DNA of 64,000 nucleotides, taken from contig CM067315.1 of NCBI GenBank assembly GCA_034231615.1, positions 34,303,156 to 34,367,155 on the forward strand, written 5' to 3'. Under the pieces are notes generated by a model, which did no database searches, had not been told where the DNA came from, and was given only the letters and a program-made list of their open reading frames with translations. This document shows, piece by piece, positions 1-64,000 of this stretch; the stretch's first letter is position 1; each line of letters opens with the position of its first letter. Position numbers and translations under genes: made by a program. Origin of the DNA: Meghimatium bilineatum. Taxonomy: Eukaryota > Mollusca > Gastropoda > Stylommatophora > Philomycidae.

Positions 1-690
1 GCCATGACAGACAATTACCATCAGAAACAGCAATGACAGACAATTACCATCAGCAACAGCCATGACAGACAATTACCATCAGCAACAGCCATGACAGACA
101 ATTACCATCAGAAACAGCAATGACAGACATTTACCATTATAAACAGCAATGACAGACATTTACCATCAGAAACAGCAATGACAGACAATTACCATCAGAA
201 ACAGCAATGACAGACATTTACCATTAGAAACAGCAATGACAGACATTTACCATTAGAAACAGCCATGACAGACATTTACCATCAGAAACAGCCATGACAG
301 ACAATTACCATTAGAAACAGCAATGACAGACAATTACCATTAGAAACAGCAATGACAGACAATTACCATCAGAAACAGCAATGACAGACATTTACCATTA
401 GAAACAGCAATGACAGACAATTACCATCAGAAACAGCAATGACAGACATTTACCATTAGAAACAGCCATGACAGACAATTACCATTAGAAACAGCAATGA
501 CAGACAACTACCATCAGAAACAGCCATGACAGACAATTACCATCATAAACAGCCATGACAGACAGTTACCATTGAAACAGCCATGACAGACAATTACCAT
601 CATAAACAGCCATGACAGACAATTACCATCATAAACAGCCATGACAGACAGTTACCATTGAAAAAGCCATGACAGACAAGCTCTACGGAT
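1..690. repeat. 29-bp minisatellite array
   Basis: About 23 tandem copies of a 29-bp unit built on GACAGACAATTACCATCAGA followed by AACAGCCAT or AACAGCAAT. The variation between copies is mainly CAATT/CATTT and ATCAG/ATTAG/ATCAT. The array begins at the window edge, so its true left end is not seen. The open frame across its right edge on the minus strand is a by-product of the repeat. Confidence 0.95.
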
Positions 691-859
691 ATATGACAGA
701 TTTGTCTAGCAATCAGATACCCAGACACTGGACTACAGTTACACATACACAATTGATTACTGTAGTTATCACTGACATTCAACCACATTTGAATACAATT
801 ATAGAATAGTGTATCCATGACTGACAGAACAGTGACCACACTCACACATAGATAAATAT

Positions 860-1329
860 TGGTGGAATCTTCATTGGCCCAACGGTAATCACAAATATAC
901 TTAGAAAAGGCAATTGTCTAGCAATAACTACCCTAAACAATGGACCAATCTAGACATAAATACAACATAACATTGACCAAGATATCCCTAACTCGAACAA
1001 TGAAACAAGTTAGACAAAGATGTAACATAATATTGACAAGATGTCACTAATTCGAACAATCAACCAAGCTGGACATAGATACAATATAATATTGACAACA
1101 TTAACTAACTCGAACAATGGACCACGTTAAATATGGATATAGGACCAAGTCATCAATGACACAAACAATGGACCAGGTGAAACATAGATATAACATTGAC
1201 CAACACACGACTAACTCACATAATAGACCACACTTGACATACATGTAACATTGACCATGACATCACTGACCCAAATAATGGACCAAATAAACATAGATAT
1301 AACATTGACCAAGACACGCCTGATCCAAA

Positions 1330-1360
<31 letters not shown>

Positions 1361-1990
1361 CCCATAACCCTTCAGGGTCGTAGGGGTACCACATTGGATG
1401 CTTCAGCACACAGAGTCCTCCAGCGAATTCTATCCTCAGCGATGCGGATGAGTGTGGAAATATCTAGCCCTGTCCATTCCTTGATGTTGTCTGTCCATGT
1501 CTTTATTTGTCCTCCTCTGCTTCTTCCACCCTCGACAGTTCCCTGCAGTATTGTTTTTTACAAGGAATCATGCCTGCATACATGTCCGAACCATGCTAGT
1601 TGTCGTCGTTTCACTATTGAAAGCAATGGCTCCTGGACACCTGCACACATCTCTACTTTATTTCTTACGTACACATTGGTCTTATGTTCCCTATAGGAAA
1701 TTCGTAGAATCCTTCTGTAGCATTTATACCCGAAAGCCTGTAATCTTCTCTCCATGTCCGCAGTGAGTGTCCAACTCTCACAACCATACAACACAACAGA
1801 AAGCACCAGCGACCTATACAGTTTGATTTTCACTCCAACACTGATGTTGACAATGGACAAACAATAGACCATATTAGATATAGACATAACATTAACCAAC
1901 TGACCATTGTCGCAATCAATAGATCAAGTTAGACACCAGGTCATCAATGACACAAACAATGGAACAAGTGATTGACCAAGACATTACTGA
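860..1990. repeat. Degenerate satellite with ~60-bp period, split by a retroelement
   Basis: Loose repeats with the phrases AACATTGACCAAGA, ACTCGAACAATGGACCA and TAGACATAGATA recur at roughly 55 to 65 bp. The array is interrupted at about 1357-1847 by a minus-strand non-LTR retrotransposon fragment and resumes after it, so the satellite is older than that insertion. Confidence 0.7.
1326..1847 (-). mobile_element. 5'-truncated non-LTR retrotransposon (RTE/CR1-like), RT C-terminus and 3' end
   Basis: The minus strand encodes the C-terminal part of a LINE reverse transcriptase. Readable landmarks are the YGCESWTL thumb motif and further on RRQLAWFGHVCRHD, typical of the region after the catalytic palm. 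The 3' end on the plus strand begins with CCATAACCCTTCAGGGTCGT and abuts a (CAAT)n run at 1326-1356, which is the kind of short-repeat tail RTE-type elements carry. Homologous 3' ends occur at 8622, 17775, 26540, 27600 and 43165. The frame is not intact to a catalytic domain, so this is a dead copy. Confidence 0.8.
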
Positions 1991-2302
1991 TGAAGAACGG
2001 GGACAATATAACTATTCCCATGTAGGTTTATGAGCTTTCTGCTTTCTTTGAAGACAGAAATAACTTATTCTCCGTTGAACACGTAAGATGTTTAGATCGA
2101 TTTGACAGAATAAATTGAACACATGATGAACGCATGTCATTACCTCGCATGACATATCATTGTCTTCCTCCAGCTATGATTATGCAAATACTCAATCTAG
2201 AAACTGAATAACAAGTAGGATTTTATCACAGAACAAACCGCCCCTATTCATTTCGCATCATTACCAGATGTGCTAGCAATTGTCCCAAACATTTCATGTA
2301 AA

Positions 2303-2850
2303 CGTCTCTATTATCTGCTGTAGACCTCTCGTATCATTTGATGCACACGTCCCGTATTATCTGCTGTAGACCTCCCGTATCATTTGATGCACACGTCCCG
2401 TATTATCTGCTGTATTACTGTATTATCTGCTGTAACTCATGGATAAATCACCAATTACTCTGGCAGATAAATCACCAATCACTCACAGAGAAATCCCCAA
2501 ATACACAGATGCATTACCAATTACTCTGACAAATAAATCACCGATCACTAACAGACAAATCACCAAATACACACAGATAAATCAATTACTCACATATAAA
2601 TCATCAATTTCTCACAAAATCACTTACTCACAGACAAATCATCAATTACTCGCAGATAAATCATCATTTTCTCACAGATAAATCAATTACTCGCAGATAA
2701 ATCATCATTTTCTCACAGATAAATCAATTACTCGCAGATAAATCATCAATTTCTCACAGATAAATCAATTACTCACAGATAAATCATGAATTTCTCACAG
2801 ATAAATCAATTACTCGCAGATAAATCATCAATTTCTCTGAAAGATAATAA
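2303..2850. repeat. Two adjoining minisatellites
   Basis: Positions 2303-2430 hold about 2.5 copies of a 55-bp unit (TATTATCTGCTGTAGACCTC plus CGTATCATTTGATGCACACGTC). From 2437 to 2850 runs a second array of 20- to 40-bp variants around CAGATAAATCATCAATTTCT and CAGATAAATCAATTACTCG. The second array is strongly AT-biased and shows higher-order alternation of long and short units. Confidence 0.85.
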
Positions 2851-3989
2851 CACACTCAATAGTTTCACTCCTGAATCATTGTCACGTGATATGGACATAA
2901 CTAACAACTACTTATGTATTTATATTTGTATATGTGTATAAGAAAGAGAGAGTATGGGGGGGGGGGTTTACAGGTGAGGAAGGTAACAACCATCTGTCTG
3001 TGTTTTTGTCTATGTTTATAATTGTCAATTGTACGTAGTTCCCCTTATTTATACAGAATATATACAAACTTCATAGAATCCATCCCGTATCAACATTTAG
3101 CATATTACCTTTAGTAAAGTCATATTTATACGAAAGTTGAGGTTAAAATACAGATATTTTAGTTGTATTTGGGGGGTGGGGGTGAGGGGTTGGTAGACTA
3201 GTTTTAGACTGGCTAAACTCAGACCTGGTTTTTCCGGCAGTTGATAGGTAGGTGTATGCAACATGTGCGTTACGTGTTCCGCGTGACGTAACATTAACAA
3301 ACAAACGTATGTAATATCTTTGTGTGAGTGAAATGAAATCAACCATGCAGTGATTTATTGATAACTCCGTGGCAATATTATGTCATGAAGTTGTGACTAC
3401 ATTATCTGTAAGTTGGATTATTTATTTTACCGTAATTTTGTTTTTAAAACTGATGTTTCCCACACATGTCCTTCTGCTCTACACATGTTTATTTATGATA
3501 ACGGTAAGGGTTAGGTTAGGGGAGCTTGAAACGTAGAATAGTTGTTCTAACGTTTGCTCTAAACCTTTTTGTATATGATAACGGTAAAGTTGAGTTGTAA
3601 ATTGGCTTCACAGCATGCGATTTAAGCAATAAGTGTTTAGCTGCACGAAGCAAACCTTTCACCCACAGAAATGTCCTAATAAACACACTAAAAATATAAA
3701 TGCTCTTACTGGTCAACAAGAAACTCTCCTGTTAATGACGAAGTGTCTTAAACGCGTGTCATTTGAGTATGTGATGAGGTATTAGTTCCTTTTCAGTACT
3801 GTTATGCAATAGACAGTTGACGGTGGGAGAAGAATAGGTTAACGGAATATAGCTTTATAATATTAAAAATTATGGTCAGTATTAAATTTCTCCATATACA
3901 AACAAGAAAATGAGATACATAGAAAGTATTTGTGTTGATGCTTCTAAATTGGCAACCTTGAAGGTTTGTAGAATATTGCCACCTTCAGT

Positions 3990-5025
3990 CAGCACTCACT
4001 CTGGAGCAATGTTGCCATACTTTGACCTTTCAAAACATTGAACCGTTATTGTTCCTTTTACCGTGACTGAATTGACCATGAGAGATATTTTGTAATCATC
4101 AGGTGCCAAGCCGACTGGCGTAGGCGATAATGGCTCTCCACAGCTCTCTATAACCAGTATTAGGCATATGTATAGTATCGATGTTATTTCCCTGCCGTAC
4201 CAGGTTGTTAAACTTTCTAATATTTTCTCACGTTGTCGCCCTCTGTGCCTGTTGCCCTCTATCATGCCAGTTGTGATTATCTTCTCCAAATCACCTTGTC
4301 TCATAACGTTGTTCATAAAAAAAAATGAAGATTGTCTTTATCTTATAATATTGACTACGCTCCGTCTCACATCTGACTCTTTCAACAACTCCGCATTAGT
4401 TTTTCCGGCAGTCCATGGTATTCTCAGCAATTTTCTGTACAACCACATCTCTGTTGCTTCTAATTTCTAAATTTCTTTTCTGTTATGTCCAAGAATCGCA
4501 TCCATATGTTAGTATAGGAGTTATATAGCAGTGCAGAACTTTTTCCTCCACATCTGACAACGTCATATTACATATATATTTTATTTTTTTCTAAAATAAA
4601 TGGTTGTTTTTGTCTGCCTTATTCTGCTTCTTATTTCTGTTGAACTTCTTAAATCTGCTGTAATCGTTGTACATAAATACTTGAATTGGTGGACCTGTTT
4701 TAATACTGTATCATTCACTTTGATCTTGCAAGGTGTGGTATTTTGTTTCTTTGAAATAACTATTACTTCTGTTTTCTTGATGTTTAGGGAGAGGCCTTTC
4801 TCTTCACTGTTTCTCACTACTACATTAATTAATTCTTTAAGGTCTTCCTCAATTTTAGCAATCAGAACAGTGTCATCCGCATATCTCAAATTATTTATGT
4901 TATGTCCTCCCACTGATATTCCTGGGATATTTACTGTTGCACGCAGTATGTTTTCACTGTATAAAGAGAACAGGTCTGGTGAAAGCACGCATCCATGTCT
5001 GACTCCTATTACATGTTAAGTAAGT
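3990..5025 (-). mobile_element. Non-LTR reverse transcriptase fragment with YADD box
   Basis: On the minus strand, 4581-4988 reads as a LINE reverse transcriptase: LSPDLFSLYSE, then LRYADDTVLIA (catalytic YADD), then GLSLNIKKTEV and the following strand-rich segment. Downstream on the same strand (about 3996-4320) a shifted frame reads RQGDLEKIITTGMIEGNRHRG followed by GRQREK, the usual C-terminal RT tail. The two blocks lie in different frames with stops between them, so the copy is decayed and lacks the endonuclease and the N-terminal RT blocks. Confidence 0.85.
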
Positions 5026-5054
5026 CAAAATGATCTTTGTGCCTGAGGTGTATA

Positions 5055-5310
5055 TTCACGTCTTCATCGTTCTTCGGTCAGTCATCAGGTTACATCATCA
5101 ATAGCTTCAATGAACTGTGATTTATCGTTCATCAATCAGTCATCAAATTGCAGCACTAATACCTTTAATGAACTCGCTGGTTCACTTATTCAGTCAATCA
5201 TAACATTACAGCACCCATAATTGCAATGAACTGTGTCATTTCATCATTCATTTCATCATTCTTCAGATAGTTATCAGTTTACAGCACCAATAGTTTCAAT
5301 GAACTGTCCT
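5055..5310. repeat. Degenerate ~63-bp tandem repeat
   Basis: Four diverged copies each contain a CAGTCATCAG-like block and a CAGCACCAATAGTTTCAATG-like block. The second block is, in reverse complement, the core of the 33-bp array at 20168-20325, so the two loci share an ancestral repeat. Confidence 0.65.
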
Positions 5311-5894
5311 ACTAGCGATATGGCTGCAGACATTTACCGTTCAGTGGAAGTGATAAAGAGACAGAGGATGCATTTCACGATAAAGTTTTCAGAACAATAT
5401 CAGTGCACACTAGTTAGAAACAGATATGGAGGGAGCGGAATAACAGACATTCCACCTCAGGACAGAAAGTACAGATCTTTAACTACTACTGTTCGGATCA
5501 CCGCCCATTGAACTAAACACAATCTCAGTGCAAGGAGAACTGATTCCATGTGGAGACTTAATAGCCATTCGTAGAAATGGAGCTATGATCATGTGGACAT
5601 GAGGAACCAGAAAACTAGGAGAATGAACATGAACTTATCCTGATGAAGCAACCAAATGACCCCAACCTTTTACTGCAGATCGTGGCATACTACATCTACA
5701 CCAGATTTGGCATTTAACTCACCAAATTTGGAGTGGAACATAAATCGTGTTGTTGGAAAATAACTTGGAGGGCAGCAACACGAGTCAGTCCTTCTTCTGA
5801 CTAGAAAATGTATGTATTAAAGGAAGCAGCACTTTGTTGTAGGTGATTAGGTGGATGAATAGATATGTATATAGATGCAAGCAGGTGGGGAGGT

Positions 5895-6045
5895 AGGTAT
5901 GTAGACAGACAGACAGACATATATGTAGATGCATGCAGGCAGACAGACATATATGTAGATGCATGCAGGCAGACAGACATATATGTAGATGTATGCAGCA
6001 TGCAGGCAGACTGACAGATAAATAGACAAGTATGTAGGTAGGTAG
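5895..6045. repeat. ~30-bp GACA-rich minisatellite
   Basis: Three to four units of GGCAGACAGACATATATGTA followed by GATGCATGCA. The unit is itself made of short GACA and ATGC pieces, so it probably grew out of a microsatellite. Open frames on the minus strand here are repeat artefacts. Confidence 0.85.
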
Positions 6046-6251
6046 ATAGAATACAGGAATCATAAATAAATGATGAAAAAATGTCTGCTAAATTCTTCGA
6101 ATTAATTTTTATCATGAAATGTTCTGAGATCATGTTCATACAACTCCTTACAAATCCTCACTGCAATCTTGACATATTGGTATGTTATGAACTGCCACAA
6201 GGATAGACAGACAGAGACGAGGACATAGAATCATGGCACACCATAGTAAAG

Positions 6252-6497
6252 TAACCCATAGCATTTATTAACGCCGTAGGGGTGTGAGATGTTAGCGGTC
6301 TCACATTTCAGAGGCTCTGCAAATTAGGGTGGTAGCAATCTCTTCTCCCTCGCAGTCTTTACTTCCTGGATTAATCCGGTGTCCATTTAAGGCTGGGTCA
6401 ACCCGGGAGCCGCTGCGATCTGAAAAACATTTCCGCTTTAACTAGGGAATGAACCAAGGACTACTCATATGCGAAGACAGTGCGCTAACGCGGCTCA
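6252..6497 (-). mobile_element. tRNA-derived SINE, family A, minus-strand copy
   Basis: In reverse complement this matches the plus-strand copy at 32031-32286 end to end. Both have a head with GCGTTAGCGC or GCGTAGCGCA, a CATATG anticodon-region analogue, a block with CAGATCGCAGCGGCTCCCGG, then GGATTAATCC and a terminal CATTTCAGAGGCTCTG-like segment. The Pol III A-box region lies near 6480-6495. Confidence 0.75.
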
Positions 6498-6689
6498 CGT
6501 GGCACACCATACACATCCATAGATGCTTCAATCTTCTGTTCGGTATGTCCTTCAGCATGTGGTATTCTACTTTTCTTGTTCTGTGTTGGTTGATAATTCT
6601 GTTTTCATTCCTATATGACACTCGTTTCTTGCAACACCAAGCTCCACTCTCAAATCCTGCATTTAAGACAGACATTGAAAAAACACACA

Positions 6690-7025
6690 AGCTGTATCCT
6701 CCAACTAGTCTCACTCCTTGATTGCATTTAAAATATCAGAACGGTTCATTGACTATCACCAACCAATGTGGCCATCATGATAAGTCTGTCTGCTCTTTCA
6801 TTTCCCTTAACATCCACATGTCAAGGAACACAAATGAAGCGCTTTTCAGCACAGACTTCATCAGAAATTCTATTCACTGACAGATCAGATAGCCAGATTG
6901 AATCTCAAAACATACTCATAGAAACAGTCAGGAAGCCAGACACCTGCAGCACTCACAGAGTACCCAATCACATCGATTCTATGGCTACAGCCATCACCTC
7001 CATCTTCAAACTGCTACAGTGGTAG
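6690..7025 (-). mobile_element. Decayed RNase H domain of a non-LTR retrotransposon
   Basis: On the minus strand a broken frame contains HVDVKGNERADRLIMMATL, the C-terminal signature of RNase H1 domains carried by LINEs (usually HxGxxGNExADxLA). Upstream pieces resemble the SDSxxxL and FVPGH segments but contain stops. Similar RNase H remnants occur at 33440, 40040 and 62060. Confidence 0.7.
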
Positions 7026-7474
7026 TCATATAGAAAACACTACTATCTTCACTAATAACTTCCCTTAACATCTAACTCCTTTCAATTCTACTCATCATTC
7101 ATTCTTCCTGCCAAACAATAAATATTTTACAATGTCAGAAATGTATTTAATATGAAAATTATGAACAAAGATTACATCAGGGACATAAGGGTTAACATTG
7201 TGAAATAAGATTGAGAGGATTAACAATGTGAAATATGGCTGTGAGGGTTCACTAAGTTTTTGGTATATTTTGGTGCCCCAAATGTTAAATCTGTTTCTGG
7301 GTATATGCAACCTGTTGATTCCAAAAATGACACTAGTTTTTCCCTATGAAGTCTAGTTTTTGACACGCACACAAACACATATGTATATATTATTTGTAGC
7401 ATACTGTATATCCTCTTCAGAACGTATCTATTTATCTATGTTATGTGTCCTGTACAGAACGTTGTCATCACTGC

Positions 7475-7665
7475 CACTCTGTAAGCCTCTTGGTTCTATG
7501 CAATCTGCAAAGCCTCTTCCAGTACAATCAACCCAGCATATTATGGATGTAGTGATTTTCTAGGCAATATAGATATTGTCAGTAGTTTTCCATTGCTCTC
7601 TAAATGTTCTTGATGTACAGATGTCTGCAGCGAGATTTGAACCCAGTACTATGCCATCATAGAGC
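7475..7665 (+). repeat. Dispersed repeat, copy 1 of a family also at 17890
   Basis: The segments ATGGATGTAGTGATTTTCT, AGTAGTTTTCCATTGCTCTC and a terminal GATTTGAACCCAGTA recur in the same order at 17940-18055. The terminal block resembles a Pol III B-box (TTGAACCTAGTA in the other copy), so this may be a worn SINE. No tRNA fold can be assigned with confidence. Confidence 0.55.
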
Positions 7666-7724
7666 CGGCTATATATATATCCAGTTTTATTACAAAATTA
7701 TAATATTACAAGGTATTACAGTTA

Positions 7725-7902
7725 CAGTATTACCCTCTATAACGCAATCTTTTATAACACTTATCCCTATATAACAATATTCATTTTTCAAAATCACCAA
7801 TTATATTTATTCTTTAGTATTTGTACTGTATATAGAAAATTTCTGTTATTACATATATATATTTTTTAGTCCAGAAAAAGTTGTTATAATGGGATTCCAC
7901 TG
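7725..7902 (+). mobile_element. pogo/Tigger-like MITE with TA target duplication
   Basis: The right TIR ends GGGATTCCACTG and the left begins CAGTATTACCCTCTATAACG, each flanked by TA. Internal sequence (TTTATTCTTTAGTATTTGTA, then GTTGTTATAATGGGA) matches the copy at 42406-42650, which has the better left TIR CAGTGGAATCCCTATATAGC. It has no coding capacity. The assignment to Tc1/mariner (pogo group) rests on TIR style and the TA duplication. Confidence 0.75.
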
Positions 7903-7974
7903 TAATAAGATCCATAACTCGTCTAACTGATGACATGTCTATGCTACTACACAAATTCTCGAATCAATTGTTAC

Positions 7975-8100
7975 ACATCCAGTCCAACACTGGTCATGCA
8001 TAGAGCAGTTTGTTTCAGGTTATCTTGGGTTCCCCACAACTTGTTGTGCAGAGAAACTTCTGCGGGCCAGATTGTTTTTCTGTGAAAACTGTTATTAGGT
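7975..8100 (+). repeat. Dispersed repeat shared with 22345-22480
   Basis: The blocks CAGTCCAACACTGGTCATGC, GAGCAGTTTGTTTCAGGT and TTGTTTTTCTGTGAA appear in reverse complement and the same order at about 22345-22480. This is an interspersed repeat of unknown class. An unrecognised 151-codon open frame follows at 8117-8572, and I see no domain in it. Confidence 0.5.
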
Positions 8101-8621
8101 CTGTGTTGCTTACTATGTGTCCAAGATCTGGAATGACATGTTGGCAGCTTTCCGAATAGTGCATGGATTCAACTGTGTAGAGAAAACATCCTCTTTCAAG
8201 TTGTTCCATGCCTCGTTGGCCGACATTTTCCTACTTCGGCTATTGGAAAGTATCCTAGGATACTACATGAAAGCTGGTTTTCAGGGGATTTCCTGCAGAT
8301 TAGCATTTTTTATGGAATACGAAGAATATATTGTAACAGCAAAAAATTTTCTGCATCGCCATCTTGGTGCAACCGAAAGTCATGTGGTAACAAAAAAGTT
8401 TAAGAGCTGCATCCACATCACATTGAGATCAGCATTAAGTTTCTGTTTCTTGTTGTTGGACGAAGAATTCGAGCAATATGCAGGACATTGTAAACAAGTC
8501 ATTAGTAAGATTCGACCTGTACTACAATTGTGGGGCACTAATCAAGACAGATCTAAGATTGGCATCTATTAAAGTTTATTTAACTAGTGAGTCACAGGAA
8601 CCACTAATATGCATACATTTC

Positions 8622-8830
8622 AATAATTATAATAAAATCCATAACCCATCAAGTCGTAGGGGTGTCACATTGAAACATTTGATACTGGAAGATCTTCACA
8701 AATCTCTGTTCTCTACCCCATCATGATGGAAACTTCACATCCCATCTCATCCTTGATATTATCTAGCCATGTCTTCTTCTGGCAACCTAGTGCATAAACT
8801 TGAACAGCTTCTGCAAGAGATAGAATGTCT
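8622..8830 (-). mobile_element. 3' end of an RTE-like retrotransposon
   Basis: An AAT-rich tail is followed by TCCATAACCCATCAAGTCGT, then a block homologous to 1385-1520 ending near TATCTAGCCATGTCTTCTTC. Only about 200 bp of the 3' end survives, in minus orientation. Confidence 0.65.
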
Positions 8831-9124
8831 ATATGTCTTCTAGTAATACTATCTAATCAAGTCAGCAGCTAATCGCTTCATTCGCATTCTGAGAATCATC
8901 AAATCTTAAATTCACAATTAAAATGTTTGAAAAATTCCAACATGCATTACTGATCCAGTTTGAACCACATGCATGGGTTCAATTCCTGAATCTCCGCTTC
9001 CTTAGTCTACCCAGCTAAAATTGGTTGATTTTTTAAAGTGAAGTAAAAGTGTTAAATAACACTCTTATATAGTATTGTAACGTGCCAACTGAAATATATA
9101 ACTAACTGACAGATTGAAATAATT

Positions 9125-9950
9125 CAATGACATGCAGACATCATTATGGCAACAATGTAATTATTTGTTATACTGACATTAAATTGATACAATGACATAG
9201 TAAGGTAACACACTAACATAGTAAAATGACATGCCGACAAACTAAAGTGCCACACTGACATACTAAAAGTGACACTGGCATACAAAAAGTGACACTGGCA
9301 TATAAAAAGTGACACTGGCATAAAGTGACACACTGACATACTAAAGTGCCACACTAACATGCCAAAAGTGACACTGACATACAAAAATTGACACACCAAC
9401 ATACTAAAGTACCACACTGACATACTAAAAGTGACACTGGCATAAAGTGACACATTGACATACTAAAGTGCCACACTGACATACTAAAAGTGACACTGGC
9501 ATAAAGTGACACATTGACATACTAAAGTGCCCCACTGACATACTAAAGTGATGCACAGGCATAATAAAGTGACACACTGACATACTAAAATGACACACTG
9601 ACATACTAAAGTGACACACTGACATACTAAAGTGACACACTGACATACTAAAGTGACAGTAACATGCTAAAGTAACACAATGACACACTGAAGTGACACA
9701 CTAACATAAAGATGTGACACACTAACATAAAAAATGACACACTGACATACTAAAGTGACACATTAACATACTAAAATGACATACTAAAATGACACACTAA
9801 CATAGTAAAGTGACATACTGACATACCACAGGGAGACACCGACAAACTAAAATAAAACATTTACATAATAAAAGGACACACTGATACACTAAAGTAACAC
9901 ACTGACATACTAAAGTAACACAATGGCATATAAAAGCGACATACGCATGT
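9125..9950. repeat. ~20-bp minisatellite array
   Basis: About forty imperfect copies of ACACTGACATACTAAAGTG followed by A or C, with short variants lacking part of the unit. Minus-strand frames full of MSVCHF-like repeats are translations of the array and not genes. Confidence 0.95.
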
Positions 9951-10130
9951 GGTTATGTCTGTGAGTCTCACCAATGACTCACTAGACAAACTGTCCATGC
10001 AACAGAAAACTTTAGTAGATGACATGCCATTATATTGAGGTTATCTTCTTATAGAAGCTTCATGGCACGTCATCTATACAATTATGCTTCTCATGCTTTT
10101 ATTTTGTTGTTGCAGTGTGTTTTTGTTATT

Positions 10131-10157
10131 TGTATGTATGTATGTATGTATGTATGC
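10131..10157. repeat. (GTAT)n microsatellite
   Basis: A run of about six GTAT units. The surrounding 9960-10570 stretch is otherwise unique-looking and I recognise no gene in it. Positions 10498-10565 resemble 37185-37240 (both contain AAGGGCATGAG and CAGCCAT), so a short dispersed repeat is present there. Confidence 0.8.
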
Positions 10158-10599
10158 ACCCTCTGTGGTTGAGAAGGAGCCAGAGATGTACTGCGCAGCA
10201 CTGGAGAGGAGGAAACTGACAGCACTGTTTTTCCTATGGCTGAAGCCCGTCATAGAGGCACAGTGACTCAGGACATGATAGTCCTTTTGACTTGAACATT
10301 TGGTTGCATGCCTGGAGCAATAGAGATGTTCGGTATAACCAGTAGTCAATTGGTGGCAGGAAATGGGCACAGTGAACCCTATCTTGGTTGCAGTGGCTCG
10401 GAGTAGTGCATAGGTTGAAATCTTCCTTCCTGGAGGTGTGAAAGTTATTCTCTGGCCTGGGTCGAAAATCTACAGACTTCCCAGCAATATAATACCATAT
10501 TAATGGCATTTGGTCAAAGGGCATGAGAAAATGGACCGTTGGATCAGCAATCAACCAACCAGCCATAAAAGGAACATACTGACATAGCTTAGCGATTTT

Positions 10600-11418
10600 T
10601 AACCCTAAATCCTACAAACTAGACACTGGACACAACTTACGGGAACTGGATGCAAATTATAGACACTGGACACAACTTAATGGAACTGGAGACAACTTAC
10701 AGACACTAGACACTAAACGTAGACACTGGACACAGTTTATGAGAACTGGACACAGTTTACGGAAACTGGACACAACTTACAGACATGATGCAACTTATAG
10801 ACACTTGACACAGCATATATAAATTGGACACAACTTACAGACACTGGACACAACTTACAGACACTGGACACAACTTACAGACACTGGACACAACTTACAG
10901 ACACTAGACACAACTTACAGACACTGGACACAACTTACAGACACTGGACACAACTTACAGACACTGGACACAACTTATAGACACTGGACACAACTTACAG
11001 ACACTGGACACAACTTACAGACACTGGACACAACTTACAGACACTGGACACAACTTACAGACACTGGACACAACTTACAGACACTGGACACAACTTACAG
11101 ACACTGGACACAACTTACAGACACTGGACACAACTTACAGACACTGGACACAACTTACAGACACTGGACACAACTTACAGACACTGGACACAACTTACAG
11201 ACACTGGACACAACTTACAGACACTGGACACAACTTACAGACACTGGACACAACTTACAGACACTGGACACAACTTATAGACACTGGACACAACTTACAG
11301 ACACTGGACACAACTTACAGACACTGGACACAACTTACAGACATTGGACACAACTTACAGACACTGGACACAACTTACAGACATTGGACACAACTTACAG
11401 ACATTGGACACAACTTAT
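10600..11418. repeat. 20-bp satellite array, highly homogeneous
   Basis: About forty copies of ACACTGGACACAACTTACAG. From 10821 to 11400 the copies are almost identical and in exact 20-bp register. Before 10820 they are diverged. This gradient from a worn edge to a uniform core fits recent amplification by replication slippage or unequal exchange. Confidence 0.97.
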
Positions 11419-11439
11419 TTTTGTTTTCGTTCGTTCTGA

Positions 11440-11625
11440 AACTCCCACTGGATATCTCTGGTTGCAGGATGTTCTAAACTCCCAATGGATATCTCTGGGT
11501 GCAGGATGTTCTGAAACTTCCACTGGATATCTCTGGTTGCAGGATGTTCTAAACTCCCACTGGATATCTCTGGTTGCAGGATGTTCTAATCTCCACTGGA
11601 TATCTATTAATGCAGAATGTTCCTA
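11440..11625. repeat. ~35-bp tandem repeat
   Basis: Five copies of CCACTGGATATCTCTGGTTG followed by CAGGATGTTCTAAACT. It lies beside a piece (11625-11730) resembling family B dispersed repeats, whose diagnostic phrase ACACATCCGACTTGTGCGGC is visible at 11698-11717. Confidence 0.85.
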
Positions 11626-12628
11626 CTAGATTCCTAACAAGATGTAATCCAGAAAATAAATATGAGTTGTCTCCATTTTATTTCCGTCAATGATCCGACA
11701 CATCCGACTTGTGCGGCGAACACAAGTTATAAATAATAACACAACATGCAAGCGATGTATGATTGCAAACGCAGTGTAAACATATACAATACATACATAC
11801 AAACCCAAGCATGAATAGTAAAAAAGGAAAATGCATACACACACAAACACAGGTCATGGTGTAAGTCTAGGTGTGAGGTCAGGTGAGTAGTGGGGTACAC
11901 ACTTAAGTAAATACATATTAAGGGTGTTACACTTGTTAAATCAAGGAGAGCCTTTTTTTTAAAATACACACACAATAGGAATGGAAGTTTAACTGAATAA
12001 TTCGACATATTAAAAAAGAAAAAAAATGTTAACATAAACGATGTAACAACTCCGTATCTCTGGTAAGAAGCTAAACAGTAACTTAGACCCACTCACCGTA
12101 CTGGTAAGCCAATACATCTTTCATTTTTTTTATAATGGCTTGTAAAGACAAGTGTATCATGGCTGAATATGAAAATCAATCAGAAATAAAGATTTAATCG
12201 TGGCATACATCCTACGGACACGCCCACCGTTTGATCTGACAGGATGATTGTCAGTTCACACAGTTGGATGTCAATTGGATGATGAAGTTCATTCATTATG
12301 TCAGTTCTCAATTGTGCGATATAATTGTTCATTTGATTCAACATACAACTAAATTATGTAAGCTCGGGTCATGACCTTCAACCTAATTATTCATGAACTT
12401 ATGTCAAGGTCATGTCATATTGTACGAACATTCTCACAAACACCGGGTGTTCCATGTACTCTCAGTCCAAATATCAAGTTAGTCACACGCAAGAACATTT
12501 ATAAATCCACCAGGCACAACCTTACAAACTGTCACACGCACAACATGTCACAGAGTGACTACTGGAGCCCAAAGTCGGGCGTCTCTGGTCACAGTCTGTA
12601 TCGTTGTTGCTGCATCACAAATTGGTTT

Positions 12629-12832
12629 TCAACTCTGGGCCGCTGCTTGTGGGTCACACTGAAGCAGCCGGACGATAGATGGGTCGCTCTTGGCTCCCTC
12701 GATGAATTCGTCTATGGAAAGCTTGCCATCTAGGTTCTTGTCCATCTGACGGAAGATTTTGTCCGTTCGTTTCTCCGGTGTAGACTCATCCTCGGGCATC
12801 TTCATGACTGTGCCGACCATCTTGTATATAGC
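12629..12832 (-). CDS. NCALD: Neurocalcin/hippocalcin-type calcium sensor, C-terminal coding exon
   Basis: This terminal exon encodes 67 residues starting [19 protein letters not shown] and containing EF-hand 4 ([13 protein letters not shown]). It ends in [19 protein letters not shown] and a TGA. The match to the neurocalcin/hippocalcin C-terminus is nearly residue for residue. The upstream boundary is a splice acceptor (CCCCAG just before GCT ATA TAC on the minus strand), in phase 0, which joins cleanly to the exon at 40890-41267. Neuronal calcium sensors bind calcium through EF-hands 2 to 4, expose an N-terminal myristoyl group and act at membranes. Downstream (12371-12628) is probably 3' UTR. 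Which of the vertebrate paralogues it is closest to cannot be decided here. Confidence 0.95.
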
Positions 12833-12879
12833 CTGGGGATCAAATAAGTGACATCAATGTGATTTACTTCAATAGTTTT

Positions 12880-13480
12880 GTAGGACAGATCACGTTAAGT
12901 CAGATATGTGTAAGATCAGGTATATCTGGCAGATATAACGTAAGGTTTTGACGACAGGTGTGAGAACATGTATGTCTTTTACAGGTGTAACGTAAGGGTT
13001 TGTCGACATGTGTAAAATCGTGTATGTGTCTGACAGGTGTTAGCATACGGATTGTCGACGGGTGTGTTACCAGGAATATCTGGCAGGTGAAGCATAAGGA
13101 ACTGTTCACATGTGTAAAATCAGACATGTCTGCAGGTAACATAAGGGTTTGTCAGTATGTGTAAGATTAGTTGTGTCTGGCAGGTGTAAAATCAGTATGT
13201 CTGGAGGGTGTAACATACGGAATTGTCGATAGGTGTGAGAATAGGCATGTTTGGCACAGGTAACATACCTTGGTGACAGGTGTGAGATCAGGTATGTCTG
13301 GAATGTGAAACACGCGGAATTGTCGAAAAATATGAGAACAGGTATATCTGTTGACAGGTGAAAGATAAGTTATGTATGACATGTGTAACCTGTTCTGACG
13401 ACAGGTGTAGTAAGGTAAATTATTTCTGACGTGTGGGATCAAGCAGATATAACATAAGGTGTCGTCGACAGGTATACCAC
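12880..13480. repeat. Degenerate ~60-bp satellite inside the neurocalcin intron
   Basis: Recurring phrases are GTCTGGCAGGTGTAA, CATAAGGGTTTGTCGACA and GTGTGAGAACAGGTATGT at about 55 to 65 bp. Copies are strongly diverged. It starts about 50 bp from the acceptor of the terminal neurocalcin exon. Minus-strand open frames of 80 and 142 codons are translations of the repeat. Confidence 0.75.
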
Positions 13481-13589
13481 GCCGTCTCACTGTATAGGTG
13501 AGACGCCTGATATCCGCCAACACACGAATAAATGCATGATATCGGGACATATATTGATAGTATGCACCCTTATCTGATAGTCTGTGACC

Positions 13590-14150
13590 TATCATTCTAC
13601 GACCTAGTCAGTCAGTCTACGACCTAGTCAGTCAGTCTACGACCTAGTCAGTCAGTCTACGACCTATCCAGTCTAAGACCTATCCAGTCAGTCTACAACC
13701 TGTTAAGTCTACGTCGTGTTCAGTTAGTATACGACCTGTCCTCACAGTATACGACCTATCCAGTCAGTCTACGACCAATCCAGTCTGTCTACGACCAATC
13801 CAGTCTGTCTAAGACCTATCCAGTCAGTCTACAGCTTGTCCTCTTAGTCTACGACCTATCCAGTCAGTCTACGACCTATCCAGTCAGTCTACGGCCTGCC
13901 CTTTTAGTCTACGACCTGTCCTCTTATTCTACGACCTGTCCTCTTAGTCTACGACCTGTCCTCTTAGTCTACGACCTGTCTTCTTAGTCTACGACCTATC
14001 CAGTCAGTCCACGACCTATCCAGTAAGTCTACGACCTATCCAGTCAGTCTACGACCTATCCAGTCAGTCTACAACCTGTTACGTCTACGACCTGTCCTCA
14101 CAGTATACGACCTGTCCTCACTGTCTGCGATCTGTCCTGTCAGTCTAATA
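13590..14150. repeat. ~20-bp satellite array
   Basis: About 27 copies of GACCTATCCAGTCAGTCTAC, with a second variant GACCTGTCCTCTTAGTCTAC that forms runs of its own (13910-13990). This is a two-variant structure typical of local homogenisation. Confidence 0.95.
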
Positions 14151-14554
14151 AAATGTTCACTCAGTCTGCAACATGCCCATTCACAATCCACGAATTGACC
14201 ATAAAGTATGTGCCTGCCCAGTAGGTCTAATAACTGGTCTTTTAGCCTACAAATAATCTCGTCAATCAGCGCAAGCACCTAAGGTTTATGACCTATCCCG
14301 TCAGTGAATGACATACACTGTCATCAGTAGGCTAAAATATGATTTTACTGTGCCCACAAATGACTAATTTATCAATTCTTATCTACAAACTAGTTTCAAA
14401 ATGTGCGTAGTTGTTTCCCTTTCCCTGTTCTCGATTTATGTTGCCACAAAAGGGCAAGGGGGTTGGTTGCGTACGGTCAGGGGGATTTTGAGTTAATGGT
14501 CGCTATCACACGAACCCGTAAACAAAGCACACATAAAACAACAAATTAGTCGTA

Positions 14555-15247
14555 GATGACAGTTTTAAATAGCAAGATACAAATAGATGACAGTGTCAGA
14601 TAGCAAGATACAAGTAGATGACAGTGTCAGATAGCAAGATACAAATAGATGACAGTGTCAGATAGCAAGATACAAGTAGATGACAGTGTCAGATAGCAAG
14701 ATACAAGTAGATGACAGTGTCAGATAGCAAGATACAAGTAGATGACAGTGTCAGATAGCAAGATACAAGTAGATGACAGTGTCAGATAGCAAGATACAAA
14801 TAGATGACAGTGTCAGATAGCAAGATACAAATAGATGACAGTGTCAGATAGCAAGATACAAGTAGATGACAGTGTCAGATAGCAAGATACAAGTAGATGA
14901 CAGTGTCAGATAGCAAGATACAAATAGATGACAGTGTCAGATAGCAAGATACAAGTAGATGACAGTGTCAGATAGCAAGATACAAGTAGATGACAGTGTC
15001 AGATAGCAAGATACAAGTAGATGACAGTGTCAGATAGCAAGATACAAGTAGATGACAGTGTCAGATAGCAAGATACAAGTAGATGACAGTGTCAGATAGC
15101 AAGATACAAATAGATGACAGTGTCAGATAGCAAGATACAAATAGATGACAGTGTCAGATAGCAAGATACAAATAGATGACAGTGTCAGATAGCAAGATAC
15201 AAGTAGATGACAGTGTCAGATAGCAAGATACAAGTAGATGACAGTGC
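14555..15247. repeat. 31-bp satellite array, nearly uniform
   Basis: About 22 copies of a 31-bp unit starting TAGATGACAGTGTCAGATAG and ending CAAGATACAAG or CAAGATACAAA. The G/A difference at the last base is the main variable site and occurs in blocks. Confidence 0.97.
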
Positions 15248-15639
15248 TAACACAAATAGCATCGAGCGATGTATCCATTGCACTACAGGGATTATATAGG
15301 GGATCGGCTGTTACAAAAATAGCTGGGATTTTACGTGCACTATTTAGAAAGCGCTTCTCCAGAATAGTCGCGCGTACTGAATAGTTGTCACTTTGAGTAT
15401 ACTTTGTGTCGCCGTCACAATGAAAAGCACGTAAACGTCGAATATATCAGAATACATTCACGCGCGTTAACTCAAGCTGCGAGGCTGGTGGTTGCTTTCT
15501 GAGATGACCTGGGTCAAATCCCGTCTGTTGCATTGTATTGTTTCTTTGATAATAAATTATCGATGCTTCTATAATATATTTTTGATGTACACACATAGAC
15601 CACATGTGAGTACGAGGCCTCGTCTCAATGCACTTCATA

Positions 15640-15909
15640 CAGGGCCGGATTTAGACTTGATAGGACCCTAAGCAATTTGAGATATGGGGCGCTAAGCTAT
15701 TTGAGATATGGGGCCCTAAGCTATTTGAGATATGGGGCCCTAAGCTATTTGAGATATGGGGCCCTAAGCTATTTGAGATATGGGGCCATAAGCTATTTGA
15801 GATATGGGGCCCTTTTACGGTTAAGAATATATAGATAGTGAAATTTTTTTTTAAGACAATTGTGGCCCTAAGCTATAGCTTGTTTAGCTTATAGGTAAAT
15901 CCGGCACTG
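15640..15909. mobile_element. hAT-type MITE carrying an internal 24-bp minisatellite
   Basis: TIRs are CAGGGCCGGATTTA at the left and TAAATCCGGCACTG at the right (one mismatch as inverted copies). The flanking 8-mers ACTTCATA (15632-15639) and ACATCATA (15910-15917) make an 8-bp target duplication with one change, as expected for hAT transposons. Inside, 15660-15815 holds six copies of CTATTTGAGATATGGGGCCC plus TAAG. There is no transposase, so the element is non-autonomous. Confidence 0.85.
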
Positions 15910-16040
15910 ACATCATATCGCTGAGAGTTGGGAGTCTTCAGTATATAAAAGATACATCTGAAGAACAATGCTCTCTTTTCATATAGGAGACAAGAACTAT
16001 ATTTCTCATAACAAAAACATAATAAACAGAGTGATCTGAT

Positions 16041-17080
16041 TGGTGATGATGATGGTGTCCCTCATTCGCAAGCGAAGATGAGCATGGAATGAAAAACAAA
16101 TAAAAAATGCGATGACAAGTAGAAAAAACAAATACAAAACATTAGTGATTGTCTAATTTGGTTCGTGAGTTTGCAGACGCCCGATGAGTGCGATTCGTGC
16201 CAAGAAAGTTCTATTGCAGTGCATGCAGGAGTTCAGAGGGTTTCGGGTAGGAGAGTTCTCGGATTTGTCCTTCCGTTTCCGTTGTTTGTAAACTGTCCGA
16301 AGTGTTCAACCTTTTTTTCAAATTTAGTGATGGATGCCAGCAGTTATCTGGGAGTGTGCCAAACAGAGCGATCAAGTGTTGTAGTCTCCCAGGAGCTAGG
16401 ATCGATGCTGCAGAGCTTGAGAGTTTTTAAGGTGACAATGAAGCGCCTTTTCTGAACTCTGCTTGAACGTTTACCATCGTATAATATAAAGCTCCTCGTA
16501 TAATAATCTCTTTGGAAAGCGCTTGTCTAGTATACGGCCAATCCAACGGAATTGGGACCAAGTCAGCAGGGCATGGGTGCTTTGCATACGGGACTTTTGA
16601 AGGATTTCCGTGTCTGGTACTCGATCCTGCCAACGTACTGCTATGAGGTTTCTTAGGCACCGAGGATGGAAAGAGTTAACTTGTCGAGCGAGTCTCGCAT
16701 AGACAGTCCAGGATGACGCAGCATAAAGCAGTGTTGGTAGAACCACTGCGCGGTACACGTCCAACTTAGTTGTCAAACTGAAACCTCGCCAGATCCAAAC
16801 GTTAGCACGAGGGTTCCAGAATGCCGCACTGCGCGAGCAATACTTAGGGCAACATCTTCGTCCATTGTAGCAGTTTGCGATTTAGTGCTGCCGAGACATA
16901 CAAACATTGGCAGTATTGAGTTTTTGTCTCTGTACTGTAATTACTGGTTCTGTGTAGGGGACACCTGGCGCTGGTTGATAAATTACTAATGTCTTCGCGG
17001 TGCTGATGGTCAGACCGAACACATCACAAGCCAAAGAAAAGAGGTCCATGAAAAGGTCTGATTGGTAAGTAGCAGCGGAG
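16041..17080 (-). mobile_element. Non-LTR retrotransposon fragment, RT palm-to-thumb region and 3' end
   Basis: On the minus strand, reading from 17080 down, broken frames read FGLTISTAKTLVIYQPAPG (the palm segment after the YADD box), then LYAASSWTVYARLARQVNSF and further RT C-terminal sequence to about 16430. The 3' end at about 16041 has the same CATCTTCGCTTGCGA style end and ATG/ATC-repeat tail as the copies ending at 25362 and 45080. Several frameshifts and stops make this a pseudo-copy. Confidence 0.8.
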
Positions 17081-17774
17081 AGATATCTTTTAAAATTGTT
17101 TCAACAAAGACTGAGACCATCCGTTATAAAAATATCTTGTAGAATCACAAATAAGTTGCACGAAAAACAAAAATAAGACTAGCATCAGTCCGTGTCACGT
17201 TTCCAGTAAAGGGAGGTTCCAACTAACTAAAAAAGAAGTCATTCGCTCATGTTCTTGCGCAATTCCGTTATCAAGAGACTTTTCGTGACTTCTATCAAAT
17301 CTATTCAACATCCCATCTCTCTTTTATATTCAAGACTTGAGTATCACAACTCTAATCTCTTCTTACAGAACGTTAATAAACATAATTCACAGAATATGAT
17401 AGAACGTTTAGACTTGGCACACAGACCACGAAAGAAATGTTTGAGCAGGTAAATCGTAACTAAGAAGATAAAAAGAGCTGTGAAATCAGCCACCATCTCA
17501 AATGAATATCTGCAAACGTTTTTATAGTAAAAAATAAAATAATGTTTGTACATAAATACAGACGATTTATTTTTAAAAAAAAAGCATTTCTGAATCGGTG
17601 GTTCTTGCCTTTTATCGATCCCGGAGCCCATATTACAAAAATCAGGAACAGTCGAGAGTGGGAGGTTAAGAGGCAGTCTAGAATATTCTGCATTGGTAGC
17701 ATCAAGGAATGATTTTCATATGATTTGTTTACACTCTTCCGAATAGATGAGGAAAGAGGTATTTAAGATCTTTT

Positions 17775-18065
17775 GTGTTGATGTTTCTAGTGTGTCACCC
17801 CTACAATCCTGACGGATATGGGTTTTATTATTATTATCATTATTATTATTATTATCATCATCGTCGTCATCATCATCATCATCATTATTTTAAAATGGTA
17901 GCCTATCCTATTCAGGATGTAGCCATCAACCCAGATGTTTTGGGGATGTAGTGATTTTCTTGGAAATATAAATATGGTTCAGTAGTTTACCATTGCTTTC
18001 TGATCGTTGTGGAAGCATGCTGGATGACTGCGGTAGGAATTGAACCTAGTATATAGTGACGAATG
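17775..18065 (+). repeat. RTE-like 3' end plus microsatellite, followed by dispersed repeat copy 2
   Basis: Positions 17785-17825 are the reverse complement of the retroelement 3' end seen at 1357 (GTGTCACCCCTACAATCC, then ATGGGTTTTATT), running into an (ATT)n/(ATC)n tail to about 17890. Positions 17890-18055 then match the family at 7475-7665, ending in ATTGAACCTAGTATA. Confidence 0.6.
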
Positions 18066-18711
18066 ATAATCACAGGAAAAATAAAACAGTAACTTTAGAA
18101 GGATGATTTTCAATGAATCAACAGCAGTATTGTGGAAGGAAAATATAGCTAGAATGTGTATCCGTCTTGTGTATTACAAGTCTTTTTCCGGGCTAGTCAT
18201 GATTGCTGATTTGACACAGCGTCGTTAATCTTTGCTTATCCGTGTTCATTGTTTTTATTGGCATACTACACAAATGATACATAAATTGACCAATTATCAG
18301 TGAAATCAGCCAAGACGAGTGACGCTGATTGAGATCACTAAGACATGTGTTGTTTTTTTTTTAAATGACGGTAAATATTGTACATGATACTCCAACTATT
18401 TTATGTTAACAACAACCCTTTCTGTGAGGTTACAGTTAGTCCTTGCGTAGTCTAGATGTCCGTGGAACTATCCGTTAAGAACCTCTAGCAAAACGTCTGG
18501 AAGTTGTGTTATTTTCTTTGATCTTTCTATTATCTACGTAAACGAGATCAGTCCTGCAGCAGACAATATCAAAACATGAGATGTAAAGAACGGAATTCGT
18601 TGCAAATAATCAAGTCCTTATGGCAACCCCTTTATAGTGATGAAATGATAGCTTGAAGATGGCGGAAATATAGCTGTAATGTAATAATCAGTCTAGATAG
18701 GAAAAGAAGTT

Positions 18712-19045
18712 CTGCTTGATGTACTGGTTGAGACATGTGACTTGTGCTCATGAGGTCGAGGGTTCGAATCTAACTTTTCTTCTTCTGCATTTTTTCTCAA
18801 ACTCCTGCAAATTATCAGGATGTAGTCCGGAAAACGGAATGCGTTGTTGTGGTTTATACATCATTGCTGCGATATCTGCGCCTTTCGGCCTGACACATCC
18901 GACTTCAGCATGGCTATGTGTCACTTACTCTATATGGGATGGAACAAACCAACATCATCCCATAACCCCCTTATACGACATGCACGGAAGGTAAACAGTG
19001 TTGCTATTCTTCGCTCCCCTTTCGGGCCTCGGCAGCACAGGGGCG
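18712..19045 (+). mobile_element. tRNA-like head joined to a family B dispersed repeat
   Basis: A Pol III-type B-box GAGGGTTCGAATC (18757-18769) with an upstream A-box-like stretch forms a tRNA-like head. Next comes the family B body: CTCAAACTCCTGC, AGGATGTAGTCCGGAAAACG, ACACATCCGACTTCAGCATG, CATGCACGGAAGGTAAACAG and TCGCTCCCCTTTCGGGCC. The same ordered body recurs at 20440, 34125, 35415/35725 and 61670 (plus) and at 21998 and 26903 (minus). It is probably a SINE, though copies with no tRNA-like head also exist. Confidence 0.65.
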
Positions 19046-19119
19046 AAAATCTAACTCGAAACGCTAAGTTTGCAAGGCGGAGTTTTTCGGAGATCCCTAG
19101 GGATTATAGCTTAATGTTA

Positions 19120-19775
19120 AGGTGTTTATCTGGCTTTCGTTGATAAGGAGAAAGCTTTGGACAGAGTGGATAGAGCATATAATTATGGATAACACTACAG
19201 ACATTCGAGTCCCCCAACATCTGATAAACCTATGTCAGAGCATATACGCCAATAGTCAATGCGCAGTATGAACGAGCACAGGTACATCAGATAATTTCAA
19301 AATTCACTTAGGAGTGAGACAGGGATGTGTACTATCTCCCCTATTGCTACATCTATTCTATATTAATGTATGGATCAGAAACATGGACACTAAATACACA
19401 ATTAGTAGGCAGAACTGATGCCTTTGAGATGTGGGTATATAGAAGAATAGGGAGAACATCATGGACAGAGAAGACAACAAATAAAGAGGTGCTAAAGACA
19501 CGTAATATGAAGAAAGAATTACTAGGAGAAATAAAGATCACGCAAACAAAATATTTTTGACACATTAAAAGACATGACACCGCATTGAAGACCTTACTTG
19601 AGAGTAATGTCAAAGGTAAGCGAGCAAGAGGTAGGCAGAGATATAAATGGGAGAGTAATATCACAAGATGGATAGGTTACAGTCTAGCAGAGTGCACCAC
19701 CGAAACAAGAGGCAGGGGATGTTGGAGATATGTTGCAGCCAACCTTCAGTAAGGAGACGGCACTTGATAATGATA
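19120..19775 (+). mobile_element. Internally deleted non-LTR retrotransposon (RT remnant)
   Basis: Reads FVDKEKALDRVDRAY (RT block with the first catalytic Asp), then GVRQGCVLSPLL, then jumps directly to YGSETWTLNT, so the YADD palm and following segment have been deleted. The C-terminal part continues as RRIGRTSWTEKTTNKEVL, a stop near 19558, GHIKRHDT, and GKRARGRQRYKWE. Homologous fragments are at 38660-38883/39340-39830 and 29205-29340. Confidence 0.85.
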
Positions 19776-20167
19776 ATGATGAGTCCGTATTCTGGCTGCA
19801 CATGTTTTTGGGAAGTTCAGGCAACGGATGACCACTGTAGGTGGGTTGTTTTTTTTAATCTACCCGTGACTTTTTAACTACTCTCCGCTGTTGAACTGCT
19901 GCATTTATTCTCTTTCCACAAGATTCTGCGCATTTCTGGACTGTAGAGCGCCATGTAGATCTATTTTGTGCAAGTTCTTCTCATGTATCGTGGTATATTT
20001 CAAAGGCTTTCAGTGAGATCTTTAACGAGTTTTTGTAGCGCTTCTTTTGACCAGCTTAAGATCGTATGCTTCATGCCTGTCAACTCTACCAAGAAGAGAG
20101 GGAGAAAATATGGCCTAGTGAGACAGCACTGCTTCCAGACTTGAGGGGTTCCATGGATGACCTGAAG

Positions 20168-20330
20168 CGAATCACACAATTCATTGAAGCTATTGGTGCT
20201 GCAACCTGATATCTGACTGAAGCTATTGGCGCTGTAACCTCATATCTGACTGAAGCTATTGGCGCTGCAACCTGATATCTGACTGAAGCTATTGGTGCTG
20301 TAACCTTATATCTGACTGAAGAACAATGAC
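20168..20330. repeat. 33-bp minisatellite
   Basis: Four to five copies of CTGACTGAAGCTATTGGCGC followed by TGCAACCTGATAT. The core GAAGCTATTGGTGCTG is the reverse complement of the repeat at 5055-5310. Confidence 0.85.
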
Positions 20331-20419
20331 GAAGAAGATCGTATGCTCTGTTGCAATTTACCATATAAAAGCATACATAGCAAGGAAACGTCTCCTTGGC
20401 ATAACGGCTAAGCCATTTG

Positions 20420-20905
20420 TCTTTCTCATTCGATCGCAATCTCTTGTAAATTAGCAGGATATATTTCGGAGAACGGAATGTGTCGTGCCATGATCCACAG
20501 ATGTGCTGCTATATCTTCGCCTTTCGGACATGACACATCCGACTTCAGAATGGATTCTGTGTCACTTTGACCCTATATGTGATAGAATGACCAAATCCAC
20601 CACATAACCTTCTTAGTATCCTCTTACGACACGCAGGGAAAGTAAAGTGTTGATATTCTTTGCTCCCCTTTAGACCCTGGCAACACATGGGCGACCAATT
20701 GTATGTTCTAGGGTTTGCAGGTTCGATCCCTGGTTTTGATATCTTACAAGTGAGGTTTTAAGGACATCCCTGGATATTATCGGTTGAAGCTTCAAAGTTA
20801 TGTTCTATGTGTGGTACTCTCGACAGGCTGGGCGTCGCTTCGTTCAGAGACAGAGTACATATGGAGAAATCCGAGTACAATGAAGCCAATCATCTACATT
20901 CTGCG
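20420..20905 (+). mobile_element. Family B repeat followed by a family C tRNA-derived SINE
   Basis: Positions 20440-20690 repeat the family B body (TTAGCAGGATATATTTCGGA, GACACATCCGACTTCAGAAT, ACGACACGCAGGGAAAGTAA). From about 20690 a different SINE begins. It has the B-box CAGGTTCGATCCC (20719-20731) and a body with TGTGGTACTCTCGACAGG, TCGCTTCGTTCAGAGACAG and GTACATATGG, which recurs at 23121-23350 and in part at 63810-63905. Confidence 0.7.
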
Positions 20906-21139
20906 AACTTTTTTTGGTGGGAAAAAATCCAAAGTAATATTCTCAAATAACATAACGTTTTAGTTCTCAAAAGGAAAATTTCTATGAAGAGATATCAAAA
21001 ATTTCTATAGAGTAGAATATTAACCTCCGGGATATCCGGTTTCACCAAGATAGCGAGGCAGACACAATTATGTTCCAATTAAAATATATATTTCGTTGTC
21101 TTAAAAATAAAACAAATCTGCATGAGGTTCTCTAAATAA

Positions 21140-21930
21140 TAGGCTCCAGGAAGGTGTAACAAGAAACACAAGCGTCGAATAAGTTCCAGATAGGTGTAAC
21201 AAGATATTACACTAGCGTCGTATTGGTTCTAGGTTCCAGGGAGGTGTGACGAGATATTACACTAGCGTCGTATTGGTTCCAGGTTCCAGGTTGGTGTGAC
21301 GAGATATTACACTAGCGTCGTATTGGTTCCAGGTTCCAGGGAGGTGTGACGAGATATTACACTAGCGTCGTATTGGTTCCAGGTTCCAGGGAGGTGTGAC
21401 GAGATATTACACTAGCGTCGTATTGGTTCCAGGTTCCAGGGAGGTGTGACAAGATATTACACTAGCGTCGTATTGGTTCCAGGTTCCAGGTTGGTGTGAC
21501 GAGATATTACACTAGCGTCGTATTGGTTCCAGGTTCCAGGGAGGTGTGACGAGATATTACACTAGCGTCGTATTGGTTCCAGGGAGGTGTGACGAGATAT
21601 TACACTAGCGTCGTATTGGTTCCAGGGAGGTGTGACGAGATATTACACTAGCGTCGTATTGGTTCCAGGTTGGTGTGACGAGATATTACACTAGCGTCGT
21701 ATTGGTTCCAGGTTGGTGTGACGAGATATTACACTAGCGTCGCATGTGTTCCAGGTAGGTGTGACGAGATATTACACTAGCGTCGTATTGGTTCCAGGTT
21801 CCAGGGAGGTGTGACAAGATATTACACTAGCGTCGTATTGGTTCCAGGTAGGTGTGACGAGATATTACACTAGCGTCGTATTGGTTCCAGATTCCAGGGA
21901 GGTGTGACGAGATTTTACACTGGCGTCGAA
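21140..21930. repeat. ~43/50-bp satellite with two length variants
   Basis: Some 15 copies of GGTGTGACGAGATATTACAC followed by TAGCGTCGTATTGGTTCCAGG. Long copies carry an extra TTCCAGG heptamer and short copies lack it. The first two units at 21140-21220 are diverged and the core is nearly uniform. Confidence 0.95.
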
Positions 21931-21997
21931 GTTGGATACCCCGATACAACGTGATATATGACGGAATGCAGAGGGCTTACAAATATATTGAAATATA

Positions 21998-22155
21998 TAC
22001 CCCGCCGAAGACGAATGTGTCGGGTCACTGGCATAAATAAAACGGCGACACAGCGCATTTCCATTTTCTGGTCAAAATCCTGCTGGAAATCTAGTATGAT
22101 CATTGTCCTACTACAAGAGAATCCAGCGGGAGTTTGTGAATGAACGCAGAAGAAG
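21998..22155 (-). mobile_element. Family B dispersed repeat, minus copy
   Basis: In reverse complement it carries CTCAAACTCCCGC (from GCGGGAGTTTGTGAATG), GGAAATGCGCTGTGTCGCCG and ACACATTCGTCTTCGGCGGG, collinear with the plus-strand family B copies and closest to 26903-27052. Confidence 0.7.
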
Positions 22156-22344
22156 AAATATATGCCCCAAACGGAAAATAGAATGATGAGGATATTGTAG
22201 GCCGCTAAAAAAAAAAACTTGGACTCATCAACAGATAGGCAGCTGTCAAACAAGCACGATTAAATAAGACATTCAGATTACAGTGCGTCAACCACTGTCC
22301 CAGCTCAATCTGCGAAGCAACTACACAAGACACCAGAAAAATTA

Positions 22345-22480
22345 CCATAGTACCGCCACAATTTTGCTGTTCACAGAAAGACAATACAATCCACATGAGA
22401 ATCTATACAAAACATGTGGGGAAACAACAGTGACCTGAAACAAATCGCTCTATGTATGACCAATAGACTGGACTGGACGC
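22345..22480 (-). repeat. Dispersed repeat shared with 7975-8100
   Basis: The reverse complement contains CAGTCTATTGGTCATACATA, GAGCGATTTGTTTCAGGT, TTTCCCCACATGTTTTG and GTCTTTCTGTGAAC in the order seen at 7975-8100. Class unknown. Confidence 0.5.
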
Positions 22481-22519
22481 ATAGTAATTGAGCCCAGAAT
22501 GTGTGTACTAGCAGTGTAG

Positions 22520-22775
22520 AATCATTCATTTGTTGTGATGTAACTTTTTAGATATGTCATCAATTGTTACGTAGTAGTTGTATATACACGTCATCAGTTG
22601 TTGTGTAGTGGCAGTATAGAGGCGTCAACAAATGTGTAATATTGACACGTCATCAATTATTGTGTAGTAACAGTATAGACGCGTTATCAATTATTTTGTT
22701 CCAGCAGTATGTGCGTATGTATCATCAATAGTTGTGTACTAGTAGTATATGCGCGTCATTAATCGTTGTGTAGTA
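22520..22775. repeat. Degenerate ~36-bp minisatellite
   Basis: About seven worn copies of GTCATCAATTGTTGTGTAGT followed by AGCAGTATAGACGC. An unrelated poly-T tract follows at about 22948. Confidence 0.75.
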
Positions 22776-23120
22776 TCAGAAACTCACAAAGATATAAAAG
22801 AAACAGTTTTATACATGTCCAATATTGGACAAGATGCACAGTAATTGATAGCAATAGTATAAGGAAGAATGGAAACATTGAGTTTAGAAGTGTAGAAGAA
22901 AGAATGCATTGTTATGCAGGTGTCGTTGGTTTGTGTCTTTGTTTCTGTTTTTTTTTTTTTTTGGCTCTAATTCCTAGAATTTCCATTATTTAAAAAAACA
23001 CACCATATAGATGCAAATTTGGCCACAATAACCCCAGCTCCCCAGACATAACTCGAAGATCTAGCGATACACCCAGCTGCAGTTTCGGTGCTTTAGACCT
23101 TTTTAATTAGGGTATCTCCA

Positions 23121-23350
23121 AAATGTAGTGGTTTAACTGTTCGCCTTGTGTTCACGAAGTCATGGGTTCGAATTCAGCTCGTGTTGTCTTGTTTACACAG
23201 TGAATTTTTTCGAAGATCCATCTTTTAAAGTTACGGAATTGCGTGCTATGTGGGGTACTCTCGAAAGGCGGCGCGCCGCTTCGTTGAGTGACGGAGTACA
23301 TATGGTAAACAAAGTACAGTGAAGTGAATCCTCTACGATTCATGAACCAA
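23121..23350 (+). mobile_element. tRNA-derived SINE, family C
   Basis: The A-box-like region is TAGTGGTTTAACTGTTCGC (from 23126) and the B-box is GGGTTCGAATTC (23164-23175), spaced as in a tRNA head. The body GTGGGGTACTCTCGAAAGG, GCCGCTTCGTTGAGTGACGG and AGTACATATGG matches 20690-20905. Confidence 0.8.
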
Positions 23351-23504
23351 GTTTTTTGCTTTAGACCATCTGTAAACACTGCATGTTTTTCGTTATGGTG
23401 TTGCATGGAGGTGTCTATTGTGATAAAGGCCGTATGCCCTGCTGTCGCCACATCATGTACAGGGTGAGTTTTACTTTTTAATCACTTACTGTGAAAGAAA
23501 AAAA

Positions 23505-23585
23505 ACCCAGCCTTGCATGGAGTCGAGCCTTGGACCTCACGATTGTGAGACCAACGCTCTAACCTCTTTATCATGCGCCACACAT
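23505..23585 (-). mobile_element. tRNA-derived SINE head, family D
   Basis: Reverse complement: TGGCGCATGATAAAGAGG (A-box region), TTAGAGCGTTGGTCTCACAA, CGTGAGGTCC and AAGGCTCGACTCC (B-box). The order and spacing fit a tRNA head. A related, more decayed head is at 28975-29050 (minus). The acceptor stem does not pair cleanly, so I do not call a functional tRNA gene. Confidence 0.65.
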
Positions 23586-23620
23586 ACGCCTTTCAACTTT
23601 CATTATTTTAAAATCCGTGT

Positions 23621-23800
23621 AGCCCCTCGTCAATTACATAGTCCTGTGGGGGGGGGGGGTCAGTTTCATCCTTCAAAAGTGACGCTATTTGAATTTTTCT
23701 ATGAGTTTCATTGGTCACGATTTATGCCAATAACCAATGAAAATTAGGAAAAGTCTAATCCCGTTACTTTCGAAAGATGAATCCGATGTCAACAGGGATG
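23621..23800 (+). mobile_element. Unclassified MITE, copy 1 (left TIR intact)
   Basis: It begins AGCCCCTCGTCAATTACAT and contains GTTTCATCCTTCAAAAGTG and, near the right, CGTTACTTTCGAAAGATGAA, which is the inverted form of the left block. The copy at 26275-26476 retains the matching right TIR (TTAATTGACAAGGGGCT). A poly-G tract near 23648 interrupts this copy. Confidence 0.6.
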
Positions 23801-23869
23801 TATAATAGACGACAGACTAGACCGAGATATTTGCATGATTACACCTTTCTTTTTATGTCAGTGTCACCC

Positions 23870-25362
23870 AGTGTAATCCATTTTTACTAAACGAGCTACT
23901 CCCAGAGAGTCAGTGCGGTTTTCGTGCATGTCGTGGTACAGTTGATATGATATTCTCTGCACGACAAATTCAGGAAAAGTCACAAGAGCAACATAGTGAA
24001 CTCTTAGCAACATTTGTGGACTTAACTAAAGCATTCGATACCGTTAACAGAGAAGGACTGTGGAAGGTGCTTACAAAGTTCGGATGCCCCCCAAAACTTG
24101 TCACTGTGATACGACAATTTCATGACGGTATGATGGCTAGTGTTATCTGCGACGGGGGAGTATCTCCTGCATTCCCTGTCACAAATGGTGTAAAGCAGGG
24201 ATGTGTGCTGGCCCTTACTCTTTTCAGCCTGTTATTTACGGCCATCTTAACGGAAACACACCATAGTAATGAAACAGCAGGCATAATGATCAATTACAGA
24301 ACGGGTGGTGGTCTTTTCAATTTACGTCATCTAAAAGCAAACACGAAAACTAAATCTAGTACTGTTAGAGAATTACTTTATGCTGACGACTGTGCATTGT
24401 ATGCTGACTCTGTCGTAAACATGCAGAGCACCATAGACCGCAAAAAAACAGAAGTCATGCACCAAGCAACATCAAATAGCCAACATACTGCTACTTCCAT
24501 CATCGTCAATCAGGAAAAACTGCAGGTAGTCGACAATTTTACTTACCTTGGAAGCACTCTCTCTCGCGATGTCAACATTGATGTGGAAATTAACAATAGA
24601 CTGACAAAAGCTAGTGCTGTATTTGGCAGATTACGCAAAAATGTATGGGACAGAAGAGGTATAAGAACAACCACCAACTACAAGTATATCATGCTGCTGT
24701 TATACCAACCTTACTATACGCCTGCGAAACGTGGACAGTGTATGCTAGACATGCAAGAAAGTTAAATCATTTCCATCTTACCTGCCTACGTAAATTACTA
24801 AACATCCATTGGTGGGACAAAGTACCAGACTACGAGGTCTTGGAAAAATCAACCTCAATAAGCATCCACACAATACTTATGAAGGCGCAGGCACGCTGGG
24901 CAGCCCATCTTGTGCGTATGGAGAACTCGCGTTTGCCAAAACAAATATATTATGGAGAACTCAAGGCAGGATTTCGAAAAGCTGGTGGACAGAAAAGGCG
25001 TTTCAAAGACACGCTCAAGTCATCCTTGAAACATCTTAACATTGACGTAGGCGCTTGGGAGAGCCTCGCTCAGGATAGAACAGCATGGCGTTACAGTATT
25101 AGAACGGGAGCACTAGCGGCGGAAGAATTCAGACAAGAAACTGCAAGACAGAAGCGGACACGTAAAAAAGAAAAAAACATCTCAACCTCACACAGATACC
25201 TTCTATTGTTGTCAATTCTGTAAAAGAACATTTTGTGCGCGCATTGGACTTGCTAGTCATTTAAAAACGCACTATTAACTTTATTATTGTATTATTTATT
25301 GTTATTATTATTATGGTTGAGTTGTTGGTCATCGTCGATCACGACGGACGAACATAATCATC
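23870..25362 (+). mobile_element. Non-LTR retrotransposon, 5' truncated, most complete RT copy in the window
   Basis: From about 23888 the frame reads LLPESQCGFRACRGTVDM, then FVDLTKAFDTVNREGLWKV (block A, catalytic Asp), GVKQGCVLALTLFSLLF (block B) and ELLYADDCALYADSV (block C, YADD). A segment between the YADD block and KKTEVMHQA is missing, and a frameshift near 24690 moves the rest into another frame: YACETWTVYARHARKLNHF through GGQKRRFKDTLKSSLK to about 25160. The 3' region encodes a C2H2-like finger (CQFCKRTFCARIGL), and the end has an ATC/AAT-rich tail. The intact portions are little eroded, so the copy is fairly young. The same 3' end occurs at 44490-45085. Confidence 0.9.
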
Positions 25363-25445
25363 AATCCATTTTTAATTAATTTCACCATATTCATAATCTT
25401 ACATTGTTTATTTTCGAGCTAATTTCTTGTGTCATGTCACTCACA

Positions 25446-26160
25446 AAGTAGCTTCAAAAAGTTCCCAGAATATTTGACTGATGTTTGAATGAAAGATGAT
25501 GCTATGACGATTACATGTTTATATGTTGTTAATGACGTTGACGCGAGGAAATGGCTGACGTGACCTTCACATGTACTCTCCAAGAGACGATACAGATGGC
25601 TGTGTTGTGCTAGTTGTATCATCGTTGAAAATGTCATTGATTGAACAACGTAATATCAAATTATTATGTGTTTTGCTTGAGAAGTCACCCGCAGGGACAC
25701 TAACATTGATTAATAAATCATATATTCGTCGCCTACGAGATGCAATAAGAAAAAAAAACGATTTACAAAAATGGAGAGCAAACAATCGGATTATGCTGCA
25801 TGACAATGCACACATCGATTCCTTCTGGAAAAGCAGTCTCTCGCAATGCACAATTTGTTTACCTTGGAACAGTCTTTGTTATCTTCCGACCTTGCACCAC
25901 CTGATTGTTTCTTCGTCCATGGACTGCAACACTGAATGAACAGCGATTTAAAGATGTAGATGACGTTATACCCAATACGACAAAACAGTCGAGAGGTGTC
26001 AAAGAATGAGTTCCACGAATGGTTCCAGCAGCTGTATGCACGTTGGTAAAAGTGTGAAGTTGCCGAAGGGAATTACTTGGAAGGAAATTTAGTGTAGACA
26101 ATTATATTGTTACTTATTTCTATCTAATCTGCTAATTCTGGGAACTATTTGAAGCTACTT
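25446..26160 (+). mobile_element. mariner-like transposon, internally deleted, pseudo
   Basis: Inverted ends: AAGTAGCTTCAAAAAGTTCC at the left and, as inverted copy, AAGTAGCTTCAAATAGTTCC at the right, continuing CAGAAT. The interior carries mariner transposase pieces in broken frames: LHDNAHIDSFW (the HDNA motif), a SSDLAPPDCFF piece matching the SPDLAPxDxxxF signature, and EFHEWFQQLYARW near the C-terminus. The region between the N-terminal domain and HDNA is mostly deleted, and stops interrupt the rest. Confidence 0.85.
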
Positions 26161-26274
26161 CGTATATCCTTTGTCCTTTCATCTTTGCTAAATTGTTGGA
26201 CAGCAACCATACGTCGACTGTAACATCCAGGGCATTGTGTCTCAACGGAACCATCTACGACTATGTTGCGTTTT

Positions 26275-26476
26275 AATTAAATTAAGTTAATCGTCAATTT
26301 TACAGTTCTGTGGACTCATTCTATCATCCTTCAAAACTGAGGATATATTTTTTTTCCCATGATTTTCATTAGTCGCTTTGTGTCGACAGCGAATAAAAAT
26401 AACAGGAAAAAATCAGATTTCGTTACTTTTGAAAGATGAAACCAAGTCCACGTGACTGTTTAATTGACAAGGGGCT
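26275..26476 (+). mobile_element. Unclassified MITE, copy 2 (right TIR intact)
   Basis: Homologous to 23621-23800: CGTCAATTTTACAGTTCTGT, ATCCTTCAAAACTGAGG, TTCGTTACTTTTGAAAGATG, and the right end TTAATTGACAAGGGGCT. The right end is the inverted form of the left end of copy 1. Confidence 0.6.
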
Positions 26477-26539
26477 AGGTTTGTGGCTGTCAGGTATTAA
26501 GTAACTCCTTTTTTTATCTGGCGTTGTGTCTAACGACTG

Positions 26540-26720
26540 CTTCATTATCATCATCATCATGATTAATCCCATAACCATTCGGGGTTATACAACTCTCGAA
26601 ATATCAACACAAAAATACCACAATGTTGCTCTATTTTCCGTGTTGTTACTGCGGCACTCTCAATCTTGTCAGATATCCTCTGACAGTTTGTTTATTTATA
26701 CTTGTGCTCTAGCCGCTACC
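26540..26720 (-). mobile_element. RTE-like 3' end fragment
   Basis: A (ATC)n tail at about 26545-26560 is followed by TTAATCCCATAACCATTCGG, the family 3' end also seen at 1357 and 8632. The rest is too diverged to read as protein. Confidence 0.5.
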
Positions 26721-26902
26721 TAACATTGTTTTCGTTGTCTATTTGTTTTATTTCCCATTTTCACTAACTATAGGTTTATTATTATATCACACTTCCCCTA
26801 TATCTCACCTCCAGCCAAGTCTGTTGATGCACAGAGACGGGTTGGTGAGACTATCTCTGTGAATTTGTAATAATTTAATTATTGTGTGTTTCTGTTTCCA
26901 GT

Positions 26903-27055
26903 ATACCGCCGAAGACGGATGTGTTGGGCCATTTGGCGCAAATAAAACGGCAACACAACGCATTTCCATTCTCTGGACTATATTCACCTGGAAATCTTGT
27001 AGGACCATTGTCCTGTTGCAAGAGAAATCCGGCGGGAGTTTGAGAATGAACGCTA
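26903..27055 (-). mobile_element. Family B dispersed repeat, minus copy
   Basis: The reverse complement shows CTCAAACTCCCGCCGGATTT, AGAATGGAAATGCGTTGTG and ACACATCCGTCTTCGGCGG, collinear with the copy at 21998-22155. Confidence 0.7.
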
Positions 27056-27189
27056 AAGAAAAGAAAGGAAAAGTTTCCAGTTTCTATTCGTTTATTGATA
27101 ATGTCCCTGTTGGACTGCAACACACAACAAAATTCTTGTTCTTTTATTTCTTTCTTTTTTTCCATTGGATTTACTATTTGGTGGTTAGA

Positions 27190-27585
27190 TTATCTAGTAA
27201 CAATATCACAATAATATAGTAATTTATCTCTCTATACTCTGTAACAATAGCACAATAATATAGTAATTTATCTCGCTATACTCTGTAACAATATCACAAT
27301 AATGTAATTTATCTCTCTATACTCTGTAACAATATCACAATAATATAGTAATTTATCTCTCTATACTCTGTAACAATATCACAATAATATAGTAATTTAT
27401 CTCTCTATACTCTGTAACAATATCACAATAATATATAATTTATCTCTCTATACTCTGTAACAATATCACAATAATATAGTAATTGATCTCTCTATACTCT
27501 GTAACAATAGCACAATAATATATCCCTCTATACACAGTAACAATAGCACAATACTATAGTATTTATCCCTCTATACACAGTTTGG
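27190..27585. repeat. ~44-bp minisatellite
   Basis: Nine copies of GTAACAATATCACAATAATA followed by TAGTAATTTATCTCTCTATACTCT. The last copies are shortened. Confidence 0.93.
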
Positions 27586-27599
27586 TTTTTAAGAATCAA

Positions 27600-28020
27600 G
27601 AAACTTGATCATCCTGTCCAATCTTTAATATTATCAATCCATACTTTTCTATGTTCCCGTCGTCTTCTCCCACACTCCTTGAGACAGCCTTAGACAGGGA
27701 GATCACATCTCATCAAGTAACAAAACCACACCAGTTTTCGACGTGTCTTTTCCCACACTCAATTGCCCCCTTGGTCATCATGTGCCCAATGGCGTTGCGT
27801 GGGTCAATGGCGCCCGGGCGGAATCATAATTGTCCGCCCTTGTGACATTAAAAAAATGTCAGTGATTGTGAAAGACTGGACGAAAATAAATTTACCGCCC
27901 TCCCGATGATGCCGCCCGGGGCGGTCCGCACCTCCGCCCCCCCCCCCTCGCTACGCCACTGCATGTGCCAAAACCAAACACTTTTGCGACGTCATATCAC
28001 CATTGTCATGATGTATTCTT
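27600..28020 (-). mobile_element. RTE-like retrotransposon fragment split by a hAT MITE
   Basis: CTGTCCAATCTTTAATATTA and TCAATCCATACTTTTCTATG match the 3' region of the family at 43165. The fragment is interrupted at 27787-27961 by a MITE with a perfect target duplication, and its sequence resumes on the far side. Confidence 0.55.
27787..27961. mobile_element. hAT-type MITE with perfect 8-bp target duplication
   Basis: The left end is CAATGGCGTTGCGTGGG and the right end is CTCGCTACGCCACTG, inverted with a few changes. The 8-mer CATGTGCC is present on both sides (27779-27786 and 27962-27969). The 175-bp interior is GC-rich and non-coding. The perfect duplication suggests a comparatively recent insertion. 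Confidence 0.9.
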
Positions 28021-28079
28021 GTTGACCCACAGGAACATTTATTTCGTTTCTCACAAATAAATTAAATTTATCTCCTTTA

Positions 28080-28625
28080 TAATGGATTATCAATACCCAT
28101 CATCATCATAAGATAGCATATTATGGACAAGATGTAGCAACTATCACAGTCTTTTGAAACTCCTACGGATCTTGAGCCAATGTTCCTTCTTCTGTGAGTG
28201 TCATGTTTAGGTGGTCTTTGACATCTTCCGTCCATCTTCCCCGTTACCGACCTCTCTTTCGTTGTCGTAGCATCATCCCCTCCATTTCGGTCTTTTCTAG
28301 ACTGTTGCAACGTTTGGTATGATCAAAATATCGTAATCTTCAAGTGAGAACCTTGCTGTTTAGCCAATTTTCTTTTACTTATCTCAGAATTTTCCTATAT
28401 TGTCGATCTTTAAGTTGTTGGCATTCTGAAGTTTTATTCTGTATCAGTTTTCAAGAACCGGTATCCTTCTTTCATACCAGTTGTAATCGTTCCACTCTCA
28501 CATCCGTACAAACGAATAGGTATTATTACAGATTTACATAGATTGATCCTTACTACGTATTCCGTTTTTCTATATGGTGTTCAATCTGAACTTTGCAGCC
28601 CATGTCAATTTAAGTCTTGTCTTCT
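28080..28625 (-). mobile_element. Non-LTR retrotransposon RT C-terminus, decayed
   Basis: The minus strand reads pieces such as IRLYGCESGTITTGMKEGY and, downstream, ATTTKERSVTGKMDGRCQRP. An (ATG)n/(CAT)n tail at 28095-28110 marks the 3' end. Stops and shifts are frequent. Confidence 0.7.
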
Positions 28626-28722
28626 TCTTCTACTCTTGATGCGTTCGTTCTGAAACACCTATAGAAACCCCATAAAGTTTAATTACTGTACTTTTTCTCG
28701 TTATGAAATTGTGTTGCTTCTG

Positions 28723-28905
28723 TGATAAAGGTCGCATCTCCTTGTGTGATAAAGGTCGCATCTCCTTGTGTGATAAAGGTCGCATCTCCTTGTGTGATAA
28801 AGGTCGCATCTCCTTGTGTGATAAAGGTCGCATCTCCTTGTGTGATAAAGGTCGCATCTCCTTCTGTGATAAAGGTCGCATCTCCTTGTGTGATAAAGGC
28901 GACAT
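28723..28905. repeat. 24-bp minisatellite, in-frame on several frames
   Basis: About 7.5 near-identical copies of GGTCGCATCTCCTTGTGTGA plus TAAA. Because 24 is a multiple of three, frames on both strands stay open for 60 to 117 codons. These are not gene evidence. Confidence 0.96.
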
Positions 28906-28974
28906 GACTTTGCGTGTCACCACGACATGTAAAGGGTGGACTTGTAATGTAGCCTCCAAAATTAAAAGTACCTA

Positions 28975-29200
28975 GTCTCTTATCGAGAGTAGAACTCTGG
29001 TCCTCACGTTTGTGAGACAGTTGCTCTAACATTTAAGGTCTTGCACCAGAGTAAAAGAGAATACTATAGCATCATCGAGTGATATGTTCACAACGAAAGT
29101 TGAAAACTACAACATCAAGTGATATATTCACTCACAACGAAAGTTGAATACAACAACATCAAGTGATATATTCACTCACAACGAAAGTTGAATACAACGG
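28975..29200. repeat. Decayed tRNA-like SINE head and a ~44-bp tandem repeat
   Basis: Positions 28975-29050, in reverse complement, resemble the family D SINE head (TTAGAGCAACTGTCTCACAA, then CGTGAGGACC). Positions 29060-29200 hold three copies of CATCAAGTGATATATTCACT followed by CACAACGAAAGTTGAATACAA. Confidence 0.65.
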
Positions 29201-29204
29201 ATCT

Positions 29205-29880
29205 CCACCTTAATATGTCTTTTGCCTTGGTGGTGCACTTTGCTAGACTGTATGCTGTTCATCTTGTGACGTTACGCACCCACTTGCATCTCTACCTACC
29301 TCATAACATCCCACAACAAAAAATGAGTTTAAATCCCATATTTATCTATTCTATTTCTATCCTATGTATTCTAACTATTATATCTCTCTATCTGTCTATT
29401 CTATTTATCTATGTTCATTAGGCGTCAAATACAGTGCATGTGGCAGAAACCAGTGATTTCCAGTTCAAACAATGTACATAGGGCAGAAACCAGTGCTTTC
29501 CAGTTCAAACAATGTACATAGGGCAGAAACCAGTGATTTCCAGTTCGAACACTGGGAGGCTACTTTAATTCTTATCAGTTGTTAAGACCCATTGTCTCAA
29601 TATCAGGGCCGGCCCTAACAATTGAGGGGCCCAATGCGAAACGGATTGCGCGGGGCCCAGTCTGAGTAGGGAAGAGGATAATAAAATAAATTCTAATATG
29701 AATTTAAGGGCCTATGAAGTGCGGGGCCCACTGCGGCCGCATAGGTTGCAATGGCCTAAGACCGGCCCTGCTCAATGTGATGGTTGTTCTGCAAAGAACC
29801 TCTCGTGGTCTTCCTCTTTTGTCATATGGTACCAATGTTACTGCTTCTTGTGGCAGTGTTTTTATTCAATCATATTCAAA
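29205..29880 (-). mobile_element. Non-LTR retrotransposon fragments with a local repeat and a nested hAT MITE
   Basis: Positions 29205-29340 match 38680-38780 (TTTGCTAGACTGTATGC, CACTTGCATCTCTACCTACC). Positions 29430-29880 match 43890-44070 of another fragment (CAGTGATTTCCAGTTC, GATGGTTGTTCTGC, TTGTGGCAGT). A 40-bp block (GGGCAGAAACCAGTGATTTC) is tandemly triplicated at 29430-29545, and a hAT MITE sits at 29604-29770. Confidence 0.6.
29604..29770. mobile_element. hAT-type MITE, 167 bp
   Basis: TIRs are CAGGGCCGGCCCTAA at the left and AAGACCGGCCCTG at the right. The flanking octamers CTCAATAT (29596-29603) and CTCAATGT (29771-29778) make an 8-bp target duplication with one change. The undisrupted version of the host sequence is visible at 43970-43990. 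Confidence 0.88.
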
Positions 29881-30821
29881 GTAGCGTACATACCCAATAT
29901 AAATACACCACTTTCTTCTTATTGTTGTAGAAACATGTTGCTGTTTGTTGTCTTCTCTTATTTGCTTGTTTGAATTGAATTCTTCCCAATCAATATTTTA
30001 AAGTTTTCTAAGACATTTATTTTCAAATGAATGTAATTTCCTCTCCAGTTTTGCTATTTTCCACCTTTCGCAACTTTCGTTAATACAAAAATTACCTTGA
30101 AGTTGAACTCTATTAACCTAATATATATCTATTTTCACTTTTATATGCTGTATATATTCGTATTTCGCTCCGAGGACATATAACATGTTCTTCGTTTCTC
30201 TTTCTCCATTCATTTCCATCACGTTTCAAAAACGCTAAGGGCGAATAATTCCCATTTCCTCATTTGTTCTATTACAACTGCTCTCCCTTGCTTTGGAATT
30301 GTTCTGATATTGTAGCAGCCAAAAATGGAAGCATTTGAAAGGAGAAAAGTAAGTGGAATACTCGTTTCATAACAATAATGCGTCATACTTCTCCCCTCTA
30401 TTAGAACCTTCTTCTCTTCAGGATTATTGGGCTCAATTTTCTTTCTGTTCTTTTTGAGCATTTTTATTTAATACATATAGATTTTGATGGTCTACTGTTG
30501 AGGTGATCCAAATAATAAGTTACAAGTGCAACTAAACTATAATCTTACTTTAATATATATATATATATATCGTCATTCCACATGTGCTATTACGCGTCAA
30601 GAGGTGGGGGGGGGGGGGGAGTGTTAGAGTTTCTGTCTTTGGCTATTTGGGTCGCACTGGCCATGGTCAGCCCTTGTCTCTTTAAGGTTTCGGCGATTAT
30701 AATCAGACTTAGTATGTGAAATACGATTAAAGTAGAAAATTTACTTTATTATCTTCTAAAGATTAAAATTCTAGATTGAAGACTAAAGTAGATTTTCTAC
30801 CTTTCTGTAACATTTAGTAAC

Positions 30822-30905
30822 ATACAAAATCATGACCCTCTACAGTATCAGACCTATTGGTTAATTGAAAATGCTTCCTTATAACTTATTTGACTATACC
30901 CTTGC
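30822..30905 (+). repeat. ~85-bp segment duplicated at 32424-32515
   Basis: AATCATGACCCTCTACAGTA, TCAGACCTATTGGTTAATTG and ACTTATTTGACTATAC recur in the same order and strand at 32424-32515. The pair brackets 1.5 kb containing an RT fragment and a SINE. Confidence 0.8.
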
Positions 30906-30924
30906 TTTTTCAATGGATGTCACA

Positions 30925-31055
30925 TGTGATTGTAATCTGACTTACTATGTGAAATAAGATGATTTCTATGATTGTAATCTGACTTACTATGTGAAATACG
31001 ATGATTTCTATGACTGTAATCCGACTTACTATGTGAAATAAGATGGTTTCTCGGG
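30925..31055. repeat. 43-bp tandem repeat
   Basis: Three copies of GATTGTAATCTGACTTACTA followed by TGTGAAATACGATGATTTCTAT. A single diverged copy lies at 30695. The stretch 29880-30690 before it is AT-rich with an (AT)n and a poly-G tract at 30605-30620, and I see no gene there. Confidence 0.85.
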
Positions 31056-31079
31056 AGCTCTATTTTATGCCCAGAAGAC

Positions 31080-31530
31080 TAACTCTCAGCGATGTACAAT
31101 ATTTTAAGAAGAACTCTCCTACTTAGTGTGGGGAAAATCTAGGGATTTTGTAGATTTTCTACATTTCTGTAACATTTAGAGTTGGAACCATTAGAAATCA
31201 ATATATCAGGGAAAGAATATGTATAATATCTTGTACAGATTACATAGAGAGAGAACAGATCAAGTGGTTTGGCCACATTATGAGAATGCATCACGAAAAG
31301 TTGCCCGTACAAGCATATAACCAAATGAGATCAGGGTATAACGCCAGAGGAAGACCACGGAAAAGATGGATAGATAACGTATAGACATCCTGTACAGACA
31401 CGGTCATAGCACAGCCGAGGCTACACATCTGGCGATAGAACACAAGCTCGAGCTCCAATCACCCCTACGCTTAACGGCAAGAGTGGATCATAAACCACCT
31501 GGGGAAAGACAATAGACAATAGATAGATAG
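31080..31530 (+). mobile_element. Non-LTR retrotransposon RT C-terminal fragment
   Basis: Broken frames read EREQIKWFGHIMRMHHEKLP followed by NARGRPRKRWIDNV, the typical end of LINE RT ORFs. The fragment ends near 31530 in an (ATAG)n tail. Confidence 0.75.
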
Positions 31531-32030
31531 ACCATTAGATTCAGTTCCCTTAGTAGCCAACATGCATTCTTCTCCATAAAAGGGGATTCTCTAATTTTGC
31601 AGAACTAAAATGTTTGCGTAATTCTAGGCTCCATTATTATCTCTTTGGGAATTGGCACACCTGCACTGCGTTTTTATTTATACACCACATTCCATGAGCC
31701 ACTCGATCGTAGCCGGGAAACTACATAAAAATTGGCAGCTGGGATCATGGTCAGGGCTGGAGTCCTCGGGTTCTCCAAAAGTAATTTTCAATGCTGGGTT
31801 CTTTGAGTGCTGAACCAAAATGGGAGATGTACTTGTTCATATGAAACGATGTGTGGCTTCCACTGGAGGAAAACCTTTACTATATCGACATGTCATTTAC
31901 TCCTAATTTACTTCTCTATAATATTTCACAGCCAGATTTGCAACTGGTAATGTGTAAGTTCTTATGAAAGCTAGATTTGATCGGTCAGTGTTAAAACCTT
32001 CAGACTTTTCACATGCGGATATCCTTGTAA

Positions 32031-32286
32031 GGAGCCGCGTAGCGCAGTGGTTAGCGCACTTGCTTCGCATATGATAGGTCCTGTGTTCATTTCCCAGTTG
32101 AGGAGGAAATGTTTTTCAGATCGCAACGGCTCCCGGGTCGACTCAGCTTTAAATTGGTTCCGGATTAATCCGAGAAGTTAAGACTTGATGGAGAGGAGAT
32201 GGCTACCACCCTCATATAGCAGAGCCACTGAAATGTGAGATAGCTAACATCACATACTCCTATGGCATTCATACATGATATGGGTT
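32031..32286 (+). mobile_element. tRNA-derived SINE, family A, plus copy
   Basis: The head begins GGAGCCGCGTAGCGCAGTGG (A-box in TAGCGCAGTGG, 32040-32050), with a B-box-like GTCCTGTGTTCATTTCC at about 32078-32095. The body continues TTTTTCAGATCGCAACGGCT, TTCCGGATTAATCC and TCATACATGATATGGGTTTA. It matches 6252-6497 over its whole length. The following 32520-33220 shows no gene. Confidence 0.82.
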
Positions 32287-33222
32287 TACATTAGTACACT
32301 ATCTTGTTATGATGAAGGCTAAATGAAAATAGGAGAATACGACATAAGAAACAATGATAAAAGACAGCAAGCCGGCAGAGAGGCCATGTGTCAGACGATA
32401 CCAAGTTACAGATTCTCAGAGAAAAATCATGACCTTCTACAGTATCAGACCTATTGGTTAATTGAAAATGCTTCCTTCCTTATAACTTATTTGACTATAC
32501 TTGATTTTTCAATGACTGGCACATACCATAGTGAAGAATGAAAACCACGGGAATGATCAAATGAGTCATTCAAAAAGACTGGATTTTCTAATAGCCAGTA
32601 GGTCTTAGATTGTAGACGGTTATGGTACAGATTTCTACAGATTTACATGATCTTACAACTAGTCTGTCAAGTTGGCTGGTCTTTGATTAATATGTACTTT
32701 TCAGTGGTGGGAATTACAAAGTATAAACAATAAAAAAAATCGAATCAGATCAATCAAGATGAATGAGGTAGATCGATTTTTTGTTTGCAGTTAAGGTCGC
32801 ATATACACTGAAGTACGGTCTTGTTTAGGAGCTTCAAATCAGGGTTGCCAAATACCAGAAGTTTATTTTCATCAAATCTCACGTAAAATATAAAATTGTC
32901 AAATTCTTAACTTTAGCACATTATCAAAATGAACGAAAATACAAAAATGACCAGAACATATATTCTATGTCCAGTGACATTTTAAAATGTCAAAATTTGT
33001 TAGAAATTTGTATGGGGTATTCATCTTGTGTCCTTTTTTTTTAATTAAAAAGATTTCCAATGTTAGATGCCACTAATTACAATAGTGCAATGGAGCACTG
33101 TCAATGTATATGCGAGTTTGAGTGCTACATTGTTATTATCTATGTAAACAGATAATCTTATAGTGTACTGGAGGATATTGTAATCTGGTTTCTGAGAGCA
33201 ATATTGCAACTAAGAAAAGTAA

Positions 33223-33393
33223 TGTAGTGGTCTTCTTACATTGAGCAGCGCGGTAGCCTAATTAATGTAGTGGTCTTCTTACATTGAGCAGCGCGGTAGC
33301 CTAATTAATGTAGTGGTCTTCTTACATTGAGCAGCGCGGTAGCCTAATTAATGTAGTGGTCTTCTTACATTGAGCAGCGCGGTAGCCTAATTA
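33223..33393. repeat. 43-bp minisatellite made from part of a SINE head
   Basis: Four copies of AATGTAGTGGTCTTCTTACA followed by TTGAGCAGCGCGGTAGCCTAATT. The GCGCGGTAGCCTAATT portion looks like the start of the tRNA-like unit at 33375-33460 (B-box CAGGTTCGAAACTACG at 33431-33446), so the array seems to be an amplified SINE 5' end. Confidence 0.8.
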
Positions 33394-33449
33394 ATAATGA
33401 ACTTTACTTACAATCACAAGGTTACAGCGTGCCAGGTTCGAAACTACGT

Positions 33450-33835
33450 CTGGACAAATAAATCCACGCGGGCGTGAAAGGAAACGAACAGGCCGACCAA
33501 CTAGCAAGTCTCGCCATCATAACAGATGGTTGGTCAGCCGATGGACCGAGAGGACATAAGCATATCTCCTTGTGAGTCAGCACAATCAGAGGGTTTTTGA
33601 GATAAACGAGCATGACTCAATATCGAGAAACCGCGAATTGAGAGTGAAGATGTGCGTGGCCCGTAGATAACACCTAACAAGGATTTCACAAAGAGCAGTG
33701 AACGAACATAGAACCGGAAACATCATCAGTTACACTCCGAAAGATTTACTGAAGCGGAGATATGAGCACCTATGGACAGATCTTGCGTGCAAGGAGAATA
33801 ATCTAATCAACAAACTGATACCTAAATAAATCCGG
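33450..33835 (+). mobile_element. RNase H C-terminus of a non-LTR retrotransposon, decayed
   Basis: A plus frame reads HAGVKGNEQADQLASLA, the GNExAD signature of RNase H, followed by ITDGWSADGP and further diverged sequence to about 33830. The same downstream sequence (TCACGATCAG-type, then TTACTGAAGCGG) recurs at 40300-40520, so both come from one family. Confidence 0.75.
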
Positions 33836-34124
33836 TTCATGATTTCTCGCCTCACACGATAGCTCCTTTAGTCGACCCAGCTGTAAATGGGTACCTGGAG
33901 CTTGAGTTAGGGAAGCTAAACACAGCTAGGAAGAGAACTGGCCAACCCACTTAATAGTTGATGTGGTTTAGTACGACGATCTATCTTGATTCTTGAAGGC
34001 AAGTTGCTGTCATGGGACCAACCCCAACCTCTTGGATGTTTAGTTAAAAGACATCATTATAACAATTAGATACAGTCAAGATGTATAGGGCATTTGATGA
34101 GAAGTTCTTCATTTACGTTACTTC

Positions 34125-34390
34125 TCCAACATAAGCAGATTAGCTAGATGTAGTTCAGAAAATGGAATGCGTTGTTTAACAGCTTTTACAATGGTTTACA
34201 GCTTGCGTGCGATATTTACACATTTCGGATTTAAACATCCGGCTCAGCACGGCTTATGGGTCAATTTGACGCTTTATATGATAGGGCAGTCAATTCCACA
34301 AAACTAACATCCTTATTCGGCTCTTACGACATGTATTTAAGGAAAGTGTTACTATTCTATCTTTCCTGTTGTGCCCTGCAACACACAATC
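34125..34390 (+). mobile_element. Family B dispersed repeat
   Basis: GATGTAGTTCAGAAAATGGA, AACATCCGGCTCAGCACGGC, TCTTACGACATG and GGAAAGTGTTACTATTCT are collinear with 18790-19045. The copy is diverged. Confidence 0.65.
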
Positions 34391-34514
34391 TATAACTATA
34401 CGAAGAAATATTGAGCATTTAGTGACCATCAAGAACGGATCATACATCCATGTTTGAATATATTTCTCAAAACAATTACTTAGTCTTAGACAACGAAGAC
34501 ACGGCACATGCTTA

Positions 34515-34825
34515 GGGGCTGTTCAGAAACTACGTCAACAATTGGAGGGTGGGGGTCTGTAAAAGTTTGACAGTTGTTGACATAGAGGGTGGGGGAGTGT
34601 GACAAATTTAACGTCATCAAAACGGTTTAACTTAAACACTAATTAAAGTATGTGATTTTGAAATTTTTTCCAAAAATCTGAAACAATGTCACATTTTCAT
34701 ACTTGTAAAAAAATTAACAAATTTGACATAATTTAGCTGGTGGTCTGGTCTCTAAGTCTTGACACAACCGATGAGGGAGTAAAAATTATTATCATAAAAA
34801 TTCTGACGTAATATCTGGAAACCCC
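34515..34825. mobile_element. DNA-transposon MITE with GGGG...CCCC ends
   Basis: The left end GGGGCTGTTCAGAAACTACG and the right end (inverted) GGGGTTTCCAGATATTACG both continue into TCA at matching positions. The interior holds a repeated GGAGGGTGGGGG block and no open frame. The terminal style resembles a widespread invertebrate MITE group whose superfamily I cannot fix here. Confidence 0.65.
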
Positions 34826-35414
34826 ATACATATTACATAAACGTATAACCACACAATGATCAGATTTTTAATACTAACCGACAAAACAGATCGATGTTGA
34901 TGACAAATCTGTTTTGACACTTTCCTACTAAATGTATTACAATTAGGTACTGACTTTGCTTTATGTTTAACCACCTTACCAAAAACTTCTTTGTGTCTAC
35001 ATGAATATTCTTTATCCATTTTTAAATAGTGATTATAAAGTTACTCAACTGTAAATTATTTTTAAAAAGCCTAGAAAATGTTAAATAATCCAAATTAATT
35101 CTGACACCAACCTCACATTTAACAAGCCAAATTTGTGATATTTTTTTAAATAGCCAATATGGCAGCCCTGATATCTACCAACTTCCTCCTGATTTGACAA
35201 AACGGAGGGCTGGCACTTTTTTCCCCATTGAATGACCGTACTAACAAGACAATGTATTTTGGCGCTATAATTGAAGTGTGAAGTAGAGTAAAATCCCATT
35301 TTCACATGTTGCTATAGCAACTGATAGCATGTCGGATCTGACAGATAAACACAATGGCTTTCACTTTCTGCTATAAATCTAATATTTTTAATATTTATCA
35401 TATTTGTGTCTTAT

Positions 35415-35990
35415 AAGTTCCTCAAACTCCTGTTGATTAGTAGGATGTAGTCCGGAGAGCGGAATTCGTTGTGTCATGGTTAATAGCTTGGTTGAAATGT
35501 ATGCGCATTTTTGTCTAACGCGATTTCAGCGCGTATTTTTGGTCACGCTCACAGATTTGGACAGCCAACTTCCACTAACCATCATTACTCGCATCTTATG
35601 ACTAAACCACCTTATGACTAAACCATCTTACGACTAAACCATCTTACGACTAAACCATCTTACGACTAAACAATCTTACGACTAAACCATCTTACGACTA
35701 AACCACCTTACGACTTCAGTGTTCATTCTCACACTCCTGCAGATTAACAGGATGTAGTCTAGCCCTAACTCTAACCCTAACCCGAAGTAATCCTGATTTA
35801 CAGCTGAGCTGCGATAACAGCGCCTTTCAATCTGACATTGGATTTCAGCATGAATTATGAGTCACTTCGACACCTATGATATGGGACAACCAACGCCAAC
35901 CCTACAACTTATTTACTGGCTATTTACAACGTGAATGTCAGGTAAAATTACCGCTGTTCTCTGCTCCCCTATCAGACCCCGACAACTATC
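35415..35990 (+). mobile_element. Family B repeat split by a 16-bp minisatellite
   Basis: CTCAAACTCCTGTTGATTAG and AGGATGTAGTCCGGAGAG at 35420-35460, then a 16-bp array at 35588-35715 (TTACGACTAAACCATC, about nine copies). A second family B start follows at 35733 (CACACTCCTGCAGATTAACA), continuing to CTGCTCCCCTATCAGACC. The array unit contains TTACGAC, which is also the family B phrase CTTACGACATG, so the array probably grew from within the repeat. Confidence 0.7.
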
Positions 35991-36189
35991 AGCATATTCC
36001 CCCATTTTTCTTATTAGTCTCCTGCGGCATGCCCTCTGAATTACAAATTCACGCCCACATATTTGCAATGCTAGTTCAACTAATACCCGCACATCGTACT
36101 AGGCAATTAAAAGTAAGGTAAGTCCCATGGTTGCAATCTGCAGTTGGGGATGAAGATAACCCTTCATGTACTAAGCCGCAGCAACTATT

Positions 36190-36400
36190 ATGTGGGGTGA
36201 CCAGTTCCCTTCCTTGCTGTCTTTACCTCCCCTAACGCATGCGTCAGGTACTCAAACACAGCTGAGTCAACTGGAGAAACGGTCGAGTCAAGCGAGAAAT
36301 CACGACCCGGCCTTTTTGTTTCCAGACGTAGTTTCCAACCTGGCATGCTATAACCCGGTGATAGCAAGCAAGCTCACTATCAACTAGACTACCGCGTTCC
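36190..36400 (-). mobile_element. tRNA-derived SINE, family E
   Basis: Reverse complement: GCGGTAGTCTAGTTGATAGT, GAGCTTGCTTGCTATCACCG, GGTTATAGCATGCCAGGTTG and GAAACTACGTCTGG. The last blocks match the head at 33420-33456 (CAGCGTGCCAGGTTCG, then AAACTACGTCTGG). The remaining body includes a CGACCGTTTCTCCAG-like segment. Confidence 0.65.
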
Positions 36401-36479
36401 TCTACACAGACATAAAATAAAAAGTCACCAAAAGACAACGAATAATGGCGTTATGTTGAGACTGCTTCAATGACGTATG

Positions 36480-36830
36480 CTGAATGGAGACATCGTTGTT
36501 GATAACAAGAACAAGAAGAGATCATGTGAGAAATGAAGAGATCACAAGAACTGTTGGAACAACATCTGTGGTCAACTATATTGAAAAACAGACTGACATG
36601 GTTCAGCCACTTACTGAGAATGAACCCTTATTGGCTAGCGGCAAGAGCATACATGAGAATGGAAACAACAAGATACAGAGGAAGACCAAAATGATGGTGG
36701 ATTAAAGGAGTTACCAATAGTGAGACGTCACATATTACTGTATATCAAGCGACCAGACGTGCTATAACTCGAAAGCTGATCGCCAATCATTCCTGCGACA
36801 TCTTACAGTAAAAGTTGAGAACAGACAACA
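36480..36830 (+). mobile_element. Non-LTR retrotransposon RT C-terminal fragment
   Basis: Frames around 36500-36700 read TVGTTSVVNYIEKQ, then in a shifted frame LTWFSHLLRMNPYWLAARAY, then RYRGRPKW. This is the same part of the RT as at 31200-31380 but from a different subfamily. Confidence 0.65.
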
Positions 36831-37269
36831 GAGATAATAGTTAACTCAGAAGATAATAAAACTGTCGATACGCAGTATACATAGAGACACTACAATTTAC
36901 AAGACGTACTACAGGTAGGTCAAGACACTTCAAGCTTGTCTCTAGTGCCATCACAATATTTTATAAGTAGACTTCAAGAAATTAGGTGCCAGCATTGAAG
37001 ATTGTAGTTGTAAATCCTGAATCTTGAAGGTGGGTAAATCCTGAATCTTGAAGGTATGTCTAATAAAGTTCAGGAGATAGAGAGTTATGAAGAATTGCAT
37101 ACGGTGTGATATGTTTGATTCTTTTTTCCTTATATGGAACAAAACAACAGCGCACACAAACACAAGCATATATATCACACAATGACATTGGGTAAAAGGG
37201 CATGAGCCCTCGGACCGCTGGATAAGCAACCAGCCATTATACCCGTCACAAGACTGTGATATGTGTGAT

Positions 37270-37765
37270 TTTATTCGCCACGAGTGTGTGTGACTTTGAT
37301 TCTAATCGTTACCAGAGTGTATGACTTATCGTCTTTACTCGTCTCGAATGTATGTGCCTTGTCTGCTTCTACTTGTCACCAGAGTGTATGCCCTGTATGC
37401 TTCTACTCGTCACCAGAGTGCGTGCCTTGTCTGCTTCTACTCGTCACCAGAGGGTGTGCCCTGTATGCTTCTACTCGTCACCAGAGTGCGTGCCTTGTCT
37501 GCTTCTACTCGTCACCAGAGGGTGTGCCTTATCTGCTTCTACTCGTCACCAGAGTGTGTGCCTTGTCTGCTTCTTCTCGTCACCACAGGGTGTGCCTTGT
37601 CTGCTTCTACTCGTCATTACAGTGTGTGTCTTGTCTGCTTCTACTCGTCACTACAGTGTGTGTCTTGTATGCTTCTACTCGTCACTAGAGTGTGTACCGT
37701 GTCTGCTTCTACTCGTCACTAGAGTGTGTACCGTGTCTGCTTCTACTCGTCACAACATTGTATGA
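37270..37765. repeat. 34-bp minisatellite open in all three plus frames
   Basis: About 14 copies of TCTGCTTCTACTCGTCACCA followed by GAGTGTGTGCCTTG. A 34-bp unit shifts frame each copy, and none of its three frames contains a stop, so three overlapping plus-strand open frames of 133 to 137 codons result. No start context, splice site or domain supports coding. Confidence 0.93.
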
Positions 37766-37904
37766 CCTATCTGATTATATATGTTGTCGGTGTATAAATA
37801 ATTATTAAAAAAACTATTAAAGAATTATCAAAGAGAATTGACGTGTCTGCTCTACCAGTTACCGAAGCGTGTAATTGAGTGATAAAGGGCACCCCGTTCT
37901 TTGT

Positions 37905-38600
37905 ATTAAAAAATTACACCACAATACATGAGCCTAGCTTTAATTATATATCTGTTGCACCACAATACATTGCCCTAGCTTTAATCATTTATCTAACAAT
38001 ACAACCCATTAGCTTTAATCATTTATCTATTGCACACAACAATACAGCCCACTAGCTTTAATCATTTATATATTACACCACAATATAGCACCCTAGCTTT
38101 AATCATCTATCTAACAATACAACCCATTAGCTTTAATCATTTATCTATTGCACACAACAATACAGCCCACTAGCTTTAATCATTTATCTAACAATACATC
38201 CCACTAGCTTTAATCATTTATCTAACAATACATCCCACTAGCTTTAATCATTTATCTAACAATACATCCCACTAGCTTTAATCATTTATCTAACAATACA
38301 TCCCACTAGCTTTAATCATCAAGCATTATTACCCGGTAGCAATCTCTTAACTGTGTACATCACTTGTAAAACATGAATAGAACATCTGTGCAATACTGAT
38401 GCAACAATGGTGGTACAATATTGATTCAATATTTGTGCAACATTAATATAACAGTGGTACAATATTTCCACTGCAATGTTATAAAATTGGCACAGCTTGT
38501 ACAGTATTAGTTCAGCATTGATTCTACACTTTCAAAAAACTGGTACGGCATTGATAAAACAATGGTACAACAATTTCACACCATTGGTACAATATTGATA
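37905..38600. repeat. 34-bp minisatellite and a degenerate neighbour
   Basis: 37905-38320: about twelve copies of AGCTTTAATCATTTATCTAA followed by CAATACATCCCACT, some with a TTGCACA insertion. 38400-38600: weak repeats around CATTGGTACAATATTGATAC, related in wording to the array at 39830. Confidence 0.85.
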
Positions 38601-38659
38601 CAAAGTTTGCACAACATTTCATCCTCATTAAATGCCGTCACCGCAACGAAGGTTAGATG

Positions 38660-39830
38660 CAACGGACCCCCAATAACCCCTGTCTCTTGTCTTGATAGTG
38701 CACTAAACTAGACTGTAACCTGTCCATGTCGTGATGTTACTCTACCACTTGTATCTCTGCCTACCTCTTGCTAGCCTCCCCTCGACTCTACCCTCACATA
38801 AGATCTTCAACAAGGTGTCGTGTCTTGTAATATGTCCAAAATACCTTATTTGTTTGATCTGTATTTCCTTTAATACTTATATTTGGTGCGTATGTCAGAC
38901 CATCGTCTGCCAAACATACTTCTCTATTGTGAGCTGGAGACGGGCACACGATCTCAAGGTGGCCAAAATAAGCGCTGCAAGGACTCGTTAAAGAACTCAC
39001 TGAAAGCCTTTGAAATAGACCACGATACATGGGAAGAACTTGCACAAAATAGATCTACATGTCGTTCTAAAATAACAAAGAGCGCATCATCTTGTGAAAA
39101 GAGGAGAAATGCAGCAGCTCAACAGCGGAGAGCAGCTAGAAAGTCACGGATAGACCGAGATCCGTCTACTATCGTCATTCCATGTCCGAACTGTCCAAGG
39201 AAATTTACAGCTCGAATGAGGCTCATTAGCCGTCTACTAACTCATAATCAAGTACATAACTCTAATTGAATTTTCAAAAGTGGATGTAACAAATGGTCAT
39301 CATCACTTGTGATGGACGAACAACAAACAACTTATTCATACAAAGTGTTAGAACACTTTATTCGTTTTCTTCTCTTTCCATGAAATTTTCCCTATTCTTC
39401 TATATATCCAAATCTCAAAGGCATCAATTATGTCTTCTAGTTGTTTTTTTACATTGTCCATGTTCTTGAGCCATACGTTAATATTGAATAGGTCTAGCAT
39501 TTTCTAATTCTCATTTTCAACTTGTTTGAAATTGGTTTAGATGTTAATATTTTCCTCGTGTCATTGAATGTACTTTTAGCCATTCATATTCTCCTTTTAA
39601 ACTCGGTTTCCCATCTGCCGTCATTTATGACTATGTGTCCAAGATATTGGTAATGATCTACTTGTTGTAGTGTATCTCATTGTATTTGTATGTTTAGCAT
39701 CTGTTCTGCAATGTTGCTGATTATCATGGGTTTTTTTTTTGGAAGTGTATATCTAATCCATATTCTTTACTTGACTTATTGACGTGATCTATTAGTCTTT
39801 TAGTTCCCGTTCACAACACTGGAACTACAT
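38660..39830 (-). mobile_element. Non-LTR retrotransposon (minus) split by a plus-strand retroelement
   Basis: From 39830 down, the minus strand shows RT sequence in broken frames: LKRLIDHVNKSSKEYGLDI, a YLGHIVIND-like stretch, then an IWIYRRIGKISWKEKKTNK-like stretch near 39345-39420. The element resumes at 38883-38660 with IKGNTDQTNKVFWTYYKTRH. The gap between (about 38884-39335) is filled by the plus-strand element listed next. Confidence 0.7.
38884..39335 (+). mobile_element. Non-LTR retrotransposon 3' fragment, nested
   Basis: The open frame reads MVRMSDHRLPNILLYCELET, GGQNKRCKDSLKNSLKAFE, DTWEELAQNRSTCR and ends with a C2H2-like finger (CPNCPRKFTARMRL, His residues following). This is the same domain layout as the tails at 24900-25260 and 44620-44990. 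The end TCACTTGTGATGGACGAACA parallels the ends of those copies. Confidence 0.85.
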
Positions 39831-40000
39831 TGATGCACCACCGGTACACCATCAGTTTACATGGATGTTCTTTGGTACAACACTTGCACACACCACTGGT
39901 ACAACATTTACACACTACTGGTACAACACAAGTACTATACTACACAACACTTGCACACAACACTGGTACAATACATGTATAACACTTACAAGGAAGACCA
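39830..40000. repeat. Degenerate GGTACAACACTTGCACA minisatellite, interrupted
   Basis: About nine worn copies of GGTACAACACTTGCACACA. A single further copy appears at 40578-40595, on the far side of the RNase H fragment at 40040-40545, so the retroelement piece probably landed inside the array. Confidence 0.75.
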
Positions 40001-40039
40001 GTACACCAAGCCAATGAAGCCTTTACCGGAACAACAAGC

Positions 40040-40545
40040 AGTCTAACAATGGAAGAATTTGCTGTAACACATGCACTTAACTGGCTGGAATCACAAGCCT
40101 ATTCCCGTGCGTGTTTATTAAGTGACTCAATGAATATGTTTCAGAAATTCAAAACAGATGGTGCAGGAAGAGGATGGGTGGAGTCATTAGAGAGAGCTAA
40201 AATGTAGGCCACACAGCGAATATTCACGCTTATATCTTTGTCCCCGGACACTGGTGTGGAGGGAAACTAACGGGCCGACCAATTAGCTAGTCTCGCCATC
40301 ATAACAGATGGTCAGTCTATGAACTCATTGCTTTTGGTGAGTCCGCACGATCAGACGATTTTAAGATAAATTAGCATGAGCCAATGTCGAGAATGCGCGA
40401 ATTTGGAGTGGGCATAGGCGTGGTCTGTAGAGAACACCTAACAAAGATTTCAAAAAGAGCAGAACATACAACCGGAACCATCAGCCGTTATATCCTGAGA
40501 GATTTACTGAAGCGGATTTACCTATGGACATTCCCGGTGTGCTAA
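40040..40545 (+). mobile_element. RNase H domain remnant of a non-LTR retrotransposon
   Basis: Reads EEFAVTHALNWLESQAYSRA, CLLSDSMNMFQKFKTDGAG (SDS catalytic strand), a stop, then IFVPGH followed by a decayed GNExAD segment. The tail matches 33560-33800. It is inactive because of the stop and the frame changes. Confidence 0.75.
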
Positions 40546-40594
40546 GAGGTCAATCAACATATCTAATACCTAATCTGGTACAACACTTGCACAC

Positions 40595-40715
40595 CATCTT
40601 CATACAGTCCACCTTCATACAGTCCACCTTCATACAGTCCACCTTCATACAGTCCACCTTCATACAGTCCACCTTCATAAAGTCCACCTTCATACAGTCC
40701 ACCTTCATACAGTTT
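40595..40715. repeat. 15-bp minisatellite next to the neurocalcin donor site
   Basis: Eight near-identical copies of CAGTCCACCTTCATA, about 175 bp into the intron after the N-terminal neurocalcin exon. Read-through of that exon on the minus strand stays open into this array and ends with repeated YEGGL peptides. The clear donor site at 40890 shows that this is intron. Confidence 0.95.
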
Positions 40716-40889
40716 TGAGTTATGAACACTGGAACGAAAGTGGATGAGAAAAGAGCAAGTGGAAATGCAGAGATAAATTGAAACAATGAGAATGAGACAA
40801 AAAAAGATGATGGTAAGGATAAAGAAAAAGGAGGAGTTATAATAAAATAAGAAAGCTAAGATGAGTATGAAAAGATACAGCAAACTTAC

Positions 40890-41267
40890 CGTTACAATCT
40901 CCAGCATTTCTTGTCGAGAGATGTAGCCATTACCATCGAGGTCGTACATACTGAAGGCCCATCTTAGTTTCTGCTCCAACTTTCCTCGTGACGTCACACT
41001 CAGGGCACAGATAAACTCACGGAAGTCTATAGACCCATCGCCGTTTGTATCAAAAGTACGGAAAACGTGCTCTGCAAACCGAGAGGCGTCTCCGTATGGA
41101 AAGAAATTTCCGTATATTTTCTTAAACTCTTCTACGGAAAGATGGCCGCTGGGGCAGTCTTTGAGGAAACCCTTGTACCATTCCTGTAGTTCTTCTTCTG
41201 TAAACTGTGTCTGATGTCGTAGGTCTTCTAGCACTTCTGGTTTCAATTTGCTGTTCTGTTTGCCCAT
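40890..41267 (-). CDS. NCALD: Neurocalcin/hippocalcin-type calcium sensor, N-terminal coding exon
   Basis: Encodes 126 residues starting [16 protein letters not shown]. Gly2 and the following context make a myristoylation signal, as in all neurocalcins and hippocalcins. EF-hand 1 is degenerate ([11 protein letters not shown], with the family's Cys-Pro), EF-hand 2 is [13 protein letters not shown] and EF-hand 3 is [13 protein letters not shown]. The coding part ends EMLEIVT at a splice donor (ACG followed by GTAAGT on the minus strand), phase 0, and joins the exon at 12629-12832 to give 193 residues. Any 5' non-coding exon must lie at higher coordinates. The palindromic element begins about 4.3 kb upstream. 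Molluscs have a known neurocalcin (aplycalcin of Aplysia). I infer that this is its relative. Confidence 0.96.
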
Positions 41268-41514
41268 TGCCCAGCCGCCTTGACTGTGCTGCTCCTAATG
41301 CGCTTGCTGTGAGCTGTTTTCTACACGAGGAGTCTTCCCACCTACTACTGATGATGTGTGTACGGCAAACTTATCTCTGCCTGGTATAGATTGATCCCTA
41401 GCATAGACGGATCGCACAGGTACAGGTGTATCACCTTAAGTGCAGAAGTCTTGTATTTCAGAATTACTAAAAGCACAGAATTAAAACCAAAATTTCAGAC
41501 GTCCCCTGAAGTTT

Positions 41515-42030
41515 AGTTGAGACTTGTCACCTGACTGTAGATGCTCACCACGAGTAGATATTTGTTACCTGAACTGCAGAACTGCCCACCTCAAGCACAG
41601 ACTTTTTACCTGAACTGTAGACTGCTTACCTCAAGCAAAGGATTCTTATCTGAAACGCAGACTGCTCAATTGAAGTTCCCAGGTATCACATGAAAGGCAG
41701 CTTACCTAAAACAATAAATAAAAATTATCTTCATACCTGTACACCTTCTGATACAGAATTACAGGTACTAGACTAAGTTAACGTATAGAGAGTAGATTGA
41801 TAAAACTGTCATTGTTGTGTGTGGCCGTGTGGAATGTGCTGATGAGGAGTGAGTGAGAGGTTGCGAAGTCCCAATTAAACATAGCACAGCGGCTGAATAA
41901 TAGATCACAGTGGATAATATGGACATGTAACAACAGGTGAGTAATAGATTGCATTGGAAAACATGGATGATAACAACAGGTGAATAATATATCACATGAA
42001 AAACAAGGCCATGTAACTACAGGTGTATAC
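41515..42030. repeat. Two degenerate tandem repeats upstream of neurocalcin
   Basis: 41515-41700: about six worn ~30-bp copies around CACCTGAACTGCAGACTGCT. 41880-42030: three ~45-bp copies around AACAACAGGTGAATAATAGA. A (CT)n tract follows at 42095-42112. Confidence 0.7.
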
Positions 42031-42405
42031 TCCTGTACAATTAAACTCTTTAGCTGTTCCATATTCCACATATGTCAATGTACTTTTTCTTCACCTCTCT
42101 CTCTCTCTCTCTAGTGCACAACCTTATTTGTTGTCCGGGACAGTTACTGCTTTAAGCAACATTAACAAATACACACACAAGGCAAGATAGAGACAGACAG
42201 AAGTAGACAGGGAGATATAAACACAGGTAACTTGAATAGCAAAAACACCGGGATATACAGGTGCATTACATAGCAATAATAATTATTATAATAACAACAA
42301 ATATGTGAAACGTGATGGTCTCAGGGTTGTCACAATAGAACCATCAGCACAAGAAGCTCTCTATACATCGCTATCTCGGCGATTAGGCGGCATACACAAA
42401 CAATA

Positions 42406-42650
42406 CAGTGGAATCCCTATATAGCGCATCCTTTTATAACAAATTTCCCTGTTTAAGAACGCTTTTCAAAATCCCAAACTATCTTTATTCTTTATTGTTT
42501 GTACTGTACATAGCGAATTTCTCTATTACATACATATTTCGTCAGTCCTAACCAAGTTTTTATAATAGAATTTGATTGCATATATCGAGTTTCTCTTATT
42601 ACAAACATATTTCGTCTGTCCGGGCCAAGTTGTTATAATGGAGTATGGCT
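42406..42650 (+). mobile_element. pogo/Tigger-like MITE, copy 2
   Basis: The left TIR CAGTGGAATCCCTATATAGC is preceded by TA (42404-42405). The right end is degraded near GTTGTTATAATGGAGTATGG. The interior contains a partly repeated ATTACATACATATTTCGTC / ATTACAAACATATTTCGTC block. It is homologous to 7725-7902. Confidence 0.7.
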
Positions 42651-42864
42651 AATAATAATAACATCCATTTCCCGTTAGAATCAGGAAAGGGAAGGTGTGT
42701 AACTGTTAGCACAAAAAGCTCGCCATACTTCTCTTGGCAGTACGGACAAGTAGAAAAATCATGCCCTAACTATTCCTTCATGTTATCATATGAACGGATT
42801 AAAATCATGCCCAGGCTATTCCTTCATGTTATCAGGCCATGATTTTCCATTTCCACTTCTAACA

Positions 42865-43150
42865 TAGTGACAATCCAAGAAAATTTCATCACTAGACAGA
42901 CATGGAGACAATCCAAGAAAAATTCATCACTAGACAGATATGGAGACAATCCAAGAAAAATTCATCACTAGACAGACATGGAGACAATCCAAGAAAAATT
43001 CATCACTAGACAGACATGGAGACAATCCAAGAAATATTCATCACTAGACAGACATGGAGACAATCCAAGAAAAATTCATCACTAGACAGACATGGAGACA
43101 ATCCAAGAAATATTCATCACTAGACAGACATGGAGACAATCGAAGACAAA
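42865..43150. repeat. 38-bp minisatellite
   Basis: About 7.5 copies of GACATGGAGACAATCCAAGA followed by AAAATTCATCACTAGACA. Confidence 0.95.
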
Positions 43151-43164
43151 GTCAGCCAGAGGCA

Positions 43165-43860
43165 GACACCATCATTATCATCAAACTCATAATCCTTCAG
43201 GGCGGTAGGTGTGACACTGGAAGCATCAGCACACAACAATTTTGTCTTGCCTCTCTGATCGCTGTTCTTTATTTTAAGCGTGGAGAATTTTAATCCTGTC
43301 CAGGTTTTAATATTATCAAGATATACTTTCCTCTGGTCATCTCTTCTTCTATCTTATCTGTATATCTAATCTAATCTATTCTATTCTAATCTAATCTATT
43401 CTATCCTAATCTAATCTATTATATCCTAATCTATTCTATTCTATTCTAATCTAATCTAATCTATTCTATTCTAATCTATTCTATTCTAATCTATTCTAAT
43501 CTATCCTAATCTAATCTATTCTAATCTATTCTAATCTATCCTAATCTAATCTATCCTAATATAATATATTCTAATCTATTCTATTCTAATCTAATCTATT
43601 CTAATCTAATCTATTCTAATCTAATCTATCCTAATCTAATCTATCCTAATCTAATCTATTATAATCTATTCTAATCTAATCTATCCTAATCTAATCTATC
43701 ATAATCTAATCTATCCTAATCTAATCTATCCTAATCTAATCTATCCTAATCTAATCTATTCTAATCTAATATAATCTATCCTAATCGAATCTATTCTAAT
43801 CTATTCTATCCTAATCTAATCTATCCTAATATATTCTAATCTAATCAATCTATATGTCTA
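43165..43860 (-). mobile_element. RTE-like 3' end followed by expanded TCTAA/TCTAT satellite
   Basis: 43165-43345 carries the family 3' end (ACTCATAATCCTTCAGGGCG, GTGTGACACTGGAAGCATCA) and the upstream piece CTGTCCAGGTTTTAATATTA. 43345-43860 is a long array of 5-bp and 10-bp words (CTAAT, CTATT, CTATC). The array abuts the fragment on its 5' side, so it may have grown at a former insertion junction. Confidence 0.7.
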
Positions 43861-43879
43861 TCTATGATCCTTCATCACC

Positions 43880-44350
43880 GAATATGGTGCTAAGGACAAA
43901 GGATAGAAATCAGAGCTTTCCATCTTCGAGCAATGTGATGCTGTATGTACTTCGTGCATGTTGTTGAGACCCAAAGTCGTACCCTCTTTGATGGTTGTTC
44001 TGCGAAGTCTTTCTTGATCTACTTTTTCTTTTGCCTTCTGGTACCCATTTTAATGTTTGTAGTGGCAGTCGCGTGGCCGTATGGATAGAGCGCCGGTCTC
44101 AGAAGCGTGAGATCCCGGGTTCAATCTACGGCTAGGATAAGAATTTTTGTCTTTCGGATGTGCAATAAAAAATTATTCCTGCACATGCCGCGGCGTTTAT
44201 TTCAACGGCCAAAAAGCCTCTCTGCACTACTTAAAAAGAAAACAGGGAGTAATTAAAGAAAGAGTTTTAGTGGCAGTCTGTTTTCGTCCATTCTAAGTAC
44301 ATATCCGATATAAGGCCATCGCTGTCTTATTCACACTCGACCGTTCCTAG
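43880..44350 (-). mobile_element. Non-LTR retrotransposon fragment split by a SINE
   Basis: Homologous to 29430-29880 (GAGACCCAAAGTCGTACCCT, GATGGTTGTTCTGCGAAG, TTTGCCTTCTGGTACCCA). The SINE at 44069-44267 interrupts it, and the sequence resumes with TCTGTTTTCGTCCATTC. No long frame is open. Confidence 0.55.
44069..44267 (+). mobile_element. tRNA-derived SINE, family F, with 9-bp target duplication
   Basis: The head TCGCGTGGCCGTATGGATAG, AGCGCCGGTCTCAGAAG and the B-box CCGGGTTCAATCTACGG are in tRNA order. The body ends with AAAAGCCTCTCTGCACTACT and an A-rich stretch. The 9-mer TAGTGGCAG flanks it on both sides (44060-44068 and 44268-44276), as expected for LINE-driven insertion. Confidence 0.88.
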
Positions 44351-44489
44351 TAAAACAGTTTTAGACAGTGAGTCGTACGTGAGTTACATGTCCACACCAA
44401 ACAAGTTTACGCAGTTTCAGCACTGCTAAAAATGGTTGCTGATAACCTATAAGTTTATTTCTGTTTATATTTGCCTTGTGTTCTATATA

Positions 44490-45085
44490 AACTTACCTGC
44501 CTACGTAAATTACTAAACATCCATTGGTGGGACAAAGTACCAGACTACGAGGTCTTGGACAAATCAACTTCAATAAGCATACACACAATACTTATGAAGG
44601 CGCAAGCACGCTGGGCAGGCCATCTTGTGCGTATGGAGAACTCGCGTTTGCCAAAACATATATATTATGGAGAACTCAAGGCAGGATTTTGAAAAGCTGG
44701 TGGACAGAAAAAGCGATTCAAAGACACGCTCAAGTCATCCTTGAAACATCTTAACATTGACGTAGGCGCTTGGGAGAGCCTCGCTCAGGATAGAACAGCA
44801 TGGCGTTACAGCAATAGAACGGGAGCACTAGCGGCGGAAGAATTCAGACAAGATACTGCAAGACAGAAGCGGACACGTAGAAAAGAAAAAACATCTCAAC
44901 CTCACACAGATACCTTCTATTGTTGTCAATTCTGTAAAAGAACATTTTGTGCGCGCATTGGACTATCTAGTCATTTAAAAACGCACTATTAACTTTATTA
45001 TTTAATTATTTATTGTTATTATTATTATTATGGTTGAGTTTTTGGTCATCGTCGATCACGACGGACGAACATCATCATCATATAA
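44490..45085 (+). mobile_element. Non-LTR retrotransposon 3' fragment, little diverged
   Basis: Nearly identical to 24775-25362: LTCLRKLLNIHWWDKVPDYE, then SISIHTILMKAQARWAGHL and the C2H2-like finger (CQFCKRTFCARIGLSSH), followed by an ATC tail. A TGA interrupts after LKAGF (44692). The high match to the 24-kb copy implies recent activity of this family. Confidence 0.88.
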
Positions 45086-45344
45086 ACTAATTATTTACAA
45101 ACGCCTGCAGACCACGTAGGCAGGCTTCGAATCAGCTCTCGTACAACTTTATCCATGACAAAACATGTGCAACTGTTACTTAACAACAATTGCTGAATGG
45201 ATCAATGTTATTTCAAACACATAGACCCGCTTCAGTGCGCATGTTCGGAAGTGCCAGCACCTATTGTTTACGTGAGGTCATCAGGGAAGATTAGTAATGT
45301 TTTCTGCCAAGACTACGTGTGACTCAATCTGTAGCATTGGCATT

Positions 45345-45475
45345 ATAGAGTTCTATCCCAGGTCATCATCAGCAGGTTCTATCCCAGGTCATCATCAGCA
45401 GGTTCTATCCCAGGTCATCATCAGCAGGTTCTATCCCAGGTCATCATCAGCAGGTTCTATCCCAGGTCATCAAGG
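45345..45475. repeat. 26-bp minisatellite
   Basis: Five copies of GTTCTATCCCAGGTCATCAT followed by CAGCAG. It lies 135 bp left of the palindromic element. Confidence 0.93.
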
Positions 45476-45604
45476 GAGAAAAGTTTTAGTGTCAGGTAAC
45501 AACCCTAAATTGGAAATGGATGGCTGGGGATGGCTATCGACAGAACTACAGAACAAGAAGAAACATGAAGAAAGCAACAATGAGGATCAGAAGTAGCAAA
45601 TAGG

Positions 45605-45610
45605 TGAGGG
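45605..45610. repeat. Target site duplication, left (TGAGGG)
   Basis: TGAGGG immediately precedes the first base of the palindrome. The same hexamer follows its last base. Confidence 0.8.
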
Positions 45611-45620
45611 AGTAGTATAT

Positions 45621-45866
45621 GATGTTCAAGATGATACGTAGACGCCTCAATACGCCTCAATTACGCCTCCCAAGATGGCGGCCGACGCCTCACAACGCCT
45701 CAAGTACGCATCCAAGATGGCGGCCGACGCCTCACAACGCCTCAAGTATTACTTGAGGCGTTGTGAGGCGTCGACCGCCATCTTGGCGGCGTTGTGAGGC
45801 GTCGGCCGCCATCTTGGGAGGCGTAATTGAGGCGTATTGAGGCGTCTACGTATCATCTTGAACATC
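45621..45866. repeat. Outer hairpin telomere, left copy
   Basis: A 246-bp imperfect palindrome from GATGTTCAAGATGATACGTA to its complement TACGTATCATCTTGAACATC. The outer stem carries GACGCCTCA-type words. The inner stem (around 45712-45785) is closed by CAAGTATTACTTG, and one side of the stem has an extra TCAAGTACGCATC segment, so the fold is asymmetric. CGCCTC occurs at 45643, 45653 and 45664, spaced 10 and 11 bp. AAGATGGCGGC, which resembles the YY1 site, occurs on both sides of the fold. Such a structure can serve as a self-priming origin. Confidence 0.88.
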
Positions 45867-47988
45867 TAGGCATAAGGTTTTCCACTGAAACTTTTCCGTT
45901 GTTTTTAGGTGCAAGGTGATACATCAAGGTCAATATCAGTGAAATTTGTACCCTGTGATTCACCTTTAGCCTGATAACCCAAGATAACGAAAATGACACA
46001 TACAACAGCTGACCTTGTGTCGACCTCACCATTCTAATTATGAAACTTTTCCACACTTTTCCGTTGCTTTTAGGTGCAAGGTGATACATCAAGGTCAATA
46101 TCAGTGAAATTTGTAACCTGTGAGTCACCTTTAGACTGCTAATCCAAGATAACGAAAATGACACATACAACAACTGAAGTTGTGTCGACCTCGCCATTCT
46201 AATTATGAAACTTTTTCCACACCAGAAATTTTGTATCGTTCAGATTAGTGGACTATCGCACCCACATTTAAACCATGCGTTGTATTGGCTTATTTATAAA
46301 ACATGTGTGTGTGGTGTCTAATGAATGGGCGTGAAATGGTGTTTCCATATAAATTAAACCAAGAAACAAGAAAGTTAATGCGGGCAATGAAATATATGAA
46401 AAACATGTTTAAATATAAGCGTATGTAGCAATCTTTATATAAATACACATTGAAAATAAAACTATCAAATCTATTTAACTAAAGCCGGTAACATAACGAA
46501 GACCTCGGGCCGGTAATACCAACAGCTGCAAACCATTAAAGCCCGCTGTATCTCAATTTAGTCCGTGGTCAGTGCATGGAAGCCCAGCGGGTGGTAATTA
46601 ATCAGATCACGGAAAGCCTGGTTCGCTCAGAAACTGGTGTGCGCGATTCGTTTCTTTAAACCGAAAGTTAAGATTATTCTCTCTTCTCTCTCTCTCTCTT
46701 TCTCTCTCTCCCGCTCTCTCTACATATGTGGTACTTTATATATATATTGTTTATCCTATGTTATATAATGAAACCTAGTCCCCACTGAGAAAATTACCAT
46801 ACGCTACTGGTATAGATATCTATGTGAAGTATCTTTTGCAGATTGCTGCCCTCGTTGTTAATCTGTAAGCTTTTCGGCTCTGTACAACCTTTTCAGTGTC
46901 TTTCATTATGTTTAGAAGATCTAAATATCATGCATCCACTGGTAGAACTATGTAACATACCAGGATATCCTGTTGGTCATGAAAAAGTACAGACCTAATA
47001 CCGTTATTTCCCGATATGCCTGATCGGCGTATAAAAGGGAAAACAATTTATTTTTTTACCGGTAAAGCTGGTGAAAACAAATGTGGAAAGGAAAAAATAT
47101 TATAACATGATAACCTAGCTATCAAGGTTTTCTCCCACAAATACACACACACCGCTTTTATGTTGTTAGTTGCCCGTGTGTTATTATACACTTCAAGAGT
47201 CTTTAATATCCAATATAGAAAGACACTCATTTCCCACATGTTAGTTTTGTTAGAGGTCAAAACCCCAAAAGGGTGCTGGGGCTCATTATGGCATATTCTA
47301 ACATAGCTAATTCATAAACACAAAAGGTATGTGTATGGTTTCTAATCAAATGTATTGAGGGCGTGCTCTATATAACTTATTACAACAAACAAAATGCCCT
47401 TCCACTGTTTGTAAACCCAGCTGTGGCCCTTCCACTGTTTGTAAACCCATCGGTGTGTTATTCTGTTAGTAGCATGGGTGTTATTATACAGTTCAACGGT
47501 TTTTAATAACCAATATAGAAATGGACTTATTTACTATACCCATAATAGTTACCATACCTTAAATAACACAGAGGAAAAGTGGTTTGGGTGCCTGAATTAA
47601 CTTGACTAGCTTATGACCCCAACCACGATGGGGTTTCTAATGATATCTTGGTGTGTGTATAACCCTTGTATAAGTCGGTTCTGGGCTCAGCACGTTTTAC
47701 CTATAGAGATCGAAGGCTCCGTTCTTCTTGATCTGTGGATAACCTCGGAGTTCTGTACCTGCCGATAACTTGAACCTCTGTAGTTTATAGAAGGGTTCTT
47801 TGTAACAGGACAAAGCATATAGTACAACGAAACAGACAATACACATATACAAATATAACAATGATTAAACCCGAACCAGAAAAACGTGACAGACATATTT
47901 TTTTCAGAGATATAAAACATATTTATTTATGATTCGCGTACATTTTCCAAAATAATTAAGAAAGAAAAAAAAAGGTTCATGTTATAAT

Positions 47989-48474
47989 TTACTGTCCATG
48001 AAAAGGAGTCCCAGTTGGTTGTAGTAATCGTCTCTTGGTTGGTTTCTTCTTTTTCTGTTCTGGTTGGTTGTGGGTTGCTACAGGCGTCTCAGGTACATAT
48101 GTGGGTTCGTAGTTGGGTGTGAGATACATTTCTAGATTACCAAAATACTGCTCTGTGGTTGTAGACATTTTGTTGGCTGTATTAGCAATTGTGTTTGAAG
48201 GTGGGGAGGTTGAATTGGGTTTTGTGCCAAAAACACCGCACACTCTATCAAATTCTTTCAGAATGACCTCTCGAAGGTCTACGAGATCTACAAAAGCTTG
48301 ACGACTCATTGTGATGCCGGTTCTAGTTGGATACTTTATATTTGCATCACCATAGTAGCGCCGAACATGGATAAGTGGTCTCTTGAATGATGTTACGGCT
48401 ACAGCATTAACACCATCACCTAATGGTTTTATCATATCATTGGCTCTGGAATAATAGGTAGTTGAGGAACTCAT
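47989..48474 (-). CDS. PC4-like single-stranded-DNA-binding protein, left arm
   Basis: Mirror copy of 55626-56111. It keeps Thr where the right copy has Ile (base 48074 in this arm). The TATA box is at 48546-48557. The domain itself is unchanged; the variable residue lies in the Pro/Thr linker. Confidence 0.72.
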   Translation of the reverse strand: MSSSTTYYSRANDMIKPLGDGVNAVAVTSFKRPLIHVRRYYGDANIKYPTRTGITMSRQAFVDLVDLREVILKEFDRVCGVFGTKPNSTSPPSNTIANTANKMSTTTEQYFGNLEMYLTPNYEPTYVPETPVATHNQPEQKKKKPTKRRLLQPTGTPFHGQ

Positions 48475-48618
48475 ATTCCTAATTATTGAAATGACAGTAC
48501 TTTTCTAACCTGGTAGTGCGTTGTGCTGTATTAGATAGTGAGAGTCTTATTTATATACAGGAGCACACACAACGCGGGGCGTGGGCACGTGCACGGTTGT
48601 CCGTGGTGATCTGATTGG

Positions 48619-49020
48619 TTACATCTGGTACATGCCGCATAGTTGACCCCACGCCAGTATGACCTTTTTGGTGTTCTGCTTGGTCACAGCTGGTACATGA
48701 CCCAAGGGTGACCCCACGCTGGTATTAACATTGCAAATAGGGCAAAAGCGACCAGCCTTGATATATGATGATAATAAATGGCTTGGGAACGATGATCCCA
48801 ACACATTATGTTTGGTATCTAGGTCACATATGGTGTACGCATGATCTTTGGTTGTCTTAGCCCTGCTGTTTGTATATACAAGGATAACATTTTTAGTCTT
48901 TATTTTATTATTTTCCCAATGTGTGACTGTGAAACGTGGAAATATAAGCGGCAGCGGCGCACCAAGCCCTTTTAACATTAATAGAGCAAGGAAAAATGGT
49001 GAGTTAGTCAACTTAATCAT
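48619..49020 (-). CDS. 133-residue protein of unknown function, left arm
   Basis: Mirror copy of 55080-55481 with identical translation and the same 8-nt overlap with the upstream gene. Confidence 0.5.
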   Translation of the reverse strand: MIKLTNSPFFLALLMLKGLGAPLPLIFPRFTVTHWENNKIKTKNVILVYTNSRAKTTKDHAYTICDLDTKHNVLGSSFPSHLLSSYIKAGRFCPICNVNTSVGSPLGHVPAVTKQNTKKVILAWGQLCGMYQM

Positions 49021-49986
49021 TGGGCTGACTTAAAGCTTTTTTGAAATGATGAGGTCTGTCTAAAGTGTAAGCCTGACTATTATTTCTTCCCTGGTCGTAG
49101 TGATCTATGATCTTACGCCTAAGGCTGCTATCAAGCACGGGTGAAATGACCGGCTCAAGCCCCTTGACCCGCGTTCGAAACCGTTCCCGGTCTAAGGCGT
49201 AATAACCCCTTGTACCATGATGAGCTTCAACCACAAAAATATAACTAGTTATCAATTTACCCCCTGTAGCAAAATGAACCTGTAGAGTAAACAAAAGGAA
49301 TATAGATTAGCTCGGATTGTTACAGTTATAGGTTATAGGTTACAGTACTTATAGGTTAGCACACTTAAGAAAAAAAAAGTGTGCATTAGCTGTACGTGCA
49401 TATTATTATACACTAGTTACTCCACCACGAATATAATCCTACCCTGTGTAGTGATATCATAGGAAGAAAAAGTACCACGACAAAATAATCTCTGTTCGGT
49501 AATGCTATTATTATTTTTTCAAAGGTTAGCTTAAACACAATCAACTAAACCCCGATTACCACCTTACAACACCAACCAATATATATGTATACATACACAT
49601 AATACCTTTCTACGACCCTGTTTGCTTTCAGTTCCTGAGACAGCGTGACAACGGGCGATGGTAGTGGTAGGATAATCATGCTCCCATTTAGCATTAATCT
49701 GACTAAGTGATGGTAAACATGCTTCTAGACTATTTGTCCCTGACTCGCGGGCTAGCTTAATGGTTTTTGTCTCTGATGATGGGTCTGATACGGCTTCATT
49801 TCTGGGTTTAAAGAGCGTGGCTAGCGTTAAAGACGAATTAAAGACAGAGCAGCTTATCGGGGACATCGATATATCTTCATTGTCTGACCACCCATCACTG
49901 TCTTCATTACTACCAACGCCCGCAGTTGCCTCAGAAGCTGAACACCAAGAAAAAAGGCCCCCAAGTGGACATCTATCGATCTGCAT
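49013..49986 (-). CDS. Two-exon protein of unknown function, left arm
   Basis: Mirror copy of 54113-55087: exon A 49606-49986, exon B 49013-49279. The intron between them contains the A-run at 49370-49378 that is one base shorter than its partner at 54721-54730. This is the only length difference I found between the arms, and it lies in non-coding sequence. Confidence 0.6.
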
Positions 49987-50624
49987 TTTCACTGGCGACG
50001 TTGGTCGTATCGGTTTTTTTGTTGTTGTTGGGATTTAAAAGGCACTAATGATGGAGAAGCCACACCTACCAGCTGCCTACGGGTAATGTTAGGGCCTATA
50101 AGAGTGAAGTGTATTATAGGGATTGTGTACTACCTTCAACATTAACCACTACCAGTAATAATCTGCCGAACTAGCTAAACTCACCCGCACCACATAAACA
50201 ATAGCTAAACATATAGGGTAGCTTGTTATGGGGTAGTACCTGAGCGATACGTAGTGAAAATTTTATTAATGTGTAACCTATACATAAAGGATGAAAAAAG
50301 GCTAACCTTCGTCATTGTCTTAAACATGCGCATCTCTGGGAATGACATCTCAGCACGGGCTATAAATACAAAAGCATATGATTCTGATACTAACAAACGA
50401 GCAAACACCTAGTTTTATATACGAACCAGCTACACCAATCGACTGTATTGCACTATTGAAGCGCAACCGAATAGGCAATACAGGTTTGGTACTGTGCACA
50501 CACTCGGAGTAACCCATTCATCCCATTGGGTGATGTGTGTATATTTGTATTACCAACCATTTAAAAAAGCATACGTTATCGGCGCTTACTAATAGAAACT
50601 ACCGGAACTTTGTCATTTTGAAGA

Positions 50625-51743
50625 ATGGCTTATGTAAGTAATGTTGTTAATATCTGAATAGGTTGTTTGTTATTCTAACAGGATTTTCGATCCTAGTCTT
50701 GTTTTTGTCTCTTCTTCAGACATGCGTTAACGGGCACATTCTCTACCTTTTCTATGGTATTTTGATGTTAAATTTAATGTCTGACATGTGTGAAATTCTA
50801 TAGGGTCTTGGTTGTTGGCCCGTTTTGGTAGTTGCCAGCATGTGGGCGTGGAAACAAGTTGCTGTAAATGTGAATACATTTGTGTAATTTTTGGTGTGTA
50901 TATTTTGGATGAATACACTATCATCCCGGTGATATATCGGGGTATTATTTATTACTATTGTTGTGCTCGTTTTTTATGTATATTGTTTGAGTTGTGTATG
51001 TATAGCCTGAATATGAGTTAGGGCTAACTATGTTTGGTATCTGCTTTGTAATTGGATTATTTACGCAGTCCATCTATTCTCCACAGACCAAGACGGCCAC
51101 CAAAACCTACCTGTGTGTTCAATGCTTGAAACCATTCAGTCGCCTTTACACACTGCAAAGACATACACAAGATCTTCACCTTAAAAAAAGACATAACTGT
51201 AATGTTTGTGTTAATGTTTACACAGACGCTTCAACATTAAGACAGCACAGGCAGAAGTGTCATACACCCCAATTAGTAACAACGGAGGGGACTTTTAAAC
51301 CTAGCGAGGGGCATCATAGTAATTTAACACCAACCAAGAACATGATACTAGTTGATCCCCAGGTGGTCGACGCCTTGCTGTATAAAACAGTCTATAAACC
51401 ACCTGATTCTTTAACTTATTCTATGGGTGAGTTGGACCAAGAAATGCGGGCGGTTTTAGTTCGTGGTGATTTAACCAATCACGAAAAATCTAGACTATAC
51501 CAAAAAGCATTGCAACAGTATTTGAATCGACTTAGTCAATACAAAAACACACCTATGAAGCTATTAGAGAGCACGCAGTGTTCGGTACCAAGTGCTTCAA
51601 TACAGAAAGATGAAGAACCCACTGAGAAAATTCCAGAGAAAGTCGAAGTGATGCCTAAGACGCCACGGTTTCAAAATAGGCGGGCATCTAAAAGAACAAA
51701 AAGTAAAACAAGGGACAAAAGTCTGATTTGGGATAAGTGGTAG
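50625..51743 (+). CDS. Spliced C2H2 zinc-finger protein of the palindromic element, left arm
   Basis: The predicted first exon is only 9 nt (50625-50633, Met-Ala-Tyr) and ends at a consensus donor GTAAGT. The acceptor TTACGCAG puts exon 2 at 51069-51743 in phase 0 (a second in-phase acceptor is at 51087), giving about 227 residues. Exon 2 has two C2H2-type fingers (CVQCLKPFSRLYTLQRHTQ, and CNVCVNVYTDASTLRQHRQ), which suggests DNA binding. A helical segment follows (SMGELDQEMRAVLVRGDLT, then NHEKSRLYQKALQQYLNRL). The C-terminus is basic (RRASKRTKSKTR). I have only a weak memory of similar helical segments in Polinton/adintovirus-type small proteins. AATAAA signals at 51823 follow the stop. Without splicing, the frame could start at ATG 51030. 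Confidence 0.7.
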
Positions 51744-51931
51744 AAAAAACTGTAGAAGGCAACGCACCATTGCACAACAAATTGTCGACTGTTCAAACAA
51801 ATATGATACTTATATAACATTAATAAATAAAATAAAATAATAAAACCACAACGATGTTGTTGTATTTATCTGTATTTGTGTGTGTGTGACTATATGTAAA
51901 ACAAGATTGCTCATAAACATAAAAAACTATG

Positions 51932-52167
51932 CCGGTTTCCCTCCTAGCACGGGATCCCGTGTAACACGGGGTCTTTCATCTTGGACCTACATGGGATACC
52001 GGGCTACACGAGCCCGTGTAACACGGGATCCCGTGTAGGTCCAAGATGATAAAACCCATGTTACACGGGACCCCGTGCTACACGGGCCAGTGTAGCACGG
52101 GAGCCCGTGTAGGTCCAAGATGAAAGACCCCGTGTTACACAGGATCCCGTGCTAGGAGGGAAACCGG
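51932..52167. repeat. Central T-shaped hairpin (inner telomere / dimer bridge)
   Basis: Outer stem 51932-51990 pairs with about 52109-52167 (CCGGTTTCCCTCCTAGCACG against its complement). The 120 bp between them do not form one simple stem. They contain several short palindromes (ACACGGGATCCCGTGT, CACGGGACCCCGTG, GGGCTACACGAGCCC) able to fold as cross-arms. The core word CACGGG recurs about ten times. This differs fully from the outer hairpin, so the monomer would be heterotelomeric. Confidence 0.85.
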
Positions 52168-52355
52168 CATAGTTTTTTATGTTTATGAGCAATCTTGTTT
52201 TACATATAGTCACACACACACAAATACAGATAAATACAACAACATCGTTGTGGTTTTATTATTTTATTTTATTTATTAATGTTATATAAGTATCATATTT
52301 GTTTGAACAGTCGACAATTTGTTGTGCAATGGTGCGTTGCCTTCTACAGTTTTTT

Positions 52356-53474
52356 CTACCACTTATCCCAAATCAGACTTTTGTCCCTTGTTTTACTTTT
52401 TGTTCTTTTAGATGCCCGCCTATTTTGAAACCGTGGCGTCTTAGGCATCACTTCGACTTTCTCTGGAATTTTCTCAGTGGGTTCTTCATCTTTCTGTATT
52501 GAAGCACTTGGTACCGAACACTGCGTGCTCTCTAATAGCTTCATAGGTGTGTTTTTGTATTGACTAAGTCGATTCAAATACTGTTGCAATGCTTTTTGGT
52601 ATAGTCTAGATTTTTCGTGATTGGTTAAATCACCACGAACTAAAACCGCCCGCATTTCTTGGTCCAACTCACCCATAGAATAAGTTAAAGAATCAGGTGG
52701 TTTATAGACTGTTTTATACAGCAAGGCGTCGACCACCTGGGGATCAACTAGTATCATGTTCTTGGTTGGTGTTAAATTACTATGATGCCCCTCGCTAGGT
52801 TTAAAAGTCCCCTCCGTTGTTACTAATTGGGGTGTATGACACTTCTGCCTGTGCTGTCTTAATGTTGAAGCGTCTGTGTAAACATTAACACAAACATTAC
52901 AGTTATGTCTTTTTTTAAGGTGAAGATCTTGTGTATGTCTTTGCAGTGTGTAAAGGCGACTGAATGGTTTCAAGCATTGAACACACAGGTAGGTTTTGGT
53001 GGCCGTCTTGGTCTGTGGAGAATAGATGGACTGCGTAAATAATCCAATTACAAAGCAGATACCAAACATAGTTAGCCCTAACTCATATTCAGGCTATACA
53101 TACACAACTCAAACAATATACATAAAAAACGAGCACAACAATAGTAATAAATAATACCCCGATATATCACCGGGATGATAGTGTATTCATCCAAAATATA
53201 CACACCAAAAATTACACAAATGTATTCACATTTACAGCAACTTGTTTCCACGCCCACATGCTGGCAACTACCAAAACGGGCCAACAACCAAGACCCTATA
53301 GAATTTCACACATGTCAGACATTAAATTTAACATCAAAATACCATAGAAAAGGTAGAGAATGTGCCCGTTAACGCATGTCTGAAGAAGAGACAAAAACAA
53401 GACTAGGATCGAAAATCCTGTTAGAATAACAAACAACCTATTCAGATATTAACAACATTACTTACATAAGCCAT
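52356..53474 (-). CDS. Spliced C2H2 zinc-finger protein of the palindromic element, right arm
   Basis: Mirror copy of 50625-51743 with identical translation: exon 1 at 53466-53474 and exon 2 at 52356-53030. The two copies are convergent on the central hairpin and their 3' ends lie 190 bp from its outer stem. The promoter region between this gene and its divergent neighbour carries a CCAAT-type box (CCAATGGGATG near 53571) on one side and a TATA box for the other gene at 53679. Confidence 0.7.
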
Positions 53475-53675
53475 TCTTCAAAATGACAAAGTTCCGGTAG
53501 TTTCTATTAGTAAGCGCCGATAACGTATGCTTTTTTAAATGGTTGGTAATACAAATATACACACATCACCCAATGGGATGAATGGGTTACTCCGAGTGTG
53601 TGCACAGTACCAAACCTGTATTGCCTATTCGGTTGCGCTTCAATAGTGCAATACAGTCGATTGGTGTAGCTGGTT

Positions 53676-53690
53676 CGTATATAAAACTAG
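53676..53690 (+). promoter_or_regulatory. TATA box of the two-exon gene (right arm; mirror at 50411-50420)
   Basis: TATATAAAAC within CGTATATAAAACTAG, about 70 bp before a candidate ATG exon at 53751. The divergent zinc-finger gene starts about 200 bp to the left, so the two genes share a compact bidirectional control region. Confidence 0.55.
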
Positions 53691-54112
53691 GTGTTTGCTC
53701 GTTTGTTAGTATCAGAATCATATGCTTTTGTATTTATAGCCCGTGCTGAGATGTCATTCCCAGAGATGCGCATGTTTAAGACAATGACGAAGGTTAGCCT
53801 TTTTTCATCCTTTATGTATAGGTTACACATTAATAAAATTTTCACTACGTATCGCTCAGGTACTACCCCATAACAAGCTACCCTATATGTTTAGCTATTG
53901 TTTATGTGGTGCGGGTGAGTTTAGCTAGTTCGGCAGATTATTACTGGTAGTGGTTAATGTTGAAGGTAGTACACAACCCCTATAATACACTTCACTCTTA
54001 TAGGCCCTAACATTACCCGTAGGCAGCTGGTAGGTGTGGCTTCTCCATCATTAGTGCCTTTTAAATCCCAACAACAACAAAAAAACCGATACGACCAACG
54101 TCGCCAGTGAAA

Positions 54113-55087
54113 ATGCAGATCGATAGATGTCCACTTGGGGGCCTTTTTTCTTGGTGTTCAGCTTCTGAGGCAACTGCGGGCGTTGGTAGTAATGAAGACA
54201 GTGATGGGTGGTCAGACAATGAAGATATATCGATGTCCCCGATAAGCTGCTCTGTCTTTAATTCGTCTTTAACGCTAGCCACGCTCTTTAAACCCAGAAA
54301 TGAAGCCGTATCAGACCCATCATCAGAGACAAAAACCATTAAGCTAGCCCGCGAGTCAGGGACAAATAGTCTAGAAGCATGTTTACCATCACTTAGTCAG
54401 ATTAATGCTAAATGGGAGCATGATTATCCTACCACTACCATCGCCCGTTGTCACGCTGTCTCAGGAACTGAAAGCAAACAGGGTCGTAGAAAGGTATTAT
54501 GTGTATGTATACATATATATTGGTTGGTGTTGTAAGGTGGTAATCGGGGTTTAGTTGATTGTGTTTAAGCTAACCTTTGAAAAAATAATAATAGCATTAC
54601 CGAACAGAGATTATTTTGTCGTGGTACTTTTTCTTCCTATGATATCACTACACAGGGTAGGATTATATTCGTGGTGGAGTAACTAGTGTATAATAATATG
54701 CACGTACAGCTAATGCACACTTTTTTTTTTCTTAAGTGTGCTAACCTATAAGTACTGTAACCTATAACCTATAACTGTAACAATCCGAGCTAATCTATAT
54801 TCCTTTTGTTTACTCTACAGGTTCATTTTGCTACAGGGGGTAAATTGATAACTAGTTATATTTTTGTGGTTGAAGCTCATCATGGTACAAGGGGTTATTA
54901 CGCCTTAGACCGGGAACGGTTTCGAACGCGGGTCAAGGGGCTTGAGCCGGTCATTTCACCCGTGCTTGATAGCAGCCTTAGGCGTAAGATCATAGATCAC
55001 TACGACCAGGGAAGAAATAATAGTCAGGCTTACACTTTAGACAGACCTCATCATTTCAAAAAAGCTTTAAGTCAGCCCAATGATTAA
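54113..55087 (+). CDS. Two-exon protein of unknown function, right arm
   Basis: Exon A 54113-54493 ends at donor AAAG/GTATTA. Exon B begins 54821 after the acceptor TTACTCTACAG and runs to TAA at 55087. Both junctions are phase 0 and give 215 residues. The N-terminal part is acidic and Ser-rich (SNEDSDGWSDNEDISMSPIS). The part across the junction is richer in charged and aromatic residues (FVVEAHHGTRGYYALDRERF). I recognise no domain. The open frame continues 16 codons upstream of ATG 54113, so an upstream exon may exist. A TATA box (TATATAAAAC, 53679-53688) and a short ATG exon candidate at 53751-53792 lie upstream, but I found no in-phase acceptor joining them. Confidence 0.6.
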
Positions 55088-55481
55088 GTTGACTAACTCA
55101 CCATTTTTCCTTGCTCTATTAATGTTAAAAGGGCTTGGTGCGCCGCTGCCGCTTATATTTCCACGTTTCACAGTCACACATTGGGAAAATAATAAAATAA
55201 AGACTAAAAATGTTATCCTTGTATATACAAACAGCAGGGCTAAGACAACCAAAGATCATGCGTACACCATATGTGACCTAGATACCAAACATAATGTGTT
55301 GGGATCATCGTTCCCAAGCCATTTATTATCATCATATATCAAGGCTGGTCGCTTTTGCCCTATTTGCAATGTTAATACCAGCGTGGGGTCACCCTTGGGT
55401 CATGTACCAGCTGTGACCAAGCAGAACACCAAAAAGGTCATACTGGCGTGGGGTCAACTATGCGGCATGTACCAGATGTAA
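55080..55481 (+). CDS. 133-residue protein of unknown function, right arm
   Basis: Starts at ATG 55080 inside the last codons of the preceding gene; the two frames overlap by 8 nt at ATGATTAA. The protein begins with a hydrophobic stretch (SPFFLALLMLKGLGAPLPLI) that could be a signal or anchor segment, and has a CPIC motif near residue 93 with other Cys residues scattered. It is not a recognised family. The tight overlap suggests that the two products come from one transcript by reinitiation or alternative splicing. The frame is conserved in both arms, but so is all surrounding sequence, so that does not itself prove coding. Confidence 0.5.
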   Translation: MIKLTNSPFFLALLMLKGLGAPLPLIFPRFTVTHWENNKIKTKNVILVYTNSRAKTTKDHAYTICDLDTKHNVLGSSFPSHLLSSYIKAGRFCPICNVNTSVGSPLGHVPAVTKQNTKKVILAWGQLCGMYQM

Positions 55482-55542
55482 CCAATCAGATCACCACGGA
55501 CAACCGTGCACGTGCCCACGCCCCGCGTTGTGTGTGCTCCTG

Positions 55543-55554
55543 TATATAAATAAG
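55543..55554 (+). promoter_or_regulatory. TATA box of the PC4-like gene (right arm; mirror at 48546-48557)
   Basis: TATATAAATAAG lies about 30 bp upstream of a plausible start near 55575. A CACGTG E-box core is nearby (55509-55514) in a locally GC-rich stretch, and the region is unlike the AT-rich flanks. Confidence 0.65.
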
Positions 55555-55625
55555 ACTCTCACTATCTAATACAGCACAACGCACTACCAGGTTAGAAAAG
55601 TACTGTCATTTCAATAATTAGGAAT

Positions 55626-56111
55626 ATGAGTTCCTCAACTACCTATTATTCCAGAGCCAATGATATGATAAAACCATTAGGTGATGGTGTTAATGCTGTA
55701 GCCGTAACATCATTCAAGAGACCACTTATCCATGTTCGGCGCTACTATGGTGATGCAAATATAAAGTATCCAACTAGAACCGGCATCACAATGAGTCGTC
55801 AAGCTTTTGTAGATCTCGTAGACCTTCGAGAGGTCATTCTGAAAGAATTTGATAGAGTGTGCGGTGTTTTTGGCACAAAACCCAATTCAACCTCCCCACC
55901 TTCAAACACAATTGCTAATACAGCCAACAAAATGTCTACAACCACAGAGCAGTATTTTGGTAATCTAGAAATGTATCTCACACCCAACTACGAACCCACA
56001 TATGTACCTGAGACGCCTGTAGCAATCCACAACCAACCAGAACAGAAAAAGAAGAAACCAACCAAGAGACGATTACTACAACCAACTGGGACTCCTTTTC
56101 ATGGACAGTAA
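55626..56111 (+). CDS. PC4-like single-stranded-DNA-binding protein, right arm
   Basis: 161 residues. Residues about 20-80 match the PC4/SUB1 transcription-coactivator fold pattern: strand AVAVTSFKRPLIHVRRYY, then the loop, then TRTGITMSRQAFVDLVDL, and the closing helix REVILKEFDRV. PC4-type domains bind single-stranded DNA as dimers. The C-terminal half is a Thr/Pro-rich linker ending in a basic run (KKKKPTKRRLL), a likely nuclear signal. A TATA box (TATATAAATAAG, 55543-55554) lies about 72 bp upstream of the start, and an ATAAATAAA polyadenylation signal is at about 56171. It differs from the left copy at one residue (Thr to Ile, base 56026). The family call is from pattern recognition and needs a profile search. 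Confidence 0.72.
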   Translation: MSSSTTYYSRANDMIKPLGDGVNAVAVTSFKRPLIHVRRYYGDANIKYPTRTGITMSRQAFVDLVDLREVILKEFDRVCGVFGTKPNSTSPPSNTIANTANKMSTTTEQYFGNLEMYLTPNYEPTYVPETPVAIHNQPEQKKKKPTKRRLLQPTGTPFHGQ

Positions 56112-57890
56112 ATTATAACATGAACCTTTTTTTTTCTTTCTTAATTATTTTGGAAAATGTACGCGAATCATAAATAAATATGTTTTATATCTCTGAAAAA
56201 AATATGTCTGTCACGTTTTTCTGGTTCGGGTTTAATCATTGTTATATTTGTATATGTGTATTGTCTGTTTCGTTGTACTATATGCTTTGTCCTGTTACAA
56301 AGAACCCTTCTATAAACTACAGAGGTTCAAGTTATCGGCAGGTACAGAACTCCGAGGTTATCCACAGATCAAGAAGAACGGAGCCTTCGATCTCTATAGG
56401 TAAAACGTGCTGAGCCCAGAACCGACTTATACAAGGGTTATACACACACCAAGATATCATTAGAAACCCCATCGTGGTTGGGGTCATAAGCTAGTCAAGT
56501 TAATTCAGGCACCCAAACCACTTTTCCTCTGTGTTATTTAAGGTATGGTAACTATTATGGGTATAGTAAATAAGTCCATTTCTATATTGGTTATTAAAAA
56601 CCGTTGAACTGTATAATAACACCCATGCTACTAACAGAATAACACACCGATGGGTTTACAAACAGTGGAAGGGCCACAGCTGGGTTTACAAACAGTGGAA
56701 GGGCATTTTGTTTGTTGTAATAAGTTATATAGAGCACGCCCTCAATACATTTGATTAGAAACCATACACATACCTTTTGTGTTTATGAATTAGCTATGTT
56801 AGAATATGCCATAATGAGCCCCAGCACCCTTTTGGGGTTTTGACCTCTAACAAAACTAACATGTGGGAAATGAGTGTCTTTCTATATTGGATATTAAAGA
56901 CTCTTGAAGTGTATAATAACACACGGGCAACTAACAACATAAAAGCGGTGTGTGTGTATTTGTGGGAGAAAACCTTGATAGCTAGGTTATCATGTTATAA
57001 TATTTTTTCCTTTCCACATTTGTTTTCACCAGCTTTACCGGTAAAAAAATAAATTGTTTTCCCTTTTATACGCCGATCAGGCATATCGGGAAATAACGGT
57101 ATTAGGTCTGTACTTTTTCATGACCAACAGGATATCCTGGTATGTTACATAGTTCTACCAGTGGATGCATGATATTTAGATCTTCTAAACATAATGAAAG
57201 ACACTGAAAAGGTTGTACAGAGCCGAAAAGCTTACAGATTAACAACGAGGGCAGCAATCTGCAAAAGATACTTCACATAGATATCTATACCAGTAGCGTA
57301 TGGTAATTTTCTCAGTGGGGACTAGGTTTCATTATATAACATAGGATAAACAATATATATATAAAGTACCACATATGTAGAGAGAGCGGGAGAGAGAGAA
57401 AGAGAGAGAGAGAGAAGAGAGAATAATCTTAACTTTCGGTTTAAAGAAACGAATCGCGCACACCAGTTTCTGAGCGAACCAGGCTTTCCGTGATCTGATT
57501 AATTACCACCCGCTGGGCTTCCATGCACTGACCACGGACTAAATTGAGATACAGCGGGCTTTAATGGTTTGCAGCTGTTGGTATTACCGGCCCGAGGTCT
57601 TCGTTATGTTACCGGCTTTAGTTAAATAGATTTGATAGTTTTATTTTCAATGTGTATTTATATAAAGATTGCTACATACGCTTATATTTAAACATGTTTT
57701 TCATATATTTCATTGCCCGCATTAACTTTCTTGTTTCTTGGTTTAATTTATATGGAAACACCATTTCACGCCCATTCATTAGACACCACACACACATGTT
57801 TTATAAATAAGCCAATACAACGCATGGTTTAAATGTGGGTGCGATAGTCCACTAATCTGAACGATACAAAATTTCTGGTGTGGAAAAAGT
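56112..57890. other. Non-coding outer part of the right arm (mirror 46210-47988)
   Basis: AT-rich DNA with no convincing gene. It contains two diverged direct copies of a ~75-bp block about 300 bp apart (TATATTGGTTATTAAAAACC at 56584 and TATATTGGATATTAAAGACT at 56884) and an immediate duplication of GGGTTTACAAACAGTGGAAG (56651, 56682). A (GA)n tract is at 57383-57420. A 77-codon frame at 56180-56413 with a hydrophobic N-terminal half overlaps the presumed polyadenylation signal and is doubtful. Confidence 0.6.
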
Positions 57891-58209
57891 TTCATAATTA
57901 GAATGGCGAGGTCGACACAACTTCAGTTGTTGTATGTGTCATTTTCGTTATCTTGGATTAGCAGTCTAAAGGTGACTCACAGGTTACAAATTTCACTGAT
58001 ATTGACCTTGATGTATCACCTTGCACCTAAAAGCAACGGAAAAGTGTGGAAAAGTTTCATAATTAGAATGGTGAGGTCGACACAAGGTCAGCTGTTGTAT
58101 GTGTCATTTTCGTTATCTTGGGTTATCAGGCTAAAGGTGAATCACAGGGTACAAATTTCACTGATATTGACCTTGATGTATCACCTTGCACCTAAAAACA
58201 ACGGAAAAG
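57889..58209. repeat. 165-bp direct duplication next to the outer hairpin (mirror 45891-46211)
   Basis: Two copies of a block containing TTCATAATTAGAATGG, GGTCGACACAA, GTATGTGTCATTTTCGTTAT and GATGTATCACCTTGCACCTA, offset by 165 bp and about 90% alike. 165 is a multiple of three, which keeps a 114-codon frame open across both copies. Its position beside the telomere suggests a regulatory or origin role and not a gene. Confidence 0.8.
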
Positions 58210-58233
58210 TTTCAGTGGAAAACCTTATGCCTA

Positions 58234-58479
58234 GATGTTCAAGATGATACGTAGACGCCTCAATACGCCTCAATTACGCCTCCCAAGATGGCGGCCGACG
58301 CCTCACAACGCCGCCAAGATGGCGGTCGACGCCTCACAACGCCTCAAGTAATACTTGAGGCGTTGTGAGGCGTCGGCCGCCATCTTGGATGCGTACTTGA
58401 GGCGTTGTGAGGCGTCGGCCGCCATCTTGGGAGGCGTAATTGAGGCGTATTGAGGCGTCTACGTATCATCTTGAACATC
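58234..58479. repeat. Outer hairpin telomere, right copy
   Basis: Exact inverted counterpart of 45621-45866, with the same asymmetric inner stem (here CTCAAGTAATACTTGAG) and the CGACCG/CGGCCG mismatch in the same relative place. Both ends of the dimer therefore carry the hairpin in the same isomer. Confidence 0.88.
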
Positions 58480-58489
58480 ATATACTACT

Positions 58490-58495
58490 TGAGGG
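58490..58495. repeat. Target site duplication, right (TGAGGG)
   Basis: Partner of 45605-45610. Outside it the flanks are unrelated (left ...AAATAGG, right CCCTGAAATA...), so the symmetry stops at the duplication. A chance hexamer match has odds of about 1 in 4096. Confidence 0.8.
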
Positions 58496-59460
58496 CCCTG
58501 AAATATAACAGAGATAAGTCACAAGAGACGGGAGCGTAGAGACGGGGGAAGGGGGCCCGAGGGAGGGCACTACAGAGGCGGAGGAAGCCGGTGCGGAAGA
58601 GAACGTTGCAGGAAAATATACCTGATGGAAGGCTGATAAAGACAGACAAAGGATAAGTGGACGAGAGTGCGTGGGAAGAGAGTGCCCAAGAAGGGGCACC
58701 AGTGTAAATGGAGAGTCAGGGATCAGGATATGAGGCCACGGCAGAGGGAGGCAAACCAAAACTGCAATCAAGGCATGTGAGATGTATTCGACGGCGCAAG
58801 AGTAGGTGTCAGGTGGTTCGCTACTTCGGATCCTAGCTGTTGCTTTCTTCCTTCTTTCTTTTTCCCCTCCTTCTCCTTACTTTCTCATATTTATCATTGT
58901 ATGCCTTGATTTGTCATAGTTGCCGCTATGCTATTACGATACCTGAACCTGGCGGCCGTACTCGTGTCTACCATACACCCTCTCCACTAGGTCACTTTTA
59001 CTCTTACATGTATACTGATCTGATACGCCCCTGTGTCTTACGCAACGTTTACTGCCGGGCTAGCTTGATACGGGTTGTCTGTTTCGTACCCTGACATATT
59101 TTCTTTGTCCATTGTACTGTTCCGGTTAATGCGTTCCGCTTTCTGCCTGTTACCATCACAGTTTTTCACTATGGACAAGACGGCCATAGTGATCCGAACT
59201 AAGTAGATTTTCATATTCATTTTAAATTTTCACCCCATTTCATTATTTTATCATAATTCCCTCCATTAGTTATTTCACTTTTACTGTCATGCTAATCTGT
59301 GCTCTGCTCGTATCTTCTCGTTTCTCTCATTTTCTTCATATCACACCATATATGTGTCTGTGTGTAAAGGTTTTTGTTATTCTGTGGGTCCTGGTGATGG
59401 TTTTTTAGTCGAAACGTCATCTATCACTGGGTGTCACTACTATGTTGTTTTATCGACTTA
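58496..59460. other. Unclassified sequence right of the element
   Basis: 58500-58800 is purine- and GC-rich. 59360-59420 contains GGTCCTGGTGATGG and TAGTCGAAACGTC, a phrase pattern often found near the ends of retroelements in animals. I cannot assign a class. No open frame here shows a domain. Confidence 0.35.
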
Positions 59461-59809
59461 TTTCGAAAAACACGAATACCTATTTCTGTTCAACTTTAAT
59501 CTATTCCAGGTACATATCTCATCCATCTGTAAATGTTCACGTCTCACAGACCGCTAAAACTACATCGCGTAAAGATGTAACGAACCAGGTGAGATATCAT
59601 GCCAGTTGAGAAATTAAGGTGTGCGTCATGTGCGAAATGGAAAGATGTATGAACTCAATTTGAAATGAAGGTGTGTGCGAGCGAGCATGTGTATACGCGA
59701 TGGGCCGTAAATACGTTTATAGTATTAAAATAAAAGGGGGGGGGGGACCTAATAGAACAATTGGCCAAACATTCGTTTTCATTTAATTTTTGATAACCTG
59801 TTTGCAGAA

Positions 59810-60545
59810 AATCGTTAAAGGTGGGTGGCGTGTGTTAAAAGTGGGTGGCGTGTGTTAAAGGTGGGTGGAACGTATTTGTTGTCTAACCCCCCCCCCCCCC
59901 ACACACACACCGCATCTACGGGCTTGTAAGCGCGTCCTCGAATAAATATACATATATCAGTCAGAAGGTAGACGGAATTCAGATCAAGTTCGTTCAGCTG
60001 ACATCAATTTGCCTCGCAAACTGAGTGGGCACGTTTTCCGAACTCGAGAAATCAGCATCTCTAAAAAATGATGCCATTTTAGTCAAGATTTCCAAGAATA
60101 TGACTCAGTCGATCTAGATAAACAACAACATAGAAGTTGCACAAGTACAAGACCACAACAAATAACAGACCACAACAACTTCAACAAACGCGGAGTAATT
60201 CAGCCTTCGTGCTGCATGTACCAGTAAACCTTCGTGTTGTAACATAATAATGCACACACAGAAACGTGTTTTTTCGCTCTCAGTAGTAATAATGGGAACA
60301 AAAATAAGTAGATTTGTTACCCAAAAAAAAGACATAACCTAACAACGAGCTACAGAGATAAGATATAAAACAACCAAACAACGAGCTACAGAGATAAGAT
60401 ATAAAACAACCTAACAAAACGATACAGAGATAAGACAAAACAACATAACAACGAGCTACAGAGATAAGATATAAAACAACCTAACAAAACGATACAGAGA
60501 TATGTATCTCGTTGTTATGTTGTTTTATGTCTTATTTTGGTAAAA
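59810..60545. repeat. Small repeats: 20-bp GTGGGTGG array and a 37- to 40-bp array ending in an inverted copy
   Basis: 59812-59872: three copies of GTTAAAGGTGGGTGGCGTGT, followed by a poly-C tract at 59887. 60335-60500: four copies of AACAACGAGCTACAGAGATA followed by AGATATAAAACAACCT. 60503-60540 carries the same motif in inverse orientation (TATCTCGTTGTTATGTTGTT), so the end of the array can fold into a hairpin. Confidence 0.8.
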
Positions 60546-60729
60546 CTTCTACTTATTTTTGTTCATCTTGATATTTGCCCTATGTTTCTCCAGCCACTTA
60601 CTTCCTTTTTATAGTTGTTACCCTAACTCTGGAACATTTATCTAAGTAATATGTGAATATGAGTAATATTATTCCATGACATCAAAAAATTATGAAGTAA
60701 TAAAAGGATTAAATGTTGAAGATGGTTGA

Positions 60730-60870
60730 TTCTTAACCCTATTTATGCTCAACCCTATTTATGCTTAACCCTGTTTATGCTTAACCCTATTTATGCTTAA
60801 CCCTGTTTATGCTTAACCCTATTTATGCTTAACCCTATTTATGCTTAACCCTATTTATGCTTAACCCTAT
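60730..60870. repeat. 16-bp minisatellite
   Basis: About nine copies of TTAACCCTATTTATGC, with a CTGTTTATG variant. The TTAACCC core resembles a telomere-like word but the array is not telomeric. Confidence 0.95.
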
Positions 60871-61099
60871 TACAACACTATTTTGTGACACCAATTTGGA
60901 CTCGTATTTCTAGGTCATTTATGTGTTCATAATTTTAATGGTTGTTTCCCTTTAAAGCCAGATGTTTTTCGATGTATCCTTAAAACTGTCGAGATGATAT
61001 ATGATTTGCATACATAATATTAACAAAACATTGTGTGAAATTTTACAAGTTATATTGTTCTTGTTTAGTTTCGCTTGAGTTTTCTAAACATGACAGATT

Positions 61100-61530
61100 C
61101 AGTATCGGTACGTGGCTAAGGAAGGTGCTGCCGAAGACCAACCAGATATACCACTCACCTACCATCAGAAAAAACAGATGATAAAGTCAATAAGAAAGCC
61201 ACAAACACCAACACAAGATGACTATCATAATATGAAAAGATCAGAACAAGTTATAATTCTACGTCTCAGAACAGGACACAACCGACTCCGCAGTCACATG
61301 TATACAAAGTTCAAGATTGGCAACACGGCCATGTGTACATATGGACAGGCAGCACAGAGTGCCAAACATATACTTCAAGAGTGTTCTGAGCATGAAACGC
61401 TGAGGCAGACATATTGGCCAGAGGAAACAACACTGGAATCAAAACTCTATGGGACACTGTATGAACTACAAAAGACAGTGAGTTTTATTAAGGAGACAGA
61501 ATTACAGATATAGACATGTTTCAAGTGAAC
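61100..61530 (+). mobile_element. C-terminal fragment of a non-LTR retrotransposon, intact frame
   Basis: An open frame at 61112-61513 reads SEQVIILRLRTGHNRLRSHM, then TKFKIGNTAMCTYGQAAQSA, then KHILQECSEHETLRQTYWP. This is the C-terminal zinc-knuckle-like region that follows RNase H in some LINE ORF2 proteins. One Cys of the usual CxCG motif is Tyr here. The frame has no stops, so the copy may be recent. Confidence 0.75.
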
Positions 61531-61669
61531 GAAAGAAGAAGAAGTATCGGTGCTGCTTTATTGAAGGTGATGTGTGTGTGTGTGTGTATGAATGAGCAGG
61601 TGTTTGAATGAGGCGAGAAATTAAGACCATTCGAATCATATTGGTATGATCTTAGATCTTCTTCTTCTT

Positions 61670-61930
61670 CGTTCGTTCTCAAACTCCTGCAGATTAGCAG
61701 GATGTAGTCCGGAAAACGGAATGCGTTGTGTCATGGTGTCATGCTGCGCCATTTGGTCTCACACATCCGACTTCAGAATGACTTTGGGTCACTGACCCTA
61801 TATGGAATGGGACAGCCAACTCCACCCCATAACCTCCTTAGTCGCTTTTTACGACATGCATGGAAGGTAAACAGTGTTGCTATTATTTGCTCCCCTATCG
61901 GGCCCCGTGGTGCACATGGATTTTCCCATT
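61670..61930 (+). mobile_element. Family B dispersed repeat, best preserved copy
   Basis: Contains all family blocks: TCTCAAACTCCTGCAGATTA, GCAGGATGTAGTCCGGAAAA, CACACATCCGACTTCAGAAT, CTCCTTAGTCGCTTTTTACG, ACATGCATGGAAGGTAAACA and GCTCCCCTATCGGGCCCCG. It is a useful reference for the other copies. Confidence 0.75.
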
Positions 61931-62059
61931 AGTGTTCCGCTCTCCTTTCCGGCAGCCATCAAATGGTATGCAGACTCAAGTCCTAGTCAGATGATTATGA
62001 CGTCTTCGGATATTTCCAGAAACTACACCTTATTCCTTCACCACTGGTTATCCACATTG

Positions 62060-62900
62060 AATTTATGTGTACATTATCATCTCAAGTATCGTCTTCTTTA
62101 CTTTGTATTTAGTAAATAAATGACTGTCCTTATTAGGTCTGCCCAATCTCTTTCCAATAGTGTGCCATCAATCACCGCCTTGCCCGCCAATGAGTCTGCA
62201 TTTTCGTTGCCTCGAACCCTGCATTACCAGAGCAGTATATTCATGCAACACTTTGGACAACCGAGTTTTTCAGTAACGTGGTCCAATCTTTTCTAAACAT
62301 GCACCTTCATATCTTCCGATTCATGCTCTGTTATTCTGGGTGCATCCCCGTGCGAGTTGATATTTTAATCTTCGACCAACTGAGTTTCGCCGCCCCCGCT
62401 TCTATCGTAATTGTTCATGTTCGATGTTGTAGCGGACAATTTCTCAAGCACCTTCCCGCCAATCTTGTAGGAAACAAAACTCCACCCGCACTAATTCCTT
62501 TCTCTGTTGTCTGATCAATCTGTATATGTGCTTGCGGTTTTGAGTGTAACTGGATAAGTCCTTGCACATTCATTTGTCTTGACACCAGCCTATTGCAGAC
62601 ACACTTTCCAAAGTTGTTGTTTTACTACATTTGTCAGAAACCTTTTTTATCTTTGTTCACCTCCACCCTTTCATTTTCTTTTCCTACTTCTTCCAATGCC
62701 CCTACCCTGAGAAAGATTGCCTCTGCTTCTGCCATCCATGACTTTTCACGGATGATTTGTTTTCCTTTCCCTTTTAAGCATTGGTAGTGGAGAGTATTCA
62801 AAATGGCGGAATGACACGTGGTGTGCTTATGATTTTATTTTTGATGAAGCTTCCCTGTAGTTGCAGTCTTCGTAAACTGTTGCCAAGCTGTTCCGATATA
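62060..62900 (-). mobile_element. RNase H region of a non-LTR retrotransposon, decayed
   Basis: The minus strand reads VRGNENADSLAGKAVIDGTL (GNExADxLA) near 62110-62220, and further upstream in the element KQIIREKSWMAEAEAIFLRV near 62650-62770. Stops separate the parts. Confidence 0.7.
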
Positions 62901-63374
62901 CCCATATAGTTGTTTCAACTAAAAAAACCTAGTAAGAAGTGCAATCAGCAATGATAGACAAAAGACACGCTAGAAAACGTCACTTTTAAAGAATGAAAAC
63001 TCACAGTTAAAAGGACTGTATCACAGGACTGTATAAATGGCTAAGGACTCGCCCCGAATGCGTCATTAACCCATCATCAAATCAAACAGACTGGAACACT
63101 TGCTGGTGTCAGATAAGACGTTACGAGATATTATTGATTCACTGATCGATAAGTGTTTTGACTGTTGTGTGTAGACTGTTCGACTAATGCGGTGATATGC
63201 TTGCTTTGTGTAACATGTTTGATGAAGGATTTAGTCGTCAGGTTAGGTTTTTGTTTTTCTGATACGTAAAAGTATATTATTTTACGTTTGATAAGCATAA
63301 ATTTGTAACTGTATAATAGAAAAACAAATGACACATGTCTGGCGAGAACGAATGGGACAGCAACAAGTGTCGCA

Positions 63375-63590
63375 TCTATGACGAGTACGAATGACATGAC
63401 ATCAAATGTCGCATCTTTGACTAGTACCAACGACAGGACATCAAATGTCGCATCTTTGACGAGTACCAACGACAGGACATTAAATGTCGCATCTTTGACG
63501 AGCACCAACGACAGGACATTAAATGTCGCATCTTTGACGAGTACCAACGACAGGACATTAAATCTCGCATCTTTGGCAAGGAAGATTGGG
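63375..63590. repeat. 39-bp minisatellite, open on both strands
   Basis: Five copies of TCAAATGTCGCATCTTTGAC followed by GAGTACCAACGACAGGACA. 39 is a multiple of 13 codons, so the plus strand encodes a repeated TSNVASLTSTNDR and the minus strand is also open (180 codons). Nothing else supports a gene. Confidence 0.93.
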
Positions 63591-63809
63591 ACATCAAATA
63601 TCACATATGTGTCCAGTACAAAAGCGACATCAAATGCCACATATATTGTCAAGGAAGAACGAGACGACATCAAATCTCGCTTTATTCAAGGACCAACTGG
63701 GGGATATCAAGCAAATCTTGCCGTTAGATATAGATCCCTACGTCACAGAATGAAAACAGTGCCCTCAAGACTAGTTTGGATATTTGTATTTTACGAAGAT
63801 CCCTGAAAA

Positions 63810-63905
63810 TTATTGCATGGGCTACGGAGTCAGGTTTACGAGTAGCCGCGGCTAGTTACATGCTGCATATGGGAAAACCCGAGTATATTAAAGTCAATCC
63901 TATAC
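63810..63905 (+). mobile_element. Family C SINE 3' part
   Basis: CATATGGGAAAACCCGAGTA and TTAAAGTCAATCC match CATATGGAGAAATCCGAGTA and the following sequence at 20858-20895. Only the 3' third is present. Confidence 0.5.
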
Positions 63906-64000
63906 TAATTATCAACCGTTATTTGAGTCGCTAGCCAAAATAGCAAATGATCTTTCTCGTGTGCTTGGTAATATCTTTTTCTGCTGTACAACAATACTTA

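What the first reader, a model, noticed from the sequence alone, without database searches (positions are those of the whole stretch)
45605..58495. A 12.9-kb near-perfect palindrome inserted as a unit with a 6-bp target duplication
The interval is one inverted repeat with 6.4-kb arms, the symmetry ends exactly at a repeated hexamer TGAGGG, and the outside flanks are unrelated. An assembly or sequencing fold-back would not create a target duplication at both outer ends. I know of no described animal transposon or endogenous virus that is all terminal inverted repeat with complete genes in each arm. The best explanation I can offer is integration of a tail-to-tail dimer of a linear, hairpin-ended element.
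Basis: partly seen in the sequence, partly recalled or inferred. Interest (0 to 1): 0.95.

Follow-up and report, generated by a model that had tools for sequence, protein, structure and literature searches.

The report
Palindromic Maverick-like satellite transposon family
The 12.9-kb palindrome is real and is one of dozens of similar mobile DNA elements in this genome, each made of two mirror-image copies of the same gene-bearing arm, with the ends of a Maverick/Polinton virus-like transposon.

Summary
Window 45611-58489 is an inverted repeat with 6.43-kb arms. Further than 100 bp from the axis the arms differ by 2 substitutions and 1 homopolymer indel. The 6-bp repeat TGAGGG flanks it, and its ends read AGTAGT...ACTACT, a published vertebrate Maverick end motif.

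It is not a one-off dimer. Its zinc-finger ORF has 150 scored matches in the window's genome (of 1832 candidates); 128 form 64 inverted pairs, the same layout. Of 21 family elements with both ends fetched, 19 have AGTAGT ends and matching 6-bp duplications; two are unresolved. Across 11 elements, 267 variable columns agree between arms in every element; the 11 arm mismatches are each private. The arms seem to be made identical around each mobilisation. The outer 622 bp are 98% identical to ends of C25a, a non-palindromic element with ATPase-like and polymerase-like genes and a relative of the palindrome's own gene. The arms show no recognisable polymerase, integrase or capsid gene.

Best reading: a Maverick-derived satellite with a self-complementary genome, moved by a related helper. 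Fold-back replication and mobility in trans are inferred; the helper's integrase was not seen. A second palindromic family is indicated by paired positions only.

The parts
45605..45610 (+). left target-site duplication TGAGGG
   Evidence: identical to 58490-58495
58490..58495 (+). right target-site duplication TGAGGG
45611..58489 (.). palindromic element, axis 52050
45611..52037 (+). left arm
52062..58489 (-). right arm (inverted copy)
45611..45616 (+). end motif AGTAGT = (AGT)2
   Evidence: sequence; motif published for vertebrate Mavericks (PMC8097293)
58484..58489 (+). end motif ACTACT = (ACT)2
45621..45866 (+). terminal hairpin with ACGCCTCA and CCAAGATGGCGG repeats, subfamily-specific
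   Evidence: DNA fold -158.1 kcal/mol, z -33; no comparable hairpin at 7 other true ends
58234..58479 (-). terminal hairpin of the right arm
51943..52154 (.). central imperfect hairpin (CACGGG/CCCGTG repeats): the turn of the palindrome, where almost all arm asymmetry lies
   Evidence: similar sequence at the centre of 10 of 10 other elements, in two of them only as 31-43-bp matches
51030..51743 (+). 237-aa C2H2 zinc-finger ORF; its C-terminal domain is 48% identical to a 136-aa ORF near the ATPase-like ORF of element C25a
52356..53069 (-). same zinc-finger ORF in the right arm
47989..48474 (-). 161-aa ORF, weak PC4-like match (E 1.7e-4, below Pfam cut-off); full length in 7 of 10 other left arms, 108 aa in one
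55626..56111 (+). 161-aa ORF in the right arm (one residue differs)
48619..49020 (-). 133-aa ORF, no family match; found in 4 of 10 other left arms (one of them 119 aa)
55080..55481 (+). 133-aa ORF in the right arm
49013..49294 (-). 93-aa ORF, no family match
54806..55087 (+). 93-aa ORF in the right arm
49564..49992 (-). 142-aa ORF (GTG start); related ORF of 140 aa in 9 of 10 other left arms and 100 aa in the tenth; coding not established (dN/dS not low)
54107..54535 (+). 142-aa ORF in the right arm

Best explanation
The palindrome is an integrated copy of a non-autonomous mobile element of the Maverick/Polinton lineage whose standard form is self-complementary: two inverted copies of one arm (6.4-7.6 kb where measured) joined at an imperfect hairpin. 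Proposed mechanism: a related helper Maverick supplies in trans a protein-primed polymerase, which starts at the AGTAGT ends, and an integrase, which joins both ends to the target and leaves a 6-bp duplication. The displaced single strand folds back on itself, with the central CACGGG/CCCGTG module as the turn. In that hairpin one arm templates or corrects the other, so each new copy leaves with identical arms. Shown: palindrome, ends, target duplications, many copies, lockstep arms, end sequences shared with a non-palindromic element carrying ATPase-like and polymerase-like ORFs. Inferred: trans-mobilisation, protein priming, the fold-back intermediate. Not shown: the helper's integrase.
For: Ends and duplications: 12 of 12 element pairs have AGTAGT ends and the same hexamer at both ends (11 of the family, including C16 with a shortened arm, plus non-palindromic C25a). 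Of the ten elements, a script found 7 and C6 reads CATGCC at both ends by eye, with one extra AGT at its left end; C18b ends were not located and the C25 right piece has Ns. So 19 of 21 family elements, 20 of 22 with C25a. (AGT)2//(ACT)2 ends and 6-bp duplications are published for vertebrate Mavericks (PMC8097293). Family: 150 scored matches of the zinc-finger ORF form 64 inverted pairs, 22 unpaired. Arms of the ten elements match at 99.4-99.9% over 6.5-7.6 kb in eight (C1 in two alignments); in C18b (inner 5.0 kb at 99.5% plus 0.9 kb at 97.0%) and C25 (inner 4.7 kb at 99.4%) only partly. Lockstep: in 2.5 kb (window 49400-51940 and its counterparts) of 11 elements, 267 variable columns agree between arms in every element; the 11 discordant cases each have one private allele (columns with gaps left out). 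In 8 near-identical 14-kb elements the 6 variants shared by several elements are in both arms of each; every single-arm variant is private. Helper: outer 622 bp 98% identical to both ends of C25a and to single ends at C25c and C2; C25a has an ATPase-like ORF, a 107-aa ORF and a 136-aa ORF 48% identical to the zinc-finger protein's C-terminal domain.
Against: No polymerase, integrase, capsid or protease domain in the arm by Pfam (46 of 47 stop-to-stop ORFs of 50 aa or more; spliced genes not modelled), so mobility in trans is an inference. The polymerase-like call rests on a recalled DTDSLY-type motif and on open frames of 1430-1480 aa; the 251-aa piece has no significant Pfam, PHROGs or PDB match and none in phage records, and the 19 PF03175 matches of this genome lie elsewhere. 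The ATPase matches are all below Pfam cut-offs. No integrase was searched for outside the arm. Arm-to-arm gene conversion in the chromosome, or polishing of the assembly, could also homogenise arms. dN/dS is 0.27-1.0 for the zinc-finger ORF, 0.1-0.72 for the 161-aa ORF and up to 3.8 for the 142-aa ORF, on few changes.
Confidence: 0.7

Rival explanations
1. Arm-to-arm gene conversion in the chromosome. The palindrome arose once, is copied as an ordinary duplex, and its arms are kept identical after insertion, as in Y-chromosome palindromes.
For: Gives the same within-element identity and also spares a short spacer at the axis.
Against: Single-arm variants persist unconverted and all seen are private, while every variant shared between elements is in both arms. 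Homogenisation therefore looks tied to mobilisation rather than continuous. The data do not exclude fast conversion before each mobilisation.
Confidence: 0.2
2. A one-off defective dimer, like symmetric adenovirus genomes, formed by accident and inserted here only.
For: The centre is a hairpin prone to fold-back. Small adenovirus vectors are packaged as direct and inverted dimers (one passage of PMC4189039).
Against: 64 inverted pairs in the genome, down to about 87% protein identity to this copy, with the same plus-then-minus layout.
Confidence: 0.05
3. Assembly artefact (fold-back reads or a collapsed larger element).
For: Palindromic chimeras are a known artefact of amplified DNA (title and abstract start of PMC6218980). 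Polishing could over-homogenise arms. No reads were available.
Against: Matching 6-bp duplications at both ends of 19 of 21 family elements, many loci, and real single-arm differences.
Confidence: 0.03
4. A parvovirus-like element replicating by rolling hairpin, with hairpin telomeres and a Rep nicking enzyme.
For: The terminal 246-bp hairpin and the central hairpin in this copy.
Against: No Rep or helicase domain in the arm ORFs. No comparable terminal hairpin at 7 of 7 other true ends folded (C14b has a weak long-range pairing). The ends and 6-bp duplication are Maverick-type.
Confidence: 0.03

Closest known systems
Maverick/Polinton elements (polintoviruses, adintovirus-like)
   Same: (AGT)2//(ACT)2 ends, 6-bp target duplications, similar total length (12.7-24.6 kb in vertebrates, PMC8097293), outer 622 bp shared at 98% with an element bearing ATPase-like and polymerase-like ORFs, and a gene homologous to one near that ATPase.
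   Different: The inverted repeat is the whole element (published vertebrate range 46-1,447 bp). No core gene was recognised in the arm. Each gene is present twice, mirrored.
Inverted-dimer or symmetric adenovirus genomes (defective or helper-dependent vectors)
   Same: A protein-primed linear genome turned into an inverted dimer (PMC4189039, one passage; symmetric recombinants recalled).
   Different: Those are laboratory or defective by-products (recalled). Here palindromes are integrated, numerous and diverged as a family.
Self-complementary parvovirus/AAV genomes and rolling-hairpin dimers
   Same: A duplex made of one strand that can fold on itself, with identical arms (recalled).
   Different: No Rep protein recognised; integration with a 6-bp duplication; end motif of Mavericks.
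Foldback (FB) transposons
   Same: Very long terminal inverted repeats (recalled).
   Different: Foldback repeats are built of short tandem units (recalled). Here the arms carry ORFs and Maverick ends.

Membership tests
Maverick/Polinton | 6-bp target-site duplication | tested here: met
   19 of 21 family elements with both ends fetched, two unresolved
Maverick/Polinton | (AGT)2//(ACT)2 termini | tested here: met
   motif for vertebrate Mavericks from PMC8097293
Maverick/Polinton | protein-primed PolB in the element | tested here: not met
   no domain in the arm. A PolB-like ORF, by recalled motif only, lies in or near elements with the same ends
Maverick/Polinton | retroviral-type integrase | tested here: not met
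   no domain in the arm; not sought elsewhere
Maverick/Polinton | capsid, protease and ATPase genes | tested here: not met
   no domain in the arm (same calls; Pfam only, four ORFs have no significant or only weak matches). An ATPase-like ORF is present in C25a
Maverick/Polinton | terminal inverted repeats flanking a unique interior | tested here: not met
   no unique interior beyond the central hairpin
Non-autonomous derivative (satellite) of a Maverick | ends shared with an autonomous relative in the same genome | tested here: inconclusive
   outer 622 bp 98% identical to C25a (both ends) and to single ends at C25c and C2; none of these copies was shown to be complete
Parvovirus-like rolling-hairpin element | Rep/SF3 helicase gene | tested here: not met
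   no such domain in the arm ORFs
Parvovirus-like rolling-hairpin element | terminal hairpins | tested here: inconclusive
   present in this copy; no comparable one at 7 other true ends folded

The most novel reading that the evidence does not exclude
A whole branch of Maverick-type elements in this animal has gone over to obligately self-complementary genomes: at least two palindromic families, one with a zinc-finger gene (this one) and one carrying a polymerase-like ORF (up to about 1450 aa) in each arm. Each passes through a fold-back hairpin in every cycle, which repairs one arm against the other and so keeps an otherwise asexual mobile genome free of single-arm mutations. The palindromes may together form a multipartite virus-like system.
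Probability: 0.35. Interest if true: 0.93.

Novelty: new variant of a known kind. Interest (0 to 1): 0.86.

Why it matters
Mavericks sit at the centre of current views on the origin of many eukaryotic DNA viruses, yet how they replicate is largely inferred from sequence (recalled). A family whose arms are reset to one haplotype around every mobilisation records its replication intermediate in its own sequence. That makes fold-back replication of a Maverick-type genome testable from genome data alone, by dating insertions and counting arm mismatches. It would also show a natural genome built wholly as an inverted repeat, a structure usually seen as unstable or defective.

Tried and rejected
Fold-back artefact: rejected on matching duplications at many loci. 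Parvovirus-like rolling hairpin: no Rep domain, and no comparable terminal hairpin at 7 other true ends (that call also folded wrong starts for C18b and C6 and found none for C25, which I leave out). Structure models of the 161- and 133-aa ORFs from single sequences were useless (mean pLDDT 42.6 and 40.4) and were not searched. Viral-contig scans found no relative, nor did the bacterial/archaeal collection. Protein searches gave one relative, P0001, 68% identical, from an unnamed 1,037-bp contig, and none for the 161-aa ORF. The PF03175 locus on C24 showed no inverted repeat between its two flanking pieces and no similarity to the arm (the polymerase stretch itself was not fetched). dN/dS did not firmly show purifying selection. 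I could not test whether the end sequences of other subfamilies also match polymerase-bearing elements, nor the ATPase copy number, because the genome search did not complete. An earlier count gave the 133-aa ORF as 5 of 10 and the 161-aa ORF as 8 of 10; the recount is 4 of 10, and 7 of 10 full length plus one short.

Literature: searches (ten, the cap; one search was rejected for a bad term and not counted). None of the listed titles or abstract starts describes palindromic Maverick genomes; several lists were cut (one search listed 15 of 20 papers). Passages were read from PMC8097293 (plus its section 7), PMC2836005, PMC4189039, PMC6431247, PMC12220804, and one reference-list entry from PMC13027316; other papers only as listings.
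Full report
CHECK. The palindrome is as described. Symmetry is centred on 52050. The arms are 6.43 kb and differ by two substitutions and one A-run indel further than 100 bp from the axis. TGAGGG flanks both ends in direct orientation and the 1-kb flanks share only a weak 47-bp match. The element begins AGTAGT and ends ACTACT.

GENES. The 237-aa zinc-finger ORF is longer than the longest ORF in any of 300 Markov-sampled sequences of the same dinucleotide make-up (maximum 175), and the second longest, 161 aa, exceeds the largest second-longest (126). The 237-aa protein has C2H2-finger matches and the 161-aa one a PC4 match, all below the Pfam cut-offs. Scanning 46 of 47 stop-to-stop ORFs of at least 50 aa found no polymerase, integrase, capsid, protease or Rep domain (at E up to 1; at E up to 0.1; spliced genes not modelled).

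THE FAMILY. The outer 990 bp has 176 matches there, many as inverted pairs 9-16 kb apart (40 of 316 candidates scored). The zinc-finger ORF was scored at 150 places, the best of 1832 candidates; 5 of 150 rows show a stop codon. Because only the best were scored, this is biased towards intact copies. The 150 form 64 inverted pairs with 987-1497 bp between match starts, and 22 are unpaired, whose mates may be lost or merely unscored. In ten further elements fetched as halves, arms match at 99.4-99.9% over 6.5-7.6 kb in eight (C1 in two alignments); C18b aligns over an inner 5.0 kb and an outer 0.9 kb (97.0%), C25 over its inner 4.7 kb. Element C16:23012985-23022228 has only one zinc-finger ORF among the scored matches, although both its ends match the arm for the 2,490 bp available. 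Its total length suggests an internal deletion in one arm rather than a monomer.

ENDS AND TARGET DUPLICATIONS. 12 of 12 pairs have identical hexamers at both ends: 11 of this family (window included) and the non-palindromic C25a. Of the ten, a script found 7; C6 reads CATGCC at both ends with one extra AGT at its left end (by eye); C18b was not located and C25 has Ns on its right side. Total 19 of 21 family elements. C5 and C16b had only one end fetched and are not counted. Vertebrate Mavericks have (AGT)2//(ACT)2 ends and 6-bp duplications (PMC8097293, passages and section 7).

LOCKSTEP ARMS. In 2.5 kb (window 49400-51940) aligned from both arms of 11 elements, 267 columns vary between elements with both arms agreeing in all 11. 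The other 11 discordant cases each have one allele seen in no other element (columns with gaps left out). In eight almost identical 14-kb elements, the outer 3,060 bp has 6 variants shared by several elements (4 substitutions, 2 gap columns), in both arms of each, and 2 substitutions in both arms of one element. The single-arm variants (6 substitutions, and 8 gap columns in the left arm of C10) are private. If palindromes were copied as ordinary duplexes, some single-arm variants should be inherited as such; none was seen. The arms are therefore probably brought to one haplotype around the time of mobilisation. Near the axis, counting mismatches and gaps in the last 700 nt of each arm piece, 11-42 lie in the first 100 columns, 0-10 in the second, 0-5 in the third and at most 1 per 100 beyond, in 11 of 11 elements (the first figure includes end gaps from where I cut the pieces). 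Sequence like the window's CACGGG/CCCGTG centre is found in 10 of 10 others, in C11b and C6 only as 31-43-bp matches. This fits a hairpin whose turn is not corrected.

HELPER. Six places share only the outer 560-656 bp with the arm at 98-99%: C25a, C25c, C2, C3, C15b, C16b. At the right end of C25a, and at C25c and C2, there is in addition a 71% match to part of the zinc-finger gene. C25a has a 6-bp duplication CGTGTG and a 1,143-bp inverted repeat, beyond which the 2.1-kb end pieces are not symmetric; its middle was not read. Its right end carries an ATPase-like ORF (AAA, Pox_A32 and Adeno_IVa2 matches below cut-off), a 107-aa ORF, and a 136-aa ORF 48% identical over 134 aa (E 1.6e-36) to the C-terminal domain of the zinc-finger protein. 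Vertebrate Mavericks have ATPase, PM and PZ in that order (PMC8097293), so the palindrome's gene may be a PZ-like gene with zinc fingers; this is inference from order. C25a's left end has a 377-aa ORF joining part of the ATPase to a stretch with a DTDSLY motif that I recall from family-B polymerases. No profile supports this: no significant Pfam, PHROGs or PDB match for the 251-aa piece, nor any in phage records, and the PF03175 matches of this genome are elsewhere. Matches of the piece also lie inside the C25c, C2 and C15b ends, about 8 kb in for the first two and about 5 kb in for the third.

A SECOND PALINDROMIC FAMILY? The 251-aa piece matches 150 scored places (of 696 candidates). The 102 at 78% identity or more are almost all single, many within open frames of about 1430-1480 aa. 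Of 48 at 64-70%, 40 form 20 inverted pairs 6-11 kb apart with equal or nearly equal scores in both members; 16 of the 48 rows lie in frames of 1449-1453 aa, others in shorter ones. This is position evidence only; their sequences and ends were not read.

MECHANISM. I propose end-primed synthesis by a helper polymerase, fold-back of the displaced strand at the central hairpin, copying or mismatch correction between the arms, and integration of both ends with a 6-bp stagger. The main rival is arm-to-arm gene conversion in the chromosome, which insertion dating could exclude. Homogenisation by assembly polishing cannot be excluded without reads.

NOVELTY. The parts are Maverick-like, but a family that is all inverted repeat with genes mirrored in both arms is not described in the titles and abstract starts listed by my ten searches. 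I rate it a new variant of a known kind.

Noticed in passing
G000 C8:64775461-64776710, C4:16466688-16467937, C25:97267255-97268506, C8:56277121-56278372, C8:58423653-58424905: Bases 437-990 of the arm recur as tight head-to-head pairs about 1.25 kb long, like miniature palindromes derived from the same arm.
   Followed up: no
window 44492-45080 and 24777-25363: A 590-bp repeat at 96% identity lies just left of the palindrome and again at the end of a LINE-like reverse transcriptase ORF (LINE label recalled).
   Followed up: no
window 40563-41294, minus strand: An open frame resembling a neuronal calcium-sensor protein (visinin/neurocalcin type, recalled), ending in a tandem GLYEG tail.
   Followed up: no
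window 45672-45815 and 58285-58428: The terminal hairpins carry AAGATGGCGGC-type sites in both orientations, like YY1 sites (recalled); possible host-factor binding at the ends.
   Followed up: no
G000 C24:19408539-19410569 and C22:50598798-50599526: Open frames of 1350 and 1341 aa with PF03175 polymerase matches, not near the listed palindromes; a separate polymerase lineage. For C24 the flanking pieces showed no inverted repeat.
   Followed up: partly
G000 C25:38515546-38525458 (C25a): A rearranged Maverick-like element: its 1,143-bp inverted repeat runs into the ATPase-like ORF, and its left end joins an ATPase part to a polymerase-like part, perhaps a partly palindromised intermediate.
   Followed up: partly
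G000 C3:19507085-19507739, C15:9216099-9216658, C16:32468806-32481758: Three more places share only the outer 560-656 bp of the arm; C16b has it at both ends 12.95 kb apart with no zinc-finger match among those scored, so its interior may be another element type.
   Followed up: no
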